Of a stretch of 64,000 bases of DNA, positions 1-64,000 are shown one piece after another. The stretch lies in assembly GCF_025548555.1 (NCBI RefSeq), contig NZ_JAJLPA010000015.1, forward strand, positions 1 through 64,000, given 5' to 3'. Origin of the DNA: Sphingomonas sp. A2-49 (GTDB lineage Bacteria; Pseudomonadota; Alphaproteobacteria; Sphingomonadales; Sphingomonadaceae). The notes beneath the pieces were generated by a model, which was not told the origin of the DNA, made no database searches, and saw only the letters and a program-made list of their open reading frames with translations. Each line of letters starts with the position of its first letter. Positions within the stretch are counted from its first letter, which is position 1. Position numbers and translations under genes: made by a program.

Positions 1-1203
<1,203 letters not shown>

Positions 1204-2985
1204 CTATAGCGACAGGTCCGGGCGTTTCGCAATCGCAACCACCGCCGGCATCAGCCCTCTGAGTGCATTTCCGACAAAAAATTGCCCCGCAAGGTCTTCC
1301 GGCGACAGATTCGCTTCGATCGCCTGCCCCGCATCGATCAATTGCGCCCGCAGCACGCCCGGCAACAGCCCGGCCACCAGCGCCGGCGTGACCAGCGGCG
1401 CATCCGGCCCGCGCGCCACGAACAGGGTGGTGAAGCTGCCCTCGGTCAGACGGCCGTCCGGGCGCACGAACACCACCTCGTCGGTTCCCGCCGCGATCCG
1501 CGCCGCATCGTAGAATGCGCGGTCGCTCGTCTTGTGGCGCAAGCGGAAATCGTCCGCCTCCACCGGCAGGGGCACGACCGCTACCCGCAGCGGCCGGTCG
1601 AACGCCGGCGGCGCGGGCGACACCTCGATCGCCAGCGCGCCGCTCTGCGCCAGCAGCAGGCGCACGCGCGCCGGGCCGCGCAGCCGGAAGGTCGCCGCCT
1701 GCAACTCGTTGCGCGCACCATGCCGGTCGAAGCGGAAGCCCAGGGCGGCCGCGCTCGCCCGCATCCGTTCCAGATGCCGGTCGAGCAGCGGCATGCCCTG
1801 TTCGGGATCGAACGCCATCGTCTCGATCAGGTCGAGTGGCCGCTGTCCGGCGGTGACGAAGGCGCCCTTGGCGAGCACCTCGGCCCATTCCTCGTCCGCG
1901 CGGCTGTCGGCGACGATTCCCGATCCCAGCCCCAGTTGGGCGGTGGCGGCGCCGGCCGCGACGGTCAGCGTCCGGATCGCGACGTTGAACGCCATGTCGC
2001 CATTTGCGTCGATCCGCCCGATCGCGCCGGTGTAGACGCCGCGCCCGGTACTCTCCACCGTGCCGATCACCTCCATCGCGCGCTGCTTGGGCGCGCCGGT
2101 GATCGAACCGCAGGGGAACAGCGCGCCGACCACGTCGATCGCGTCGCGGTCCGGCGCCAGCGTCGCGGTGACGGTGGAGGTCATCTGGTGCACCGTCGGA
2201 TAGGTTTCGACGGTGAACAGCGTCGGCACCGCGACGCTGCCCGCCGCCGCCACCCGCGACAGATCGTTGCGCATCAGGTCGACGATCATCAGGTTTTCGG
2301 CGCGCTGCTTGGCGTCGCCGGCAAGGTCGGCGATCCGCCGCGCGTCCTCGTCCGGCGTGTCGCCGCGCGTCGCCGTGCCCTTCATCGGCCGGCACGTCAG
2401 CGTGCCGCCGTCGAGCGCGACGAACAGCTCGGGCGACAGCGACAGCAGGTGCCGCTCCCCCGTGGCCACCAGCGCGCCGTGCCCCGCCGCCGATCCCCGC
2501 CGCAGCTTCGCATAGAGCGCCGCCGGATCGCCCGCGATCGCGACATCCGCGCGCAACGTCAGGTTCGCCTGATAGATGTCGCCCGCACGCACCATCTCCA
2601 GCACCCGCTCCAGCGCCGCGTCATAGGCGCGGCGATCGATCCGCGGCTCCGGCACCGCCGCCCAGGCGCCCGCCGGATCGGGCAGCGCGTCCGCCACCTC
2701 CGCCGCCGTCAGCGCCCGGTAGCCCGCGAACAGCCCGAACCACAGCAGCGGCCCTTCGACGTCGCGCGACGGCAGCCCGCGCGGCATCAGCGCCGCCCCC
2801 GCCTCGTAGGTCAGGTACCCCGCCGCGTGCAGTCCGCGCGCGCGCGCCGCGCGCAGCCGCTCCAGCGCGGGGACGACCGCGTCCAGCCGGTCGGCGGCGA
2901 CGATCTCGACCGGATCGGCGTAGAGCCGCGCGCCGTCGCCGTCGGGACGGGCGTCGTCGAGCAGGATGAAGGGCGCGGTCAGCAT
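1204..2985 (-). CDS. pabB: Aminodeoxychorismate synthase component I fused to 4-amino-4-deoxychorismate lyase (PabB-PabC)
   Basis: Bifunctional p-aminobenzoate enzyme of folate synthesis, 593 residues. The N-terminal two thirds is a chorismate-binding domain, with GDIYQANLT, the AENLMIVDLMRNDLSRV helix and the hallmark PCGSITGAPKQRAMEVI. After a linker the C-terminal ~220 residues form a class IV aminotransferase/lyase fold, starting near IETMAFDPEQGMPLLDRHLE, with HKTSDR (K485 the likely PLP lysine) and DGRLTEGSFTTLF. The fusion suggests that aminodeoxychorismate is made and cleaved on one polypeptide; a separate PabA amidotransferase would be needed and is not in this window. The fusion itself is known in many proteobacteria. 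The start is the first ATG, 80 bp from the divergent MBL gene. Confidence 0.93.
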   Translation of the reverse strand: MLTAPFILLDDARPDGDGARLYADPVEIVAADRLDAVVPALERLRAARARGLHAAGYLTYEAGAALMPRGLPSRDVEGPLLWFGLFAGYRALTAAEVADALPDPAGAWAAVPEPRIDRRAYDAALERVLEMVRAGDIYQANLTLRADVAIAGDPAALYAKLRRGSAAGHGALVATGERHLLSLSPELFVALDGGTLTCRPMKGTATRGDTPDEDARRIADLAGDAKQRAENLMIVDLMRNDLSRVAAAGSVAVPTLFTVETYPTVHQMTSTVTATLAPDRDAIDVVGALFPCGSITGAPKQRAMEVIGTVESTGRGVYTGAIGRIDANGDMAFNVAIRTLTVAAGAATAQLGLGSGIVADSRADEEWAEVLAKGAFVTAGQRPLDLIETMAFDPEQGMPLLDRHLERMRASAAALGFRFDRHGARNELQAATFRLRGPARVRLLLAQSGALAIEVSPAPPAFDRPLRVAVVPLPVEADDFRLRHKTSDRAFYDAARIAAGTDEVVFVRPDGRLTEGSFTTLFVARGPDAPLVTPALVAGLLPGVLRAQLIDAGQAIEANLSPEDLAGQFFVGNALRGLMPAVVAIAKRPDLSL

Positions 2986-3065
2986 CGCTTACCAAATGCA
3001 CGGGGGCACCCCGCCCGCGCAAGCGGCGATTGCCGCGTTCCGCCGCCACGCCTATCTGCCGCGGC

Positions 3066-3740
3066 ATGACCGATCGTTCCCGCCCCGCCGCGCCCCTCAA
3101 CGCCGTGATCGTCCAGGTGACGCCCTTCCAGCAGAATTGCACCCTGATCTGGTGCACCGCGACGATGAAGGCGGCGGTCGTCGATCCGGGCGGCGACCTG
3201 CCCCGCATCAAGGCGGCGATCGCGCAGGCGGGCATCACCGTGGAAAAGATCCTGCTCACCCACGGCCATATCGACCATGCCGGCGAGGCGAAGACGCTCG
3301 CCACCGATCTCGGCGTGCCGATCGAGGGCCCGCACGAGGCGGACCGGTTCTGGCTCGCGCGGCTCGACGACGACGGCCGCAACTATGGCATGACCGGCGT
3401 CGTCTTCGAACCCGATCGCTGGCTGGTCGAGGGGGATACGGTCACCGTCGGGAACCTGACGCTCGACGTCTACGAGACCCCCGGCCACACGCTCGGCCAC
3501 GTCATCTTCCACCACGCACCCTCGAAGTTCGCGCAGGTCGGCGACGTCCTGTTCCAGGGCTCGGTCGGGCGCAGCGACATGCCGGGCGGCAACCACAAGC
3601 AGCTGATCGAGACGATCGTCACCAAGCTGTGGCCGCTGGGCGACGACACCGCCTTCATCCCCGGCCACGGCAACCCCAGCACCTTCGCCCACGAACGCAG
3701 CCAAAACATGTTCGTCAGCGACCGCGCGCTGGCGGACTAA
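3066..3740 (+). CDS. MBL-fold metallohydrolase, glyoxalase II-like
   Basis: Cytosolic metallo-beta-lactamase-fold hydrolase of 224 residues. The metal site is clear: THGHIDHAG gives H66, H68, D70 and H71; [11 protein letters not shown] gives a further histidine; [11 protein letters not shown] lies near the C-terminus. Length and motifs fit the small YcbL/GloB2-like branch, which hydrolyses thioesters such as S-lactoylglutathione, but the substrate cannot be read from the sequence. I chose the ATG giving [17 protein letters not shown] because the upstream extension is not family-like. Divergent from pabB with a gap of about 80 bp; the SDR gene follows 31 bp after its stop. Confidence 0.88.
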
Positions 3741-3771
3741 GCGGGCCAGCGCGACGGGAAAGGAGGACGCC

Positions 3772-4551
3772 ATGGCGAGACTGACCGGCAAGATCTGCGT
3801 CGTCACCGGGGCCGCGCGCGGCATCGGGCGCGCGATTGCGGAGCGGTTCCATGCCGAAGGCGCCGCCGTCGTCGTCACCGACATCGATGCACCCGCGGGA
3901 ACGGCCACCGCCGCTGCGATCGGCTGCCGGTTCGAACCGCTCGACGTCGGCGAGGAGGCCGACTGGGCACGACTCGCGCGGGTCGTTCCCGTCGCCGACG
4001 TCGTCGTCAACAACGCCGGCGTCACCGGGTTCGAGGGGGGCATGACGCCGCACGACCCCGAACACGCCAGCCTTGCGGACTGGCGCGCGGTGCACCGCGT
4101 CAATCTGGACGGGACGTTCCTCGGCTGCCGCTATGCGATCGGCGCGATGAAGGCGGCGGGGACGGGATCGATCGTCAACATCTCGTCGCGCTCCGGCCTG
4201 GTCGGTATTCCCGGCGCCGCGGCCTATGCCTCGTCGAAGGCGGCGATCCGCAACCACAGCAAGAGCGTCGCGCTCTATTGCGCGCAACAGGGCTGGCGGA
4301 TCCGCTGCAATTCGATCCATCCCGCCGCGATCCTGACCCCGATCTGGGAACCGATGCTGGGCGACGGGCCCGGCCGCGACGCCCGGATGCAGGCCCTGGT
4401 CGCGGACACGCCGCTGAAGCGATTCGGCACGCCGGACGAGGTGGCGGCGATCGCCGTGCTGCTCGCATCGGACGAGGCGACCTACGTGACGGGCACGGAG
4501 CTGAGCATCGACGGCGGCCTGCTCGCCGGATCGGCGGCCTCCCCCGGCTGA
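3772..4551 (+). CDS. Short-chain dehydrogenase/reductase
   Basis: Classical SDR of 259 residues, NAD(P)(H)-dependent, cytosolic. The Rossmann glycine motif TGAARGIG is at 12-19, NNAG at 80-83, and the catalytic residues are S139 (NISSRSG), Y152 and K156 (YASSK). The C-terminal [15 protein letters not shown] is the usual cofactor/substrate loop ending. A strong AAAGGAGG ribosome site lies 8 bp before the ATG. An aspartate (VVTDIDAP) after beta strand 2 suggests NAD rather than NADP preference; that is inference. The substrate is unknown: this class includes hydroxysteroid and 3-oxoacyl reductases. It faces the MAPEG gene with a 31 bp convergent gap. Confidence 0.9.
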
Positions 4552-4582
4552 CGGGGCATGCGCCGCGAGTCGGGACCCGCGG

Positions 4583-5023
4583 TCAGGCGGTCGGGACGGC
4601 CTCCACCGGGATCGCGCGCACCGGCGGGGACGATGCGCCGGTCCAGGCAAGCGCCAGTCCCCAGATCGACAGCGCCAGCAGCACCGCCCAGGTCAGCAAT
4701 GCGCCCCCGGCGCGCCACGGGTTCGCGGTCGGCCGGTCCATGCCGATCGCGTGCACGATCCGGGATACGACGAACAGCCCGCCCGCGCCCCAGAGCCGGT
4801 CCGGGTCGCCGCCCGCCGCCTCGATCAGCGCCATCAGGATCAGCACGAACGGCGCATATTCGACGAAGTTCGCCTGCGCCCGCGTCCGCGCGACGAGCGC
4901 GGGATCGCCGCCGTCGCCGAGCAGGATCTGGTCCTTCAGCCGGACCCGGACGATGCGATAGGCGAGGATCAGGTTGCCGAGCCCGGCCGCGGCGGCGATG
5001 GTCAGCGTGACGGGCAACATCAT
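4583..5023 (-). CDS. MAPEG family membrane protein
   Basis: Small four-helix inner-membrane protein of the MAPEG (membrane-associated eicosanoid/glutathione metabolism) superfamily, 146 residues. Features seen: an N-terminal hydrophobic helix ([20 protein letters not shown]), the charged [14 protein letters not shown] loop, the family-typical [20 protein letters not shown] with its R-x-x-x-N-x-x-E pattern, then SRIVHAIGM and two more hydrophobic segments. The start is set by an AGGGAGGGG ribosome site about 8 bp before tandem ATG codons. Bacterial MAPEG proteins often have glutathione transferase or peroxidase activity, but the substrate here is unknown. Confidence 0.85.
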
Positions 5024-5228
5024 CGGTCCGGCCCCTCCCTGTCGAGCCCGCGCCGTGATGCGCGCATGCGCCGAAGCTTGCAACCACGCGGGAATTCGCT
5101 ATAGGCCCGCGCTTCGCGATGCGCCGGGTTGTCGGTGGCGTCCAGCGGCCGGCGCCTCGCCGATCGTCGGAACGTCCTGCCGGGTGCATCGGATTTTCCG
5201 TAAGCCGATTCCAGAACAAGGTGCCGAA

Positions 5229-5408
5229 ATGGCCGTCCCCAAGCGAAAGACCTCTCCCTCCAAGCGCGGCATGCGTCGCGGTCACGATTCGCTGACCGTC
5301 GCGTCGTTCCAGGAGTGCCCGAACTGTGGCGAGCTGAAGCGTCCGCACAACCTGTGCACCGCATGCGGCCATTACAACGGCCGCGAGATCGTCTCGGTCG
5401 AGGGTTAA
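5229..5408 (+). CDS. rpmF: 50S ribosomal protein L32
   Basis: Ribosomal large-subunit protein of 59 residues: [19 protein letters not shown] start and a zinc ribbon with C30-P-N-C33 and C43-T-A-C46. All four cysteines are present, so this is the zinc-binding (C+) form. It sits 33 bp upstream of plsX on the same strand, the conserved rpmF-plsX-fabH arrangement that links ribosome and membrane-lipid synthesis. No strong promoter could be picked in the ~200 bp upstream, which separates it from the divergent MAPEG gene. Confidence 0.97.
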
Positions 5409-5441
5409 GTCCCTCCCTTTCATTCGGATAAGCGCTGAACC

Positions 5442-6473
5442 ATGCCCGACAACTCCTGGATCGCCGTCGATGCGATGGGCGGCGACGAAGGGTTGGCGGT
5501 CATGCTCGCCGGCGTGGCTGCGGCCCGGCGGCGGTATGAGGGCATGCGCTTCTTCCTCGTGGGTGACGAGGCCGCGGTTCGCGAAGAGCTGAAGACCCAC
5601 CCCAACCTCAGCCAGCACAGCGAGATCGTCCACGCGCCGGAGACGGTCGGGTCGAGCGACAAGCCGGGCCAGGCGATTCGCCGCGCCAAGACGACGTCGA
5701 TGGGCATCGCGATCGACCTGGTCAAACAGGGTCGCGCCGGTGCCGCGGTGTCGTCGGGCAATACCGGCGCGCTGATGGCGATGGCGAAGGTCGCGCTGCG
5801 CACGCTGCCCGGCATCGACCGGCCGGCGCTCGCCGCGCCGCTGCCGACGCTCGGCGACAACGACGTCGTGATGCTCGACCTCGGCGCCAATACGGAAGTC
5901 GACGCGCGCAACCTCGTCCAGTTCGCGGTGATGGGCGCCGCCTATGCGCGCACGATCATGGACCTCGACAGCCCCCGCGTCGCGCTGCTCAACATCGGCA
6001 GCGAGGACCAGAAGGGCACCGACGAGATCCGCGACGCCGCGGCGGTGCTGAAGGGTCAGACGCACCTGCCGCTCACCTTCACCGGCTTCGTCGAGGGCAA
6101 CCAGCTCGCGCGCGGCAACCACGACGTCATCGTCTGCGACGGCTTCGCCGGCAACATCGCGCTCAAGACCGCCGAGGGCACCGCGCGCTTCGTCGCCGAC
6201 CTGCTCAAGCGCGCGTTCAGCAGTTCGGTACGATCGAAGGTCGGCTTCCTGATCTCGCGCCCCGCGACCGAATTGCTGCGCGACCATCTCGATCCCAACA
6301 ACCACAACGGCGCGGTCTTCCTCGGCCTCAACGGTATCGTGGTGAAGAGCCACGGCAGCGCCAACGAGCGCGGCGTCGCCACCGCGATCGGCAATGCCGC
6401 CAAGATGGTGCGCGCCGACCTGACCCGCCGCATCGCCGACGACCTGGGCAATTTCGAGAAGAGGGCGGCATGA
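5442..6473 (+). CDS. plsX: Phosphate acyltransferase PlsX
   Basis: Converts acyl-ACP and phosphate to acyl-phosphate, the acyl donor for PlsY in glycerophospholipid synthesis; peripheral membrane enzyme. The 343-residue length is normal. Recognisable blocks are [12 protein letters not shown] at the N-terminus, [45 protein letters not shown] and [18 protein letters not shown]. The gene lies between rpmF and fabH, and its stop overlaps the fabH start by four bases (ATGA), implying translational coupling. Confidence 0.97.
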
Positions 6474-7438
6474 TCCGGTCGGTCATCCTCGGCACCGGTT
6501 CGGCGCTGCCCGAGCGGCGCGTCGCCAACGCCGAGCTGGAGGAACGGCTCGACACCACCGATGCGTGGATCGTCGAGCGGACCGGCATCCGCTTCCGCCA
6601 CATCGCCGCACCGCACGAGACGACATCGACGCTGGCCGCCGATGCCTGTCGCAGCGCGCTGGCCGCCGCCGGCATCCCCGCGCAGGACATCGACCTGATC
6701 GTCCTCGCCACCGCGACCCCGGACCAGACCTTTCCCGCGACCGCGACCAAGGTGCAGGCGATGCTGGGGATCGACGATTGCGTCGCCTTCGACGTCGCGG
6801 CGGTATGTTCGGGCTTCCTCTATGCGGTGCAGGTCGCCGACGCGATGCTGCGCACCGGGCTCCACCGCCGCGCGCTGGTGATCGGCGCGGAGACGTTCAC
6901 CCGCCTGCTCGACTGGGAGGACCGCACCACCGCGGTGCTGTTCGGCGACGGCGCCGGCGCGATCGTGCTCGAGGCGCAGGACAGCGACGCGGCGACCGGG
7001 CGCGGCATCCTCGCCACCAAGCTGCATGCCGACGGCCGGCACAACGACCTGCTCTACGTCGACGGCGGCCCGTCGACCACCGGCACCGTCGGCAAGCTGC
7101 GGATGAAGGGGCGCGAGGTCTTCCGCCACGCCGTCGTTAATCTCGCCGCAGTGATGCAGGAAACGCTCGTCATCGCGGGCCTGACGCCGGGCGACGTCGA
7201 CTGGGTGGTCCCGCACCAGGCCAATGCCCGCATCCTCGACGCCACCAGCCGCAAGCTCGGCCTGTCGCCGGACAAGGTCGTCGTCACCGTCGATCGCCAT
7301 GCCAACACCTCGGCGGCCTCGGTCCCCCTCGCGCTCGACACCGCCGTGCGCGACGGAAGAATTCATCGCGACCAGATCGTCGTCCTCGAAGCGATGGGCG
7401 GCGGCTTTACCTGGGGTGCGGCCGTCGTCCGGTTTTGA
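6470..7438 (+). CDS. fabH: Beta-ketoacyl-ACP synthase III
   Basis: Condenses acetyl-CoA with malonyl-ACP to start type II fatty acid synthesis. The 322 residues carry the catalytic triad C113 (AVCSGFLYA), H249 (VPHQANARI) and N279 ([10 protein letters not shown]), plus the C-terminal GGGFTWGA glycine loop typical of KAS III. Its start overlaps the plsX stop by 4 bp. About 115 bp separate its stop from ihfA, so ihfA could have its own promoter or be read through. Confidence 0.97.
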
Positions 7439-7552
7439 TACGGTCGGATCCGGGCGAAAGACGCTGCCGGCAAAAAATAGTCACTTTCGGACATGAATTC
7501 TCTGGTGTAGCATCGTCCTGTCGTTTGGTGATGAGGTGGGGTGAGCGTGTTG

Positions 7553-7852
7553 ATGACTACTGCTGGCACGTTGACGCGCGCCGATCTTTCGGAAGCGCTG
7601 CATCGACAGATCGGGCTTTCCCGCACGGACTCGGCGAAGGTCGTCGAACAGATCCTGACCGAAATGTGCGAAGCCTTGTCGCGTGGCGAAAACGTCAAGA
7701 TTTCCGGCTTCGGTACCTTCGTGCTGCGTGACAAGGGCGAACGGATCGGCCGCAATCCGAAGACGGGGGTGGAGGTTCCGATCGCGCCGCGCCGCGTGCT
7801 GACCTTCCGCGCCAGCCAGATGATGCGCGAACGCATCGTCACCGCCAGCTGA
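7553..7852 (+). CDS. ihfA: Integration host factor subunit alpha
   Basis: DNA-bending HU/IHF-family protein of 99 residues from the ATG, acting as a heterodimer with IHF-beta (not in the window). Diagnostic residues: [24 protein letters not shown] followed by [15 protein letters not shown], including the GRNPKTG DNA-contact arm with the intercalating proline. An upstream in-frame GTG at 7541 would add four residues; I prefer the ATG because the product then begins [12 protein letters not shown] as in relatives, but neither start has a strong ribosome site. The merR-like gene follows 5 bp after the stop. Confidence 0.94.
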
Positions 7853-7857
7853 CCGGG

Positions 7858-8211
7858 ATGGTGACGGGCACGCCCAAGGCGGTCGGCGCATTCCGCACGA
7901 TCGGCGAGGTTTCCGAGGAAACCGGCGTCGCCCAGCATATCCTGCGCTATTGGGAAACGCGCTTTCCCCAGCTGCGGCCCGTCACGCGCGCCGGCAACCG
8001 CCGCTATTACCGGCCCGACGATATCGCGCTGGTGCGCCGGATCGACGGATTGCTCAACCGGGAGGGCTATACCGTCCGCGGCGTGCAGCAACTCCTCGCC
8101 GAACCGACGCGTCGGGCGCGGACGGACGAGGCCGCGGACCTGATGCCGGCGCTCCGCGCGATCCGCGACCGCCTTGCGCATGCATTGGTGCAGGACGAAC
8201 GGCTCGCCTGA
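7858..8211 (+). CDS. MerR family transcriptional regulator
   Basis: DNA-binding regulator of 117 residues. The winged helix-turn-helix is clear: RTIGEVSEETGVAQHILRYW then RFPQLRPVTRAGNRRYYRPD and the second helix pair DIALVRRIDGLLNREGYTVR. The C-terminal part is short (about 35 residues) with no cysteine metal site like that of MerR/CueR, so the effector, if any, is unknown. It directly follows ihfA, a pairing conserved in alphaproteobacteria, and is probably co-transcribed with it. Downstream begins a 1.1 kb gene-free repeat region. Confidence 0.9.
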   Translation: MVTGTPKAVGAFRTIGEVSEETGVAQHILRYWETRFPQLRPVTRAGNRRYYRPDDIALVRRIDGLLNREGYTVRGVQQLLAEPTRRARTDEAADLMPALRAIRDRLAHALVQDERLA

Positions 8212-8686
8212 CGAGCGCGTCGGTCCGGGCAGCGGATCGCATCGCGGCAGCGGACGACGGCAGCGCTCGGCCCGCGATGGCCCGGCATTCGGTGCCGTCA
8301 TGTCGCGACGCCGGCGACAGACGCTCCGTCACCCGGATCGGGCCCTCGGGTCGCAGGCCGACGCGCCCCCGGTCCACAGCCCAACCAGCCACCGCCGCCG
8401 GATCGGGGCCTCGGGTCGGAGGTCGGCGCCCTGATGGGCTGTCAAGCGGCGCTGTTTTGACCTCGACCCGCTCCCGGGTCCGCCGATCGACGTGCCCCAT
8501 CCGCCGGGTGCCGTCGCTAAGACCCGTTCGGCCACGCCGCGATGGCGAGGCAACTTGCGCGCGACGGCGCGCAGAAGCGATCGATGCCCCGACGATCGAC
8601 GGGGTTCCAGTCCCCGCGCGCCGGGGTTGCGGCACTTACGCCACCACGACTGCCGATCGGCGTGAGCCTTCACCCGACGGCGCCGC
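8212..8686. other. Gene-free GC-rich stretch
   Basis: No convincing coding sequence on either strand: open frames here have no family signature and overlap one another. The only structure I see is a local imperfect duplication of about 33 bp, at roughly 8333-8367 and again at 8398-8430, sharing the core cctcgggtcg. It leads directly into the four-unit tandem array. Confidence 0.55.
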
Positions 8687-9299
8687 GTCCGTCTGAATAG
8701 GGCGGCGGCACGTATGGACGAGTGCGGCAGCTCGACCGAATCGCCGACCGGGGTTCGGCCGAACGGCGATCCACCCGCCTGTTACGTCGGCGCGCATCGC
8801 CTCGCACAGCATCCCAAGGTCGCGCACGGGACGGTGTCGCGTCCGCCCGAATAGGGCAGCACCCCATATAAGCGAGCGCGGCAGAGCGACCGGATCGACG
8901 GCCGGGGTTCGGCCGAACGGCGATCCGTCCGCCTGTCACGTCGGCACGCATCGCCTCCACAGCATCCCGAGGTTGCGCACCGGACGGTGTCGCGTCCGTC
9001 TGAATATCGCGGCACCACATATGGACGAGCGCAGTAGTTCGACCGAATCGCCAGCCGGGGTCCGGCCGAACGACGATCCGCCAGCCTGTCACGTCGGCAC
9101 GCATCGCCTCGCACAGCACCCCAGGTCGCGCACGGGACGGTGTCACGTCCGCCCGAATAGGGCGGCACCCCATATAAGCGAGCGCGGCAGAGCGACCGAA
9201 TCGCCGGCCGGGGTTCGGCCGAACGACGATCCGCCCGCCTGTTACGTCGGCGCGCATCACCCCGCGCAAGCATCCCCAGGCCGCGCCCCCGGTCGGCCC
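8687..9299. repeat. Four tandem ~153 bp repeats of alternating type (A-B-A-B)
   Basis: Units are 8687-8840 (154 bp), 8841-8993 (153), 8994-9146 (153) and 9147-9299 (153, degenerate at its end). All begin gtccg(t/c)c(t/c)gaata. Units 1 and 3 share tatggacgag and a tcgacc half (type A); units 2 and 4 share ccccatataagcgagcgcgg and agagcgacc (type B), so the higher-order period is about 307 bp. Every unit contains the palindrome gttcggccgaac or a one-base variant, at 8753, 8907, 9060 and 9213. The array lies between the 3' ends of merR and tetR (convergent genes). No protein family is visible in it; function unknown. Confidence 0.9.
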
Positions 9300-9326
9300 G
9301 GCGAAGTGACGGCCCGCTGCGGCCGA

Positions 9327-9971
9327 TCACCGGGTGCCCGATGTGCCCCCTCCGGCGCGCAATCCCTCGCGCAGCAGTCCCGCGGCGATATCCGCAACGT
9401 CGTCGACGCCGCGGTCCTCGCTCCAGACGCCATAGCGCAGCCCCAGGAACACGTTCATCCCCATCACCGCCCAGGCGTGGACGTCGGTGACGTCGCCGCG
9501 CACCTCGCCGCGCGCCGCCGCCGCCTTCAGCCGCTGCTCGATCCGTTCGGCGGTCGAGGCGTAATGCGCGCGAAAGCTCGCCGCGTCGACGAATTCGGCC
9601 TCGTCGATGATGCGATAGATCTCCTTGTGCTCGCGCACAAAGCCGATGAACTGCGCGAGGCCCGCGCGCTCCGCGGCGATGCCGTCCTGCGCCGCGCGCA
9701 GCGCCGGCGCGACATGGTCGCGGACCTGTGCGGACAGATCGGTGACCAGCGCCCGGAACACCGCGTCCTTCGAATCGAAATAGGTGTAGAAGCTGCCGAG
9801 CGCGACACCGGCGCGTCGCGTGATCGCGCTGATCGACGCCTCGTGGAACCCCCGCTCGCCGAATTCCAGCGCCGCGGCGTCGAGCAGCGCGCGCAGCGTC
9901 TTGCGCCCCCGCGCGGTGCGGGGCGTCTTGTCCCCCGCCCCACCGGCTGCGGCTTCCCCAGCGCTCGCCAT
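9327..9971 (-). CDS. TetR/AcrR family transcriptional regulator
   Basis: One-component repressor-type regulator of 214 residues. After an Ala/Gly-rich N-terminal tail the HTH is canonical: LLDAAALEFGERGFHEASIS, AITRRAGVALGSFYTYFDSK and DAVFRALV. The remaining ~150 residues are an all-helical ligand-binding domain with no recognisable subfamily. It is transcribed divergently from the TonB receptor gene, 120 bp away, and most likely controls that gene and the MFS gene; the ligand is probably the transported compound or a derivative (inference). Confidence 0.92.
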   Translation of the reverse strand: MASAGEAAAGGAGDKTPRTARGRKTLRALLDAAALEFGERGFHEASISAITRRAGVALGSFYTYFDSKDAVFRALVTDLSAQVRDHVAPALRAAQDGIAAERAGLAQFIGFVREHKEIYRIIDEAEFVDAASFRAHYASTAERIEQRLKAAAARGEVRGDVTDVHAWAVMGMNVFLGLRYGVWSEDRGVDDVADIAAGLLREGLRAGGGTSGTR

Positions 9972-10000
9972 CTACCGCAGCCCCCCTGTCATTTCCCAAG

Positions 10001-10029
10001 TTGAATCCTGGTTCAGGTTTCACTATAGG
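10001..10029 (+). promoter_or_regulatory. Candidate promoter with embedded operator for the TonB receptor gene
   Basis: A sigma70-like pair is visible: TTGAAT (10001-10006), 17 bp spacer, TATAGG (10024-10029). Within the -35/spacer lies the inverted repeat TGAA-N6-TTCA (10002-10015), overlapping a second palindrome CCTG-N3-CAGG. The site lies in the divergent tetR/TonB-receptor gap, so it is a plausible TetR operator. Called by eye only. Confidence 0.4.
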
Positions 10030-10091
10030 CTTCGTCGACAGCGTACAAGCCGGGACTACCGGACGCGGCGCTGCACAGGAGGGGTTTGTTT

Positions 10092-12461
<2,370 letters not shown>

Positions 12462-12469
12462 TCCGTCGC

Positions 12470-12501
12470 CCCGCCCTCGTCATGCCGATGACGGGGGCGG
12501 G
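12470..12501. terminator. Hairpin after the TonB receptor gene
   Basis: Inverted repeat with 14 bp arms (12470-12483 and 12488-12501), one mismatch, loop gccg. It starts 9 bp past the stop codon. There is no U-run after it, so it may attenuate or protect the transcript end rather than act as a classical Rho-independent terminator; the MFS gene begins 36 bp later. Confidence 0.5.
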
Positions 12502-12537
12502 CTTGCGCATCGTTCGGCACCCGACGAAGGAGCGCGC

Positions 12538-13797
12538 ATGACCCCCGCCACCCCCCGCTATCGTGCGCTCGTGTTGGCGATGCTGCTGCTCGTCTACACG
12601 TTCAACTTCCTCGACCGGCAGATCCTCGGCATCCTGGTCGCGCCGATCAAGGCCGAGCTTCAGCTCAGCGACACGCAGCTGGGCGCGCTCGGCGGCATCG
12701 CCTTCGCCCTGCTCTATTCGACGCTGGCGATCCCGCTCGCGCTGGTCGCGGACCGGACCAGCCGCAGCTGGGTCATCACGATCAGCCTCGGCGTGTGGAG
12801 CGCGTTCACCGCCCTGTGCGGGCTCGCCACCGGTTTCTGGCAATTCTTCGTCTTTCGCCTGGGCGTCGGCGTCGGCGAGGCGGGCGGCGTCGCGCCGAGC
12901 TATGCGATGATCGCCGACTATTTCCCGCCGCACCAGCGGGCACGGGCGCTGTCGATCTATTCGCTCGGCATTCCGGTCGGGCTTGCCGCCGGCGCGCTGC
13001 TCGGCGGCCTGCTGGCGAGCGCGGTCAACTGGCGCTGGGCGTTCGTCGCGGTCGGGCTCGCCGGTATCGTCATCGCGCCGGTCTTTCGCCTGATCGTGAA
13101 GGAACCGCCGCGGGGTGCGTTCGACCCGCCCGCAGCGACCCCGGCGGAGCGCGTATCGGTGTGGGCCGTCTTCGCGCTGCTCGCCGCCAAGCCCAGTTTC
13201 TGGCTGATGGCGTTCGCCGCCGCGTTCAGCTCGCTGTGCGGCTATGGCCTCGCCTTCTGGGTGCCCTCGGTCCTGATCCGGTCGTTCGGCTTCACGCTGC
13301 TGACCGCGTCGCAATATATCGGCTCGCTGCTGCTGATCGGCGGGACGATCGGCGTGTTCGCCGGCGGCTGGCTTGCCGACCGGCTCGGCAAGAGCGACCG
13401 CGGCATCTATGCCCGGCTGCCCGCCATCGCCTGGATCGTCACCGTGCCGCTGTTCGCCGCGGGCCTGACCAGCGGATCGCCGACGCTGTCGTGGTTCCTG
13501 TTCCTGATCCCCAACGGGCTCAACATCCTGTGGCTGGGGCCGGTGACGACCGCGGTCCAGCATCTGGTGCCGCCGCCGATGCGCGCAACGGCGTCGGCGA
13601 GCTTCCTGTTCATCAACAACCTGATCGGGCTGGGGCTGGGATCGCTGGTGATGGGGCGGCTGTCCGACGCGATGACCGCGGTGCATGGCACCGACGCGCT
13701 GCGCTACGCGACGCTCTACGCGCTCGGCTTCTACCTGATCGCCGCGGTGCTGATGCTGCTCGCGGTGAGGCCGCTCAGGCGCGACTGGGTGGGGTGA
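12538..13797 (+). CDS. MFS transporter, spinster-like
   Basis: Inner-membrane transporter of 419 residues with about 12 hydrophobic helices. N-terminal TFNFLDRQILGILVAPIKAE and the loop motif ADRTSRSW, then RLGVGVGEAGGVAPSYAMIA, are typical of the spinster-like MFS branch often found beside TonB receptors in sphingomonads. AAGGAGCGCGC precedes the ATG. With the upstream receptor it could move one substrate across outer and inner membranes; the substrate and the direction of transport are not determined by the sequence. Confidence 0.92.
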   Translation: MTPATPRYRALVLAMLLLVYTFNFLDRQILGILVAPIKAELQLSDTQLGALGGIAFALLYSTLAIPLALVADRTSRSWVITISLGVWSAFTALCGLATGFWQFFVFRLGVGVGEAGGVAPSYAMIADYFPPHQRARALSIYSLGIPVGLAAGALLGGLLASAVNWRWAFVAVGLAGIVIAPVFRLIVKEPPRGAFDPPAATPAERVSVWAVFALLAAKPSFWLMAFAAAFSSLCGYGLAFWVPSVLIRSFGFTLLTASQYIGSLLLIGGTIGVFAGGWLADRLGKSDRGIYARLPAIAWIVTVPLFAAGLTSGSPTLSWFLFLIPNGLNILWLGPVTTAVQHLVPPPMRATASASFLFINNLIGLGLGSLVMGRLSDAMTAVHGTDALRYATLYALGFYLIAAVLMLLAVRPLRRDWVG

Positions 13798-13817
13798 GGG
13801 TCTGGCCTCGAAGCGCC

Positions 13818-13873
13818 TACCGCTCGCGCGCCGCGGCGAGCTTCACCTCGGCGTAACGATCGGTGCCATAGCC
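13818..13873 (-). pseudogene. Duplicated remnant of the prfC 3' end
   Basis: This 56 bp stretch matches the last 56 bases of prfC (14071-14126) at 46 positions. Read on the minus strand it gives GYGTDRYAEVKLAAARER then a TAG stop, against GYIADRYAKVRFAATRER-stop at the real prfC end. No upstream prfC sequence accompanies it. It sits about 200 bp downstream of the true stop, with a REP-like palindromic element between the two copies, so it looks like a relic of a local tandem duplication. Confidence 0.7.
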
Positions 13874-13880
13874 AGCCCCC

Positions 13881-13975
13881 CGTCATTCCCGCGCAGGCGG
13901 GAATCCATAACTACCGCGCTGGCGATGGAGCCGACAGGTCGGCCAGTATGGATCCCCGCCTTCGCGGGGATGACG
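13881..13975. repeat. REP/BIME-like paired palindrome, copy 1
   Basis: 95 bp element whose left end cgtcattcccgcgcaggcgg and right end (ccccgccttcgcggggatgacg) are each a short hairpin and are inverted relative to each other. The same architecture recurs at 23441, 57235 and 57447. Intergenic, no coding content and no associated transposase in the window. Confidence 0.8.
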
Positions 13976-14069
13976 AAGCAGGAAAGGTCCGGCGACCCAG
14001 CGCAGCCTGGGACAGGACAGGCGGCGGGACCTTTGCCTTCCTTTTTCTCAGGCTACGATCACCCTCGTC

Positions 14070-15596
14070 CTACCGCTCGCGCGTCGCGGCGAACCGCACC
14101 TTGGCGTAGCGGTCGGCGATATAGCCGACCTCCCACGCGCTCTTGGCGAGGAACACCGGATTGCCGTCGCGGTCCTTGGCCATCGCCGACCGGTTGAGGT
14201 CCATGAACTGCTTGAGGTCGGCGGGGTCCACCGCCGACACCCAGCGCGCGGTATCGAACGGCGCCGGTTCCAGCGCGGCGGCGACCTTGTATTCGGCGTC
14301 GAGCCGGCTCAGCAACACCTCGAGCTGGAGCTGGCCGACGACGCCGATGATCCAGTTCGAGCCGATCTCCGGATAGAAGACCTGCGTCACGCCCTCCTCG
14401 GCCATGTCGTCGAGCGCCTTGCGCAGCTGCTTGGTCTTGGTCGGATCCTTCAGCTGGACGCGACGCAGGATCTCGGGCGCGAAATTGGGCAGGCCGGTGA
14501 AACGCACGTCGGCCCGTTCGGACAGGGTGTCGCCGACGCGCAGCGTGCCGTGGTTGGGGATGCCGATGATGTCGCCCGGGAACGCCTCGTCGGCGACCTC
14601 GCGCGTCTGGGCGAAGAACAGGATCGGCGAATGCACCGCAATCGGCTTGCCGCTGCCCGACGGGGTCAGCTTCATGCCGCGCTTGAACGTGCCCGAACAC
14701 AGCCGCATGAACGCGATCCGGTCGCGGTGGTTGGGATCCATGTTCGCCTGCACCTTGAAGACGAAGCCCGTCACCTCGTCCATGTCGGGGGACACCGGCG
14801 CGGGCTCGGCCGGTTGCGGACGCGGCGGCGGCGCATAATCGGCGAGCGCGCCGATCAGTTCGGCGACGCCGAAATCCTTCAGCGCGGACCCGAAATAGAC
14901 CGGGGTCAGATCGCCGTTGCGATAGGCCTCCGCATCGAAGGCGGCGTATCCCGCCTGCGCCAGCTCGATCTCCTCCGACCAGCGATCGGACAGCGCCGGC
15001 GCCTCCTCCGTCTTGCCGAGGAAGGCGCGGCTGTCGCCCTCGGGCCGGCTGATGCGATTGGTGACGAGGTCGAGCACGCCCTCGAACTCGCCGCCCATGC
15101 CGACCGGCCAGCTCATCGGGCAGACGTCGAGCGCCAGCATGTCGGCAATCTCGTCGAGCAATTCGAAGATCGGGCGCCCTTCGCGATCGACCTTGTTGAC
15201 GAAGGTGATGATCGGCACCGAGCGCAGCCGGCACACCTCGAACAGCTTGCGCGTCTGCGGCTCGATGCCCTTGGCGGCGTCGATCACCATCACCGCCGAA
15301 TCGACCGCGGTCAGCGTGCGATAGGTGTCCTCGCTGAAATCCTCGTGCCCCGGCGTGTCGAGCAAGTTGAAGGTGATGCCGTCGCGCTCGAACGTCATCA
15401 CCGAACTGGTGACGGAGATGCCGCGCTGCTGCTCGATCTTCATCCAGTCCGACCGAGCGCGCCGGTTGGCGCCCCGCGCCTTCACTTCGCCGGCGAGGTG
15501 GATCGCGCCGCCGAAATACAGCAGCTTTTCGGTCAGCGTCGTCTTGCCGGCGTCCGGGTGGGAAATGATCGCGAAGGTGCGGCGGGGGGAGGTCAC
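14070..15596 (-). CDS. prfC: Peptide chain release factor 3
   Basis: Translational GTPase that recycles RF1/RF2 from the ribosome after peptide release; 508 residues. The G domain has SHPDAGKTTL (P-loop 12-19), QQRGISVTSS (switch I), DTPGHEDF (switch II) and NKVDREG. Domain II and the C-terminal RF3 domain follow, with PHRDRIAFMRLCSGTF-like and YIADRYAKVRFA segments. The start is GTG (VTSPRRTFAIISHPDAG), because the conserved G1 motif begins only 12 residues in. Its 3' end is partly duplicated about 200 bp downstream. Confidence 0.95.
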   Translation of the reverse strand: MTSPRRTFAIISHPDAGKTTLTEKLLYFGGAIHLAGEVKARGANRRARSDWMKIEQQRGISVTSSVMTFERDGITFNLLDTPGHEDFSEDTYRTLTAVDSAVMVIDAAKGIEPQTRKLFEVCRLRSVPIITFVNKVDREGRPIFELLDEIADMLALDVCPMSWPVGMGGEFEGVLDLVTNRISRPEGDSRAFLGKTEEAPALSDRWSEEIELAQAGYAAFDAEAYRNGDLTPVYFGSALKDFGVAELIGALADYAPPPRPQPAEPAPVSPDMDEVTGFVFKVQANMDPNHRDRIAFMRLCSGTFKRGMKLTPSGSGKPIAVHSPILFFAQTREVADEAFPGDIIGIPNHGTLRVGDTLSERADVRFTGLPNFAPEILRRVQLKDPTKTKQLRKALDDMAEEGVTQVFYPEIGSNWIIGVVGQLQLEVLLSRLDAEYKVAAALEPAPFDTARWVSAVDPADLKQFMDLNRSAMAKDRDGNPVFLAKSAWEVGYIADRYAKVRFAATRER

Positions 15597-15845
15597 TGGC
15601 GCGGGTCTCGGGATGGCGCGCGACTCGGACGAGCGGCGCGGAAGTTGGCGAAGTTAGCGACACGTCGCGGCGAAAAACGCCCTCCGCCCGCGGCTCCGGG
15701 ACGGAGCGGCGCAAGGCGGGATGTGGCGGTCATGGCGGCGCTTTGCCAGAAGTGGGGCGTGTAGGACAGCGGAGTTTGCACCACCCCTGCAAAGCCGCGC
15801 GCCGGCGTCGCCGCAACGCCCGCGCGAGCGGCGCGGTGGGCCGGC

Positions 15846-16721
15846 CTATCGCTCCAGCGTCACGCGCATGACGATCCGCGTCTCGCCGTGCGCGGGCACC
15901 TCGAACACGCCGGGCTTGTCGCGATAGTCGCCCGTATAGCCTTCCGGATCGGCGATGCCGTGCCAGGGCTCGACGCAGACATAGGCCGCGCCGGGCTTGG
16001 TCCAGACGCCGAGCATCGGCGTATCGGGAAAGGCGATGCGCAGCCGCGGCCCCGCCTGCGCGCCATAGGTGACCGCGTCGGAGCGGACCCGATCCCACAC
16101 CAGCGCATCGTCCGCGAACAGATCGTCGCGCAATGCGAGGACGCGTCCGGTCAGCGGCGACGGCTTGCGCGCCGCCGCGATCCTCCCGTCCGCCGCGATC
16201 GTGCGCAGCATGTCTGGTTCGTCGGCGGCGAAGACGATGCGGTGCGCGGCCCGGTCCTCGCCATAGGGCAGCGGCCAGGCGAAGGCGGGGTGGAACCCGA
16301 AGCTGGCGGGCAGCGGCGCGTCGGCGGGATTGATGATCGCCGCCCCGACCGTCAGCGTGGCGCCGTCGAGCGTATAGGTGAGCTCCAGCCGGAACGCGAA
16401 GGGATAGCTTGCGCGCGTCGCCGCCGAATCGGTCAGCGCGAAGGTAACGCTGGCATCGCTCGTCGCCGCAATCGCGAACGTCGATCGCCGCGCGAACCCG
16501 TGTTTCTGCATCGGATAGGCGTGGCCGTCGACGTGGATCGTTTCCTCGAACGGCATGCCCACGACGGGGAACAGGATCGGCGCATGGCCGGTCCAGAAGG
16601 CCGGATCGGCATCGGTCATCAGTTCGCGCCCGCCGGCGTCGCGGAGATGGGTGAGTTCGGCGCCGATCGGATTGATCGCCGCGGTCAGCGCGTCGGAACG
16701 GATGGTGACGAGGTCGGTCAT
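15846..16721 (-). CDS. Aldose 1-epimerase family protein (LacX-like)
   Basis: Galactose-mutarotase-like beta-sandwich protein of 291 residues, expected to act on sugar anomers or a related hexose derivative in the cytosol. Seen: INPIGAELTHLRDAGGREL near the N-terminus, HAPILFPVVGM, MQKHGFARRSTF (the conserved histidine-containing HGFAR motif), FGFHPAFAWPLP (second histidine) and a C-terminal VCVEPWHGIADPEGY loop with the conserved Glu. This matches the LacX-like branch rather than GalM proper. There is no sugar operon around it, so the substrate is open. About 85 bp separate it from the L,D-transpeptidase. Confidence 0.88.
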   Translation of the reverse strand: MTDLVTIRSDALTAAINPIGAELTHLRDAGGRELMTDADPAFWTGHAPILFPVVGMPFEETIHVDGHAYPMQKHGFARRSTFAIAATSDASVTFALTDSAATRASYPFAFRLELTYTLDGATLTVGAAIINPADAPLPASFGFHPAFAWPLPYGEDRAAHRIVFAADEPDMLRTIAADGRIAAARKPSPLTGRVLALRDDLFADDALVWDRVRSDAVTYGAQAGPRLRIAFPDTPMLGVWTKPGAAYVCVEPWHGIADPEGYTGDYRDKPGVFEVPAHGETRIVMRVTLER

Positions 16722-16806
16722 GCGGTCGTCCTGGCAATACGGGGTCTGCGCCGCCCTTTACCCCGCCCCCCGGATTTGGCGAAGGGGGCGCGCGACGGCA
16801 CCGGGA

Positions 16807-17388
16807 TCAGCGCAGGCCCGTGGCGGGATCGGCGGCGTCGACACCCGCCGCCGCCGCGTCGCGCGCATCCGCCGGCGTCGGCGGCACCCACCCTTCGGCC
16901 GCCGAGGCATCGGTGACCAGCACCGGCGTCCCCTTCGCGGTGACCGCGAACAGGCGCCGGGCGAATTCGGTCGGTACGCGGATGCAGCCGTGCGAGGCGG
17001 GGAAACCGGGGTTCATGCCGGCATGGATCGCGACGCCATCCCACGTCAGCCGCTGCATGAACGGCATCGGCGCGCTGTCGTAGAGGTTGCTCCTGTGCTT
17101 CTCCGACTTCTGCAGGATCGGAAAGACGCCCAGCGGCGTGTCCTTGCCGTCCTTGCCCGTCGATACCGTCGATGCCGCGATCAGCAGGTCCCCGCGATAG
17201 ACATAGGCCTTCTGGTCGGGGATCGAGATGACGATGCTGACCGGTTCGAGCGTCGCATTGTCGTTCCACAGGAAGCGGTTCGGCGCGAGGGCGGCGACCT
17301 CGGGTGCCAGCGCATCGGTCGCGGCATGCGCGCTCGCAGGGGCGATGGCGAGGATCGCGGCGGCGGCCGTGGCGAGCCAGTGATTCAT
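16807..17388 (-). CDS. L,D-transpeptidase (YkuD domain), periplasmic
   Basis: Peptidoglycan cross-linking or lipoprotein-attaching enzyme of 193 residues. A signal peptide (MNHWLATAAAAILAIAPASA) is followed by the YkuD domain. The active site HAGMNPGFPASHGCIRVP gives H122, H133, catalytic C135 and R137. The substrate-facing strand VSIVISIPDQKAYVYRGD is typical. The start was chosen because it exposes the signal peptide; the frame stays open far upstream but without sense. Divergent from a second, differently folded L,D-transpeptidase-type gene 211 bp away. Confidence 0.92.
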   Translation of the reverse strand: MNHWLATAAAAILAIAPASAHAATDALAPEVAALAPNRFLWNDNATLEPVSIVISIPDQKAYVYRGDLLIAASTVSTGKDGKDTPLGVFPILQKSEKHRSNLYDSAPMPFMQRLTWDGVAIHAGMNPGFPASHGCIRVPTEFARRLFAVTAKGTPVLVTDASAAEGWVPPTPADARDAAAAGVDAADPATGLR

Positions 17389-17599
17389 GTCGTATCGTCC
17401 TTGTCCGTCCCGTCCCCCTCTCGCCCGAATGAACGCACGACTCCGCCGATCGTGCCGGTCCCGATTCGGGACCGATCGGGCCCGCGCCGCGCCCAACCGT
17501 GCAACCGAAACGCCGACCGGGGCACACGGCAGCAGAAAATTAAGTCCAAAGCTGCTATATGCCATGCACGGGGCAACGACCGGGGCTTTTGAAATTTCG

Positions 17600-18310
17600 A
17601 TGCAAATTGAGCACGATGGCGCACATGACCGACGCGCGCTGCTGAAGAACGGACTGGTGCTGGCGGCGACGCTGGCGGTGCCGAGCACCGTATCCGCAGC
17701 CACCCGTCGTCTGACCCAGCGCGATCTGCGCCCGGTGACCGAGCCGCCATTGCCCGCACCGCGACCGGTGGCGTTCGCGCGCCCGGTCACCTCGCCGCGC
17801 GTCGTCCGCCCGGACCTGATGCGCCAGGCGATGGCCGCGCTCGACCAGCACGGCCGCCGCGTGGCGCAGCGCGACCGGATCGCGATCGCCGACATGTCCG
17901 CGCCCTCGTCCGAGGCACGCTTCCACCTCGTCAACCTGATCTCGGGCAAGAGCCGGTCGTTCCTGGTCGCGCATGGCAGCGGCTCCGATCCCGCCCACAC
18001 CGGTTTCCTGAAGCGCTTTTCCAACGAGCCCAATTCCAACGCCTCGTCGCAGGGCACGTTCGTCACCGCCGATTATTACGTCGGCAAGCACGGCCATTCG
18101 CAGCGGCTCGTCGGGCTCGACCCGACCAACGACAATGCTCTGTCGCGCGCGATCGTCGTCCATTCCGCCTGGTATGCGAACAAGGACATGCTGCGCACGC
18201 ACGGCATGCTCGGCCGCAGCCAGGGCTGTTTCGCGGTCGGCGAGGGCGACCTCGACGACGTCTTCGCGCTGCTCGGCCCGGGCCGGATGATCTTTTCCGC
18301 GAAGGTCTGA
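17600..18310 (+). CDS. Murein L,D-transpeptidase catalytic domain family protein (YkuD_2)
   Basis: Exported protein of 236 residues. The N-terminus has a twin-arginine-like stretch DRRALLKNGLVLAATLA and a hydrophobic signal ending PSTVSAA. The C-terminal two thirds is the YkuD_2 fold: AHGSGSDPAHTGFLKRFSNE, SQGTFVTADYYVGKHGHS, IVVHSAWYA (H188) and GMLGRSQGCFAV with the presumed catalytic C210. ATG at 17564 would add twelve residues; neither start has a clear ribosome site, so I took the one giving a tidy signal peptide. The role is probably cell-wall remodelling, inferred from the family. Confidence 0.85.
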   Translation: MQIEHDGAHDRRALLKNGLVLAATLAVPSTVSAATRRLTQRDLRPVTEPPLPAPRPVAFARPVTSPRVVRPDLMRQAMAALDQHGRRVAQRDRIAIADMSAPSSEARFHLVNLISGKSRSFLVAHGSGSDPAHTGFLKRFSNEPNSNASSQGTFVTADYYVGKHGHSQRLVGLDPTNDNALSRAIVVHSAWYANKDMLRTHGMLGRSQGCFAVGEGDLDDVFALLGPGRMIFSAKV

Positions 18311-18334
18311 CCGCGCGTCGGCGTCGATCGGTCG

Positions 18335-18952
18335 TCAGGCCGGTCGCCGCATCCGGAACAGCGCGTCGGGACCGATCTCGAAATAATCCGCGGGGCCGCC
18401 GCCGCGCAGCACCGGCGCCGCGCGCGCCGTCTGATAGACGCCGTCGTCGAGCATCGCGGTGTCGATATGGATGCCGATCGCCTCACCGATCACCAGATAC
18501 TGGTCGAGTTCGGTCCCCGCATGATCCTTCAGCCGGACCAGCTGGGTGAGCCGGCATTCGAACGCCGCCGGGCTTCCCGCCACGCGCTCGGGCGCGACCA
18601 GCCGCGACGGCAGCGTCGCAAGGCCCGCCAGCGCGAATTCGTCGACCTGCGGCGGTACGGTGGCCGAGGTCGCGTTCATCGCCTCCGCCAGATCGCGCGT
18701 CGCGAGGTTCCAGACGAATTCGCCCGTCGCCTCGACATTGGCGACGCTGTCCTTCCGGCCCACGCTGGAAAAGGCGATCAGCGGCGGCGTGTAGTTGATG
18801 AGGTTGAAGAAGCTGTAGGGCGCGATGTTGCGCACTCCCGCGGCCGACACGGTGCTGATCCAGCCGATCGGCCGGGGCGCGACGATCGCGTTGACGGGAT
18901 CGTGCGGCAGGCGGTGGCCGGCGCGCGGTTCGTAGAAATGCCATTCGGTCAT
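18335..18952 (-). CDS. Flavin reductase family protein (FMN-binding)
   Basis: FMN-binding split-barrel protein of 205 residues. Family blocks: NAIVAPRPIGWISTVSAAG (FMN phosphate-binding start), NIAPYSFFNLINYTPPLIAF, SVANVEATGEFVWNLATRDL and a final FEIGPDALFRMRRP. Such proteins reduce flavin with NAD(P)H or act as flavoprotein oxidoreductases on small substrates; the specific reaction is not readable. The start is the ATG giving MTEWHFYEPRAGHRLPHDP, typical of the family. Divergent from the cytochrome b gene with only 26 bp between starts, so their promoters must overlap each other or the coding regions. Confidence 0.9.
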   Translation of the reverse strand: MTEWHFYEPRAGHRLPHDPVNAIVAPRPIGWISTVSAAGVRNIAPYSFFNLINYTPPLIAFSSVGRKDSVANVEATGEFVWNLATRDLAEAMNATSATVPPQVDEFALAGLATLPSRLVAPERVAGSPAAFECRLTQLVRLKDHAGTELDQYLVIGEAIGIHIDTAMLDDGVYQTARAAPVLRGGGPADYFEIGPDALFRMRRPA

Positions 18953-18978
18953 GCCGGCATAACTGCTATATCGCCCCG

Positions 18979-19686
18979 ATGGACCCAATCGCGCCCGGTA
19001 CGTCGATCCTCCGCCACGCGCTGGCGACGCGGCTGTGGCATTGGGTCAACGCGGTCGCGATGTTCGTGCTGCTCGGCAGTGGCCTCGGCATCTCCAATGC
19101 GCATCCACGGCTGTACTGGGGTCGCTACGGCGCCAATTTCGACCATGCCTGGGCGCAATTGCCGCGCTTTCCGGCGTGGATCACGATCCCGGCGAGCTAC
19201 AATCTCGCGATCTCGCGCCGCTGGCACCTGTTCTTCGCACTGGTGCTGGCGTTCGGCCTGCTCGCCTTCATGATCGCCAGCCTCGTCAACCGGCATTTCG
19301 CCCGCACGCTGCGGCTGACCCGCGCCGACGTCAGCGCCGCGCACCTGGCGAAGGACGTGCGCGACCACCTCGATTTCCGCTTCCACGATCCCGCCGACCC
19401 GGCGGCGTACAACAGCCTGCAGAAATGGAGCTATATCCTCGTCCTGTTCGTCGCGCTGCCGGCGATGATCCTGACCGGCCTCGCGCTGTCGCCGGGGATG
19501 GATGCGGCGTGGCCGTGGCTGCTCGACCTGTTCGGCGGGCGCCAGTCGGCGCGCTCGATCCACTTCGTCGCCGCCGCGCTGCTCGGCGGGTTCGTCGTGG
19601 TGCACCTGACGCTCGTCATCCTGGCGGGGGCTGGCAACGGCGTCCGGTCGATGCTGACTGGCCGATGGAAGGTCCCCGAGGCATGA
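18979..19686 (+). CDS. Cytochrome b561-type membrane protein
   Basis: Di-haem-type cytochrome b/b6 domain protein of 235 residues in the inner membrane. Hydrophobic helices lie near 18-38, 82-102, 149-170 and 192-216, with candidate haem-ligand histidines H13 or H21, H83, H195 and H209. The loop between helices 2 and 3 is charged and cytoplasmic or periplasmic. Its stop overlaps the start of a molybdoenzyme-like gene (ATGA), so the two are translationally coupled; the cytochrome probably passes electrons between that enzyme and the quinone pool. Confidence 0.88.
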   Translation: MDPIAPGTSILRHALATRLWHWVNAVAMFVLLGSGLGISNAHPRLYWGRYGANFDHAWAQLPRFPAWITIPASYNLAISRRWHLFFALVLAFGLLAFMIASLVNRHFARTLRLTRADVSAAHLAKDVRDHLDFRFHDPADPAAYNSLQKWSYILVLFVALPAMILTGLALSPGMDAAWPWLLDLFGGRQSARSIHFVAAALLGGFVVVHLTLVILAGAGNGVRSMLTGRWKVPEA

Positions 19687-20429
19687 TCGTCGCGCGCCGC
19701 ACCCTGATCGCCGGCGCCGGCGGGCTGCTGCTCGCCGGATGCGACCGCGTCGCCGCGAACCCGCAGGCGCGCCGCATCCTGTTCGCGGGCGAGGACATGC
19801 ACCGCGGCCTGCAACGCGCGCTGTTGGACCGGGGGGCGCTCGCCCCCGAATTCCGCCCCGACCAGATGTCGCCGATCTTCCGCGCCAACGGCACGCGCGA
19901 TCCGGGCACCCCCGCCTATGCGGCGATGGTCGCCGACGGCTTCGCGGGCTACCGGCTGCGCGTCGGCGGGCTGGTCGACCGGCCACTGTCGCTCAGCCTC
20001 GCGCAGCTCGCGTCGATGCCGGCGCGCAGCCAGATCACCCGCCACGATTGCGTCGAGGGATGGAGCGCGATCGGCCAGTGGCAGGGCCCGATGCTGGGCA
20101 ACGTGCTGAAGGCGGCGGGAATGCGCAGCACCGCACGCTACGTCGTCTTCACCTGCGCCGACCTGTACAACGGTCAGCCCTATTACGAATCGATCGACAC
20201 GGTCGACGCCTTCCACCCGCAGACGATCCTGGCGCTCAAGATGAACGGTGCGCGCCTCAACGTGGCCCATGGCGCGCCCGTGCGCCTGCGCGTCGAGCGC
20301 CAGCTGGGCTACAAGCACGCCAAATACGTGACCGGCATCGACGCGGTCGCCAGCCTCGCCGGGATCGGCAAGGGCAAGGGCGGCTATTGGGAGGACAATG
20401 TCGATTACGATTGGTATGCGGGCATATAG
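19683..20429 (+). CDS. Molybdopterin-dependent oxidoreductase, sulfite-oxidase fold, exported
   Basis: Protein of 248 residues with the Moco-binding sulfite oxidase/YedY-like domain. HDCVEGWSAIGQWQG holds C123, the expected molybdenum thiolate ligand; VVFTCADLYNGQPYYESID and GAPVRLRVERQLGYKHAKYV are further Moco-pocket blocks. The N-terminus MIVARRTLIAGAGGLLLAGC combines a twin-arginine pair with a lipobox (C20), so it may be a Tat-exported lipoprotein. It overlaps the cytochrome b gene by 4 bp. By analogy with MsrPQ it could be a periplasmic reductase fed by that cytochrome; the substrate is unknown. Confidence 0.88.
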   Translation: MIVARRTLIAGAGGLLLAGCDRVAANPQARRILFAGEDMHRGLQRALLDRGALAPEFRPDQMSPIFRANGTRDPGTPAYAAMVADGFAGYRLRVGGLVDRPLSLSLAQLASMPARSQITRHDCVEGWSAIGQWQGPMLGNVLKAAGMRSTARYVVFTCADLYNGQPYYESIDTVDAFHPQTILALKMNGARLNVAHGAPVRLRVERQLGYKHAKYVTGIDAVASLAGIGKGKGGYWEDNVDYDWYAGI

Positions 20430-20446
20430 GACATTAAGGGCGTCGC

Positions 20447-21673
20447 ATGGCGCTGATCGACATGTTCCTCAGCCGCGCCGTCAAGCGTGGCCAACTGACC
20501 CTCCACCGACCCGGCAAGCCGCCCGCCACCTTCGGCATCCCCGATCCCGACTATGGCCACGTCACCATCCGCTTCGCCGACCGCGGCGTCGCCGGCCGCA
20601 TCATCCGCAATCCCGCGCTCGCCGCGGGTGAGATGTACATGGACGGCCGGCTGACCGTCGACGGCGACGACATCATGGCGCTCGTCCGGCTGATGAAGCG
20701 CAACAGCCCGTGGGAACGCGGCCAGAATGCGTTGAAGCCCTCCGCCTTCGTCACCGGGCTCGGCGCGGTGAAGCACCGGCTCGACCGCATCAATATGGAG
20801 CGCCGCTCGAAGCAGAACGTCGCGCATCACTACGACCTGTCGGCGCGGCTCTACGACCTGTTCCTCGACGCGGACAAGCAATATAGCTGCGCCTATTACA
20901 CCAGCCCCGACAACGACCTGGAACGGGCGCAGACCGACAAGCTGGCGCATATCGCCGCCAAGCTGGCGCTGCGGCCGGGGATGCGGGTGCTCGACATCGG
21001 CTGCGGCTGGGGCGGCATGGCGCTGTTCCTCAACAGGCATTTCGGGGTCGAGGTACTCGGCGTCACCCTGTCCGAGGAACAGCTGAAGATCGCGCGCGAA
21101 CGCGCCGCCGCGGCGGGCGTCGCGGACAAGGTGCGGTTCGAGCTGATCGACTATCGCCGCGTCGAGGGCCAGTTCGATCGCATCGTCTCGGTCGGGATGT
21201 TCGAACATGTCGGGCCGCCGCAATACCGCACCTTCTTCCGCAAGTGCCGCGACCTCCTGACCCCCGACGGGGTGATGCTGCTGCACACGATCGGCCGGCT
21301 CGGGCCGCCCAGCGTCACCGACGACTGGACGACCAAGTACATCTTCCCCGGCGGCTACAATCCCGCGCTGTCGGAGGTGATGCAGGCGTTCGAGGGGCTG
21401 AAGCTGTTCCTGACCGACGTCGAGGTGCTGCGGTTGCACTACGCCTATACGCTGCACGAATGGTACGCGCGCACCGTCGCGGCGCGCGACGCGATCGTCG
21501 CGCTGTACGACGAGCGCTTCTATCGCATGTGGACCTTCTACCTCGCCGGCGCGGCCAACGCCTTCGAGAACGGCGGGCTGGTCAACTTCCAGATCCAGTT
21601 CAGCCGCAGCCGTACCGAGCTGCCGATCACCCGCGACTATATGATCGAGGGCGAACGGCGGCTGCGCGGCTGA
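20447..21673 (+). CDS. cfa: Cyclopropane-fatty-acyl-phospholipid synthase family methyltransferase
   Basis: SAM-dependent methyltransferase of 408 residues that acts on unsaturated acyl chains of membrane phospholipids. The N-terminal ~110 residues are the lipid-binding domain; the Rossmann part starts with KQNVAHHYDLSARLYDLFLD, then RVLDIGCGWGGMALFLNR (SAM motif I, about 180-195), GVTLSEEQLKIARERA, and RIVSVGMFEHVGPPQYRTFF with the conserved active-site residues. It follows the molybdoenzyme by 17 bp. Some sphingomonad relatives are annotated only as class I methyltransferases, so the cyclopropanating reaction is likely but not certain. Confidence 0.9.
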   Translation: MALIDMFLSRAVKRGQLTLHRPGKPPATFGIPDPDYGHVTIRFADRGVAGRIIRNPALAAGEMYMDGRLTVDGDDIMALVRLMKRNSPWERGQNALKPSAFVTGLGAVKHRLDRINMERRSKQNVAHHYDLSARLYDLFLDADKQYSCAYYTSPDNDLERAQTDKLAHIAAKLALRPGMRVLDIGCGWGGMALFLNRHFGVEVLGVTLSEEQLKIARERAAAAGVADKVRFELIDYRRVEGQFDRIVSVGMFEHVGPPQYRTFFRKCRDLLTPDGVMLLHTIGRLGPPSVTDDWTTKYIFPGGYNPALSEVMQAFEGLKLFLTDVEVLRLHYAYTLHEWYARTVAARDAIVALYDERFYRMWTFYLAGAANAFENGGLVNFQIQFSRSRTELPITRDYMIEGERRLRG

Positions 21674-21674
21674 C

Positions 21675-22073
21675 CTAGCGTCCTTTGGGCGCCGCCGGAC
21701 CCGCCACCGCGGCGCGGGCGGCGGCGCGCTCCTCGAGGCTCACCACGCCGTCGTGGTTGGTGTCGTAGCGCGAGGCGAGCGCGCGGAAGAGGCCCTGCAT
21801 CTCGGCGGGCGTCACCTTGCCGTCGTGGTTGGCGTCGGCGGTCATGAACCAGGCACCGCTGATCTGCTTCGCCTTGCCCGGCGGCATCTTGGTCTTGCCG
21901 ACGTCCATCCGCGCGACGCGCGCGTCGATCTCCGCCCGGGTCAGCACGCCGTCATGGTTGGCGTCGGTCTTGTCGAACTCCGCCCGGATCTTGGGATCGA
22001 TCGCCTGCGCGGCGGCCGGTGCGGCGCTGAGCAGCAGCAGGAAGGGCAAGGCGGCGGGCAACGGACGGAACAT
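21675..22073 (-). CDS. Exported EF-hand calcium-binding protein
   Basis: Small secreted protein of 132 residues. A signal peptide (MFRPLPAALPFLLLLSAAPA, cleaved near AQA) precedes three EF-hand loops of the D-x-N-x-D-G type: DANHDGVLTRAE, DANHDGKVTPAE and DTNHDGVVSLEE. The loops carry the D/N/D/E ligands needed for calcium. No catalytic domain, so a calcium buffer or sensor in the periplasm is the best guess. Its stop is a single base from the cfa stop (convergent). Confidence 0.88.
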   Translation of the reverse strand: MFRPLPAALPFLLLLSAAPAAAQAIDPKIRAEFDKTDANHDGVLTRAEIDARVARMDVGKTKMPPGKAKQISGAWFMTADANHDGKVTPAEMQGLFRALASRYDTNHDGVVSLEERAAARAAVAGPAAPKGR

Positions 22074-22206
22074 GACGTCTCCGGGGAAATGGTCTCGACG
22101 GTCGACTAGCCGCCGGCCGCTAAACCCCCGGTGAACGCAGACGTTGCGTGGCGGGCGATCGCGGCTTAGGGGCGCGGCCAGTCGCCTTGCGTGAAGGAAC
22201 CTGCCC

Positions 22207-23424
22207 GTGACCGATCAGATCAACCGTGTCGTCCTCGCCTATTCGGGCGGACTGGATACGAGCGTGATCCTGAAGTGGCTCCAGCAGACCTACCAGTGCG
22301 AGGTGGTGACCTTCACCGCCGACCTCGGCCAGGGCGAGGAGCTGGAACCCGCCCGCCAGAAGGCGCAGATGGCCGGCGTCAAGCCGGAACACATCTTCAT
22401 CGACGACCTGCGCGAGGAATTCGTGGCGGACTACGTCTTCCCGATGATGCGCTCCAACGCACTCTACGAAGGGCTGTACCTGCTCGGCACGTCGATCGCG
22501 CGGCCGCTGATCGCCAAGCGCCAGATCGAGATCGCGCGGATGGTCGGTGCCGACGCGGTCAGCCACGGCGCGACCGGCAAGGGCAACGACCAGGTCCGCT
22601 TCGAACTGGGCTATTACGCGCTGGCGCCCGACATCAAGGTGATCGCGCCGTGGCGCGAATGGGACCTGACCAGCCGCACCCGCCTGATCGAATTCGCCGA
22701 GCAGCACCAGATCCCGGTCGCCAAGGACAAGCGCGGCGAATCGCCCTTCTCGACCGACGCGAACCTCCTCCACACCTCGTCGGAGGGCAAGGTGCTGGAG
22801 GATCCGTGGCAGGAGGTGCCCGATTACGTCTATTCGCGCACGGTGAACCCGGAGGACGCGCCCGACGCGCCGGAATATATCACGATCGACTTCGAACGCG
22901 GCGACGGCGTCGCGCTGAACGGCGAGGCGACCTCGCCCGCGACGCTGCTGACCAAGCTGAACGAGCTGGGCCGGCGCCACGGCATCGGCCGCCTCGACCT
23001 GGTCGAGAACCGCTTCGTGGGCATGAAGAGCCGCGGCATGTACGAAACCCCGGGCGGCACCATCTATCACCTCGCGCATCGCGGCATCGAGCAGATCACG
23101 CTCGACCGCGGCGCCGCGCACCTCAAGGACGAGCTGGCGCCGCGCTATGCCGAGCTGATCTACAACGGCTTCTGGTTCTCGCCCGAGCGCGAGATGCTGC
23201 AGGCGGCGATCGACCACAGCCAGGCGAAGGTCAGCGGCACGGTGCGGCTGAAGCTGTACAAGGGCGGCGTCTATATCGTCGGCCGCAAGTCGCCCAATTC
23301 GCTCTATTCGGAAAAGGTCGTGACGTTCGAGGACGACCAGGGCGCGTACGACCAGCGCGACGCGGCCGGGTTCATCAAGCTGAACGCGCTGCGCCTGCGC
23401 CTGCTGGGCCGCCGCGACGCGTAA
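22207..23424 (+). CDS. argG: Argininosuccinate synthase
   Basis: Joins citrulline and aspartate using ATP in arginine synthesis; 405 residues, normal length. N-terminal ATP pyrophosphatase loop [15 protein letters not shown], then [14 protein letters not shown], the citrulline-binding [18 protein letters not shown] and [20 protein letters not shown]. The start is a GTG just before [14 protein letters not shown], as the family has only a few residues before the loop. A REP-like element lies 16 bp past the stop and may end the message. Confidence 0.97.
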
Positions 23425-23440
23425 GGCTTTCGCCCGTCCT

Positions 23441-23535
23441 CGTCATCGCCGCGAAGGCGGGGATCCTGACGCGCCACCGTTGCGCTCTATCGCTGACGAT
23501 GGAGCTTATGGATTCCCGCCGGCGCGGGAATGACG
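23441..23535. repeat. REP/BIME-like paired palindrome, copy 2
   Basis: 95 bp element in the argG / membrane-protein gap. The left end cgtcatcgccgcgaaggcgg is partly degenerate; the right end (gattcccgccggcgcgggaatgacg) keeps a perfect hairpin. Same length and orientation logic as copy 1. Confidence 0.75.
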
Positions 23536-23681
23536 GTGGGCGCGGAGGGCGCCCCTGCCGCTCGCGCCTGGTCACCCGATCCGTCGCCCTGATCGACGCG
23601 CGGCTCGCTTCATCGCGCCCGTGCGGGAACTTTGTGCGACAATGCTTGTCGTTGCCACCCCCTAGCCCCTAAGGCGACGCG

Positions 23682-25310
23682 ATGCAGGGGCACAGGCTGC
23701 ACTGGTGGCAAACGCGGGCGTTCGTCGTGGCGATGGTGATCGCGGCGGTGATCCCGCTGCTGTGGCCCACCATCCCGCCGCTGGTCGACCTGCCCGGCCA
23801 CATGGGCCGCTATCGCGTCCAGCTCGACGGCGCGTCCTATCCGTGGCTCGCCGAATGGTACGATTTCAAATGGTCGATGATCGGCAACCTCGGCATCGAC
23901 CTCGCAGTCGAGCCGCTGGCGCCGCTGTTCGGGCTGGAGCTGGCGGTCAAGCTGGTGGTGATGGCGATCCCCGCGCTGACCGTGTCGGGGCTGTTGTGGA
24001 TCGCGCGCGAGGTGCACGGGCGCATCCCCGCCACCGCGCTGTTCGCGCTGCCGCTCGCCTATGGCTATCCCTTTCAGTTCGGCTTCGTGAACTTCGCGCT
24101 GTCGATGGCGCTGGCGCTCAACCTGTTCGCGCTGTGGCTGCGGATGGGGCGGCTGGGCCGGATGCGGCTGCGCGCGGCGCTGTTCGTGCCGCTGTCATGC
24201 ATCCTGTGGGTCTGCCACACCTTCGGCTGGGGCGTGCTCGGCATCCTCGCCTTTTCCGCGGAGATGATCCGCCAGCACGACCTGCGCAAGGACGGCCATG
24301 GCGGCCATTGGCTCGAAAGCTGGGTGCGCGCCGGCATCGGCTGCCTGCCGCTGGCGCTGCCGTTCGCGATGATGGTGCTGTGGCGGTCGGGCGACCACGT
24401 CACCGGCAAGACGATGGACTGGTTCAACTGGCGGGCCAAGGTCGGCTGGGTCATCATGGTGCTGCGCGACCGCTGGATGGCGTTCGACCTCGCCTCCGCG
24501 ACCGTGTTGTTCGTGATCCTGCTGAAGGGCGTGCGTGACGACCGGGTCGAATATTCGCGCAACCTGCTGCTGTCGGCGCTGTTCCTGTCGGCGATCTTCG
24601 TCCTGTTGCCGCGCATCGTGTTCGGATCGGCCTATGCCGACATGCGCCTCGCCCCGTTCGCGCTCGCCATCGCGCTGATCGCGCTGCGGCCGAAGCGCGG
24701 GCTGTCGTTCCGCGGCGCATCGACGCTCGCCGCGCTCGGCCTCGCCTTCTTCGGGGTACGGCTGGCGGGGACGACGGTCAGCTACTGGCTGTACGATCGC
24801 GATTACGACCGGACGCTCGCCGCGCTCGACCACGTGCCGGAGGGCGCGCGGCTGCTGACCATGGTCGGCCGCACGTGCCGTGACGACTGGACCTCCACCC
24901 GGCTCGAACATGCCGCCGGGCTCGCGCTGGAGCGGCGCATCGCCTATGCCAACGACCAATGGTCGATGCCCGGCGGCCAGCTGCTGACGGTGCGCTATCT
25001 GCCCGCGGGCCGCTTCGCGCACGATCCCTCGCAGCTCGTCACCGACCGGCGCTGTCGCGGCGAATGGTGGCGGCCGCTCAAGGTATCGCTGGCGTTCCTG
25101 CCGCGGCAGGCGTTCGACTATGTCTGGCTCATCAATCCGCCCCCGGTCGAGGCGGCATTCCTGTCGGGCCTGACGCCGATCTGGCGCAGCGGTCGCGACG
25201 TGCTCTACCGCATCGACGACCGCACGCCCGCGGAGGTGGTGCTCGATCCCGCGCTGCTGCCGCCGCGCCGGCCGATGGTCATGCCGCAGGGCCTGCCTCG
25301 CCCTTCCTGA
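23682..25310 (+). CDS. Polytopic inner-membrane protein, possible GT-C-like glycosyltransferase
   Basis: Unrecognised 542-residue membrane protein with roughly nine to eleven hydrophobic helices. After the first helix comes IPPLVDLPGHMGRYRVQLDG, an extracytoplasmic loop with acidic residues like the first loop of GT-C lipid-linked sugar transferases; LPLAYGYPFQFGFVNFALSM follows. The last ~150 residues are soluble and contain cysteines (GRTCRDDW, DRRCRGEW). The GT-C resemblance is weak and is my inference. The 3' end overlaps the converging FemAB-like gene by 32 bp. Confidence 0.75.
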   Translation: MQGHRLHWWQTRAFVVAMVIAAVIPLLWPTIPPLVDLPGHMGRYRVQLDGASYPWLAEWYDFKWSMIGNLGIDLAVEPLAPLFGLELAVKLVVMAIPALTVSGLLWIAREVHGRIPATALFALPLAYGYPFQFGFVNFALSMALALNLFALWLRMGRLGRMRLRAALFVPLSCILWVCHTFGWGVLGILAFSAEMIRQHDLRKDGHGGHWLESWVRAGIGCLPLALPFAMMVLWRSGDHVTGKTMDWFNWRAKVGWVIMVLRDRWMAFDLASATVLFVILLKGVRDDRVEYSRNLLLSALFLSAIFVLLPRIVFGSAYADMRLAPFALAIALIALRPKRGLSFRGASTLAALGLAFFGVRLAGTTVSYWLYDRDYDRTLAALDHVPEGARLLTMVGRTCRDDWTSTRLEHAAGLALERRIAYANDQWSMPGGQLLTVRYLPAGRFAHDPSQLVTDRRCRGEWWRPLKVSLAFLPRQAFDYVWLINPPPVEAAFLSGLTPIWRSGRDVLYRIDDRTPAEVVLDPALLPPRRPMVMPQGLPRPS

Positions 25311-26427
25311 ACGGCGCCAGTTCGTCGAGGCAGGCGTGCTCGTGTTCCACCGCCGCGCGCTCGCGGACGAGGAAGTCGGCGATCGCCCGGCGAAAGCCGG
25401 CATCCGGAATGTAATGCGCCGACCAGGTCGACACCGGCACATAGCCGCGCGCGAGCTTGTGTTCGCCCTGCGCGCCCGCCTCCACGGTCTTGAGCCCGCG
25501 TGCGATCGCCGCGTCGATCGCCTGATAATAGCATAGTTCGAAATGGAGGAACGGCACCTCCTCCGTACAGCCCCAATAGCGGCCGTACAGCGTGTCCGCG
25601 CCGATCAGGTTGAGCGCGCCGGCGATCGGCACGCCGTCGCGGAGCGCCAGGATCAGCAGCACGCGATCCCCCAGCGCCGCCCCCAGCATCGGAAAGAACC
25701 CACGCTTCAGATAGGGTTGCCCCCATTTGCGGCTGCCGGTGTCCTGATAGAAGGTCCAGAATGCGTCCCAGTGTTCGGGCAGGATCCCGGCGCCGGTCAG
25801 ATGCCGGATCGTCAGCCCCTCCACCGCCGCGGCGCGCTCCTTGCGGATCGCCTTGCGTTTGCGACTGGCGAGCGCCGACAGGAAATCGTCGAAACAGCCA
25901 TAGCCGTTGTTGGTCCAGTGGAATTGCGTGCCCTCGCGGATCAGCCACCCCGCCTGCTCGAACAGCGGCAGCTGATCGGGCGCGACGAAGGTCGCGTGCG
26001 CCGACGACAGGCCGTGCCGGTCGGTCACCGCCTCCAGCGCGGCGATCAGCGGCGCCGCCGCCTCCGGGTCGCGCAGCAGCAGGCGCGGTCCGGGCACCGG
26101 GCTGAACGGCGCGGCGATCTGGAGCTTGGGATAATAGGCACCCCCCGCCCGCTCCCATGCGTCCGCCCAGCCATGGTCGAAGACATATTCGCCCTGGCTG
26201 TGGCTCTTGGCATAGGCCGGCGCGATGCCCGCCGGCCGGCCGTCGGCGCCATCGACGACGATCGGGATCGGCTGCCACCCCGAACGCCCGCCGGTGCTGC
26301 CCGATTCCTCGAGCGCGGCGAGAAAGGCGTGGCCGACGAAGGGATTGGCGTCGCCGGCGCACGCGTCCCAGTCGGCGGCGGAGATCGCGCGGACGCCATC
26401 GACGAGGCGGGCGGCGACCTGGGTCAT
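25279..26427 (-). CDS. FemAB-like / peptidogalycan biosynthesis (PF04339-type) acyltransferase
   Basis: GNAT-fold protein of 382 residues of the DUF482/peptidogalycan biosynthesis family. Characteristic blocks: NPFVGHAFLAALEESGSTGG near the N-terminus, EYVFDHGWADAWERAGG, YYPKLQIAAPFSPVPGPRLL, HWTNNGYGCFDDFLSALASR, KRKAIRKERAAA and YGRYWGCTEEVPFLHFELCY. The family is thought to transfer amino-acyl groups, by analogy with FemAB, but no substrate is established here. Convergent overlap of 32 bp with the membrane protein gene; no operon partner within 96 bp. Confidence 0.87.
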   Translation of the reverse strand: MTQVAARLVDGVRAISAADWDACAGDANPFVGHAFLAALEESGSTGGRSGWQPIPIVVDGADGRPAGIAPAYAKSHSQGEYVFDHGWADAWERAGGAYYPKLQIAAPFSPVPGPRLLLRDPEAAAPLIAALEAVTDRHGLSSAHATFVAPDQLPLFEQAGWLIREGTQFHWTNNGYGCFDDFLSALASRKRKAIRKERAAAVEGLTIRHLTGAGILPEHWDAFWTFYQDTGSRKWGQPYLKRGFFPMLGAALGDRVLLILALRDGVPIAGALNLIGADTLYGRYWGCTEEVPFLHFELCYYQAIDAAIARGLKTVEAGAQGEHKLARGYVPVSTWSAHYIPDAGFRRAIADFLVRERAAVEHEHACLDELAPFRKGEAGPAA

Positions 26428-26523
26428 GCGGCGGGGGTCCGGAGCGTCATCGCCCGCGATATAGGATGCCGGCGGCGGCTTGCGGAGGGGGGCTACGCCT
26501 CCTTGCGCAAGCCGTGCGCGCGA

Positions 26524-26988
26524 TCAGTTCAGTTCGATGATCGCATCCACCTCGACCGCGGCGCCGAGCGGCAGTACCGGCACGCCGACCGCGCTGCGCG
26601 CGTGCTTGCCCGCGTCGCCGAACAGCGCGACCATCAGCTCCGAGGCGCCGTTGGCGACCTTGGGCTGGTCGGTGAAGTCGCCGTGCGAATTGACGAACAC
26701 GCCCAGCTTGACGATCCGCTTCACCCGCGACAGGTCGCCGCCGAGATATTTCTTCACCTGCGCGACGATCATCAGGCCGCACAGCTTCGCCGCGTCCTGC
26801 CCGTCCTCCAGCGACACGCCGTCGCCGAGCCGGCCGGTGACCAGCGCACCGTCGCGGAACGGCAGCTGCCCCGACAGGTGCAGCATGCCGCCTGCCTCGA
26901 CGACGGGAACATAGGCGGCGACCGGCGCCGCGGCCTCCGGCAACGTCAGGCCGAGGTCTTCGAGCTTGCGGTCGATATGCGTGGTCAT
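26524..26988 (-). CDS. RidA family protein
   Basis: YjgF/YER057c/UK114 family protein of 154 residues, trimeric, cytosolic. True RidA deaminates reactive enamine/imine intermediates from PLP enzymes. Seen: MLHLSGQLPFRDGALVTGRL, AAKLCGLMIVAQVKKYLGGDL, RVKRIVKLGVFVNS and RSAVGVPVLPLGAAVEVDAI, where the arginine of RSAVGV is the usual carboxylate-binding residue. It belongs to the longer (~150 aa) subgroup whose substrate is not known. Stands alone, 66 bp from the HAD gene. Confidence 0.9.
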   Translation of the reverse strand: MTTHIDRKLEDLGLTLPEAAAPVAAYVPVVEAGGMLHLSGQLPFRDGALVTGRLGDGVSLEDGQDAAKLCGLMIVAQVKKYLGGDLSRVKRIVKLGVFVNSHGDFTDQPKVANGASELMVALFGDAGKHARSAVGVPVLPLGAAVEVDAIIELN

Positions 26989-27054
26989 GCGGGGTCCTTC
27001 ATCGATGGGTTCGTGGCCGTGTAGGGGATCGGCGCGGCGGCGAAAACCGTCTCG

Positions 27055-27678
27055 TCAGCCGGCGGGCACGCCCGCATCGAAGCGCGCCGCGATCCAGTCC
27101 GCCGCCTCGCGCCAGTCATCGATCCGCGCGTGCGCGTGCTCGGCCGGCACGACGCTGGGGGCCAGGGTCGGCTCGGACACCATGTGCAGCCGGTGCACGC
27201 CGGGCGCATGCCGCGCGACCGATTCGTGATGCACGGCGAGGTCGTCGACGAACACCGTCACCGGATCGCCGTGCTCCGCGACCAGCCGGGCAACGGGATC
27301 GCCCTTGCCGCCCTGGTTGCATTCGACGCGATGCGCGATGCCGAACGCCGCCAGCTGATCGATCCGCGCGCTCCTGCACGCGTCGGTGATGTTGGTGAGG
27401 ATGACGATGTCGGCGCGTTCGGCGAGCCGCGCCAGCGCTTCGGCGGCGTGCGGCACCAGCGTCTGGCGGTGCATTTCCGCGGGGAAGAACCCGCCCAGCA
27501 TCGCCCACATCTCCTCGCGCGTCGGGGCCGCACCGGTGTCGCGGCGGCGCATCGAATTGACGAAATCGGCGCCATCGGGCGTAAAATCGATGTCATGCGT
27601 CTCGCCCAGCCACACGCCGAAATGCCTGACCATGTGGAGCAGCACTTCGTCGCAATCGGAAATCAGCAGCGGCTTCAT
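27055..27678 (-). CDS. HAD-superfamily hydrolase
   Basis: Phosphatase-type HAD protein of 207 residues. Motif I LLISDCDEVLLHMV supplies the two aspartates (D8, D10); motif II VILTNITDA supplies the Ser/Thr; the C-terminal VTVFVDDLAVHHESVAR has the motif IV aspartates. The insert between motifs I and II is helical (cap type C1). Substrate unknown. Starts within the stop of the DUF3572 gene (4 bp overlap), so the two are coupled. Confidence 0.85.
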   Translation of the reverse strand: MKPLLISDCDEVLLHMVRHFGVWLGETHDIDFTPDGADFVNSMRRRDTGAAPTREEMWAMLGGFFPAEMHRQTLVPHAAEALARLAERADIVILTNITDACRSARIDQLAAFGIAHRVECNQGGKGDPVARLVAEHGDPVTVFVDDLAVHHESVARHAPGVHRLHMVSEPTLAPSVVPAEHAHARIDDWREAADWIAARFDAGVPAG

Positions 27679-27950
27679 CGGGCCTCCAGGGCTTCGTGGG
27701 CGGCGACCAGTGCCTGCGGCGGCACATGCAGCGCGGCGGCGCAGGCGATAAGGTCGGGTTCGTGGGATTCGAGATAGCCGATAACGGCGGCGAGCACCGA
27801 TGGCTCCCCCGCCCGCGCGCGCAGGTCGTCGGGGTCGAGGCCGGTGACGGCGATCAGCCGGCTGGCGCGCTCCGGTTCATCGATCGTCCATATCAAAGCC
27901 TGCAATCCCAATACTTCCGCATCGGGGATGTTTGTATCGCGCGCGCGCAT
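27675..27950 (-). CDS. DUF3572 family protein
   Basis: Small, predicted helical cytosolic protein of 91 residues, matching the alphaproteobacterial DUF3572 family: ALIWTIDEPERASRLIAVTG followed by LDPDDLRARAGEPSVLAAVI, GYLESHEPDLIACAAALHV and PPQALVAAH. Function unknown. It precedes the HAD gene (4 bp overlap) and starts 29 bp from the divergent DivK-like gene, an arrangement also common in relatives. Confidence 0.85.
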   Translation of the reverse strand: MRARDTNIPDAEVLGLQALIWTIDEPERASRLIAVTGLDPDDLRARAGEPSVLAAVIGYLESHEPDLIACAAALHVPPQALVAAHEALEAR

Positions 27951-27978
27951 TGCCTATCTTCCCGGTTTGCAAAGGGTG

Positions 27979-28350
27979 ATGAAGCACGTGGCGAAACGGG
28001 TGCTCGTTGTCGAGGACAACGAACTCAATCTGAAACTGTTCTGCGACCTGCTCCGCGCGCACGATTTCGTCGCCGAACCGGTCCGCGACGGACGCGAGGC
28101 GGTGGCGCGGGCGCGCGCCTTCGCCCCCGACCTGATCGTCATGGACATCCAGATGCCGCACGTCACCGGCTATGAACTGATCCTCGAGCTGATGGCGGAC
28201 GAACAGCTGCGCGCGATTCCGGTGATGGCGGTGACCGCCTATGCCGGGCGCGACGACGAGGAGCGGATCCGGGCCGCCGGTGCGCGATCCTATGTGTCGA
28301 AACCGATCAGCCTCGCGCGGTTCATGGATGCGGTGAACGCCCTGGTCTGA
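27979..28350 (+). CDS. divK: DivK-like single-domain response regulator
   Basis: Stand-alone CheY-fold receiver of 123 residues without an output domain. Phosphorylation site D56 (LIVMDIQMP), acidic pair E12/D13, T86 (MAVTAY) and K108 (YVSKPI) are all present. High similarity in flavour to Caulobacter DivK, which conveys polarity/cell-cycle signals through DivJ, PleC and DivL. The start is the ATG behind AAAGGGTG; a GTG three codons later is also possible. Diverges from DUF3572. Confidence 0.9.
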   Translation: MKHVAKRVLVVEDNELNLKLFCDLLRAHDFVAEPVRDGREAVARARAFAPDLIVMDIQMPHVTGYELILELMADEQLRAIPVMAVTAYAGRDDEERIRAAGARSYVSKPISLARFMDAVNALV

Positions 28351-28368
28351 CTCCCGCGCGGGCGGGGC

Positions 28369-29082
28369 CTAATCCTCCAGCATCGCGGTCGCCCGCTCGG
28401 TCGCCGCGCGCGTGTCGCCCGCCAGCTTCTTGACCTCCGCGGCGACCACCGCGAACCCCGCGCCGCTCTCGCCCGCGCGGGCCGCCTCGATCGCGGCGTT
28501 GAGTGCGAGCAGATTGGTCTGTTGCGCGATCTGGCGGATCGACGCGACGATCGCGCCGAGCTCGGTCATCGTCCCCTCCAGCGTCCCCGTCCGCTCCTCC
28601 AGCGCCTCCTGGTAGCGGCGGCTGTCGTCGAGCAGCGCCTGCGCCTCGCGTTCCAGCTGGACCTGGCGCGTGATGTCGCTCGCCACCTTAAGCACGCGCT
28701 GCGGCACGCCCGCCGCGTCGAAGATCGGGTTGTACGTCGCCTGCCACCAGATCGGCTGCCCCTGCTTGTCGCAGCGCCGGTGTTCGCCGCCGACGAAATC
28801 GCCGGCGCGCAGCGTCGCCCAGAAGCGGTCGTAGGCGGGCGAGCGGGCGACATCGTCGGGGCAAAACAGCCGGTGGTGCCGTCCGATCACCTCGTCCAGC
28901 CGATAGCCGACGCGTGCCAGGAACAGCGCGTTCGCCCAGGTGAGGTGACCGCGCATGTCGAACTCCGCGATCGCCTCCGACCGGCAGACCGCGGCCCAGG
29001 CCGCCATGCAATAGCCTGCGCTGGGGGTCTTGGGGTCCGCGGGGCCGGATCCGGCGGAGGCGGCGGGGTGGTCGAATGTCAC
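28369..29082 (-). CDS. Soluble PAS / methyl-accepting chemotaxis-type protein
   Basis: About 237 residues without membrane segments or HAMP. A PAS domain comes first ([20 protein letters not shown] to [20 protein letters not shown]), with the [19 protein letters not shown] and [11 protein letters not shown] signatures of PAS-fold sensors. A short coiled coil follows, then the chemoreceptor hairpin tip [20 protein letters not shown] with [20 protein letters not shown]. The protein ends soon after, so the methylation helices are truncated. The start is uncertain: GTG at 29082 is my choice, ATG at 29007 is possible, and neither has a good ribosome site. It may be a cytoplasmic receptor or an energy/redox sensor. 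Confidence 0.75.
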
Positions 29083-29332
29083 GCTGGATCGCCCGTGGTG
29101 CCGGCCCGTGGCGCGGCGATGACAGAGGGAGGGTGCGGCGGCGTCGCGCGATTCGCCCCGGAAAACCAAGGGCGGCACCCTCGCGAAGAGAATGCCGCCC
29201 TTGACCCGTAGTGACGCGATACAGGGCAGCCGAAGGATCCGGCCGCCAACCGCCGCTATGGCGGATGAAGATGAACGCAATGTGTCCGGCGCGCCGCCGT
29301 CGCCGTAGCGGAATGCGCCACGGGCGGACACG

Positions 29333-29373
29333 CCGAGAGCCGCCGGAACGCGCAGCGCGCCGGCGGCTCTCGG
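29333..29373. terminator. Perfect 14 bp stem downstream of rpmG
   Basis: Inverted repeat ccgagagccgccgg (29333-29346) / ccggcggctctcgg (29360-29373) with a 13-base loop, 45 bp past the rpmG stop on the minus strand. It probably ends the rpmG message; no U-run is present. The remainder of 29083-29417 shows no gene. Confidence 0.55.
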
Positions 29374-29417
29374 GGACGATCGTCAGGGCACCGGCGGCCG
29401 GGCAGCCGCCCGCGCGC

Positions 29418-29585
29418 TTACTTGATCTTGGTTTCCTTGAACTCGACATGCTTGCGCACGACCGGATCGTACTTGCTGAAGCTCAGCTTCTCGGTCTTCG
29501 TGCGCGGGTTCTTCTTGGTGACATAGAAGAAGCCGGTGTCGGCGGTGCTGACGAGCTTGATCTTGACGGTAGTCGGCTTGGCCAT
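29418..29585 (-). CDS. rpmG: 50S ribosomal protein L33
   Basis: Ribosomal protein of 55 residues: [40 protein letters not shown] and [15 protein letters not shown]. It lacks the CxxC pairs of the zinc form, so it is the C-minus type, while L32 in this window keeps its zinc site. Standing alone between the PAS protein and an uncharacterised pair on the other strand. The start was set by the family N-terminus; an upstream in-frame ATG would add 13 unrelated residues. Confidence 0.97.
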
Positions 29586-29780
29586 GAGCCCTAATCCTGA
29601 AAACAAGGAGAGCGGCAGCACCAACGCCGCCGCTCGATCAGCCGCGGCGCATGGCTGAAGCGGCCGCCGATGTCAACCGCACGCGCCCGGACGGACGGCC
29701 TGCCTTAACCGGCCCCTTACCATTACCGGCGCATGATGCGCCCCTGAAAACAGGCCGATACGGATAGCGGGAGCGGGACG

Positions 29781-30116
29781 ATGGGGCAGGCGATGGATCG
29801 GGATGGCGGGACGCTGGACGCGGTGCGCGCCGACCTTGCGGCACGAATCGCCGCGATCGACGTCAAGGCACCCTATACCTGCGCCCGCGACCTCAAACCC
29901 GACATCAACCAGATCCGGCTCATCGCGCACCGCAACGGGTTGAACCCCGCCGTCACCGTCGCCCATTTCGTCGATTCGGCGCTCTCGCGCGGCGAGCATG
30001 GCGCATTGGTCCATGGCTGGCTCGGCATGCTGGGCGACGCGATCGCATGCGAGCGGCAGGATCTTACCGCCTGCGACGCCTTCGCCGCCGCCTGTTCGGT
30101 ACGACTGGCGGGCTGA
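29781..30116 (+). CDS. Hypothetical protein
   Basis: Not recognised. 111 residues, soluble, with predicted helices: AVRADLAARIAAIDVKAPYT, then CARDLKPDINQIRLIAHRNG, LNPAVTVAHFVDSALSRGEH and ALVHGWLGMLGDAIACERQD. Three or four cysteines have no metal-motif spacing. Two ATGs four codons apart (29781, 29793) could start it. Its stop overlaps the start of the GDT1-like gene by one base, suggesting a two-gene operon. Confidence 0.65.
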   Translation: MGQAMDRDGGTLDAVRADLAARIAAIDVKAPYTCARDLKPDINQIRLIAHRNGLNPAVTVAHFVDSALSRGEHGALVHGWLGMLGDAIACERQDLTACDAFAAACSVRLAG

Positions 30117-30682
30117 TGGATGCCGTGATGGCGGCGCTCGTGGCGGCGGCGCTGGCGCATGTCGGCGACCGGCCGGCATGGCGCGCCGCGATCCTGGCCG
30201 ATCGCCAGCGCCGGCCGGGCGTCGTGATCGCGATGGCCGCGCTCGCACTGCTCCTGGCGGCGGCGATCGCCGCGCTGGCGGGGGCGTGGCTCACGCCGCG
30301 GCTGACGCCGGAGGCGAAGCGGCTGTTCCTCGCGCTCGCGCTGGCACTCCAGGGTGGCGGCGCGCTGTGGCCGGTGCGCGCGCCCGCGCGGCTCGATCGC
30401 TGGCGGAGCGGCGCCTGGGCCACCGCCTTTGCCGGAACGCTGCTGCTGGTCTGGTCCGACGGGATGCAACTGATCGTCGCGGCGCTGGCCGCGCGCAGCG
30501 ACCTGCCATGGCTCGCGGCGGTCGGCGCGACGCTCGGCGCGCTCGCGGTGATCGTGCCGGCCGCGCTGCTCGGAGAGCGGGACTGGCTCGCCCTGCCGCT
30601 TGCCGCCGCGCGGCGGATCACCGGCGCGGCCTTCCTGCTCGTCGCGGCGTGGCTCGCGCTGGGGGCGCTGGGACTGATCTAG
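30116..30682 (+). CDS. Divergent TMEM165/GDT1 (UPF0016)-like membrane protein
   Basis: Inner-membrane protein of 188 residues with about six hydrophobic helices. Layout matches the GDT1 family, which exchanges Mn2+/Ca2+ for protons: two repeats, each opening with an acidic E-x-G-D-K/R-T/S motif. Here the repeats are visible (AHVGDRPAW in the first; WSDGMQLIVAALAARSDLPW then AVGATLGALAVIVPAALLG in the second) but both motifs are altered: His replaces Glu and Pro the Ser/Thr in copy one, and copy two has SDGMQ. It may no longer transport metal. Overlaps the upstream hypothetical gene by one base. Confidence 0.6.
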   Translation: MDAVMAALVAAALAHVGDRPAWRAAILADRQRRPGVVIAMAALALLLAAAIAALAGAWLTPRLTPEAKRLFLALALALQGGGALWPVRAPARLDRWRSGAWATAFAGTLLLVWSDGMQLIVAALAARSDLPWLAAVGATLGALAVIVPAALLGERDWLALPLAAARRITGAAFLLVAAWLALGALGLI

Positions 30683-30780
30683 ACGCAAGACCGCGCAGAT
30701 ACGCAAAACGGACGTGACGCCGGGAGCGTTTCGGGTATCGGATCGTTGCCGCAACGACCCGTTTCCTTCAGGAGCTTGCC

Positions 30781-31272
30781 ATGGCCGACGTCAATCCGGC
30801 ACTCGACGTGCCCACCGATCTTCGCAACACGCGCAGCGTCGCCGACGCGCTCAACGCCTCGCTCGCCGATTGCTACGCGCTCTACCTCAAGACCAAGAAC
30901 TTCCACTGGCACGTATCCGGTCCGCATTTCCGCGACTATCACCTGCTGCTCGACGATCAGGCGGCGCAGATCCTCGGCGTCACCGACGCGATCGCCGAGC
31001 GCGTGCGCAAGACCGGCAACACGACGCTGCGCTCGATCGGCGATATCGGCCGCCGCCAGACGATCGCGGACAACGACCAGGATTTCGTCGATGCCGCGGC
31101 GATGCTCGCCGAGCTGCGCGACGACAATCTGCGGCTGGTCGAAAGCTTCCGCGTCGTGAAGGACGCGGCCGAGGAGGCCAGGGACAACGCCACCAGCGGC
31201 ATCGTCGACGAATGGACCGACCAGGCCGAAGAGCGCGCCTGGTTCCTGTTCGAGGCCAGCCGCAAGGGGTGA
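30781..31272 (+). CDS. dps: Dps family DNA-protecting ferritin-like protein
   Basis: Dodecameric mini-ferritin of 163 residues that oxidises and stores iron and protects DNA during starvation and peroxide stress. Ferroxidase region: KTKNFHWHVSGPHFRDYHLL with histidines H42 and H54 and D58/D59; later NDQDFVDAAAMLAELRDDN and the C-terminal WTDQAEERAWFLFEASR helix. CAGGAG lies 6-7 bp ahead of the ATG. Upstream 98 bp shows no consensus EcfG (GGAAC/CGTT) promoter that I could identify. Confidence 0.95.
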   Translation: MADVNPALDVPTDLRNTRSVADALNASLADCYALYLKTKNFHWHVSGPHFRDYHLLLDDQAAQILGVTDAIAERVRKTGNTTLRSIGDIGRRQTIADNDQDFVDAAAMLAELRDDNLRLVESFRVVKDAAEEARDNATSGIVDEWTDQAEERAWFLFEASRKG

Positions 31273-31336
31273 TACGGCGAGCGCGGCGGGGCGCGTGTCG
31301 TATCACTGTACGATCATAGCGTCCCGCCGCCGAAGT

Positions 31337-32176
31337 CTATCGTGACCGCGGGCCCAGAGTGACGAGCCACCAGTCTGGCGGTGCGCGAAAGCGCAAAGGC
31401 ACGACGCTGCAACCAAGTCCTGCACTCACGATTACGCGCAGCGGTCCTTCGCGAATGACTCCGCACCGGTAGCGCGCGCCGTATCGGGAAACGTCGACCG
31501 GCGGGCCGACGAACGGCAAGTTGAGCTGACCGCAATGCGTATGGCCGGCAAGCATCACGCTTGCACGGCCGTCGATTTTGGGAGCGCTGTCTGGCGAATG
31601 GCCGAGGACGATCCGCGCCCCGTCAAGCTGCGACAATTGTGTCAGCGTCTGTGGCAACTTGTCGTGACGCGTCGGCTCGTCGTCCACCCCGCCGATGGCC
31701 AGCGGTCCGCGAGCGATCGCGGCGTTGCGCAACACGGTCACATGCGCGGCGGTCAACGCCGCATCGACCGCCGCGACGTCGGTCCAATGGTCGTGGTTCC
31801 CCGGTACCGCCACGACACCAAGCGGCGCGCGCAGTCCCTTCAGCGCGCGTAGCCCCGGTGCGGCCCGCGCGTCGCGCCGCTCGTGACCGGCAACGAAATC
31901 ACCCGCCAGCAGCACCAGATCGGGATGGCGCGCATTCACCTGCGCGACGATCCGGGCCAGCCGGGTTTCGTCCATCGCGGCATTGCCGATGTGGATGTCG
32001 CTCAACAGCGCGACGGTCACCGGCGCCGCGCCGAAGGGCCAGTCGGGCAGCGCGACCCGTGCCGTCCGCACCAGCGGGTCGGCGACCGCCTCGCGATAGC
32101 CGAACGCGAGCAGCGCCGCGATTGCGATCGCGCCCGCAAGCGCCACGATTCCGATTCCGCTCCGCCGTCGCATCAT
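31337..32176 (-). CDS. Membrane-anchored metallophosphoesterase (YkuE/YaeI-like)
   Basis: Calcineurin-like phosphoesterase of 279 residues. An N-terminal membrane anchor (GIGIVALAGAIAIAALLAFG) precedes the domain. Metal ligands: LLSDIHIGN (D, H), LLAGDFVAG (D), VPGNHDHW (N, H) and MLAGHTHCGQLNLP (H, H). This is the YkuE-type set; relatives act on UDP-diacylglucosamine or unknown phosphoesters. Divergent from the DNA ligase gene with a 50 bp gap; this is not the ligase-associated phosphoesterase, which lies at 47.0 kb. Confidence 0.9.
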   Translation of the reverse strand: MMRRRSGIGIVALAGAIAIAALLAFGYREAVADPLVRTARVALPDWPFGAAPVTVALLSDIHIGNAAMDETRLARIVAQVNARHPDLVLLAGDFVAGHERRDARAAPGLRALKGLRAPLGVVAVPGNHDHWTDVAAVDAALTAAHVTVLRNAAIARGPLAIGGVDDEPTRHDKLPQTLTQLSQLDGARIVLGHSPDSAPKIDGRASVMLAGHTHCGQLNLPFVGPPVDVSRYGARYRCGVIREGPLRVIVSAGLGCSVVPLRFRAPPDWWLVTLGPRSR

Positions 32177-32226
32177 CGCGCTGTCCTAATGGGAGCGGAT
32201 CGGCTGCGCCACGCGTTCCGACACCC

Positions 32227-33819
32227 ATGCACGCTTTCGCCGCGCTTCTCGGTTCGCTCATCTACACGCGCGGCCGCAACGCGAAGCTGAAGCTGATCGT
32301 CGACTATCTGCACGCGACGCCCGATCCCGACCGCGGCTGGGCGATGGCGGCGCTGACCGGGGACCTCGACCTGCCCGGGGTCAAGCCGGCGCAGATCCGC
32401 GCGCTGATCGAGGCGCGGGTCGATCCCGTGCTGTTCCGGATGAGCCGCGACTATGTCGGCGATACCGCGGAGACGGTCGCGCTGCTGTGGCCGGCACCGG
32501 TGCCGGCGCCCGGCGGCGCGCCGCTGTCGATCGCCGCCGCGGTCGACGCGCTGCGCGACCTGTCGCGCGCCGACGCGCCGGCGGCACTCGCCGCGATGCT
32601 CGACCGGCTCGACGCCGAGGAACGGTTCGCGCTGCTCAAGATGGCCACCGGGGGCTTGCGCATCGGCGTGTCCGCGCGGCTCGCCAAGACCGCGCTGGCA
32701 CAGGCGTTCGGGCTGGACGTGGATGCGGTGGAGGAGGTCTGGCACGGCCTCGCGCCACCCTATGCGACCTTGTTCGCCTGGGCACAGGGCAGCGGGCCGC
32801 AGCCGACCCCCGCGGACGTGCCGGTGTTCCGCCCGTTCATGCTCGCGCACGGGCTGGAGGACGCGCGCGTCGACCTCGCCGACTATGCCGCCGAATGGAA
32901 ATGGGACGGCATCCGCGTCCAGATCGTCCATGTCGCCGGCCAGACCCGCCTCTACAGCCGCACCGGCGACGACGTCACGGCGAGCTTCCCCGACGTCGCG
33001 GCAGCCTTCGCCGTGTCCGGTACCGTCGACGGCGAACTGCTGGTGAAGGGCGAGGTGCAGGGTGGCACGCTGGACGAGGGGGGCGGCGCGGCGAGCTTCA
33101 ACGCGCTCCAGCAGCGGCTCGGCCGCAAGACGGTGTCGGCGAAGATGCTGGCCGCCTATCCCGCCTTCGTCCGCCTGTACGACCTGTTGATCGACGGCGA
33201 CGAGGATCTGCGCGCCTTGCCCTGGACGCAGCGGCGCGCCCGGCTGGAGGCGTTCGTCCCCCGCCTCGATCCCGATCGTTTCGACCTCAGCCAGGTCATC
33301 GATGCGGCGGACTTTACCGCGCTGGAGGCGATCCGCGCCGGGGCCCGCGATGCGGCGATCGAGGGCGTGATGCTCAAGCGTCGCGATTCGCCCTATGTCG
33401 GCGGTCGTCGCGCCGGCCTGTGGTACAAGTGGAAACGCGACCCGCTCACCGCCGATTGCGTGATGATGTACGCGCAGCGCGGCAGCGGCCGGCGATCGTC
33501 CTATTACAGCGACTATACGTTCGGCTGCTGGACCGAGGACGGCGAATTGCTGCCCGTCGGCAAGGCCTATTCGGGGATCACCGACGAGGAATTGCGCATG
33601 CTCGACGGCTTCGTCCGGCGCAACACGCTCAATCGCTTCGGTCCGGTGCGCGAGGTCGACAAGACGATGGTGCTGGAGATCGCGTTCGATTCGATCCACG
33701 CCTCCACCCGCCACAAATCGGGGATCGCGATGCGCTTCCCCCGCATCGCCCGGATCAGGACCGACAAGCCCGCCGCGGAAGCCGACCGCGTCGATACGCT
33801 GAAGCGGCTGGTGACCTGA
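32227..33819 (+). CDS. ATP-dependent DNA ligase (PP_1105/LigB-of-Lhr-cluster family)
   Basis: ATP-dependent ligase of 530 residues. A helical N-terminal DNA-binding domain (about 1-200) precedes the nucleotidyltransferase core. Motif I is EWKWDGIRVQ with adenylated K225; motif III region is VDGELLVKG, motif IV EGVMLKRRDSPY and motif V LWYKWKRDPL. The OB domain follows and the protein ends KRLVT. This is the bacterial family linked to the Lhr-like helicase, MBL exonuclease and MPE phosphoesterase; all three are in this window but 9-15 kb away. The start is the first ATG of the conserved HAFAALLGSLIYT block. Confidence 0.93.
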   Translation: MHAFAALLGSLIYTRGRNAKLKLIVDYLHATPDPDRGWAMAALTGDLDLPGVKPAQIRALIEARVDPVLFRMSRDYVGDTAETVALLWPAPVPAPGGAPLSIAAAVDALRDLSRADAPAALAAMLDRLDAEERFALLKMATGGLRIGVSARLAKTALAQAFGLDVDAVEEVWHGLAPPYATLFAWAQGSGPQPTPADVPVFRPFMLAHGLEDARVDLADYAAEWKWDGIRVQIVHVAGQTRLYSRTGDDVTASFPDVAAAFAVSGTVDGELLVKGEVQGGTLDEGGGAASFNALQQRLGRKTVSAKMLAAYPAFVRLYDLLIDGDEDLRALPWTQRRARLEAFVPRLDPDRFDLSQVIDAADFTALEAIRAGARDAAIEGVMLKRRDSPYVGGRRAGLWYKWKRDPLTADCVMMYAQRGSGRRSSYYSDYTFGCWTEDGELLPVGKAYSGITDEELRMLDGFVRRNTLNRFGPVREVDKTMVLEIAFDSIHASTRHKSGIAMRFPRIARIRTDKPAAEADRVDTLKRLVT

Positions 33820-34021
33820 TCGGCCTCGGCGTCCCGCAAGCCGCCTGTGGCTTGGACGACGATCCGCATGGTCGGGCCCACATGCCATCCCTCACCCGAT
33901 GAGGGCCGGGCGCCGGCGGAGGTAACGCTACACCGCCGTCGTTGGATAGGGGCTTTGGCTCGGACCGATCACACCCCAGGCGCGCATCGGGCGCAGCGTC
34001 GCGGGCGCCGGGCGGCGGCCG

Positions 34022-34888
34022 TCAGCGCGCGCGGCCGACCTCCTCGCCGATCCTGATCTCGAACAGCGTCGGCCAGTATTTTCCCGTCACGAACAGTCGG
34101 TCGCCCGCGGCGTCATAGGCGATGCCGTTCGCCACCGCGTCGGGATCGGCGTTGCCGACCTCGGCGACGATCGGGCGCAGGTCGACGATGCCGTCGACCT
34201 TGCCGGTCGCGGGATCGATGCGCGCGATGAAGCCGGTCATCCAGACGTTGGCGAGGATGCGCCCACGAACATATTCCAGCTCGTTCAGCTGCTTGAGCGG
34301 CTTGCCGTTCATCGTCACCGCGATCCGGCCGCGCTCCGCGAACGTCGCCGGGTCCATCCGTCGCAACGTCGCGGTGCCGTCGGACAGGATCAGCGCGCGT
34401 CCGTCGCCGGTCATCCCCCAGCCCTCGCCCGCGTAGCGAAGCGGCGCGCCGGTGCGTTTCAGCGCCGGCAGCGTCCAGCGGAAACCGATCCCGGTCTTCC
34501 ACGTCACGCTCAGCAACCCCTTGTTCCAGCAGCCGATCCCTTCGCCGAACAGCGCCGGGTCGAGTCGCGCGCGTGCGGCGACCTTGCCCGTGGCGAGGTC
34601 GACGCGGCGGATATCCGATGCGCCCTCCTTGCCGGTGCTCTCGTACAGCGCGCCGTCACAGAACAGCAGCCCTTCGGTAAAGGCGGACGGATCGTGGGGC
34701 ATACGGGCGACGACGGTCGCCGCATAGACCGGCACCCCCGCCAGGACCGGGGCGGGGTCCGTCACCGGGGCCGCTGCGGGCAGCGCGGGTGCCTGCGCCA
34801 CCGGCGCGCGGGTCGGCGTCGCCTGCCACGCGGACACCGCCGCCACGCCGGCGATTCCCAGCACCAATGCCACCTTCACCACGCGCAT
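34022..34888 (-). CDS. Glutaminyl-peptide cyclotransferase
   Basis: Five-bladed beta-propeller glutamine cyclotransferase of plant/bacterial type, 288 residues, exported: signal MRVVKVALVLGIAGVAAVSA. It converts N-terminal glutamine to pyroglutamate. Family blocks: MPHDPSAFTEGLLFCDGALY, ESTGKEGASDIRRVDLATGK, TWKTGIGFRWTLPAL, GWGMTGDGRALILSDG and KPLKQLNELEYVRGRILANV with the E/N of the active site. A GGAG-rich ribosome site precedes the chosen ATG; an upstream ATG gives 11 extra residues before the signal peptide. Confidence 0.9.
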   Translation of the reverse strand: MRVVKVALVLGIAGVAAVSAWQATPTRAPVAQAPALPAAAPVTDPAPVLAGVPVYAATVVARMPHDPSAFTEGLLFCDGALYESTGKEGASDIRRVDLATGKVAARARLDPALFGEGIGCWNKGLLSVTWKTGIGFRWTLPALKRTGAPLRYAGEGWGMTGDGRALILSDGTATLRRMDPATFAERGRIAVTMNGKPLKQLNELEYVRGRILANVWMTGFIARIDPATGKVDGIVDLRPIVAEVGNADPDAVANGIAYDAAGDRLFVTGKYWPTLFEIRIGEEVGRAR

Positions 34889-34926
34889 CCTCTCCACTCC
34901 GCCGCCATGCGGCCCCGTCAAAACGC

Positions 34927-34964
34927 AAAAGGCCCGGCGCCGCTGGATGCGGGGCCGGGCCTTT
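34927..34964 (-). terminator. Rho-independent terminator of the cold-shock gene
   Basis: Stem aaaggcccggc (34928-34938) / gccgggccttt (34954-34964), 15-base loop, with a four-T run on the minus strand. It lies about 20 bp beyond the cold-shock gene stop and also just upstream of the glutaminyl cyclase start, so it insulates the two. Confidence 0.85.
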
Positions 34965-34983
34965 CGTTAGCGAATCGGGACCG

Positions 34984-35832
34984 TTACGACGCGGCCGACA
35001 GGTTCACCGCGGCATATTTGCCGCGACGATCGACCTCGATCTCGAACTCCAGCTTGTCGCCCTCGTTCAGGGTCGACATGCCGGCGCGCTCGACGGCCGA
35101 GATGTGGACGAAGGCATCGGGCTGTCCATCGTCGCGCTGAATGAAGCCGAAGCCCTTCATCGCGTTGAAGAACTTGACGGTGCCCGTCGCCTTCTCGCCG
35201 GTCAGCTGGCGCTGCGGCGCGCCGCCGGCGCCACCGGGACGCGGGCCACGGTCGCCGAAGCCGCCTTCGCGCGGCTCGCGGGGCGCACGCTCGGTCACCG
35301 CCATCGGCTCGCCGTCGATCTTCAGCTCGGTCGCCGAGATCCGGCCACCGCGGTCGACGAGGGTGAAGCCGAGCGGCTGACCCTCGGCGAGCGAGCTCAT
35401 GCCGGCCTGTTCGACCGCGGAGATGTGAACGAACACGTCCTCACCGCCGTCATCGCGAACGACGAAGCCGAAGCCCTTCTGCGCGTTGAAGAACTTGACC
35501 ACGCCGGTGCCCTCGCCGACGACCTGGGGGGGCATGCCGCGACCACCGCCGCTGAACCCGCCGCCACCGCCGCCGCCGAAACCACCGCCGCCGCCACCGC
35601 CACGGAAGCCGCCGCCACCGCCGCCGCCGAAGCCGCCGCGATCGCCGCCACCGAAGCTGTTGCCGCCGCCGAAGCCGCCACGATCACCGCCGCCGAAGCC
35701 GCCGCCACCGAAACCACCGCCGCCGAAGCTGCTGCCGCCGCCGCCGAAGTCGCTGCTGCCGCCGCCGAAATCATCGCGCTTGTCGCGACCACGTCCGCCA
35801 CGATTGCCGCGGCCACCTTTGTCGTAACCCAT
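34984..35832 (-). CDS. Double cold-shock-domain protein with glycine-rich N-terminus
   Basis: RNA/ssDNA-binding protein of 282 residues. Residues 1-100 are low-complexity Gly with FGGG/RGG-like repeats (GRGNRGGRGRDKRDDFGGGS and more). CSD1 spans about 107-172, with RNP1 KGFGFV (119-124) and RNP2 VFVHIS (133-138); CSD2 about 214-279, with KGFGFI and AFVHIS. A charged Pro/Arg linker joins them. Double-CSD proteins occur in alphaproteobacteria; the long Gly-rich leader is unusual and hints at RNP condensation. The start is ATG behind AGGGTT; an in-frame ATG 45 bp upstream is possible. The 5' flank (35833-36121) is shared with the divergent exonuclease gene. Confidence 0.9.
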   Translation of the reverse strand: MGYDKGGRGNRGGRGRDKRDDFGGGSSDFGGGGSSFGGGGFGGGGFGGGDRGGFGGGNSFGGGDRGGFGGGGGGGFRGGGGGGGFGGGGGGGFSGGGRGMPPQVVGEGTGVVKFFNAQKGFGFVVRDDGGEDVFVHISAVEQAGMSSLAEGQPLGFTLVDRGGRISATELKIDGEPMAVTERAPREPREGGFGDRGPRPGGAGGAPQRQLTGEKATGTVKFFNAMKGFGFIQRDDGQPDAFVHISAVERAGMSTLNEGDKLEFEIEVDRRGKYAAVNLSAAS

Positions 35833-36121
35833 AACCCTGTTCGTCTTCCCGGTTCGCCCGCATCCAATCCGTGACAAGAACCCGTGCGCCGGACGACGAA
35901 CGCGAGCCCTCGGGCGCCAAACCTATTGCGCCTTGGGACTCGTCATAGCCTAGAAACCAAGTCGCCGCGAATAAATTCGTCGCGTCCGGCGAACAGTTGG
36001 TGCGGATACTTGTCGCACCGTGTCGTCGACGGCACGAATCATGGTCGCCGCTCTTCCAAGGGAGGGAGCCGCCGCATGCTAGGCCATTGAGCGCGGCGGC
36101 GTTGCGGCGTAGGGCCGCGGG

Positions 36122-36742
36122 ATGACAGTTCACTTCCACGAGGAAGACCTCCCCGCCGACGTCTTCGCCCCCGGCGCGTCGATCGCGGTCGACACCGAGA
36201 CGATGGGCCTCGTCACGCCGCGCGACCGCCTGTGCGTCGTGCAGGTGTCCGACGGCGGGCCCGACGAGCATCTCGTCCGCTTCGGTCCGGGCAGCGATTA
36301 TGCCGCGCCCAACCTGAAGGCGGTGCTCGCCGATCCGGCGCGGGTGAAGCTGTATCACTACGGGCGGTTCGACATTGCCGCGCTCCAGCATTATCTGGGG
36401 ATCGTCGCCGCGCCGGCCTATGACACCAAGATCGCCTCGCGGCTGATCCGCACCTATACCGATCGCCATGGCCTGAAGGAGTTGGTGCGCGAGCTGCTGG
36501 GACAGGAGCTGAGCAAGCAGCAGCAGTCGTCCGACTGGGGCTCGCCGGACCTGTCCGACGCGCAGAAGGACTATGCGGCGAGCGACGTGCGCTACCTGCA
36601 CCGGTTGCAGGCCGAGCTCGACCGCCGGCTGGCGCGCGAGGGGCGCACCGCGATGGCGCAGGCGTGTTTCGACTTCCTGCCGGCGCGCGCCGCGCTCGAC
36701 CTCGCCGGCTGGCCGGACATCGACATCTTCGCGCATGCCTGA
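36122..36742 (+). CDS. RNase D-like 3'-5' exonuclease (DEDDy)
   Basis: Ribonuclease of 206 residues. Exo I IAVDTETMGL gives D24 and E26, Exo II YGRFDIAAL gives D84, and Exo III KDYAASDVRYL gives Y151 and D155: the complete DEDDy set. There is no HRDC domain, so it is the short RNase D-type of alphaproteobacteria. Its stop overlaps the lptC start by 8 bp (36735-36742), so it is the first gene of the lptC-lptA-lptB-rpoN run. Confidence 0.93.
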   Translation: MTVHFHEEDLPADVFAPGASIAVDTETMGLVTPRDRLCVVQVSDGGPDEHLVRFGPGSDYAAPNLKAVLADPARVKLYHYGRFDIAALQHYLGIVAAPAYDTKIASRLIRTYTDRHGLKELVRELLGQELSKQQQSSDWGSPDLSDAQKDYAASDVRYLHRLQAELDRRLAREGRTAMAQACFDFLPARAALDLAGWPDIDIFAHA

Positions 36743-37388
36743 CGCGGTCGCCCCGGATGCGTCGGCCGGGGTGCGCTCGGTCCGCCAGCGCTGGGCCGCG
36801 CCCGGCGGCCGCCACGACCGCTTCGTCGGGCTGCTCAACACCGCGCTGCCGGTCGGGATCGGCGTCCTCGCCGCGTTCCTGGTGATGGCGCCGCTGACCG
36901 CCAGCAACGAAGTGTCGTTCGTGCTCGACAAGAACAAGGTCGAGGTCGCCAAGGAGCGGATGAAGCTCCAGGCGGCGACCTATCGCGGCCAGGACGACAA
37001 GGGCCAGGCGTTCGCGCTCAACGCCGGGTCGGCGGTGCAGCAGAGCAGCAGCGTGCCGGTCGTCCAGATCAACGGGATGACCGCCGACCTCGCCCTCGAC
37101 GACGGGCCGGCGACGCTCCGCGCGAATCAGGGCCGCTACGACCTCAACACCGAACGGATGGCGGTCGACGGGCCGATCGCGTTCCGCGGCCCCAACAACT
37201 ATCGCCTCGACACCAGCGACGCGACGATCGACCTCAAGTCCAAGTCGATGAACAGCCAGGGCAAGGTGACCGGCACCGTGCCGCAGGGCAATTTCAGTGC
37301 CGACACGCTCAGCGCCGACCTCGAGGGCCGCGTCGTGCGGCTCAGCGGCAATGCCCGCTTGCGGATCGTGCCGCGAGCGACGAAATAG
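36735..37388 (+). CDS. lptC: LPS export ABC transporter periplasmic protein LptC
   Basis: Bitopic inner-membrane/periplasmic protein of 217 residues that moves LPS from LptBFG to LptA. One membrane helix (NTALPVGIGVLAAFLVMAPL) follows a short cytoplasmic tail; the periplasmic part shows the beta-jellyroll style repeats RYDLNTERMAVDGPIAFRGP and LDTSDATIDLKSKSMNSQGK. The start is inside the RNase D stop. lptA follows 6 bp after it, and the order with lptB and rpoN supports the call. Confidence 0.9.
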   Translation: MPDAVAPDASAGVRSVRQRWAAPGGRHDRFVGLLNTALPVGIGVLAAFLVMAPLTASNEVSFVLDKNKVEVAKERMKLQAATYRGQDDKGQAFALNAGSAVQQSSSVPVVQINGMTADLALDDGPATLRANQGRYDLNTERMAVDGPIAFRGPNNYRLDTSDATIDLKSKSMNSQGKVTGTVPQGNFSADTLSADLEGRVVRLSGNARLRIVPRATK

Positions 37389-37394
37389 CCGGTC

Positions 37395-37931
37395 ATGCGC
37401 GCTTCCCTATTCGCCGGCCTCTCCCTCGGCCTCCTCGCCGCCCCGCTCGCGGCGCAGACGGCGCACAATTCGAACGCACCGATCGATTTCGGCGCGGACA
37501 ACATCGAATTGCAGGACAAGGCGAACCGCGCGGTGCTCGCCGGCCACGTCTCGGTCAAGCAGGCGGAGATGACCCTGGCGGCGGCGCGGATGACGGTGAC
37601 CTATACGGGACAGGTCGTCGGCGGCAATCCGCAGGTGTCGCGGCTCGACGCCAGCGGCGGCGTCACCGTCCGCCGGCCGGACCAGACCGCCAAAAGCCAA
37701 TATGCGATCTACGATCTCAACCGCCGCGTCATCACGATGCTGGGGGCGGTCACGCTGACGCAGGGCGGCAACACCGTCAACGGCGGCCGGCTGACGATCA
37801 ACCTCGACACCGGCCGCGCGGTGATCGACGGATCGTCGGTACGCGGCAGCAGCGGCGCGACCGGCGGCACGACCTCCGCCGCGCCGGGCGGGCGCGTCAC
37901 CGGCACCTTCTCGGTCCCCAACCGCAACTGA
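37395..37931 (+). CDS. lptA: LPS transport periplasmic protein LptA
   Basis: Periplasmic bridge protein of 178 residues: signal peptide MRASLFAGLSLGLLAAPLAA then OstA-fold repeats NIELQDKANRAVLAGHVSVK, AEMTLAAARMTVTYTGQ and SQYAIYDLNRRVITMLGAVT. The last ~30 residues are Gly/Ser/Thr-rich. It sits between lptC and lptB, 163 bp before the latter. Confidence 0.92.
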   Translation: MRASLFAGLSLGLLAAPLAAQTAHNSNAPIDFGADNIELQDKANRAVLAGHVSVKQAEMTLAAARMTVTYTGQVVGGNPQVSRLDASGGVTVRRPDQTAKSQYAIYDLNRRVITMLGAVTLTQGGNTVNGGRLTINLDTGRAVIDGSSVRGSSGATGGTTSAAPGGRVTGTFSVPNRN

Positions 37932-38094
37932 CGCACCGGATCGCCGGCCGCGGCCGGCCGTCCGGCGCGCGCCGTTCGTCGGAAGGGGCTTCCATCGAAC
38001 CGCAGGGCGGGCCATGACGCACCGCACATGCACGAACCCTGCCAGCCGCGCGCGATAGGGGTTCGGTAACCCAAAGCTGCGAGGCATCACGCCC

Positions 38095-38874
38095 ATGGAC
38101 GCCGCCCTTTCCGATCTCCAGACCGCCGAGGCGATCCACGAAGCACCGGTCGGCCGCGGGTTGCAGGCGATCTCCATCGCCAAGTCCTACGACAAGCGCG
38201 TGGTACTCACCGACGTGTCGGTTTCGGTCGACCGCGGCGAGGTGGTCGGGCTGCTCGGCCCCAACGGCGCCGGCAAGACGACCTGCTTCTATTCGGTGAT
38301 GGGGCTGGTGAAGCCCGATTCGGGCCGGATCATGCTCGACGGCGAAGACATCACCAAGCTGCCGATGTACCGCCGCGCGATCCTCGGCCTCGGCTATCTG
38401 CCGCAGGAAACCAGCATCTTCCGCGGCCTGTCGATCGAAAAGAACATCGGCGCGGTGCTGGAACTGTCCGAACCCGATGCCGCCGCGCGGCCCGCCAAGC
38501 TCGACAAGCTGCTCGACGAATTCGGGCTGACCCGGTTGCGCGCGTCGCCCGCGATGGCGCTGTCGGGCGGCGAGCGTCGCCGGGCGGAGATCGCCCGCGC
38601 GCTCGCCGCCGAACCGTCGATCATGCTGCTCGACGAACCGTTCGCCGGCATCGACCCGATCTCGATCGCCGACATCCGCGATCTGGTGAAGGACCTGAAG
38701 CGCCGCGACATCGGCGTGCTCATCACCGACCACAACGTCCGCGAGACGCTCGACATCGTCGACCGCGCCTACATCATCTACGATGGCCGCGTGCTGTTCG
38801 CGGGCAGCCCCGAGGAACTGGTCGCCGACGCCAACGTCCGCCGCCTGTACCTCGGCGAGGGCTTTTCGCTGTAG
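38095..38874 (+). CDS. lptB: LPS export ABC transporter ATP-binding protein LptB
   Basis: Cytosolic ATPase of the LptB2FGC complex, 259 residues. Walker A GPNGAGKTT, Q-loop LGYLPQETSIFRGLSIEKN, signature LSGGERRRAEIARALA, Walker B IMLLDEPFAGIDP and the switch histidine in TDHNVRETL. The YLPQ and FAGIDP forms are LptB-specific. The preceding 163 bp is the widest gap of the run, so it may have its own promoter. rpoN starts 24 bp downstream. Confidence 0.96.
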   Translation: MDAALSDLQTAEAIHEAPVGRGLQAISIAKSYDKRVVLTDVSVSVDRGEVVGLLGPNGAGKTTCFYSVMGLVKPDSGRIMLDGEDITKLPMYRRAILGLGYLPQETSIFRGLSIEKNIGAVLELSEPDAAARPAKLDKLLDEFGLTRLRASPAMALSGGERRRAEIARALAAEPSIMLLDEPFAGIDPISIADIRDLVKDLKRRDIGVLITDHNVRETLDIVDRAYIIYDGRVLFAGSPEELVADANVRRLYLGEGFSL

Positions 38875-38898
38875 GGATATGGCAAGGCTGTCGCCCAA

Positions 38899-40377
38899 AT
38901 GAGCCTCGCCCCGCGCCTCGACCTGCGGCAGTCGCAATCGCTGGTGATGACGCCGCAATTGCAGCAGGCGATCAAGCTGCTCGCGCTGTCGAACCTGGAG
39001 ATCGAGGGGTTCATCGCCGAGGAGGTGGAAAAGAACCCGTTGCTCGAGGCGCAGCAGACCGACGAGGTCGTCCGCCCCGAACGCGTCGAGCGCGACGAAC
39101 CCGCCGGCGCCGACGAACTGGTCAGCGGCGCCGCCGCCGCGGATCCGATCGACGTCGACTATGCCACCGAGAGCCACCAGCAGGACAGCATCGCCGACGG
39201 CGGCGGTGGCTTCGACGGCGCGCTGTCGATGACCGGCGGCAGCACCGGCGGCGGCGGCGGCGAGGACGGGCTCGATTTCGATTCGCTCGCCGCCGGTGCG
39301 GGGAGCCTCGCCGATCATTTGCTCGCGCAGGCGGGCGCGGTGGTGGACGGACCCGACTGGTTCATCGCGCAGCACCTGATCGACCAGATCGACGAGGCGG
39401 GTTACCTCACCGTGCCGCTGCTCGACATCGCCAACCGGCTCGGCACCGCGCTGGCGCGCGTCGAACACGTCCTCGCCCGCATCCAGACGCTCGATCCGAC
39501 CGGTGTCGGCGCGCGCGACCTCGCCGAATGCATCGCGCTCCAGGCGAAGGAGGCGGACCGCTACGACCCGTGCATGGCGCGGCTCATCGACAACCTCGAC
39601 CTGCTCGCGCGCGGCGACCTTGCCCGGCTGAAGCGGATGTGCGGCGTCGACGACGAGGACATGGCGGACATGATCCGCGAGCTGCGCAGCTACGATCCCA
39701 AGCCCGGCTGCCGCTACGGCGGCGAACCCGCGCTCGCGGTCACCCCCGACCTGTTCATCGCGAAAACCAAGACGGGATGGGGAATCGAACTCAACGCCGC
39801 GACGCTGCCGCGCGTGCTGGTCAACCGCCGCTATTATCACGAACTCAGCCACGGCCCGCAGGACAAGGCGAGCAAGGCGTGGCTGTCCGAGGCGCTGGCC
39901 AGCGCGAACTGGCTCATCAAGGCGCTCGACCAGCGCCAGCGCACGATCATCAAGGTCGCGACGGAGATCGTGAAGCAGCAGGAGGCGTTTTTCCTGAAGG
40001 GCGTCGCGCATCTCAGGCCGATGACGCTCGCCAAGGTCGCCGACGCGATCGAGATGCACGAATCGACCGTCAGCCGGGTGACGAGCAACAAATATCTCAG
40101 CTGCGCGCGCGGTGTCTTCGAGCTGAAATACTTCTTCACCAGTGCGATCCAGGCCGCCGACGGCGGCGACGCGGTTTCGGCGGAAGCGGTCCGGAGCGCG
40201 ATCCGCGGCCTGATCGCCAATGAGGGAGCCAAGATCCTGTCCGACGACACGCTGGTCGAACTGTTGCAGGCCAAGGGCTTCGACATCGCCCGCCGCACGG
40301 TCGCGAAATATCGCGAAGCGATGGGCATCGGCAGCAGCGTGCAACGCCGCCGCGCCCGGACGCTGGAGGGCGCATGA
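38899..40377 (+). CDS. rpoN: RNA polymerase sigma-54 factor
   Basis: Alternative sigma factor of 492 residues. Region I: LDLRQSQSLVMTPQLQQAIK followed by KLLALSNLEIEGFIAEEVEK and NPLLE, a Gln/Leu-rich activator-responsive segment. Region II is acidic and Gly-rich. Region III contains the core-binding and HTH segments (MHESTVSRVTSNKYLSCARG), ending with the RpoN box ARRTVAKYREAMGI. It needs AAA+ activators; none is in this window. Its stop overlaps the next gene by 4 bp. Confidence 0.97.
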   Translation: MSLAPRLDLRQSQSLVMTPQLQQAIKLLALSNLEIEGFIAEEVEKNPLLEAQQTDEVVRPERVERDEPAGADELVSGAAAADPIDVDYATESHQQDSIADGGGGFDGALSMTGGSTGGGGGEDGLDFDSLAAGAGSLADHLLAQAGAVVDGPDWFIAQHLIDQIDEAGYLTVPLLDIANRLGTALARVEHVLARIQTLDPTGVGARDLAECIALQAKEADRYDPCMARLIDNLDLLARGDLARLKRMCGVDDEDMADMIRELRSYDPKPGCRYGGEPALAVTPDLFIAKTKTGWGIELNAATLPRVLVNRRYYHELSHGPQDKASKAWLSEALASANWLIKALDQRQRTIIKVATEIVKQQEAFFLKGVAHLRPMTLAKVADAIEMHESTVSRVTSNKYLSCARGVFELKYFFTSAIQAADGGDAVSAEAVRSAIRGLIANEGAKILSDDTLVELLQAKGFDIARRTVAKYREAMGIGSSVQRRRARTLEGA

Positions 40378-41207
40378 TCTCGCGCCGCGCGACGCTCGCC
40401 GCGCTCGCCCTGTTCGCCTCGACCGGCGCGGGCCGCCCCGCGCCGACGCTGACCGTCATGACGTTCAACGTCCGGCTGCCCGATCCGGACGATGGCGCCA
40501 ACGTGTGGGCGAACCGCCGCGCGCTCTTCGCACGGACGGTGGCCGCCGCCGACCCGGACGCGTTCGGCACGCAGGAGCTGTTCCAGCGCCAGGGCGACGA
40601 CATCGTCCGCGCGCTGCCGCACTATCGCTGGTTCGGCCGCGACCGCCGCGGCGGCCATGGCGACGAACATATGGGCATCTTCTACCGCCCCGACCGGCTG
40701 ACGCTGCTCGACCACGGCGACTTCTGGCTCAGCGATACGCCCGACGTGCCGGGCAGCATCACCTGGGGCCACCCGCTGCCGCGCATGGTGAACTGGGGTC
40801 GCTTCCGGACGCGCGATGGGCGCCGCTTCGTCCTGCTCGACACGCATCTTCCCTATCGCGCGGAGGACGAACCGGCACGCGAGAAGGCGGCCCGCCTGAT
40901 CGTCGCGCGGCTGCCCGCCATCGCGCAGGGCGACCCCGTTGTCCTGCTCGGCGATTTCAACACGACGCCCGCGACGCGCACGCACGCGGTTCTCACCGCC
41001 GCCATCGAGGACGCCCGCGACCAGGCCGCTCGCCCGCGCGGCCCAGCCGACACCTTCCACGATTTCACCGGCCAGCCCGACCGCCGCATCGACTGGATCC
41101 TGACGCGCGGCTTCACGCCGCTCACCGTCGAAACCGTGACCCGTCACGACGGCGCGCTCTATCCCTCGGATCACTTCCCGGTGGTGGCGAAGCTCCGCTT
41201 CGATTGA
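40374..41207 (+). CDS. Endonuclease/exonuclease/phosphatase (EEP) family protein
   Basis: EEP-fold Mg-dependent hydrolase of 277 residues, probably exported: short hydrophobic N-terminus (MISRRATLAALALFASTGAG) with an RR pair. Catalytic blocks: LTVMTFNVRLPDPDD (Asn), GTQELFQRQ (Glu), LLDTHLPYRAEDEP (His), LLGDFNTTPATRTH (Asp, Asn) and YPSDHFPVVAKLRF (Asp-His). Substrate could be nucleic acid or phospholipid/sphingomyelin-like, as for bacterial relatives. Overlaps rpoN by 4 bp. Confidence 0.9.
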   Translation: MISRRATLAALALFASTGAGRPAPTLTVMTFNVRLPDPDDGANVWANRRALFARTVAAADPDAFGTQELFQRQGDDIVRALPHYRWFGRDRRGGHGDEHMGIFYRPDRLTLLDHGDFWLSDTPDVPGSITWGHPLPRMVNWGRFRTRDGRRFVLLDTHLPYRAEDEPAREKAARLIVARLPAIAQGDPVVLLGDFNTTPATRTHAVLTAAIEDARDQAARPRGPADTFHDFTGQPDRRIDWILTRGFTPLTVETVTRHDGALYPSDHFPVVAKLRFD

Positions 41208-41208
41208 A

Positions 41209-41345
41209 TTCACGCGGAGGCGCGGAGGCCGCAGAGGGGTTCCGGCTGCCGCGATAACAGCCTGCCTGTCCCAGCCGGAGGCACGGTAATACACTGTCGC
41301 GCGCGATGCATCTCCGCGCCCTCCGCGCCTCTGCGCGAAAACCAG
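41209..41345. repeat. Imperfect inverted repeat in the EEP/exonuclease convergent gap
   Basis: A left arm rich in gcggaggcgcggaggccgca (about 41213-41240) faces a right arm ctccgcgccctccgcgcctc (about 41313-41337) in inverted orientation, imperfectly. Intergenic, between converging genes, perhaps a terminator-like or dispersed repeat. Only loosely delimited by eye. Confidence 0.35.
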
Positions 41346-41370
41346 TTCTCTTCGCGTCCTTGCGCGCGCC

Positions 41371-42369
41371 TCAGTCGTCCTCGTCCTCGAACCCCACCAG
41401 CGCCAGCGCGCGCGCCTTCATCTGGCGCTGCTCGCACCAATGGACCAGCGCCTCCTCGCGGCCGTGCGTCACCCACACCTCGCGGGGCGCGATCTCGGAC
41501 AGCGTATCGGTCAGTTCGTCCCAGTCGGCATGATCGGACAGGATCAGCGGCAGCTCGACGTTCTTCTGTACCGCACGCTGGCGCACGCGCATCCACCCGC
41601 TCGCCATCGCGGTGATCGGGTCGGGCAGCCGCCGCGACCAGCGGTCGTTGAGCGCGCCCGGGGGGCACATCACGACGTGCCCCGCCATGTCGGCCTTCTT
41701 CGCCTCCGCCACCGGCAGCAATTCGCCGAGCCGCACGCCATGGTCCGCATAGAGGTCGCAGAGGCGTTGCAACGCGCCGTGGATATAGATCGGCGCTTCA
41801 TGCCCCCGCGCGCGCAGTTCGGCGATCACCCGTTGCGCCTTGCCCAGCGCATAGGCGCCGACGAGGACGCAGCGATCGGGATTGGCGTGCAGCCGCGCGA
41901 TCAGCTTGTCGATCTCGTCGCCCGTATCGGGATGGCGAAACACCGGCAGGGCGAAGGTCGCTTCGGTCACGAACACGTCGCAGCGCACCGGCTCGAACGG
42001 CGCGCAGGTCGGGTCGGGGCGCCGCTTGTAGTCGCCCGATACGACGACGCGCTCGCCGCGATGGTCGAGCACGATCTGCGCGGATCCCAGAACGTGGCCC
42101 GCGGGCACGAACCCGACCTCGACCGCGCCCATCCGGATCGTCTCGCCATAGGCGACCGGATGCCCCGCCTGCTCGCCGTAGCGTGCGTCCATGATCGCCA
42201 GCGTTTCGGGCGTTGCCCACACGGCGGCATGGCCGCCGCGGGCGTGATCGGCATGGCCGTGCGTCACCAGCGCCCGGGCCACCGGTTCGGAGGGATCGAT
42301 CCACGCATCGGCCGGCTTGACGTAAATCCCGTGGGGATGCGGTTCCAGCCAGTCGCCCAATCGTGCCAT
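41371..42369 (-). CDS. Ligase-associated MBL-fold DNA exonuclease
   Basis: Beta-CASP/MBL-type exonuclease of 332 residues, of the TIGR04122-type (DNA ligase-associated) family. ALVTHGHADHARGG supplies H37, H39, D41 and H42; FVPAGHVLGSAQIVL, VVSGDYKRRPDPTC and LILSDHADWDEL supply further metal and beta-CASP residues. It is the partner of the Lhr-like helicase, which is transcribed divergently and starts about 130 bp away. I take the ATG at 42369 that gives MARLGDWLEPHPHG, since the family N-terminus starts there. Confidence 0.92.
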   Translation of the reverse strand: MARLGDWLEPHPHGIYVKPADAWIDPSEPVARALVTHGHADHARGGHAAVWATPETLAIMDARYGEQAGHPVAYGETIRMGAVEVGFVPAGHVLGSAQIVLDHRGERVVVSGDYKRRPDPTCAPFEPVRCDVFVTEATFALPVFRHPDTGDEIDKLIARLHANPDRCVLVGAYALGKAQRVIAELRARGHEAPIYIHGALQRLCDLYADHGVRLGELLPVAEAKKADMAGHVVMCPPGALNDRWSRRLPDPITAMASGWMRVRQRAVQKNVELPLILSDHADWDELTDTLSEIAPREVWVTHGREEALVHWCEQRQMKARALALVGFEDEDD

Positions 42370-42500
42370 GCTACCTATATGGTTGGGATGCCGGTCGGTT
42401 CCCATCTGCCCTCACCCCATCGCGCCTCCGGCGCTCGTCCCCTCGCCCGCCGGCAGGGGGGCAAGGCGGCATCGTCGCCGCGGGGCGAGGGCAGCGCCCG

Positions 42501-44915
42501 ATGACCGACGGATCGCTCCCGAAACCCCTCGCCGACTGGTTCTCGTCTCGCGGCTGGTGCCCGCGCCGCCACCAGCTCGACATGCTCCACGAAGCGCGCG
42601 CGGGTCGCCACGCCCTGCTCGTCGCGACCACGGGCGCCGGCAAGACGCTCGCCGGCTTCCTGCCGACGCTGACCGAGCTGATCGAGGCGCCCGGCGAGGG
42701 CCTGCACACGCTCTACGTGTCGCCGCTCAAGGCGCTGGCGGTCGACATCCAGCGCAACCTCGTCGCCCCGGTCGAGGAGATGGGGCTCGACATCCGCGTC
42801 GAGACGCGCACCGGCGACACCCCCAGCGACCGCAAGGCGCGCCAGCGGGTGAAGCCGCCGCAGATCCTGCTGACGACCCCCGAATCGCTGTCGCTGCTGC
42901 TCAGCTATCCCGACAGCATGACGATGTTCGAGGGGTTGCGGACGATCGTCGTCGACGAGGTCCACGCCTTCGCCACCGGCAAGCGCGGCGACCTGCTGTC
43001 GCTGTGCATGGCGCGGTTGCAGCGGATCAGCCCCGGCCTGCGCCGCGTCGCGCTGTCGGCCACCGTCGCCGATGCCGACGGCTATCGCGCCTGGCTGGCG
43101 CCCGACGGCGACATCGACCAGGTCGCGCACGTCGTGGGCGAACCCGGCGCCGATCCCGACATCGCGATCCTGCTGCCCGAGGGTCGCGTCCCCTGGTCGG
43201 GCCATTCGGGCCGCTATGCCGCCGAACAGGTGATGGCGGAGATCGAGACGCACAGGACGTCGATCATCTTCTGCAACACGCGCAGCCTCGCCGAGCTGAT
43301 CTTCCAGGACCTGTGGAAGGTGAACACGCTGTCGCTGCCGATCGGCGTCCACCACGGCAGCCTCGCGCTGGAGGCACGCCGCAAGGTCGAAGGCGCGATG
43401 GCGTCGGGACGGCTGCGCGCGCTGGTCGCGACCGCCAGCCTCGACCTTGGCGTCGACTGGGGCGACGTCGATTGCGTCATCCAGATGGGCGCGCCCAAGG
43501 GCTCGTCGCGGCTGCTCCAGCGCATCGGCCGTGCTAACCACCGGCTCGACGAGGCGTCGGAGGCGATCCTGGTCCCCGGCAACCGCTTCGAATATCTCGA
43601 GGCGCGCGCCGCGCTCGATGCGGTCGAGGCGGGCGAACTCGATCCCGACATCTTCCGCCCCGGCGCGCTCGACGTGCTGGCGCAGCACGTCATGGGGATC
43701 GCCTGCGCCGCACCGTTCGACCAGGCGGCGCTGCTCGACGAGGTGCGCTCGGCGCTGCCCTATTCGGCGCTCGATGCGGACACGTTCGACCGCGTGCTCG
43801 GCTTCATCCGCGACGGCGGCTACAGCCTGGCGGCGTACGACCGGTTCAAGCGGCTGACGCAGGATCCCGACGGCCTGTGGCGGGTCAGCCATCCCCGCTT
43901 CGTGGCCCAGCACCGCCTCAACGCCGGGATCATCGTCGAATCGACGATGCTCACCGTCCGCTTCCGCAACGGCCGCCAGCTCGGCAAGGTCGAGGAGGGG
44001 TTCGCCGCGCAGCTGTCGCCCGGCGATACCTTCTTCTTCGCCGGCCTCAGCTGCGAGGTGCAGTCGATCGATACCGAGGACCTGATCGTGCGCGCCTCAT
44101 CGAAGCCGGCGCGCATCCCGACCTATGGCGGCAGCCGCATGCCGCTGTCGACCAACCTCGCGACCCGGGTGCGCGGCTTCCTCGCTAGCCCCGGGCAATG
44201 GTCGCGCTTTCCCGACGACGTGCGCGAATGGCTGGAATTCCAGGCGAAGCGCTCCGCCTTGCCGCGCCCCGGCCAGCTGCTCGTCGAGACGTTCCCGCGC
44301 GAGGGGCGGCATTACATGGTCGCCTACAGCTTCGAAGGGTGGAACGCGCACCAGTCGCTCGGCATGCTCGTCACCCGGCGGATGGAGGCGGAGGGGCTGA
44401 AGCCGCTCGGCTTCGTGTCGAACGACTATGCGCTGGCGGTGTACGGGATGGAAAAGATCACTGATCCCGCCGCTCTGTTCAGCCCCGATATCCTCGAACA
44501 CGAATTCGTCGACTGGGTGCAGCAATCGCACCTGCTGAAACGCGCGTTCCGCGAGGTGGCGGTGATCGGCGGCCTCGTCGAACGGCAGCATCCCGGCAAG
44601 CGCAAGACCGGGCGGCAGGTGACCTTTTCCACCGACCTCATCTACGACGTGCTGCGCAAGTACGAGCCGTCGCACCTGCTGCTCCAGGCGGCGTGGGACG
44701 ATGCGCGGGCGCGGATGACCGACGTCGGGCGGCTCGCCGGCCTGCTCGACCGCGCCGCCGAGACGATGCTGCACGTCGACCTCGATCGCGTGACCCCGCT
44801 CGCGGTGCCGGTGCTGACGCTGATCGGGCGGGAAAAGGTGTCGACCGGCTCCGCCGACGATGCGTTGCTGGTCGAGGCGGAGGCGCTGGCGGCGGAGGCG
44901 ATGCGGATCGACTGA
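42501..44915 (+). CDS. Ligase-associated DEXH-box helicase (Lhr-like core)
   Basis: Superfamily 2 helicase of 804 residues, the TIGR04121-type Lhr-Core family. Walker A TTGAGKTLAGFLPTLTEL (43-50), YVSPLKALAVDIQRNL (Ia), TTPESLSLLLSYP, DEVHAFATGKRGDL (152-155), ALSATVADADGYR (III), FCNTRSLAEL (IV) and QRIGRANHRLDEASEA (VI) are all present. The C-terminal ~300 residues hold the winged helix and conserved Lhr domain. Divergent from its exonuclease partner; converges with kup, stops 12 bp apart. Confidence 0.93.
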   Translation: MTDGSLPKPLADWFSSRGWCPRRHQLDMLHEARAGRHALLVATTGAGKTLAGFLPTLTELIEAPGEGLHTLYVSPLKALAVDIQRNLVAPVEEMGLDIRVETRTGDTPSDRKARQRVKPPQILLTTPESLSLLLSYPDSMTMFEGLRTIVVDEVHAFATGKRGDLLSLCMARLQRISPGLRRVALSATVADADGYRAWLAPDGDIDQVAHVVGEPGADPDIAILLPEGRVPWSGHSGRYAAEQVMAEIETHRTSIIFCNTRSLAELIFQDLWKVNTLSLPIGVHHGSLALEARRKVEGAMASGRLRALVATASLDLGVDWGDVDCVIQMGAPKGSSRLLQRIGRANHRLDEASEAILVPGNRFEYLEARAALDAVEAGELDPDIFRPGALDVLAQHVMGIACAAPFDQAALLDEVRSALPYSALDADTFDRVLGFIRDGGYSLAAYDRFKRLTQDPDGLWRVSHPRFVAQHRLNAGIIVESTMLTVRFRNGRQLGKVEEGFAAQLSPGDTFFFAGLSCEVQSIDTEDLIVRASSKPARIPTYGGSRMPLSTNLATRVRGFLASPGQWSRFPDDVREWLEFQAKRSALPRPGQLLVETFPREGRHYMVAYSFEGWNAHQSLGMLVTRRMEAEGLKPLGFVSNDYALAVYGMEKITDPAALFSPDILEHEFVDWVQQSHLLKRAFREVAVIGGLVERQHPGKRKTGRQVTFSTDLIYDVLRKYEPSHLLLQAAWDDARARMTDVGRLAGLLDRAAETMLHVDLDRVTPLAVPVLTLIGREKVSTGSADDALLVEAEALAAEAMRID

Positions 44916-44927
44916 CGCCCGCCCGCG

Positions 44928-46862
44928 TCACACCGTGACCTGTTCGCCCAGTTCCAGCACCTTGCCCGGCGGGATCTTGAGGAATTCGGTGGGATCGGCG
45001 GCGTTGCGCTGCATGAACATGAAGATCCGGTCCTGCCACAGCGGCATGCCGACGTCGGCCTCGGGCTTCAGCGTGCTGCGGCCGATGAAGAAGCTGGTCT
45101 TCATCGCGTCGAGGCCGCGCATCTCGGTCCGGCCGCCGACGCCGAGGTCGGCGGGGACGTCGGGCGATTCCATGAAGCCGTAGTTCAGCACGACGACCTC
45201 GAAATTGGCATCGAGCCGCTCCACCGTCGACCGGTGCGCGGCATCGACCACCGGCCGGTCGGTGGTGCGGATGCTGACGACGAGGTTGCGCTCGTGCAGC
45301 ACCTTGTTGTGCTTGAGGTTGTGGAGCAGCGCGCCGGGGGCCGAGCGCGGATTGGCGGTCAGGAACACCGCGGTGCCCGCCACGCGCTCGGGCGGGCGCT
45401 TGGCGAGCGCGGCGGCGAGGTCGGCGAGCGGGATGCTCTGGCGCGCCTCGAACGCGCGGACGATGCCCTTGCCGCGCACCCAGGTGTAGATCAGCAGGCC
45501 GATCGCCGCCGCGATCACCAGCGGCACCCAACCGCCCTCGATCACGCGCAGGATGTTGGCGCCGAAGAAGATGAGGTCGAGGCACAGGAACGGCAGGATC
45601 GCCGCCAGCGTCCAACCCCGCTTCCAGTGCCAGACGTGCCGCGCGACGAGATAGCCGAGCAGCGTCGTCACCACCATCGTGCCGGTCACCGCGATGCCAT
45701 AGGCCGCCGCCATCGCCGACGAGGTCTTGAACTGGATGATGAGCACCAGCACGCCGGCGAGCAGCAGCCAGTTGATCGCGGGCAGGTAGATCTGGCCCGC
45801 GAACGCCGCCGAGGTCTGGCGCAGCTTCATCCGCGGCAGCAGGCCCAGCTGCACCGCCTGCTGCGTCAGCGAAAAGGCACCGGTGATGACCGCCTGGCTG
45901 GCGATGACGGTGGCGAAGCCCGCCAGCACGATCAGCGGCCCGCGCACCGATTCGGGCGCCATCAGGAAGAACCAGTCCTGGTTCCGGAAGGTCGTGCCCG
46001 CCGCGGTCGCGGCCTCCAGATGCGACAGCGCGAACGCACCCTGCCCCAGATAGTTGAGCATCAGCGCGGGGAAGACGAGGATCAGCCAGGCGATGCGGAT
46101 CGGCTTCTTGCCGAAATGGCCCATGTCCGCGGTCAGCGCCTCCGCGCCCGTGACGGTCAGGAACACCGCGCCGAGCACGAACAGCCCGACGGTGCCGTGC
46201 GTCGCGAGGAAGTGGATGCCATATTGCGGCAACAGGACGCGAAAGATCGAAAGCTCGTCGGCGATGTGCCAGACGCCCAGCCCGCCGATCACCAGGAACC
46301 AGAGGATGCACACCGGCCCGAACAGCTTTGCGACCATCGCGGTGCCGCGCCGCTGGATCAGGAACAGCCCGATCAGGATGCCGATCGTCAGCGCGCGGAT
46401 CGTGCCTTCGTCGAACAGTCTGGCGGCGCTGGGGATGGTGCGCAGCCCCTCCATCGCCGACAGGACCGACAGCGACGGGGTGATGATCGCATCGCCGTAG
46501 AACAGCGCCGCACCCGCCGCGCCGAGCACCAGCGCGACGCGGCTGCGCATCCCGATCGAGCGCCGGGCGAGCGCCGCGAGCGCCAGCACGCCGCCCTCGC
46601 CGTGATTGTCGGCGCGCATCAGGAACAGCACGTATTTGATCGTGACGATCAGCGTCAGCGTCCACAGCGCGAGGCTGAGCACACCCAGGATCTCGCTCGC
46701 GTCGATGCCGTCGGCGGCCGATTGCGCCAGCGCCTCGCGAAACGCATAGAGCGGGCTGGTGCCGATATCGCCGAACACGACGCCGATCGCGCCGATGGTC
46801 AGGCCGATCAGGGCGGGATGCGACGGCTGGTCGGAAACGGGTGCGTCGACGGCGGGCGTCAT
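44928..46862 (-). CDS. kup: Low-affinity K+ uptake protein Kup
   Basis: Potassium/proton symporter of the inner membrane, 644 residues. Helix 1 signature GAIGVVFGDIGTSPLYAFRE, then ILGVLSLALWTLTLIVTIKY, RADNHGEGGVLALAAL and FYGDAIITPSLSVLSAMEGL; about 12 helices and a ~180-residue cytosolic tail with NYGFMESPDVPADL. The start is ATG after a leftward TTG alternative. The gene lies between helicase and phosphoesterase of the ligase cluster and has no functional tie to them. Confidence 0.95.
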   Translation of the reverse strand: MTPAVDAPVSDQPSHPALIGLTIGAIGVVFGDIGTSPLYAFREALAQSAADGIDASEILGVLSLALWTLTLIVTIKYVLFLMRADNHGEGGVLALAALARRSIGMRSRVALVLGAAGAALFYGDAIITPSLSVLSAMEGLRTIPSAARLFDEGTIRALTIGILIGLFLIQRRGTAMVAKLFGPVCILWFLVIGGLGVWHIADELSIFRVLLPQYGIHFLATHGTVGLFVLGAVFLTVTGAEALTADMGHFGKKPIRIAWLILVFPALMLNYLGQGAFALSHLEAATAAGTTFRNQDWFFLMAPESVRGPLIVLAGFATVIASQAVITGAFSLTQQAVQLGLLPRMKLRQTSAAFAGQIYLPAINWLLLAGVLVLIIQFKTSSAMAAAYGIAVTGTMVVTTLLGYLVARHVWHWKRGWTLAAILPFLCLDLIFFGANILRVIEGGWVPLVIAAAIGLLIYTWVRGKGIVRAFEARQSIPLADLAAALAKRPPERVAGTAVFLTANPRSAPGALLHNLKHNKVLHERNLVVSIRTTDRPVVDAAHRSTVERLDANFEVVVLNYGFMESPDVPADLGVGGRTEMRGLDAMKTSFFIGRSTLKPEADVGMPLWQDRIFMFMQRNAADPTEFLKIPPGKVLELGEQVTV

Positions 46863-47002
46863 GGCGCGCAACTACCCCCTGAAGGTCCCCTTCCGGGCGG
46901 AAGGACGGCGCGCTTTACGCCTATTGCCGGCCCGATCAAGCGGATTTGCGTCGCACCGCACAACCGCTTGCCCGACCGGGTCTTTCAGGGCAAGGCGACG
47001 GT

Positions 47003-47665
47003 ATGGTTCCCTTTTCGTTCGGCGGCCACGCGCTCTGTGCCCTTGCCGAGGGGGCGTTGCTGTGGCCGGCGCGCCGCGCGCTGTTCGTCGCCGATCTCCA
47101 TTTCGAAAAGGCGAGCTGGTTCGCGGCGCGGGGGCAGATGCTGCCGCCCTATGATTCGCTCGCGACACTCGCCGATATCGCCACGCTGGTGGCGAAGACC
47201 GGGGCCGAGGAACTGTGGTGCCTGGGCGACAGCTTCCACGACAGCGCCGGCTGCGACCGGCTGCCCGCCGAGGCGCAGATCCGCCTGCGCGCGCTGACCG
47301 GCGGGCTGCGCTGGACCTGGATCACCGGCAACCACGATCCCGTCATCACCGATCGCTGCGGCGGCGCCGTCGCGGCGGAGGCGCTGGTCGACGGGCTGGT
47401 GCTGCGCCACGAGGCCGATCCGGCGGAAACGCGACCCGAACTGTCGGGCCATTTCCACCCCAAGCTGCGCGTGCAGGTGCGCGGCAAGCAGGTCGCGCGA
47501 CGCTGTTTCGTCGCGACGGCGCGTAAGATCGTGCTGCCCGCGTTCGGCGCGCTGACCGGGGGGCTCGACGTCGACCACCCCGCGCTGACCCGCGCGATCG
47601 GCAAGGGCGCGGAGGCGCTGGTCCCGGTCGACCGGCGGCTGCTGCGGTTCCCGATCGCCGCCTGA
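47003..47665 (+). CDS. pdeM: Ligase-associated metallophosphoesterase (MPE/PdeM)
   Basis: Calcineurin-like nuclease of 220 residues, the TIGR04123-type family; the Pseudomonas putida homologue is a Mn-dependent ssDNA endonuclease. FVADLHFEKAS gives D31 and H33, LGDSFHD D76, ITGNHDP N110 and H111, SGHFHPK H150 and H152. The upstream 57 bp of open frame is dropped because it is not family-like. Fourth member of the Lhr-Lig-Exo-MPE set; separated from the helicase only by kup. Confidence 0.93.
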   Translation: MVPFSFGGHALCALAEGALLWPARRALFVADLHFEKASWFAARGQMLPPYDSLATLADIATLVAKTGAEELWCLGDSFHDSAGCDRLPAEAQIRLRALTGGLRWTWITGNHDPVITDRCGGAVAAEALVDGLVLRHEADPAETRPELSGHFHPKLRVQVRGKQVARRCFVATARKIVLPAFGALTGGLDVDHPALTRAIGKGAEALVPVDRRLLRFPIAA

Positions 47666-47747
47666 CATCTGGCGGGACGGTCCACCGGCGAGACCACGTC
47701 ACCCCGGACGTTTTACGGGTGACGAGGACGGACGATCGCCGACAGCG

Positions 47748-48293
47748 CTAATCCTCGTCGGGGCCTAGGCTCGCGTCGAGATCGCGCGGGCGGACGTAGC
47801 GGGTCAGCGTCGCGCCGCCGGCCCCCGCTTCGTCCCAGCCCGCGATGTCCAGCGTCATTTCCGCCAGCGTCGCGGTCGGGTATTTCTGTTCGACGAGGCC
47901 GCGCAGGCCTTCGCCGCCGCCCGCCGCCGGCACCAGCATCAGCACCAGATCCTCCAGCCCCGGATTGTGCCCGACCATCAGCACCCGCGCGGCATCGCCG
48001 GGCAGGTCGTGGACGACATCGAGCAGCGTCGCGGCCGAAGCGAGATAGATGCGCCGTTCCCAGACCGGCGTCAGGGCGCGGCCGTAGCCCGCGCCGACCG
48101 CGTCCAGCGTCTCGCCGACGCGGATCGCGGGGGATGCGACGACATGGTCGAATTCCAGCCCCAGATCGCGCAGATGCCGCCCGACGGTCTGCGCCGCGCG
48201 CTTGCCCTTGCCGTTGAGCGGCCGGTCGAAATCGCGGGTCACGGGGTCGTCCCAGCCGGACTTTGCATGGCGCAGCAGCGTCAGCGTCTTCAA
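47748..48293 (-). CDS. SixA-like histidine phosphatase
   Basis: Histidine phosphatase superfamily (branch 1) protein of 181 residues. Catalytic RHAKSGWDDP places the phospho-accepting histidine at the N-terminus (H9); SPAIRVGETL and MVGHNPGLEDL complete the pocket. SixA dephosphorylates a phosphohistidine of HPt domains in E. coli; the target here is unknown. The only good start is TTG with GGAG about 7 bp upstream; that TTG overlaps the TGA of the upstream helicase (TTGA), implying coupling. Confidence 0.85.
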   Translation of the reverse strand: MKTLTLLRHAKSGWDDPVTRDFDRPLNGKGKRAAQTVGRHLRDLGLEFDHVVASPAIRVGETLDAVGAGYGRALTPVWERRIYLASAATLLDVVHDLPGDAARVLMVGHNPGLEDLVLMLVPAAGGGEGLRGLVEQKYPTATLAEMTLDIAGWDEAGAGGATLTRYVRPRDLDASLGPDED

Positions 48294-51022
48294 CCGGCGT
48301 CTCCGTGATCGATCGCGAGGCGCGCGTCTTGCCCGATGTCGCCGTCCATGGAAAGCGGCGATGGCGCCAGCCGCGCCCGCACCCGCGCCACCGCCTCGTC
48401 CAGCGTCACCCGCGCGATGCCGACGCCGGGCGGAAAGGCGGTGAGGAGGCGCGACGGCATCGCCGCCGACAGCATGACGAAGGCGCCGCGATCGTCGGCG
48501 CGGCGGATCAGCCGGCCGAACGCCTGTGCCAGCCGCGCGCGGACGATGCGGTCGTCGTACGCGCCGCCGCCGCCCGCCAGCCGCCGCGCGGCGTGCAGCA
48601 CGCTGGGCTTGGGCCAGGGCACGCCCTCCATCACCACCAGCCGCAGCGACCGTCCCGGCACGTCGACGCCGTCGCGCAGCGCGTCGGTGCCGAGCAGCGA
48701 GGCGGCGGGATCGTCGCGGAAGATGTCGACCAGCGTGCCGGTATCGATCGGGTCGACGTGCTGCGCGTGCAGCGGCAACCCCTCGCGCGCCAGCCGGTCG
48801 GCGATGCGGCCGTGGACGCCGCGCAGCCGCCGGATCGCGGTGAACAGCCCCAGCGTCCCCCCGCCGGCCGCGACGATCAGCCGCGCATAGGCGTTGGCGA
48901 GCGCGGGCAGGTCGCCGCGCTTGACGTCGGTGACGATCAGCACGTCGGACTGGCCGGGATAGTCGAACGGACTCTTCGCCTCGAACCGGGACGGCGCCCG
49001 CGCCAGATGCGGCGCGCCGACCCGCGCCTCCGCGCTGTCCCAGTCGCCGCCGCCGGTCAGCGTCGCCGAGGTGACGAGCGCGCCGTGCGCGGGTTTCAGC
49101 ACCACCTCGGCAAAGGGGCGCGTCGGGTCGAGCCAGTGGCGGTGCAGGCCGATGTCGTATTCGCGCCCCTCGATCCGGTCGACCGCGAGCCAGTCGACGT
49201 GCGCCGGATCGACCGGCCCGCCGACGCGGGCGAGCAGCGACAGCCATGCCGCGACCGTCTCCGCCCGCCAGCCGATCGAGGCGATCGCCCCCTCGACACG
49301 GGCGCGGGCGGGCGCGTCCATCCAGTCCGGCGCCTCGGCCAGCACCGCCTCCAGCCGCCGGCCGAGCGTCACCAGCGGCCGCACCAGCGCATCGAGCGCG
49401 GCGGCGGCGGGCGCGGCGGCCTCGATCAGCTCAGGCGTCGGCTGGGCGAGTTCGGTTTCCAGTCCATAGCCGGCATCGCCCGGCTGTTCGGCGCGGGCGT
49501 AGGTGAGGCCGCGCACCGCGGCGAGCAGATGTTCGATCGGGCCGAACGGCGCGCCCTCGCCGATCCGCCCGAGCCAGCCGTCGCCGGCGAGGTGGCGCGC
49601 CGCCTCGACCGCGTCCTGGATCGCGACGCCGCCCTGCTCGTCGTAGCTCGCGACGTCGGACAGCCGCGCCTGCAACCCGCGCCGGCGCCCGCGACCGCCG
49701 CTTTCGGGCCCCAGGATCCAGCGCCGCAGCTCGATCGTCTCCTGTCCGGTCAACGCGGTGGCGAACATCGAATCGGCCGCCTCGAACAGGTGATGGCCCT
49801 CGTCGAAGACGTAGCGGGTCGGGCGCGTCGCGGTTTCGCGCCCGCGCGCGGCATTGACCATCACCAGCGCATGGTTGGCGATCACCACGTCCGCCTCCGC
49901 CGAGGCGCGGGCGGCGCGCTCGATGAAGCATTTCCGGTAATGCGGGCAGCCGGCATAGACGCATTCGCCGCGCCGGTCGGTCAGTGCAGTCGGGCCGTTG
50001 CGGCGGAACAGCGTCGGCAGCCAGCCCGGCAGGTCGCCGCCGACCATGTCGCCGTCGGCGCTGTACGCCGCCCAGCGCGCGACCAGTTGCGCCAGGATCG
50101 CGGCACGCCCGGCGAACCCGCCCTGCAACGCATCCTCGAGGTTGAGCAGGCACAGATAGTTCTCGCGGCCCTTGCGCGTGACCACCTTGTGCCGGCGCAC
50201 CGCGGGATCGGGAAACAGCCGCTCCGTCTCCTTGGCGAGCTGGCGTTGCAGCGCCTTGGTATAGGTGCTGATCCACACCGCGCCGCCCGCCCGCTCCGCC
50301 CACAGCGAGGCGGGGGCGAGATAGCCCAGCGTCTTGCCGATGCCCGTCCCCGCCTCGGCAAGGACCAGGTTGGGCGCATCGCGCATCGCCCGCGGCGCGA
50401 ACGCGTCGGTGGCGGCGACCGCGAAGGCGCGCTGGCCCAGCCGCTCCTCCGCGCCATGGCCGGTGAGGTCGGCGAGCCGCGCCTCGGCGTCGGCGGGCGG
50501 GATGACTGCGGTCAGCGGCGCGGGTCGCGGCGCCTGCTCCTCCCATTCCGGCAGGGTCGCGAACAGCCAGCGCTCGTTGACCTTTGGCCGGGCGAGCAGC
50601 GGCCCGATCGCGGGCGCCCACGGCCAGCGCAGCCGGCCGAGCGACTGCGCCGCGGTCCACGCCCCCTCGCGCTCCGGCCAGTCGCCCTCCGGCACCGCGA
50701 GCAGCGCCGCCGCCGCCTCGCGCAGGAAAGCGGCGACGTCCTCGTCCCGGTCCGGCGGCGACAGGTCGACCGCGCGCGCCAGCCCCTGCGGCGTCGGCAC
50801 CGCAAAGCGCGCCGGATGCAGGAAGGCGAACAGTTCGAGCAGGTCCAGCCCCGACACCTCGGGATAGCCGAGCCGCTGGCCGACGAGCGGCGCGTTGAGC
50901 AGGATCACCGGCGTGTCCGCGGCGATACGGATCGCCTCGCCCCGTCCGATCGGCCGCGTACCCTCCGCCGTGGCGATCCAGATGCCGCCGTGGCTGGCGT
51001 GGAGGGCGGGATAGGGGATCAC
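48290..51022 (-). CDS. DinG/XPD-like ATP-dependent DNA helicase
   Basis: Superfamily 2 Fe-S helicase of 910 residues. After ~215 residues of N-terminal domain with no clear match comes AEAGTGIGKTLGYLAP (P-loop ~222-231). Four cysteines for a [4Fe-4S] cluster are spread over NYLCLLN, GECVYAGCPHYRKC; then ADVVIANHALV, the Walker B YVFDEGHHLFEAADS, and FWEGVDVP-like GVDVPGRSLRLVVMEGVP with HAARR further on. It is probably a DNA-repair or R/D-loop helicase. Overlaps the SixA gene at its 3' end (TTGA). Confidence 0.92.
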   Translation of the reverse strand: MIPYPALHASHGGIWIATAEGTRPIGRGEAIRIAADTPVILLNAPLVGQRLGYPEVSGLDLLELFAFLHPARFAVPTPQGLARAVDLSPPDRDEDVAAFLREAAAALLAVPEGDWPEREGAWTAAQSLGRLRWPWAPAIGPLLARPKVNERWLFATLPEWEEQAPRPAPLTAVIPPADAEARLADLTGHGAEERLGQRAFAVAATDAFAPRAMRDAPNLVLAEAGTGIGKTLGYLAPASLWAERAGGAVWISTYTKALQRQLAKETERLFPDPAVRRHKVVTRKGRENYLCLLNLEDALQGGFAGRAAILAQLVARWAAYSADGDMVGGDLPGWLPTLFRRNGPTALTDRRGECVYAGCPHYRKCFIERAARASAEADVVIANHALVMVNAARGRETATRPTRYVFDEGHHLFEAADSMFATALTGQETIELRRWILGPESGGRGRRRGLQARLSDVASYDEQGGVAIQDAVEAARHLAGDGWLGRIGEGAPFGPIEHLLAAVRGLTYARAEQPGDAGYGLETELAQPTPELIEAAAPAAAALDALVRPLVTLGRRLEAVLAEAPDWMDAPARARVEGAIASIGWRAETVAAWLSLLARVGGPVDPAHVDWLAVDRIEGREYDIGLHRHWLDPTRPFAEVVLKPAHGALVTSATLTGGGDWDSAEARVGAPHLARAPSRFEAKSPFDYPGQSDVLIVTDVKRGDLPALANAYARLIVAAGGGTLGLFTAIRRLRGVHGRIADRLAREGLPLHAQHVDPIDTGTLVDIFRDDPAASLLGTDALRDGVDVPGRSLRLVVMEGVPWPKPSVLHAARRLAGGGGAYDDRIVRARLAQAFGRLIRRADDRGAFVMLSAAMPSRLLTAFPPGVGIARVTLDEAVARVRARLAPSPLSMDGDIGQDARLAIDHGDAG

Positions 51023-51067
51023 GCCGCACGCCTTAGCGTGGAACGAACCGAAAACGCCAGTGCCGGT

Positions 51068-51640
51068 TCAGAGGATTCCGGCGCCGTCGATGGCAAGCTC
51101 GGGCAGGGTGACGCTCGTCAACCGACCGGCGAGCGGCAGCGTATGGGATCGCGCGAACTCGCCGTCGGCCGCGTTCCAGAACTGGTGCACGACGCCCTCG
51201 GTCACATCGACCACCCAATATTCCGCGATGCCACCCGCGGCGTACAACCTCTGCTTGTCTCCGAGGTCGTAGCGGATGCTGCTGTCGGCGACCTCGACGA
51301 CGAGCGCGACCGACGACGCCGGCATATAGCCCTCGCCCCTCGGTGCGTCCGTCACCACGATGTCGGGCTCCGGCGCATTGTGCGGTGGCAGCGCCAGCGT
51401 CACTTCGCTTTGCGCCGTGAAGCGCGAACCCATCGCCTCCAGCGCCATGCGCAGGCGATGGGTCAGTTCGTTCTTGGCGAAGGAGTGGGGGCGCTGTTGC
51501 GGGCTCATGTCCGTCACCGTCCCCTCGATCAGTTCGGCATGATGATAGCCCGCAAGCGCGCCCGCGGCGTGGAGCAGGGCAAAGTCGTCCACGGTCAGCT
51601 TGACCGGCCGGGGACCGTCGAAGGCGGACCGTTGGTTCAT
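51068..51640 (-). CDS. Uma2 family endonuclease-fold protein
   Basis: PD-(D/E)XK-fold protein of 190 residues of the Uma2/DUF820 family. Seen: KLTVDDFALLHAAGALAGYH, HAELIEGTVTDMSPQQRPHS, then the nuclease core PEPDIVVTDAP and VALVVEVADSSIRYDLGDK (D...E-x-E/K arrangement with the catalytic Asp and VEV) and YAAGGIAEYWVVDV. Function of Uma2 proteins is not settled, often found in many copies in cyanobacteria; here single. Divergent from lysS with a 55 bp gap. Confidence 0.9.
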   Translation of the reverse strand: MNQRSAFDGPRPVKLTVDDFALLHAAGALAGYHHAELIEGTVTDMSPQQRPHSFAKNELTHRLRMALEAMGSRFTAQSEVTLALPPHNAPEPDIVVTDAPRGEGYMPASSVALVVEVADSSIRYDLGDKQRLYAAGGIAEYWVVDVTEGVVHQFWNAADGEFARSHTLPLAGRLTSVTLPELAIDGAGIL

Positions 51641-51695
51641 AGGACGTGTATAGCATTTGCGCTTCGCCGCGCGAAGCGGCAGATGCGCGCACATC

Positions 51696-53285
51696 ATGAC
51701 CGATACCGACCTGCGCTCCGCCGCCCTCGATTCCAAGGCCTGGCCCTATGAGGAGGCGCGCAAGCTGCTCAAGCGCTATCCCGACGGCAAGCCGGCGGTG
51801 GACGGGGCGCCCGCGCCGATCCTGTTCGAGACCGGCTATGGCCCGTCGGGCCTGCCGCACATCGGCACGTTCAACGAGGTGCTGCGCACGACGATGGTGC
51901 GCAACGCCTTCCACGCGCTGTCCGACCAGCCGACCCGGCTGATCGCGTTCAGCGACGACATGGACGGTCTGCGCAAGGTGCCCGACAACGTCCCCAACGG
52001 CGCCATGCTGCGCGAGCATCTCGGCAAGCCGCTGACGCGGATTCCCGATCCGTTCGGCAAGTTCGACAGCTTCGCCGCGCACAACAACGCGATGCTGCGG
52101 CAATTCCTGGACCGGTTCGGCTTCGACTACGACTTCGCCTCCTCCACCGATTATTACGAGGGCGGCCGGTTCGACGATGCGATCAGGAACGTGCTGCGCC
52201 ACCATCAGGACATCCTCGACGTCATGCTGCCGACGCTGCGGGCCGAGCGGCGCGAAACCTATTCGCCGGTGCTGCCGGTCAGCCCCACCAGCGGCGTCGT
52301 GCTGCAGGTTCCGGTCGAGGTGGTCGACCCGCAAGCCGGCACGATCGCCTTCGTCGACGAGAGCGGCGAGCGCATCGTCCAGTCCGCGCTCGGCGGCCGC
52401 GCCAAGCTGCAATGGAAGGTCGACTGGGCGATGCGCTGGGTCGCGCTCGGCGTCGATTACGAGATGGCAGGCAAGGACCTGATCGATTCGGTCACGCAGA
52501 GTTCGCGGATCGCGCGCGTCCTCGGCGGGCGCCCGCCGGAAGGGTTCAATTACGAGATGTTCCTCGACGAGAAGGGCGAGAAGATCTCCAAGTCCAAGGG
52601 CAACGGCCTCAGCCTCGACCAATGGCTGACCTATGGGCCGGAGGAAAGCCTCGCCTTCTTCGCCTATCGCGAGCCCAGGAAGGCGAAGTCGCTGCACTTC
52701 GGCGTCATCCCGCGCGCAGTCGACGATTACTGGCAGTTCCGCGGCAACTACCCCGCGCAGGACGTCAAGCAACAGCTCGGCAATCCGGTGCACCATATCC
52801 ACGACGGTGCGGTGCCGGCCGCGACGCTGCCGGTGACGTTCGGGCTGCTGCTCAACCTCGTCGGGGTTATGGGCGAGGCGACCAAGGCGCAGGTCTGGGG
52901 TTACCTGCGCAATTACGTGCCGGATGCGACGCCGGAGCGCGATCCCGAGCTCGACCGGCTGATCGGCTATGCGCTCGCCTATGCCCGCGATTTCGTCGCG
53001 CCGACGCTGAACCGCCGCGCGCCGCAGGGTGTCGAGGTCGCGGCGCTGCGCCGGCTCGACGCCGACCTCGCCGCATTGCCCGAGGGGGCGGGCGCGGAGG
53101 ATATCCAGAACGTCGTCTACGAGATCGGCAAGACCGCCGGCTTCGACAGCCTGCGCGACTGGTTCAAGGCGCTGTACGAAACGCTGCTGGGGTCCGAACA
53201 GGGGCCGCGCATGGGCAGCTTCATCGCGCTGTATGGCATCGCCAACAGCCGTCGCCTGATCGCCGAGGCGCTCGCGAAGATCTAG
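51696..53285 (+). CDS. lysS: Lysyl-tRNA synthetase, class I
   Basis: Class I (archaeal-type) LysRS of 529 residues; charges tRNA-Lys. Rossmann HIGH motif as [18 protein letters not shown], and the KMSKS loop as [26 protein letters not shown] and [14 protein letters not shown] are further class I blocks. The C-terminal half is the helical anticodon-binding domain. Class I LysRS is the normal form in many alphaproteobacteria and the archaea, whereas most bacteria use class II. The start is the ATG giving [20 protein letters not shown]. Confidence 0.95.
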
Positions 53286-53314
53286 CGCCGGGGCGCCCGG
53301 TCGCGCGCGAGCGT

Positions 53315-53354
53315 GCCCGGGGGTGACGGGATTGCGTTCCCGACACCCCCGGGC
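53315..53354. terminator. Shared hairpin between lysS and pheT 3' ends
   Basis: 17 bp arms 53315-53331 and 53338-53354, one mismatch, loop ttgcgt, lying exactly between the two convergent stops (30 bp after lysS, 5 bp after pheT). No U-run on either side. Probably a bidirectional transcription end or blocker. Confidence 0.65.
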
Positions 53355-53359
53355 CGTCA

Positions 53360-55732
53360 CTATCCGCGCAAGGTCGCGCCCTGTTTCGCTGCCGCGGCGA
53401 CGACGCGGTCGGCGATGGCCTTCAGCGCGTCGTCGGTGAAGCTCTTCTCGCTCGGCTGGAGCGTCACCTCGACCGCGACCGACTTGCGGCCGTCCTCGAC
53501 GCCGGCCCCGGTGAACACGTCGAACACGCGTGCGCCGGTGATCGCCGCCTTGTCGGCACTGCGCACGGCGCGCACCAGCGCATCGGCGCTGACGTCGGCG
53601 GGGACGAGGAAGGCGAAGTCGCGGCGGACCGACTGGAGTGCGGGCGGCGCGAAGGCGGGGCGCATGAAGCCGCCGCCCTTCGCCTCGCGCCGCATCGGCA
53701 GCGCATCCAGGTACAATTCGACCGCAGCGACCGCACCGTCGAGATCGAACGCCTTCAGCAGTGACGGATGCAACATGCCGAACCGCGCGAGCACGACCTT
53801 GGGCCCCAGCCGCAGCGTCCCGCTCTGGCCCGGATGCCAGGCATCGCCCGCATCGCCCATCACCTGAAGGTTGTCGACGGGCGCGCCGGCCGCGGCGAGC
53901 AGCGCCAATGCCTCCGCCTTGGCGTCGAACGCATCGAACGTCGCGCCCTTGCCCTCGCGCCAGCCGCGCTCGCGCCGGGTGCCGGCGAGCACCAGCCCCA
54001 GCGTCGCATGCTCGGCATCGGCGAGGTAGCGGCGGCCGATCTCGAACAGCCGCACCGCCGCGACGCCGCGCTTCAGGTTGCGCGCCGTCGCGGACAGCAG
54101 GCCCGGCAGCAACGACGGCCGCATCACCTTCAGGTCCTCGCTGATCGGATTGGCGAGGCTCCACGCCCCGCCGCCGAACGGCGCCGCCTGTGCCTCGGAC
54201 AGGAAGCTCCACGTCACCGCCTCGTCGAGGCCGCGCGCGGCGGCGGCGCGGCGGACGCGGCGCTCGAGCTTCTGTTCGGGGGTCGCGGTCGGCCGGGCGA
54301 CGCCGGGGGCGCGCGGCAGCGGCACCGGCGCGACCTTGTCGATCCCCTCGATCCGGATCACCTCCTCGACCAGGTCGGCGGCGCCGTCGACGTCGCGGCG
54401 CCAGCTCGGCACGGTGACGGTCCAGCCGTCATCGACGGCGAAGCCGAGCGATTCGAGGATCGCGCGCTGGCGATCGGCGGGAACGGACAGGCCGCCCAGC
54501 GTCTCCGCCCTCGCCGGATCGTAGGCGACGGTCCGCGGCGTCAGCGGCGGTTCCCCTGCGCGCGTGACCGGCGACGCGGTGCCGCCGCACAGGTCGAGCA
54601 CCAGCCGTGTCGCGATCGCCAGCCCGTCGTCGAGGAACGCGGGATCGACGCCGCGTTCGAACCGCTGGCGCGCGTCGCTGGTCAGCATCAGCGCCTGCCC
54701 GGTGCGGGCGATGTGGTCGGGATCGAAGAAGGCGCATTTGATCAGCACGTCGGTGGTCGCCGCCGACACGCCCGAATGCTCGCCGCCCATGATGCCGCCG
54801 ATGTCGTGTACCTGGCGCGCATCGGCGATGACGGTCATCGTCGGATCGAGCGTATAGGTCTTGCCGTTGAGCGCCAGCACCTGCTCGCCGGCCACCGCCT
54901 TGCGCGCGACCAGCGGTCCCTCGACATGCGCGCGATCGTAGACGTGCAGCGGCCGGCCGAGGTCGATCGAGACGTAGTTGGTGATGTCGACCAGCGCGCT
55001 GATCGGCTTCTGCCCGATCGCGGTCAGGCGGCGGCGCATCCATTCCGGCGCCTCGCCGTTGCGCACGCCGCCGACCGCCTGCGCGAAGAAGGCGGGGCAG
55101 CCGGCAGTATCGTCGGTGCGCGCGTCGGGCGCCGCGCCAGTGCCCGCGACGGGGGCGACCGCCAGCGGCTTGAGCGTGCCGAGACCGGCGGCGGCGAGAT
55201 CGCGCGCGATTCCGCGCACGCCCATGCAATCCTGGCGATTGGGGGTGATGCTGACGTCGATCACCGCATCGTCGAGTCCGGCATAGTCGGGATAGGCGGT
55301 GCCCACCGGCGCGTCCGCGGGCAGTTCGATGATCCCGTCATGGTCCTCGCCAAGCTCCAGTTCGCGGGTCGAACACATCATGCCGTTCGATTCGACGCCG
55401 CGGATCGCCGCGACCTTCAGCGTCACGTCGAGCCCGGGGACATAGGCACCCGGCGGACCGAACACGCCGACCATGCCGGCGCGCGCGTTGGGCGCGCCGC
55501 AGACCACCTGCAACGGCCCGTCGCCGGCATCGACCGACAGGACCTGCAGCTTGTCCGCCTGCGGGTGGCGCTCGGCGGTCAGCACGCGCGCGACGCGGAA
55601 CGCGCGCAGCGCGTCGCCGGGATTGTGGACGCCCTCCACCTCCAGCCCGATACGGGTCAGCGCATCGACGATGGCGTCGGGCGCGGCAGCGGTGGCGAGA
55701 TGCTCGGCGAGCCAGGACAGGGTGAACTTCAT
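53360..55732 (-). CDS. pheT: Phenylalanyl-tRNA synthetase beta subunit
   Basis: Beta chain of the (alpha-beta)2 PheRS, 790 residues, normal length. N-terminal B1/EMAP-like tRNA-binding domain [51 protein letters not shown]3/B4 ([30 protein letters not shown]), B5 ([20 protein letters not shown]) and a C-terminal FDX-ACB domain. The start overlaps the pheS stop by 4 bp (ATGA). Confidence 0.97.
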
Positions 55733-56856
55733 GCGCCGACTCCTCCGGACAGCGTGGGGACATCGAGCGCCGAGAAGCCGTAATGCTTGAGCCAGCGGAT
55801 ATCGCCGTCGAAGAACGGCCGCAGGTCGTCCATGCCGTATTTCAGCATCGCCAGCCGGTCGATGCCGCAGCCGAAGGCAAAGCCCTGCCATTCCTCGGGA
55901 TCGAGCCCGCAGGCGGCGATGACCTTGGGATGGACCATGCCGGAGCCGAGCACCTCCATCCAGCCGCCGCCCCCCGCGCCGCCGGGGTGGCCACCGATGA
56001 CGCGCTTGCCCTTCTCGATCGTATAGCCGACGTCGACCTCCGCGGACGGCTCGGTGAACGGGAAATAGCTCGGGCGCAGGCGCAGGACGATGTCGTCGCG
56101 CTCGAAGAACGCCTTCAGGAACGTCTCCAGCGTCCATTTGAGGTGGCCGAGCGTGATGCCCTTGTCGATCACCAGCCCCTCGACCTGATGGAACATCGGC
56201 GTGTGGGTCGCGTCGCTGTCGGAGCGATAGGTGCGGCCGGGCGCGATGATGCGGATCGGCGGCGGCTGGTCCAGCATCGTGCGGATCTGGACGGGCGAGG
56301 TGTGCGTGCGCAGCAGCGAGAAGGTCGCGCGCTCGTCGAACGTGCCGCCCGCCTTCGCGTCCAGCCCCTGCTGGAGGTAGAAGGTGTCGTGCATCGCCCG
56401 CGCGGGGTGCGTTTCGGGAATGTTGAGCGCGGTGAAATTGTGCCAGTCGGTCTCGATCTCCGGCCCGGTGGCGACCGCGAAGCCGAGGTCGGCGAAGATC
56501 TCGGCGAGTTCGTCCATCACCTGGCTGACCGGGTGCACCGTCCCGGCGGTCGCCGCGCCCGCGGGCAGCGTCATGTCGAGCGTCTCGGTCGCGAGCCGCG
56601 CGTCGAGCGCGGTGCGCTCCAGCACGGTCCTGCGCGCGGCGATCGCGCCGGCGACCGCTTCGCGCAGGCCGTTGATCCGCGGGCCGGCGGTCTGGCGCTC
56701 GTCGGGGCTCATCCGCCCCAGCGTCTTGAGCAGCTGCGTGACGCTGCCCTGCTTGCCGAGCGCGTCGACGCGCACCGCCTCGAGCGCATCGAGCCCGGTC
56801 GCGGCATCGATCGCGGTCAGCATGTGGTCGCGCAGGGTATCGAGGTCTTCGGTCAC
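55729..56856 (-). CDS. pheS: Phenylalanyl-tRNA synthetase alpha subunit
   Basis: Catalytic alpha chain of PheRS, 375 residues, class II fold. Coiled-coil N-terminus, then [19 protein letters not shown], motif 2 [36 protein letters not shown] and motif 3 [20 protein letters not shown]. Directly followed by pheT. Upstream, its start overlaps the stop of a GIY-YIG gene by 4 bp, which is unusual; no attenuator leader is apparent. Confidence 0.97.
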
Positions 56857-57170
56857 GTATCGCTCTCTTTCAGGGGCGGCAGGCCGAGGCCGGTCGCAAG
56901 ATCATCCCAGCCGGGATTATGGTCCTCGATCAGTCGCAGCTTCCAGTCGCGACGCCATTTCTTCAATTGCTTCTCACGCCGGATCGCGGCGTCCATCGTG
57001 TCCGCGACGTCGTACCAGACCAGACGGTGAACGCCGTAGCGGCAGGTGAACCCCGGGATCAATCCTTCGCGATGCTGGATCAACCGGCCGAGAAGGTTCG
57101 AGGTGACGCCGATGTAGAGCGTTCCGCAGCGTCCGCTGGCAAGGATGTAGACGCACGGTATCCACTCCAT
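56853..57170 (-). CDS. GIY-YIG nuclease-domain protein
   Basis: Small single-domain nuclease-like protein of 105 residues. GIY-YIG signature: [20 protein letters not shown], then [20 protein letters not shown], and the metal-binding glutamate E66 in [16 protein letters not shown]. Similar to the YhbQ/UPF0213-type proteins, whose in vivo role is unclear. I chose the ATG nearest an AGGGGGGGACAGGA site; an upstream ATG adds six residues. It runs into pheS (ATGA), suggesting an operon. Confidence 0.87.
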
Positions 57171-57234
57171 TCCTGTCCCCCCCCTCATGCCCTCGGGAGC
57201 GCCGTCCCGCACCGCTGCTGCCTAAACACCCTTC

Positions 57235-57331
57235 CGTCATTCCCGCGAAGGCGGGAATCCATACGCGCAGACCTCGGCGCGTCTAGCAACGACAGCGGCG
57301 TTTATGGATTCCCGCCTTCGCGGGAATGACG
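57235..57331. repeat. REP/BIME-like paired palindrome, copy 3
   Basis: 97 bp. Left cgtcattcccgcgaaggcgg and right (gattcccgccttcgcgggaatgacg) are perfect mutual hairpins; best-preserved copy. In the 465 bp gap 57171-57635, which holds no gene. Confidence 0.82.
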
Positions 57332-57446
57332 ATGGGGGTAGGAAGGTCGGCCTGCCCGTCACCTGAGCGCTTCGCGTAAGGCCACGACACGCACATTGCG
57401 AGTCCGGACCGGCAGGAAAGAGGCCTGCTCATTCCCCGACACCCTT

Positions 57447-57543
57447 CGTCACCCCCGCGAAGGCAGGGGTCCATATGTGCCGACCTCCGCGCTTCCAGCC
57501 GCGACGTCAGCGTCCATGGATCCCGGCGTTCGCCGGGATGACG
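57447..57543. repeat. REP/BIME-like paired palindrome, copy 4
   Basis: 97 bp, more diverged (left cgtcacccccgcgaaggcag, right ggatcccggcgttcgccggg then atgacg). Tandem to copy 3 with about 115 bp between them, in the same gene-free gap. Confidence 0.75.
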
Positions 57544-57576
57544 GACAGGGGGAGCCGTCCCCCGGCGCGCCAAACG

Positions 57577-57607
57577 AAAAAGGCGCCGGTGGTTGCCCAC
57601 CGACGCC
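57577..57607 (-). terminator. Rho-independent terminator of rpmI-rplT
   Basis: On the minus strand: an 11 bp stem (one G-U), loop GCAA, then five T residues, about 28 bp beyond the rplT stop. A textbook intrinsic terminator. Confidence 0.88.
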
Positions 57608-57635
57608 CCTCGTCTCGTCGCTGCGTGCAGGCGCC

Positions 57636-58001
57636 TCAGGCGGCCTGGGGCAGTGCCGCCTTCGCCTGCGCGATGATCGCGCTGAAGGCGGCGCCTTCGT
57701 GCATCGCGATGTCGGCCAGGACCTTCCGGTCGAGCTCGACACCGGCCAGCTTCAGGCCGTGCATGAACTGCGAATAGGTCAGGCCCTCGGCGCGGACGCC
57801 GGCGTTGATGCGCTGGATCCACAGGCCGCGGAAGGTCCGCTTCTTGACCTTGCGATCGCGGTACGCATACTGGCCGGCCTTTTCGACGGCCTGACGCGCA
57901 ATGCGGATCGTGTTCTTGCGGCGGCCGTAATAGCCCTTGGCCTGGACCAGGATCCGCTTGTGCTTGGCGCGGGTGGTTACACCCCTCTTGACGCGTGCCA
58001 T
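57636..58001 (-). CDS. rplT: 50S ribosomal protein L20
   Basis: Assembly-initiating large-subunit protein of 121 residues: [60 protein letters not shown] and [20 protein letters not shown]. It follows rpmI by 12 bp, the conserved rpmI-rplT pair; infC is not nearby. In other bacteria L20 autoregulates this operon by binding the mRNA. Confidence 0.98.
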
Positions 58002-58013
58002 GTCCCGTTATCC

Positions 58014-58217
58014 TTACTTGAGGCCGTACGGCGCCCAGGCCTTCACCGTGGCGGTGTCGGCCTTCGACAGCACCTTGGTGCCGCGGTTCTGGCGGATGTA
58101 CTTGCTGTTGTGGCTAATCAGGCGGTGGCGCTTGCCGGCGACGCCGTGCTTCAGCAAACCGCTGGCGGTGAGCTTGAAGCGCTTCTTGACGCCGCTCTTG
58201 GTCTTGAGCTTGGGCAT
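58014..58217 (-). CDS. rpmI: 50S ribosomal protein L35
   Basis: Ribosomal protein of 67 residues: MPKLKTKSGVKKRFKLTASG, LLKHGVAGKRHRLISHNSKY and IRQNRGTKVLSKADTATVKA. First gene of the rpmI-rplT pair. The 160 bp upstream (to the AsmA gene) should contain its promoter and leader; I could not define one. Confidence 0.97.
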   Translation of the reverse strand: MPKLKTKSGVKKRFKLTASGLLKHGVAGKRHRLISHNSKYIRQNRGTKVLSKADTATVKAWAPYGLK

Positions 58218-58379
58218 TTTGGTCCTTTCGCTGTGAGCATGGCATGGACAGCCGCGGCAGCCCTTGATGGCCGGGCAGTCCTGTAGCGCCTCGCTCGGGA
58301 AGCGGGGCCCATAGCGGCACCGGCCGGGAAACGCAACCGATGCGGAACCGGAACGAGCGCTGGCGCGCTGTTGCCGCCG

Positions 58380-60536
58380 ATGGACATGCCCAACCCCGCC
58401 CCGGCGTCGCCCGATGCGCCGACCGACACGCCGGCCGCGGCGGCGACGGTCGCGGCACCGGCACGCCGCCACCGGAGCTGGCGAATCGCGCGCAACGTCG
58501 TGCTGGCGCTGCTCGGCGTGGTCGTCGCCATCTGGCTGGTGCTCTACATCACCAAGGGCCGGTTCCTGAAACACCCCTTCGAGCGGTTCGTCGGTGGCCA
58601 GACGCATCGCCCGGTGACCGTCGCGGGCGATTTCCAGCTCTATTTCGCGCCGTTCCGCATCAAGTTCCTCGCCGAACGGATGACGATCGCCAATCCGGGC
58701 TGGGCGACCCGCCCCTACCTGTTCCAGGCGGAGCGGATCGACACGCGGATCGCGCCGCTGTCGCTGATCTGGGGCAAGCGGCACCTGTACTGGCTCGACC
58801 TGACGAACGGCGCGGTCGACCTGGAATGGAATGCGGCGCACGATGCCAACACCTGGACGTTCAGCACCGCCAAGGGCGGCAAGCCGCTGGACTTTCCACG
58901 CATCGACACAGCCACCGTCCGCGGCACGACCGTTCGCTATCGCGACCCGCGGATGCAGTTGCTCGCCGACCTGAAGGTCGCCGACATCCTGTCGTCCAAC
59001 GCCCGCATCGGCAAGGCCGTCGGCGTCGACGGGACCGGCACGATCCGCGCCACGCCGTTCCGCGTCGCCGCACGGCTGCTCGCCCCCGACGCCACCGTGA
59101 ACCGCGGCAGGAACGAGCTCGTGCTGCGCGCCTGGGCGGCGCACAACGTCGTCGACGTCTCGGGCACGCTGCCGTCGATCGCGGGGGTCGAGGGCGTCCC
59201 GCTCCAGACCCGCGCACGCGGGCGCAACCTTGCCGAGCTGCTGGGCATCATCGGCGTCGTCATCCCGCAGACGCGCGACTACCGCCTGACGGCGCAGATG
59301 GTGCAGCAGGGGCAGGTCTATACCTTCACGCGCATGCGCGGCATCGTCGGCGCGAGCGACGTCGCGGGGACGCTGACCGTCACCAACGGCACGCGCATCC
59401 ACCTCGATTCGCAGCTGCGCACCAAGACGCTCGACATCATCGACGCCGCGCCGTTCATCGGCTTCAACCCGGATATCGTCGCATCGCGGGGCGCGCTCGC
59501 CGCCGCCGCCGCGACGGGTGCGCCGCCGCAGGCGATCATGCCCGATGCCGAGCTGCCCATCGCGACGATGCAGCGGTTCGACGCCGACCTCAAATGGACG
59601 ATCGGCAGCGTGCGCTCGCGCAACCTGCCGATCAGCGACATCGACCTGACGCTCGACCTCGAACGCGGGCGGCTGGCGCTGTCGCCGCTCAGCTTCGCGA
59701 TGGCGCGCGGCAACGTGGCGTCGGACGTGATCTTCGACACGCGCCAGCGGCCCTCCGCGGTCAGCTACGACATCCGGCTGGCGCCGACGCCGCTCGGCCG
59801 GCTGCTCGCCGGCTATGGCGTCGCCGAGGCGGGGACGACGGGCACGGTAAAGGGGCGCATCCGGCTGGAGGGACGCGGCGATTCGATCCACGATTCGCTC
59901 AGCACCGCGCACGGCCGGCTGGCGTTCGTCATCCCGCAGGGCCAGCTGTGGACCCGCAACGTCCAGCTCGCCGAGCTCGACCTCGGCACGTTCGTGCAGA
60001 AGATGTTCGAGGACAAGCTGAAGAAGCCGGTCGAGCTCAATTGCGGACTGGTCGCGTTCACGGTGCGCAACGGCGTCGCGGCGGCGGACCCGATCCTGTT
60101 CGACACGACCAAGAACGTCATCGTCGGCCGCGGCGGGTTCAGCTTCCGTACCGAGGCGCTCGACCTCGCCTTCCGCGCGGACGGCAAGAAGTTCAGCCTG
60201 TTCTCCGGCCAGTCGCCGGTCGGGGTCGGCGGGCATTTCGCGGCGCCGAAACTCGACGTCATCAGCGACCAGCTGCTCGGCCGGGCCGGCGCGGGCCTGG
60301 GCCTCGCGATCGTGGCGACGCCGCTCGCTGGCGTGCTGGCGTTCGTCGACATCGGCGACGCCAAGTCCGCGGCCTGCGGCCCCGTCCTCGCCGGCGCCAC
60401 CGCGAAGGCACAGCGCACCACCCGGGGGCAGCCCCGCGACGACGTCGGCCGCGGCACGACCGCGAAGGAAGAGAACGGCAAGGGCTCGGCGGGCGAGAAG
60501 AAGGACCAGCGCAAGAAGTTCCTGGGCATCTTCTGA
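58380..60536 (+). CDS. AsmA family protein
   Basis: Large inner-membrane-anchored, periplasmic protein of 718 residues. A Pro/Ala-rich cytoplasmic tail and one helix (NVVLALLGVVVAIWLVLYIT, about 42-61) are followed by a long beta-rich AsmA domain starting RPVTVAGDFQLYFAPFRIKF, LAERMTIANPGW, and a C-terminal AsmA_2-like part (LKKPVELNCGLVAFTVRNGV). The tail is Lys/Glu-rich. Family members are implicated in phospholipid/LPS transport and outer-membrane assembly, not proven here. Divergent from rpmI. Confidence 0.88.
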   Translation: MDMPNPAPASPDAPTDTPAAAATVAAPARRHRSWRIARNVVLALLGVVVAIWLVLYITKGRFLKHPFERFVGGQTHRPVTVAGDFQLYFAPFRIKFLAERMTIANPGWATRPYLFQAERIDTRIAPLSLIWGKRHLYWLDLTNGAVDLEWNAAHDANTWTFSTAKGGKPLDFPRIDTATVRGTTVRYRDPRMQLLADLKVADILSSNARIGKAVGVDGTGTIRATPFRVAARLLAPDATVNRGRNELVLRAWAAHNVVDVSGTLPSIAGVEGVPLQTRARGRNLAELLGIIGVVIPQTRDYRLTAQMVQQGQVYTFTRMRGIVGASDVAGTLTVTNGTRIHLDSQLRTKTLDIIDAAPFIGFNPDIVASRGALAAAAATGAPPQAIMPDAELPIATMQRFDADLKWTIGSVRSRNLPISDIDLTLDLERGRLALSPLSFAMARGNVASDVIFDTRQRPSAVSYDIRLAPTPLGRLLAGYGVAEAGTTGTVKGRIRLEGRGDSIHDSLSTAHGRLAFVIPQGQLWTRNVQLAELDLGTFVQKMFEDKLKKPVELNCGLVAFTVRNGVAAADPILFDTTKNVIVGRGGFSFRTEALDLAFRADGKKFSLFSGQSPVGVGGHFAAPKLDVISDQLLGRAGAGLGLAIVATPLAGVLAFVDIGDAKSAACGPVLAGATAKAQRTTRGQPRDDVGRGTTAKEENGKGSAGEKKDQRKKFLGIF

Positions 60537-60564
60537 CGCGCCGGGAGCGCTGCCCCGGCGACGT

Positions 60565-61377
60565 TCAGTGCGCGTGTCCTCCGGGTGCGGAGCGGATCGC
60601 CTCCAGCACGTCGTCGGTGCGGGCGGGGTCGCCGATCGCCAGCACATGGCCCGCGCTCGCCGCGGTCAGCGGATCGCCGTTCCAGTCGCACATCCGCCCG
60701 CCCGCGCCCTCCACCACCGGCACCAGCGCGGCGAAATCGTACAATTGCAGCCCCGATTCGGCGACGATGTCGAGGTGGCCGCTCGCGAGCAGGCCGTAAT
60801 TGTAGCAATCGCCGCCATAGACCGGCCCCTGCCGCGTGTGCCCGCCCGACGCGGCGGCGACCAGCGCCATGTAATGCGGCACGTCGCCGTCGGCGAACAG
60901 GTGCGGGCTGGTCGTGGCGAGGATCGCGCCCTCCAGCGCCGCGCAGGTGCGCGTGCGGGTCGGCCGGCCGTTGAACGTCGTCGGCCGCCCCGCGACGCCC
61001 AGCCAGCGTTCGCGCTGCACCGGCTGATCGATGATGCCGAGCAGCGGCCAGCCGTCCTCGACCAGCGCGATCAGCGTGCCGAAGATCGCGCGGCCGACGG
61101 TGAAGCTGCGCGTGCCGTCGATCGGGTCGAGCACCCATTGCCGCCCGGTGACGCCGGGCTTCTCGCCATATTCCTCACCGATCACGCCGTCGCCCGGCGC
61201 CTCGGCATCGAGCAGCTTGCGCATCGCTGCCTCCGCCTCGCGATCGGCACGGGTGACGGGGGAATGGTCGTCCTTGTATTCGACCCCGTGCTCGCTGCGG
61301 AAATAGGGGCGGATCGCGGCACCGGCGGCATCGGCGAGGCGACCGGCGAGCGTGATATCGGCTGATGTGATCGGCAT
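60565..61377 (-). CDS. hisN: Histidinol-phosphatase, inositol monophosphatase family
   Basis: Mg-dependent phosphatase of 270 residues. EEYGEKPG (E68), LDPIDGTRSF (D84, D87, the metal/lithium-sensitive motif) and LYDFAALVPVVEGAGGRMCD near the C-terminus. The last motif (YDFAALVP where inositol phosphatases have WDxAA) and length resemble the HisN-type histidinol-phosphatases of actinobacteria and alphaproteobacteria. The his pathway gene context is absent, so inositol or nucleotide phosphatase activity is possible. Start by ATG before ITSADITLAGRL. Confidence 0.85.
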   Translation of the reverse strand: MPITSADITLAGRLADAAGAAIRPYFRSEHGVEYKDDHSPVTRADREAEAAMRKLLDAEAPGDGVIGEEYGEKPGVTGRQWVLDPIDGTRSFTVGRAIFGTLIALVEDGWPLLGIIDQPVQRERWLGVAGRPTTFNGRPTRTRTCAALEGAILATTSPHLFADGDVPHYMALVAAASGGHTRQGPVYGGDCYNYGLLASGHLDIVAESGLQLYDFAALVPVVEGAGGRMCDWNGDPLTAASAGHVLAIGDPARTDDVLEAIRSAPGGHAH

Positions 61378-61437
61378 GCCCGCCCGCCCTATCGCGCTCC
61401 TTCCCGGCGCGCTAGGGTGCGTCAACTTCGAGAGGAT

Positions 61438-61974
61438 ATGTCGATGCGCCTGATTTCCGCCTTCGCCGCCGTCGCCCTGGTCGCCGCCCCGGCCGCCGCC
61501 GCCGGCCTCGCCGTGGGCGCCAAGGCGCCGACCTTCGCCACGCGCGGCGCGGTCGCCGGCAACGTCGTCGCGATCGACCTGGCGCAGCAGTTGAAGAAGG
61601 GGCCGGTCGTGCTGTATTTCTTCCCCGCCGCGTTCACCGGCGGCTGCAACGCCGAAGCGCATGCCTTTGCCGAGGCGATCCCCGACTTCCAGAAGGCCGG
61701 CGCGACGGTGATCGGCATGTCCGCCGACGACGTTCCCACGCTCCAGCGTTTCTCGGCGGAAAAGTGCGCGGGCAAGTTCGCGGTGGCGAGCGCCGGGCCG
61801 GCGGTCATCAAGAACTACGACGTCGCGCTCAACGCCGGCGGGCGTGCGCTGACCAAGCGGACCAGCTACGTCATCGGCCAGGACGGCCGGATCGCCTTCG
61901 TCCACGACGACATGAATCCGACGCAGCACGTCGCGCTGACGCTCGCGGCGGTTCGCAAGCTTCACCATAGCTGA
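61438..61974 (+). CDS. Exported peroxiredoxin (AhpC/TSA, PrxQ-like)
   Basis: Thiol peroxidase of 178 residues with a signal peptide (SMRLISAFAAVALVAAPAAA), so periplasmic. Peroxidatic C70 lies in FFPAAFTGGCNAEAHAFAE (T67-x-x-C), with a second candidate cysteine C110 (SAEKCAGKF) that could be resolving. VIGMSADDVPTLQRFSAEKC and RTSYVIGQDGRIAFVHDDM fit the family. GAGAGGA lies a few bases before the ATG. Reductant unknown; no thioredoxin neighbour. Divergent from hisN by 60 bp. Confidence 0.88.
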   Translation: MSMRLISAFAAVALVAAPAAAAGLAVGAKAPTFATRGAVAGNVVAIDLAQQLKKGPVVLYFFPAAFTGGCNAEAHAFAEAIPDFQKAGATVIGMSADDVPTLQRFSAEKCAGKFAVASAGPAVIKNYDVALNAGGRALTKRTSYVIGQDGRIAFVHDDMNPTQHVALTLAAVRKLHHS

Positions 61975-62039
61975 CCGAAGCGCAACGCTCCGCTAACCAA
62001 TGCGCGCCTAGAAGCGTTGCGGGTTTTCGAGGGTGCAAG

Positions 62040-63110
62040 ATGGGCGGGCCGTTCGCAGCAAGGAAGGACGACAGGGGGGACCTCTTCTCCCAGGTCGGCG
62101 CATTCCTCGCCGCGCAGGGCCTGAGCCCGGAACCCGCGCATTACAGCTTCGCCTATGATGTCATCGCCAATCCCGGCGGTCCGATCGCGCGCGCGGTCGC
62201 GCGGCTGACCGACGGCGGCGTCCGCCTCAGCCGGTCCGATATCGAGGCGCTGGGCGGCAGCGTCGCCGCCGGTCCGCCACCGCTGCCCGCCGATTCCGCC
62301 CCGCAGCGACAGGCGGAGCACGACCGCGCGACGCGCGTCGAGGATGCCGCGATCCGGCTGGTCGCCGACACGCAGGCACAGGTCGACGATTTCGCCACGA
62401 TGATGCGCACGATGCAGGACGAGACGCGCGGGTTCGGACGCGACCTGGCGCACAGCGCCGCGCGCATGGAGCATGTGGCGCCGGCGGCGGGCGCGGTGGC
62501 CGGGCTCGACGAGATCGCGCGGATCACCGGCACGATGCTGACCCGCATCCGCGATGCGGAGGTGCGGCTGGCGCAGGCCACCGACGAAACCGAGGCGCTG
62601 CGCGTCAAGCTGGCTGAGGCGAACGACACCGCCCGCCGCGACGCGCTGACCGGCCTGCCCAACCGCCGCGCGTTCGACGAGGCGTTCGCCAGGCGGCGCG
62701 ACCGCGACGGCCCGTTCTGCCTCGCGATCTGCGATATCGACCGGTTCAAGCGGATCAACGACGCGCACGGCCACCAGATCGGCGACCGGGTGCTGAGCGC
62801 GGTCGGCCGCACGCTCGCCGACGAATGCCACGGGCAGCTCGTCGTGCGCCACGGCGGCGAGGAATTCGCCGTGCTGCTGCGCGGCGTCGCGCTCGCCGAT
62901 GCCGCCAGCCATCTCGACGGGGTGCGCGACGCGATCGCGAACAAGCGCTTCCGGCTGCGCGAGAGCGACACGCCGATCGGCCAGGTGACGCTGTCGATCG
63001 GGGTGACCGCGGTGCAGACGGCGGAAGACATCGCCGCCGCGTTCGCGCGCGCGGACCGGCTGCTCTATACCGCCAAGGCGGACGGGCGCGACCGGGTCTG
63101 CGCCGCCTGA
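62040..63110 (+). CDS. Diguanylate cyclase (GGDEF)
   Basis: Cytosolic c-di-GMP synthase of 356 residues. The N-terminal ~190 residues are helical with a long coiled coil (ARVEDAAIRLVADTQAQVDD onward) and no recognised sensor domain. The C-terminal GGDEF has DALTGLPNRRAFDEAF and the active-site GGEEF (272-276). No RxxD inhibitory site five residues before GGEEF, so product feedback is likely absent. No membrane segments. It lies 65 bp after the peroxiredoxin stop, possibly on its own promoter. Confidence 0.92.
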   Translation: MGGPFAARKDDRGDLFSQVGAFLAAQGLSPEPAHYSFAYDVIANPGGPIARAVARLTDGGVRLSRSDIEALGGSVAAGPPPLPADSAPQRQAEHDRATRVEDAAIRLVADTQAQVDDFATMMRTMQDETRGFGRDLAHSAARMEHVAPAAGAVAGLDEIARITGTMLTRIRDAEVRLAQATDETEALRVKLAEANDTARRDALTGLPNRRAFDEAFARRRDRDGPFCLAICDIDRFKRINDAHGHQIGDRVLSAVGRTLADECHGQLVVRHGGEEFAVLLRGVALADAASHLDGVRDAIANKRFRLRESDTPIGQVTLSIGVTAVQTAEDIAAAFARADRLLYTAKADGRDRVCAA

Positions 63111-63122
63111 ATCTGGCGTGCA

Positions 63123-63144
63123 TTGCGCCAGGGAGTTGGCGCAA
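63123..63144. promoter_or_regulatory. 8 bp inverted repeat downstream of the GGDEF gene
   Basis: Arms ttgcgcca (63123-63130) and tggcgcaa (63137-63144), six-base spacer. No U-run in either direction, so an operator or mRNA-end structure; it lies ahead of the two tiny ORFs. Confidence 0.35.
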
Positions 63145-63277
63145 AATCCCAATTCGACATGGGCTACCGGCGTTTTCCGTGATATTTCAGTGGTTTGAAG
63201 AAACTGGCACGGCGTCTGCAATGCCCTTTGCATCGGCAGCGAACGGTTCGCTCCGACCGATCAAAGGGATCCACATC

Positions 63278-63388
63278 ATGTTTCTTCGCTTCGAAATCGC
63301 CCAGCGCGCCGCCTTCTCGGTCATCGCCGCCCTCGCCTTCGCGACGCTCGCCGTCAGCGCCGCCGTCCCTGTCGTCCCGATCGCCTGA
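63278..63388 (+). CDS. Small hydrophobic protein 1 (unrecognised)
   Basis: 36 residues: a cationic start (MFLRFEIAQR) and one hydrophobic helix (AAFSVIAALAFATLAVSAAV) ending VPVVPIA. No family known to me. The start codon is preceded by AAAGGGATCC, a fair ribosome site. Could be a single-pass membrane peptide or an exported peptide; followed 20 bp later by a second similar mini-gene. Confidence 0.5.
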   Translation: MFLRFEIAQRAAFSVIAALAFATLAVSAAVPVVPIA

Positions 63389-63408
63389 ACCGCGACCGTC
63401 ACGGAGCC

Positions 63409-63501
63409 ATGCCCATGTACCGCAGTCTGTTCGTCGGTCTCGCCTCGTTCGCGACCACCATTCTCGTCCTCGCCAGCCAGGGCGGCGTGACCGCCGGCTG
63501 A
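63409..63501 (+). CDS. Small hydrophobic protein 2 (unrecognised)
   Basis: 30 residues: MPMYRSLFVGLASFATTILV then LASQGGVTAG, one transmembrane helix. ACGGAG lies near the start. Same size and charge pattern as the preceding mini-gene, so the pair may be one bicistronic unit. Too short for a confident coding call. Confidence 0.4.
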   Translation: MPMYRSLFVGLASFATTILVLASQGGVTAG

Positions 63502-63547
63502 GCGCGCGCGGAGCGGGACAGGCCCGGCAGCACGCCGGGCCGCCCCC

Positions 63548-64000
63548 TCACCCCGCCACCACCGCACCCACCCGTCCGACCGGTGCCGCCTCGCCCCGGC
63601 TGTAGGTGCCGATCAGCACCCCCGCGGCGAGCACATGCCCCGCCATCGCCTCGATCACCGCAGACCGTCCCGGCGTCGCGCCCGGATCCCCCGCGCCCGC
63701 GCCCAGCGCGAACAGCTGGAAGACGTAACGATGGCTGCCGTGTCCGGTCGGCGGATCGGGTGGCAGCCAGCCTTCGCGGAAATAGGAATTGCGCCCGACA
63801 TCGCGCTCCGCGTCGCCATCGCCGTCGCCGACGATCGCGCCCTCGACCAGACGCCCGGCATCGGCGGGGATGTTCCAGACCACGGCATGCACCAGCGGCT
63901 GCGGCGCCGGCGCGTCGGCATCCTCGACCAGCAACGCCAGCCGCGCCGTGCCTTCGGGCGGCATCCCCCAGACGAGCGGCGGCGACACGCCGTCACCATC
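63548..64000 (-). CDS. YbhB/YbcL family Raf kinase inhibitor-like protein (5' end outside window)
   Basis: PEBP-fold protein, 150 visible residues, running past the right edge. DGDGVSPPLVWGMPPEGTAR near the N-terminus, ALLVEDADAPAPQPLVHAVV, then GWLPPDPPTGHGSHRYVFQL and FAL: the PEBP anion/phosphate pocket with the D-x-D-A-P and G-x-H-R-Y-V signatures. Function in bacteria is unclear. Convergent with the two small ORFs; its true start lies beyond 64000. Confidence 0.9.
   Translation of the reverse strand, partial: DGDGVSPPLVWGMPPEGTARLALLVEDADAPAPQPLVHAVVWNIPADAGRLVEGAIVGDGDGDAERDVGRNSYFREGWLPPDPPTGHGSHRYVFQLFALGAGAGDPGATPGRSAVIEAMAGHVLAAGVLIGTYSRGEAAPVGRVGAVVAG

Follow-up and report, generated by a model that had tools for sequence, protein, structure and literature searches.

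The gap between a merR-family and a convergent tetR-family regulator gene carries four head-to-tail units of 153 bp, and the array is best explained, with a probability of about 0.8, as a lineage-specific, degenerate, long-period tandem duplication in noncoding DNA, without detectable function. All coordinates refer to the window, the whole 64 kb stretch of DNA that was analysed, which belongs to a draft genome of 3.93 Mb in 54 contigs.

Architecture of the array and its borders

TRF analysis of the window listed a single long-period array, with a period of 153 and 4.0 copies at 8671-9286 (score 838), and listed the same array at a period of 306 (1.9 copies, 8671-9258, score 966); the runner-up score in the window was 151, for a 24-bp period. 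Start-to-start spacings of 154, 153 and 153 in a repeat search of the window confirm the four tandem 153 bp units described in the sequence-only reading. Self-BLAST gave a self-alignment at a lag of 307 bp spanning 8671 to approximately 9289. The copies are homologous, adjacent and head-to-tail, as in a tandem duplication. The array and its surroundings are as follows:

7858..8211, plus strand: merR-family regulator, left border, outside the array (Pfam MerR_1, 2.6e-21)
8212..8670, no strand: spacer between merR and the array, no relatives found (repeat search, homology searches)
8671..8812, no strand: unit 1 (U1) (TRF, repeat search, alignment A1)
8813..8965, no strand: unit 2 (U2) (repeat search, alignment A1)
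8966..9118, no strand: unit 3 (U3) (repeat search, alignment A1)
9119..9271, no strand: unit 4 (U4) (repeat search, alignment A1, self-BLAST)
9327..9971, minus strand: tetR-family regulator, right border, convergent, outside the array (Pfam TetR_N, 3.5e-15)

The array starts near unit column 13 of U1, the preceding 12 bases being a poor match, U2 has a 1-bp gap at alignment column 146, and the likeness of U4 fades from about 9262. An HU/IHF-like gene (Pfam) lies upstream of the array. The block had been described as filling the gap between the convergent merR and tetR genes; the Pfam assignments place it between the two, but only about 0.6 kb of the 1115 bp gap is occupied. An assembly artefact is unlikely, as the copies are 7-18% different throughout and the longest exact run common to units is 34 bases, while identical extra copies or dimers could have been collapsed in the draft.

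Further repeats were recorded in the window. A 32-nt pair (8333-8364 and 8398-8429), 88% alike and 65 bp apart, lies in the same gap upstream of the array, to which it is unrelated. An exact 13-bp direct repeat (8362-8374 and 9282-9294) flanks about 0.9 kb with the array inside, and may be a chance match in GC-rich DNA. The 24-bp runner-up is a GC-rich, low-complexity repeat at 35536-35767, which also has a 3-bp period.

A two-unit pattern in one half of the unit

The units were compared over columns 13-143 of alignment A1, in which 34 of the 131 columns are variable. Eleven columns are informative and split 8 : 2 : 1 for the groupings (13|24), (14|23) and (12|34); the chance of at least 8 of 11 columns at 1/3 is P = 0.009, although columns 58-60 are adjacent and may represent a single event, which would weaken the count of eight. 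All eight columns that group U1 with U3 against U2 with U4 fall within columns 16-74, and the three contrary columns (108, 125 and 134) lie in the other half of the unit, a left/right ordering with a one-sided probability of 0.006. The left half of the unit carries a genuine dimer signal, and the right half carries none. The A-B-A-B pattern proposed from the letters alone therefore stands for the left half, whereas the informative columns of the right half all contradict it.

Pairwise differences over the same 131 columns set U2-U4 (9 differences) apart from the five other pairs, which resemble one another (U1-U3, 20; U3-U4, 20; U1-U4, 21; U2-U3, 21; U1-U2, 24), and the four units are not equidistant. 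Of the two proposed classes, 'B' (U2 and U4) is tight and 'A' (U1 and U3) is not. Growth by duplication of a 307 bp A+B dimer, also proposed from the letters, is favoured by the left half and by the period of 306, which outscored that of 153 in TRF, and is contradicted by the right half. The data are less consistent with a simple doubling of an already complete A+B dimer, in which case U1-U3 should have been roughly as near as U2-U4. A dimer step with local conversion afterwards, or unequal divergence, agrees better, and stepwise duplication in which conversion took place between U2 and U4 fits as well.

Higher-order repeats are a feature of eukaryotic satellites, and the array resembles them in its two-unit higher-order period, here in half of the unit; it differs in consisting of two dimers at one locus with a mosaic signal, and the likeness is of form only.

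Relatives of the array, its class and its age

With one unit as the query, the four matches in the source genome all fell within the array, 40 of the 103 first-look candidates having been scored, and with the whole array as the query none of 294 other genomes of the genus matched at E <= 1e-5. Searches with the 1115-bp gap returned, besides itself, three matches of 32-43 bp among 397 family genomes and five of 36-64 bp among 385 class genomes (source genome included in both), fragments that are scattered along the query and are taken as chance. The genus, family and class searches scored no more than the two best first-look candidates of each genome, and a very weak relative could escape. The array had no match in plasmid or phage collections. 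In 240 kb sampled from the source genome (12 stretches of 20 kb, approximately 6%), TRF listed one array with a period of at least 30 (43-bp, two copies) and the best match to a profile of the four units had an E-value of 0.16. Titles and abstract starts of the open-licence PMC articles retrieved described no comparable array in sphingomonads.

A looser search of 150 relatives, with five candidates scored per genome, detected 19 loci with fragments of 23-47 bp (E <= 0.001), in 18 of the 149 genomes other than the source. When the four-unit profile was run on the relative loci, the top match was L006 (18.5 bits, E 0.0008), followed by L007, L017, L010, L020 and L018; these overlap with the fragment loci of the looser search, a result against the array having no relatives at all. 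Six of the fragment loci (L006, L007, L017, L018, L020 and L022) lie inside the same conserved gene, which is a frame of 567 codons in L006 and has counterparts 70-76% alike in the other five, and together they therefore count as roughly a single coincidence. Every one of the 19 fragments overlaps an open frame of at least 100 codons, which is weak evidence given the G+C-rich DNA, and the L010 fragment sits at the edge of such a frame. The fragments are taken as chance, although ancestry shared with a gene fragment is conceivable.

Several known repeat classes share features with the array. Like bacterial minisatellites (VNTR), it is head-to-tail, intergenic and confined to one lineage with few copies, but its unit is long (153 bp) and adjacent copies are 78%, 85% and 82% identical over the whole unit. 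A passage of PMC2884548 gives at least 90% identity between repeats as a minisatellite search criterion, a level above that of the adjacent pairs; the nearest approach is U2-U4, at 89.5% over the whole unit and approximately 93% over columns 13-143. REP or palindromic units and dispersed intergenic repeats are likewise intergenic and contain short palindromes, but they occupy many separate loci, and the four matches in the source genome lie at one locus.

CRISPR arrays consist of short, near-identical repeats of about 23-47 bp with unlike spacers, whereas the present array has a 143-nt core in a 153-nt unit, 77-93% alike to the reference copy, without unlike spacers. The sequence-only reading, which recognised no IS, CRISPR or REP type, was borne out as far as the searches extended: one locus in the source genome, no inverted repeats at the edges among the 10 pairs listed, and fragments of 23-64 bp in other genomes.

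An inserted mobile element (IS, MITE or integrative element) that left remains between merR and tetR would suit a gap that is larger than those of the 26 relatives measured, and the 13-bp direct repeat at 8362 and 9282 could be read as its trace, but two-copy matches of 13 bp are frequently chance. Neither the terminal inverted repeats nor the further copies that an IS or MITE requires were found: the 10 inverted-repeat pairs listed include none at the array edges, the three that span the block (I1, I5 and I6) have at least one arm inside merR or tetR, and no second copy was found in the genome among the candidates scored. With no phage or plasmid match and no transposase-like Pfam match in the two gap frames tested, a mobile origin is considered very unlikely.

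The array could also have arisen from the tail of its neighbour, as repeated partial copies of the tetR 3' end, since about 28 bp at the end of the unit resemble that end and the doubled consensus scored 54, where shuffles averaged 36.8 and 15 of 1000 did as well. However, of the 1292 other slices taken from both strands of the window, 19 scored as high, single units did no better than shuffles (the scores of U1-U4 were reached by 53, 195, 174 and 68 of 300, respectively) and that of the whole array was reached by 118 of 300. A DNA profile of 27 tetR 3' ends gave E-values of 4.1 and 4.7 on the array, weaker than its chance matches in other parts of the window, and a protein profile gave E 0.67 for its best gap frame. 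There is little probability that tetR is the source.

The site was compared in 109 relative loci, comprising 29 with merR and roughly 1.5 kb of flanking sequence on either side and 80 kept of 342 confirmed loci. Most of the 109 have the order plsX-fabH-ihfA-merR in common. The merR-tetR gap was measurable in 26 of these and ranges from -14 to 704 bp, compared with 1115 bp here; the remaining 83 were left out of the count, as no sufficiently similar convergent tetR relative was found in the stretch compared. TRF listed no tandem array with a period of at least 40 in the 109 loci. When eight relative gaps were aligned with the window gap, only gene ends aligned below E 0.05, and the best match of the unit profile to these gaps, in L032, had an E-value of 0.023 over 46 bases, a value that refers to this small set.

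Divergence at four-fold sites is 0.24-0.39 for fabH in nine relative loci and 0.32-0.50 for tetR in seven of them (L026 and L055 have identical values and are possibly one species). Unit divergence of 7-18% is below this 24-50% and suits an array that may be younger than those splits, although conversion could likewise hold the units alike. Both the age and the neutrality of the array are based on such between-species comparisons.

Two relatives differ at the site in other ways. The merR-tetR gap of L070 has a 94-aa open frame at about 4300-4930 that, we presume, has a GIY-YIG-like look, and the gap therefore seems to tolerate insertions. In Sphingomonas melonis AS2.3 (L057, 4001-5657), merR is followed after about 55 bp by a relative of the MFS gene of the window, with no relative of tetR or of the TonB receptor in the locus at E <= 1e-5.

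Coding, RNA and regulatory readings, and the meaning of the array

The array has a period divisible by 3 and a minus-strand frame without stops through units 4, 3 and 2, as in a repeat protein with 51-residue repeats (ORF 8670-9269, 199 aa). Unit 1 is one base off this register, with a similar reading in another frame, and other long frames run over the same stretch, e.g. 8973-10004 (plus strand) and 8782-10023 (minus strand). G+C by codon phase is flat in the array (0.71/0.70/0.67) compared with fabH (0.71/0.50/0.91), and the variable columns are spread 14/12/8 across the phases with no codon position in excess, so that the three-base periodicity of a protein-coding repeat is absent from both G+C and the differences. 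No Pfam family scored above cut-off in the two gap frames tested, and we regard a repeat protein as extremely unlikely.

The perfect palindrome GTTCGGCCGAAC is present in three of the four units and confined to the array within the genome, and the plus strand of unit 2 has a fold somewhat more stable than its shuffles (z -1.8, reached by 8 of 200), which could indicate tandem structured noncoding RNA units or protein-binding sites acting as a sponge, a terminator or a boundary between the convergent genes. Against this, GTTCGGCCGAAC is lost in unit 3, and its uniqueness in the genome carries little weight since chance alone would supply about half an occurrence by our estimate; its absence beyond the array also gives no indication of the site of a genome-wide regulator. 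Across the eight unit strands, the folding z-scores range from -1.8 to +0.9 (-1.1 for the minus strand of unit 2, -1.0 to +0.9 for the other units), and compensatory changes were seen in 0 of 37 consensus pairs, although four sequences give low power and exclude an RNA only weakly. No Rfam family matched in the window at gathering thresholds, and the single weak terminator-like site (8438-8450) is outside the array. A structured RNA or protein-binding role is improbable.

The reading best supported remains a degenerate tandem duplication, ordinary overall and private to its lineage. A 153-bp intergenic stretch without detected relatives would have been amplified head-to-tail by replication slippage or unequal recombination, mechanisms suggested by the form of the array, with a 306/307-bp dimer step accounting for at least part of the growth. 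Point mutation would later have made the copies diverge in an array that is now decaying, U2 and U4 being held alike or, as we infer, converted, and the two halves of the unit would consequently record different histories. Probably the array does nothing that is selected: extra DNA between convergent genes disturbs neither promoter, which makes the lack of a selected role plausible, and the absence of function is suggested by the lack of any conservation, coding, structural or dispersed signal. The neighbours on both sides, however, are regulators, so that a transcript is conceivable, one minus-strand frame stays open across the array, and GTTCGGCCGAAC in three of four units leaves room for a private candidate binding site. 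A young, species-private regulatory block, in which GTTCGGCCGAAC sites for a local regulator, for example the TetR or MerR of this locus, would have been amplified as dimers and the B units homogenised, has a minimal probability.

If the palindromes did bind a local regulator, the array would be a newly born regulatory array, although nothing points strongly in that direction. As it stands, the array is of little significance, a well-delimited, lineage-private, long-period tandem duplication, which may serve as a strain-typing marker if its copy number varies.
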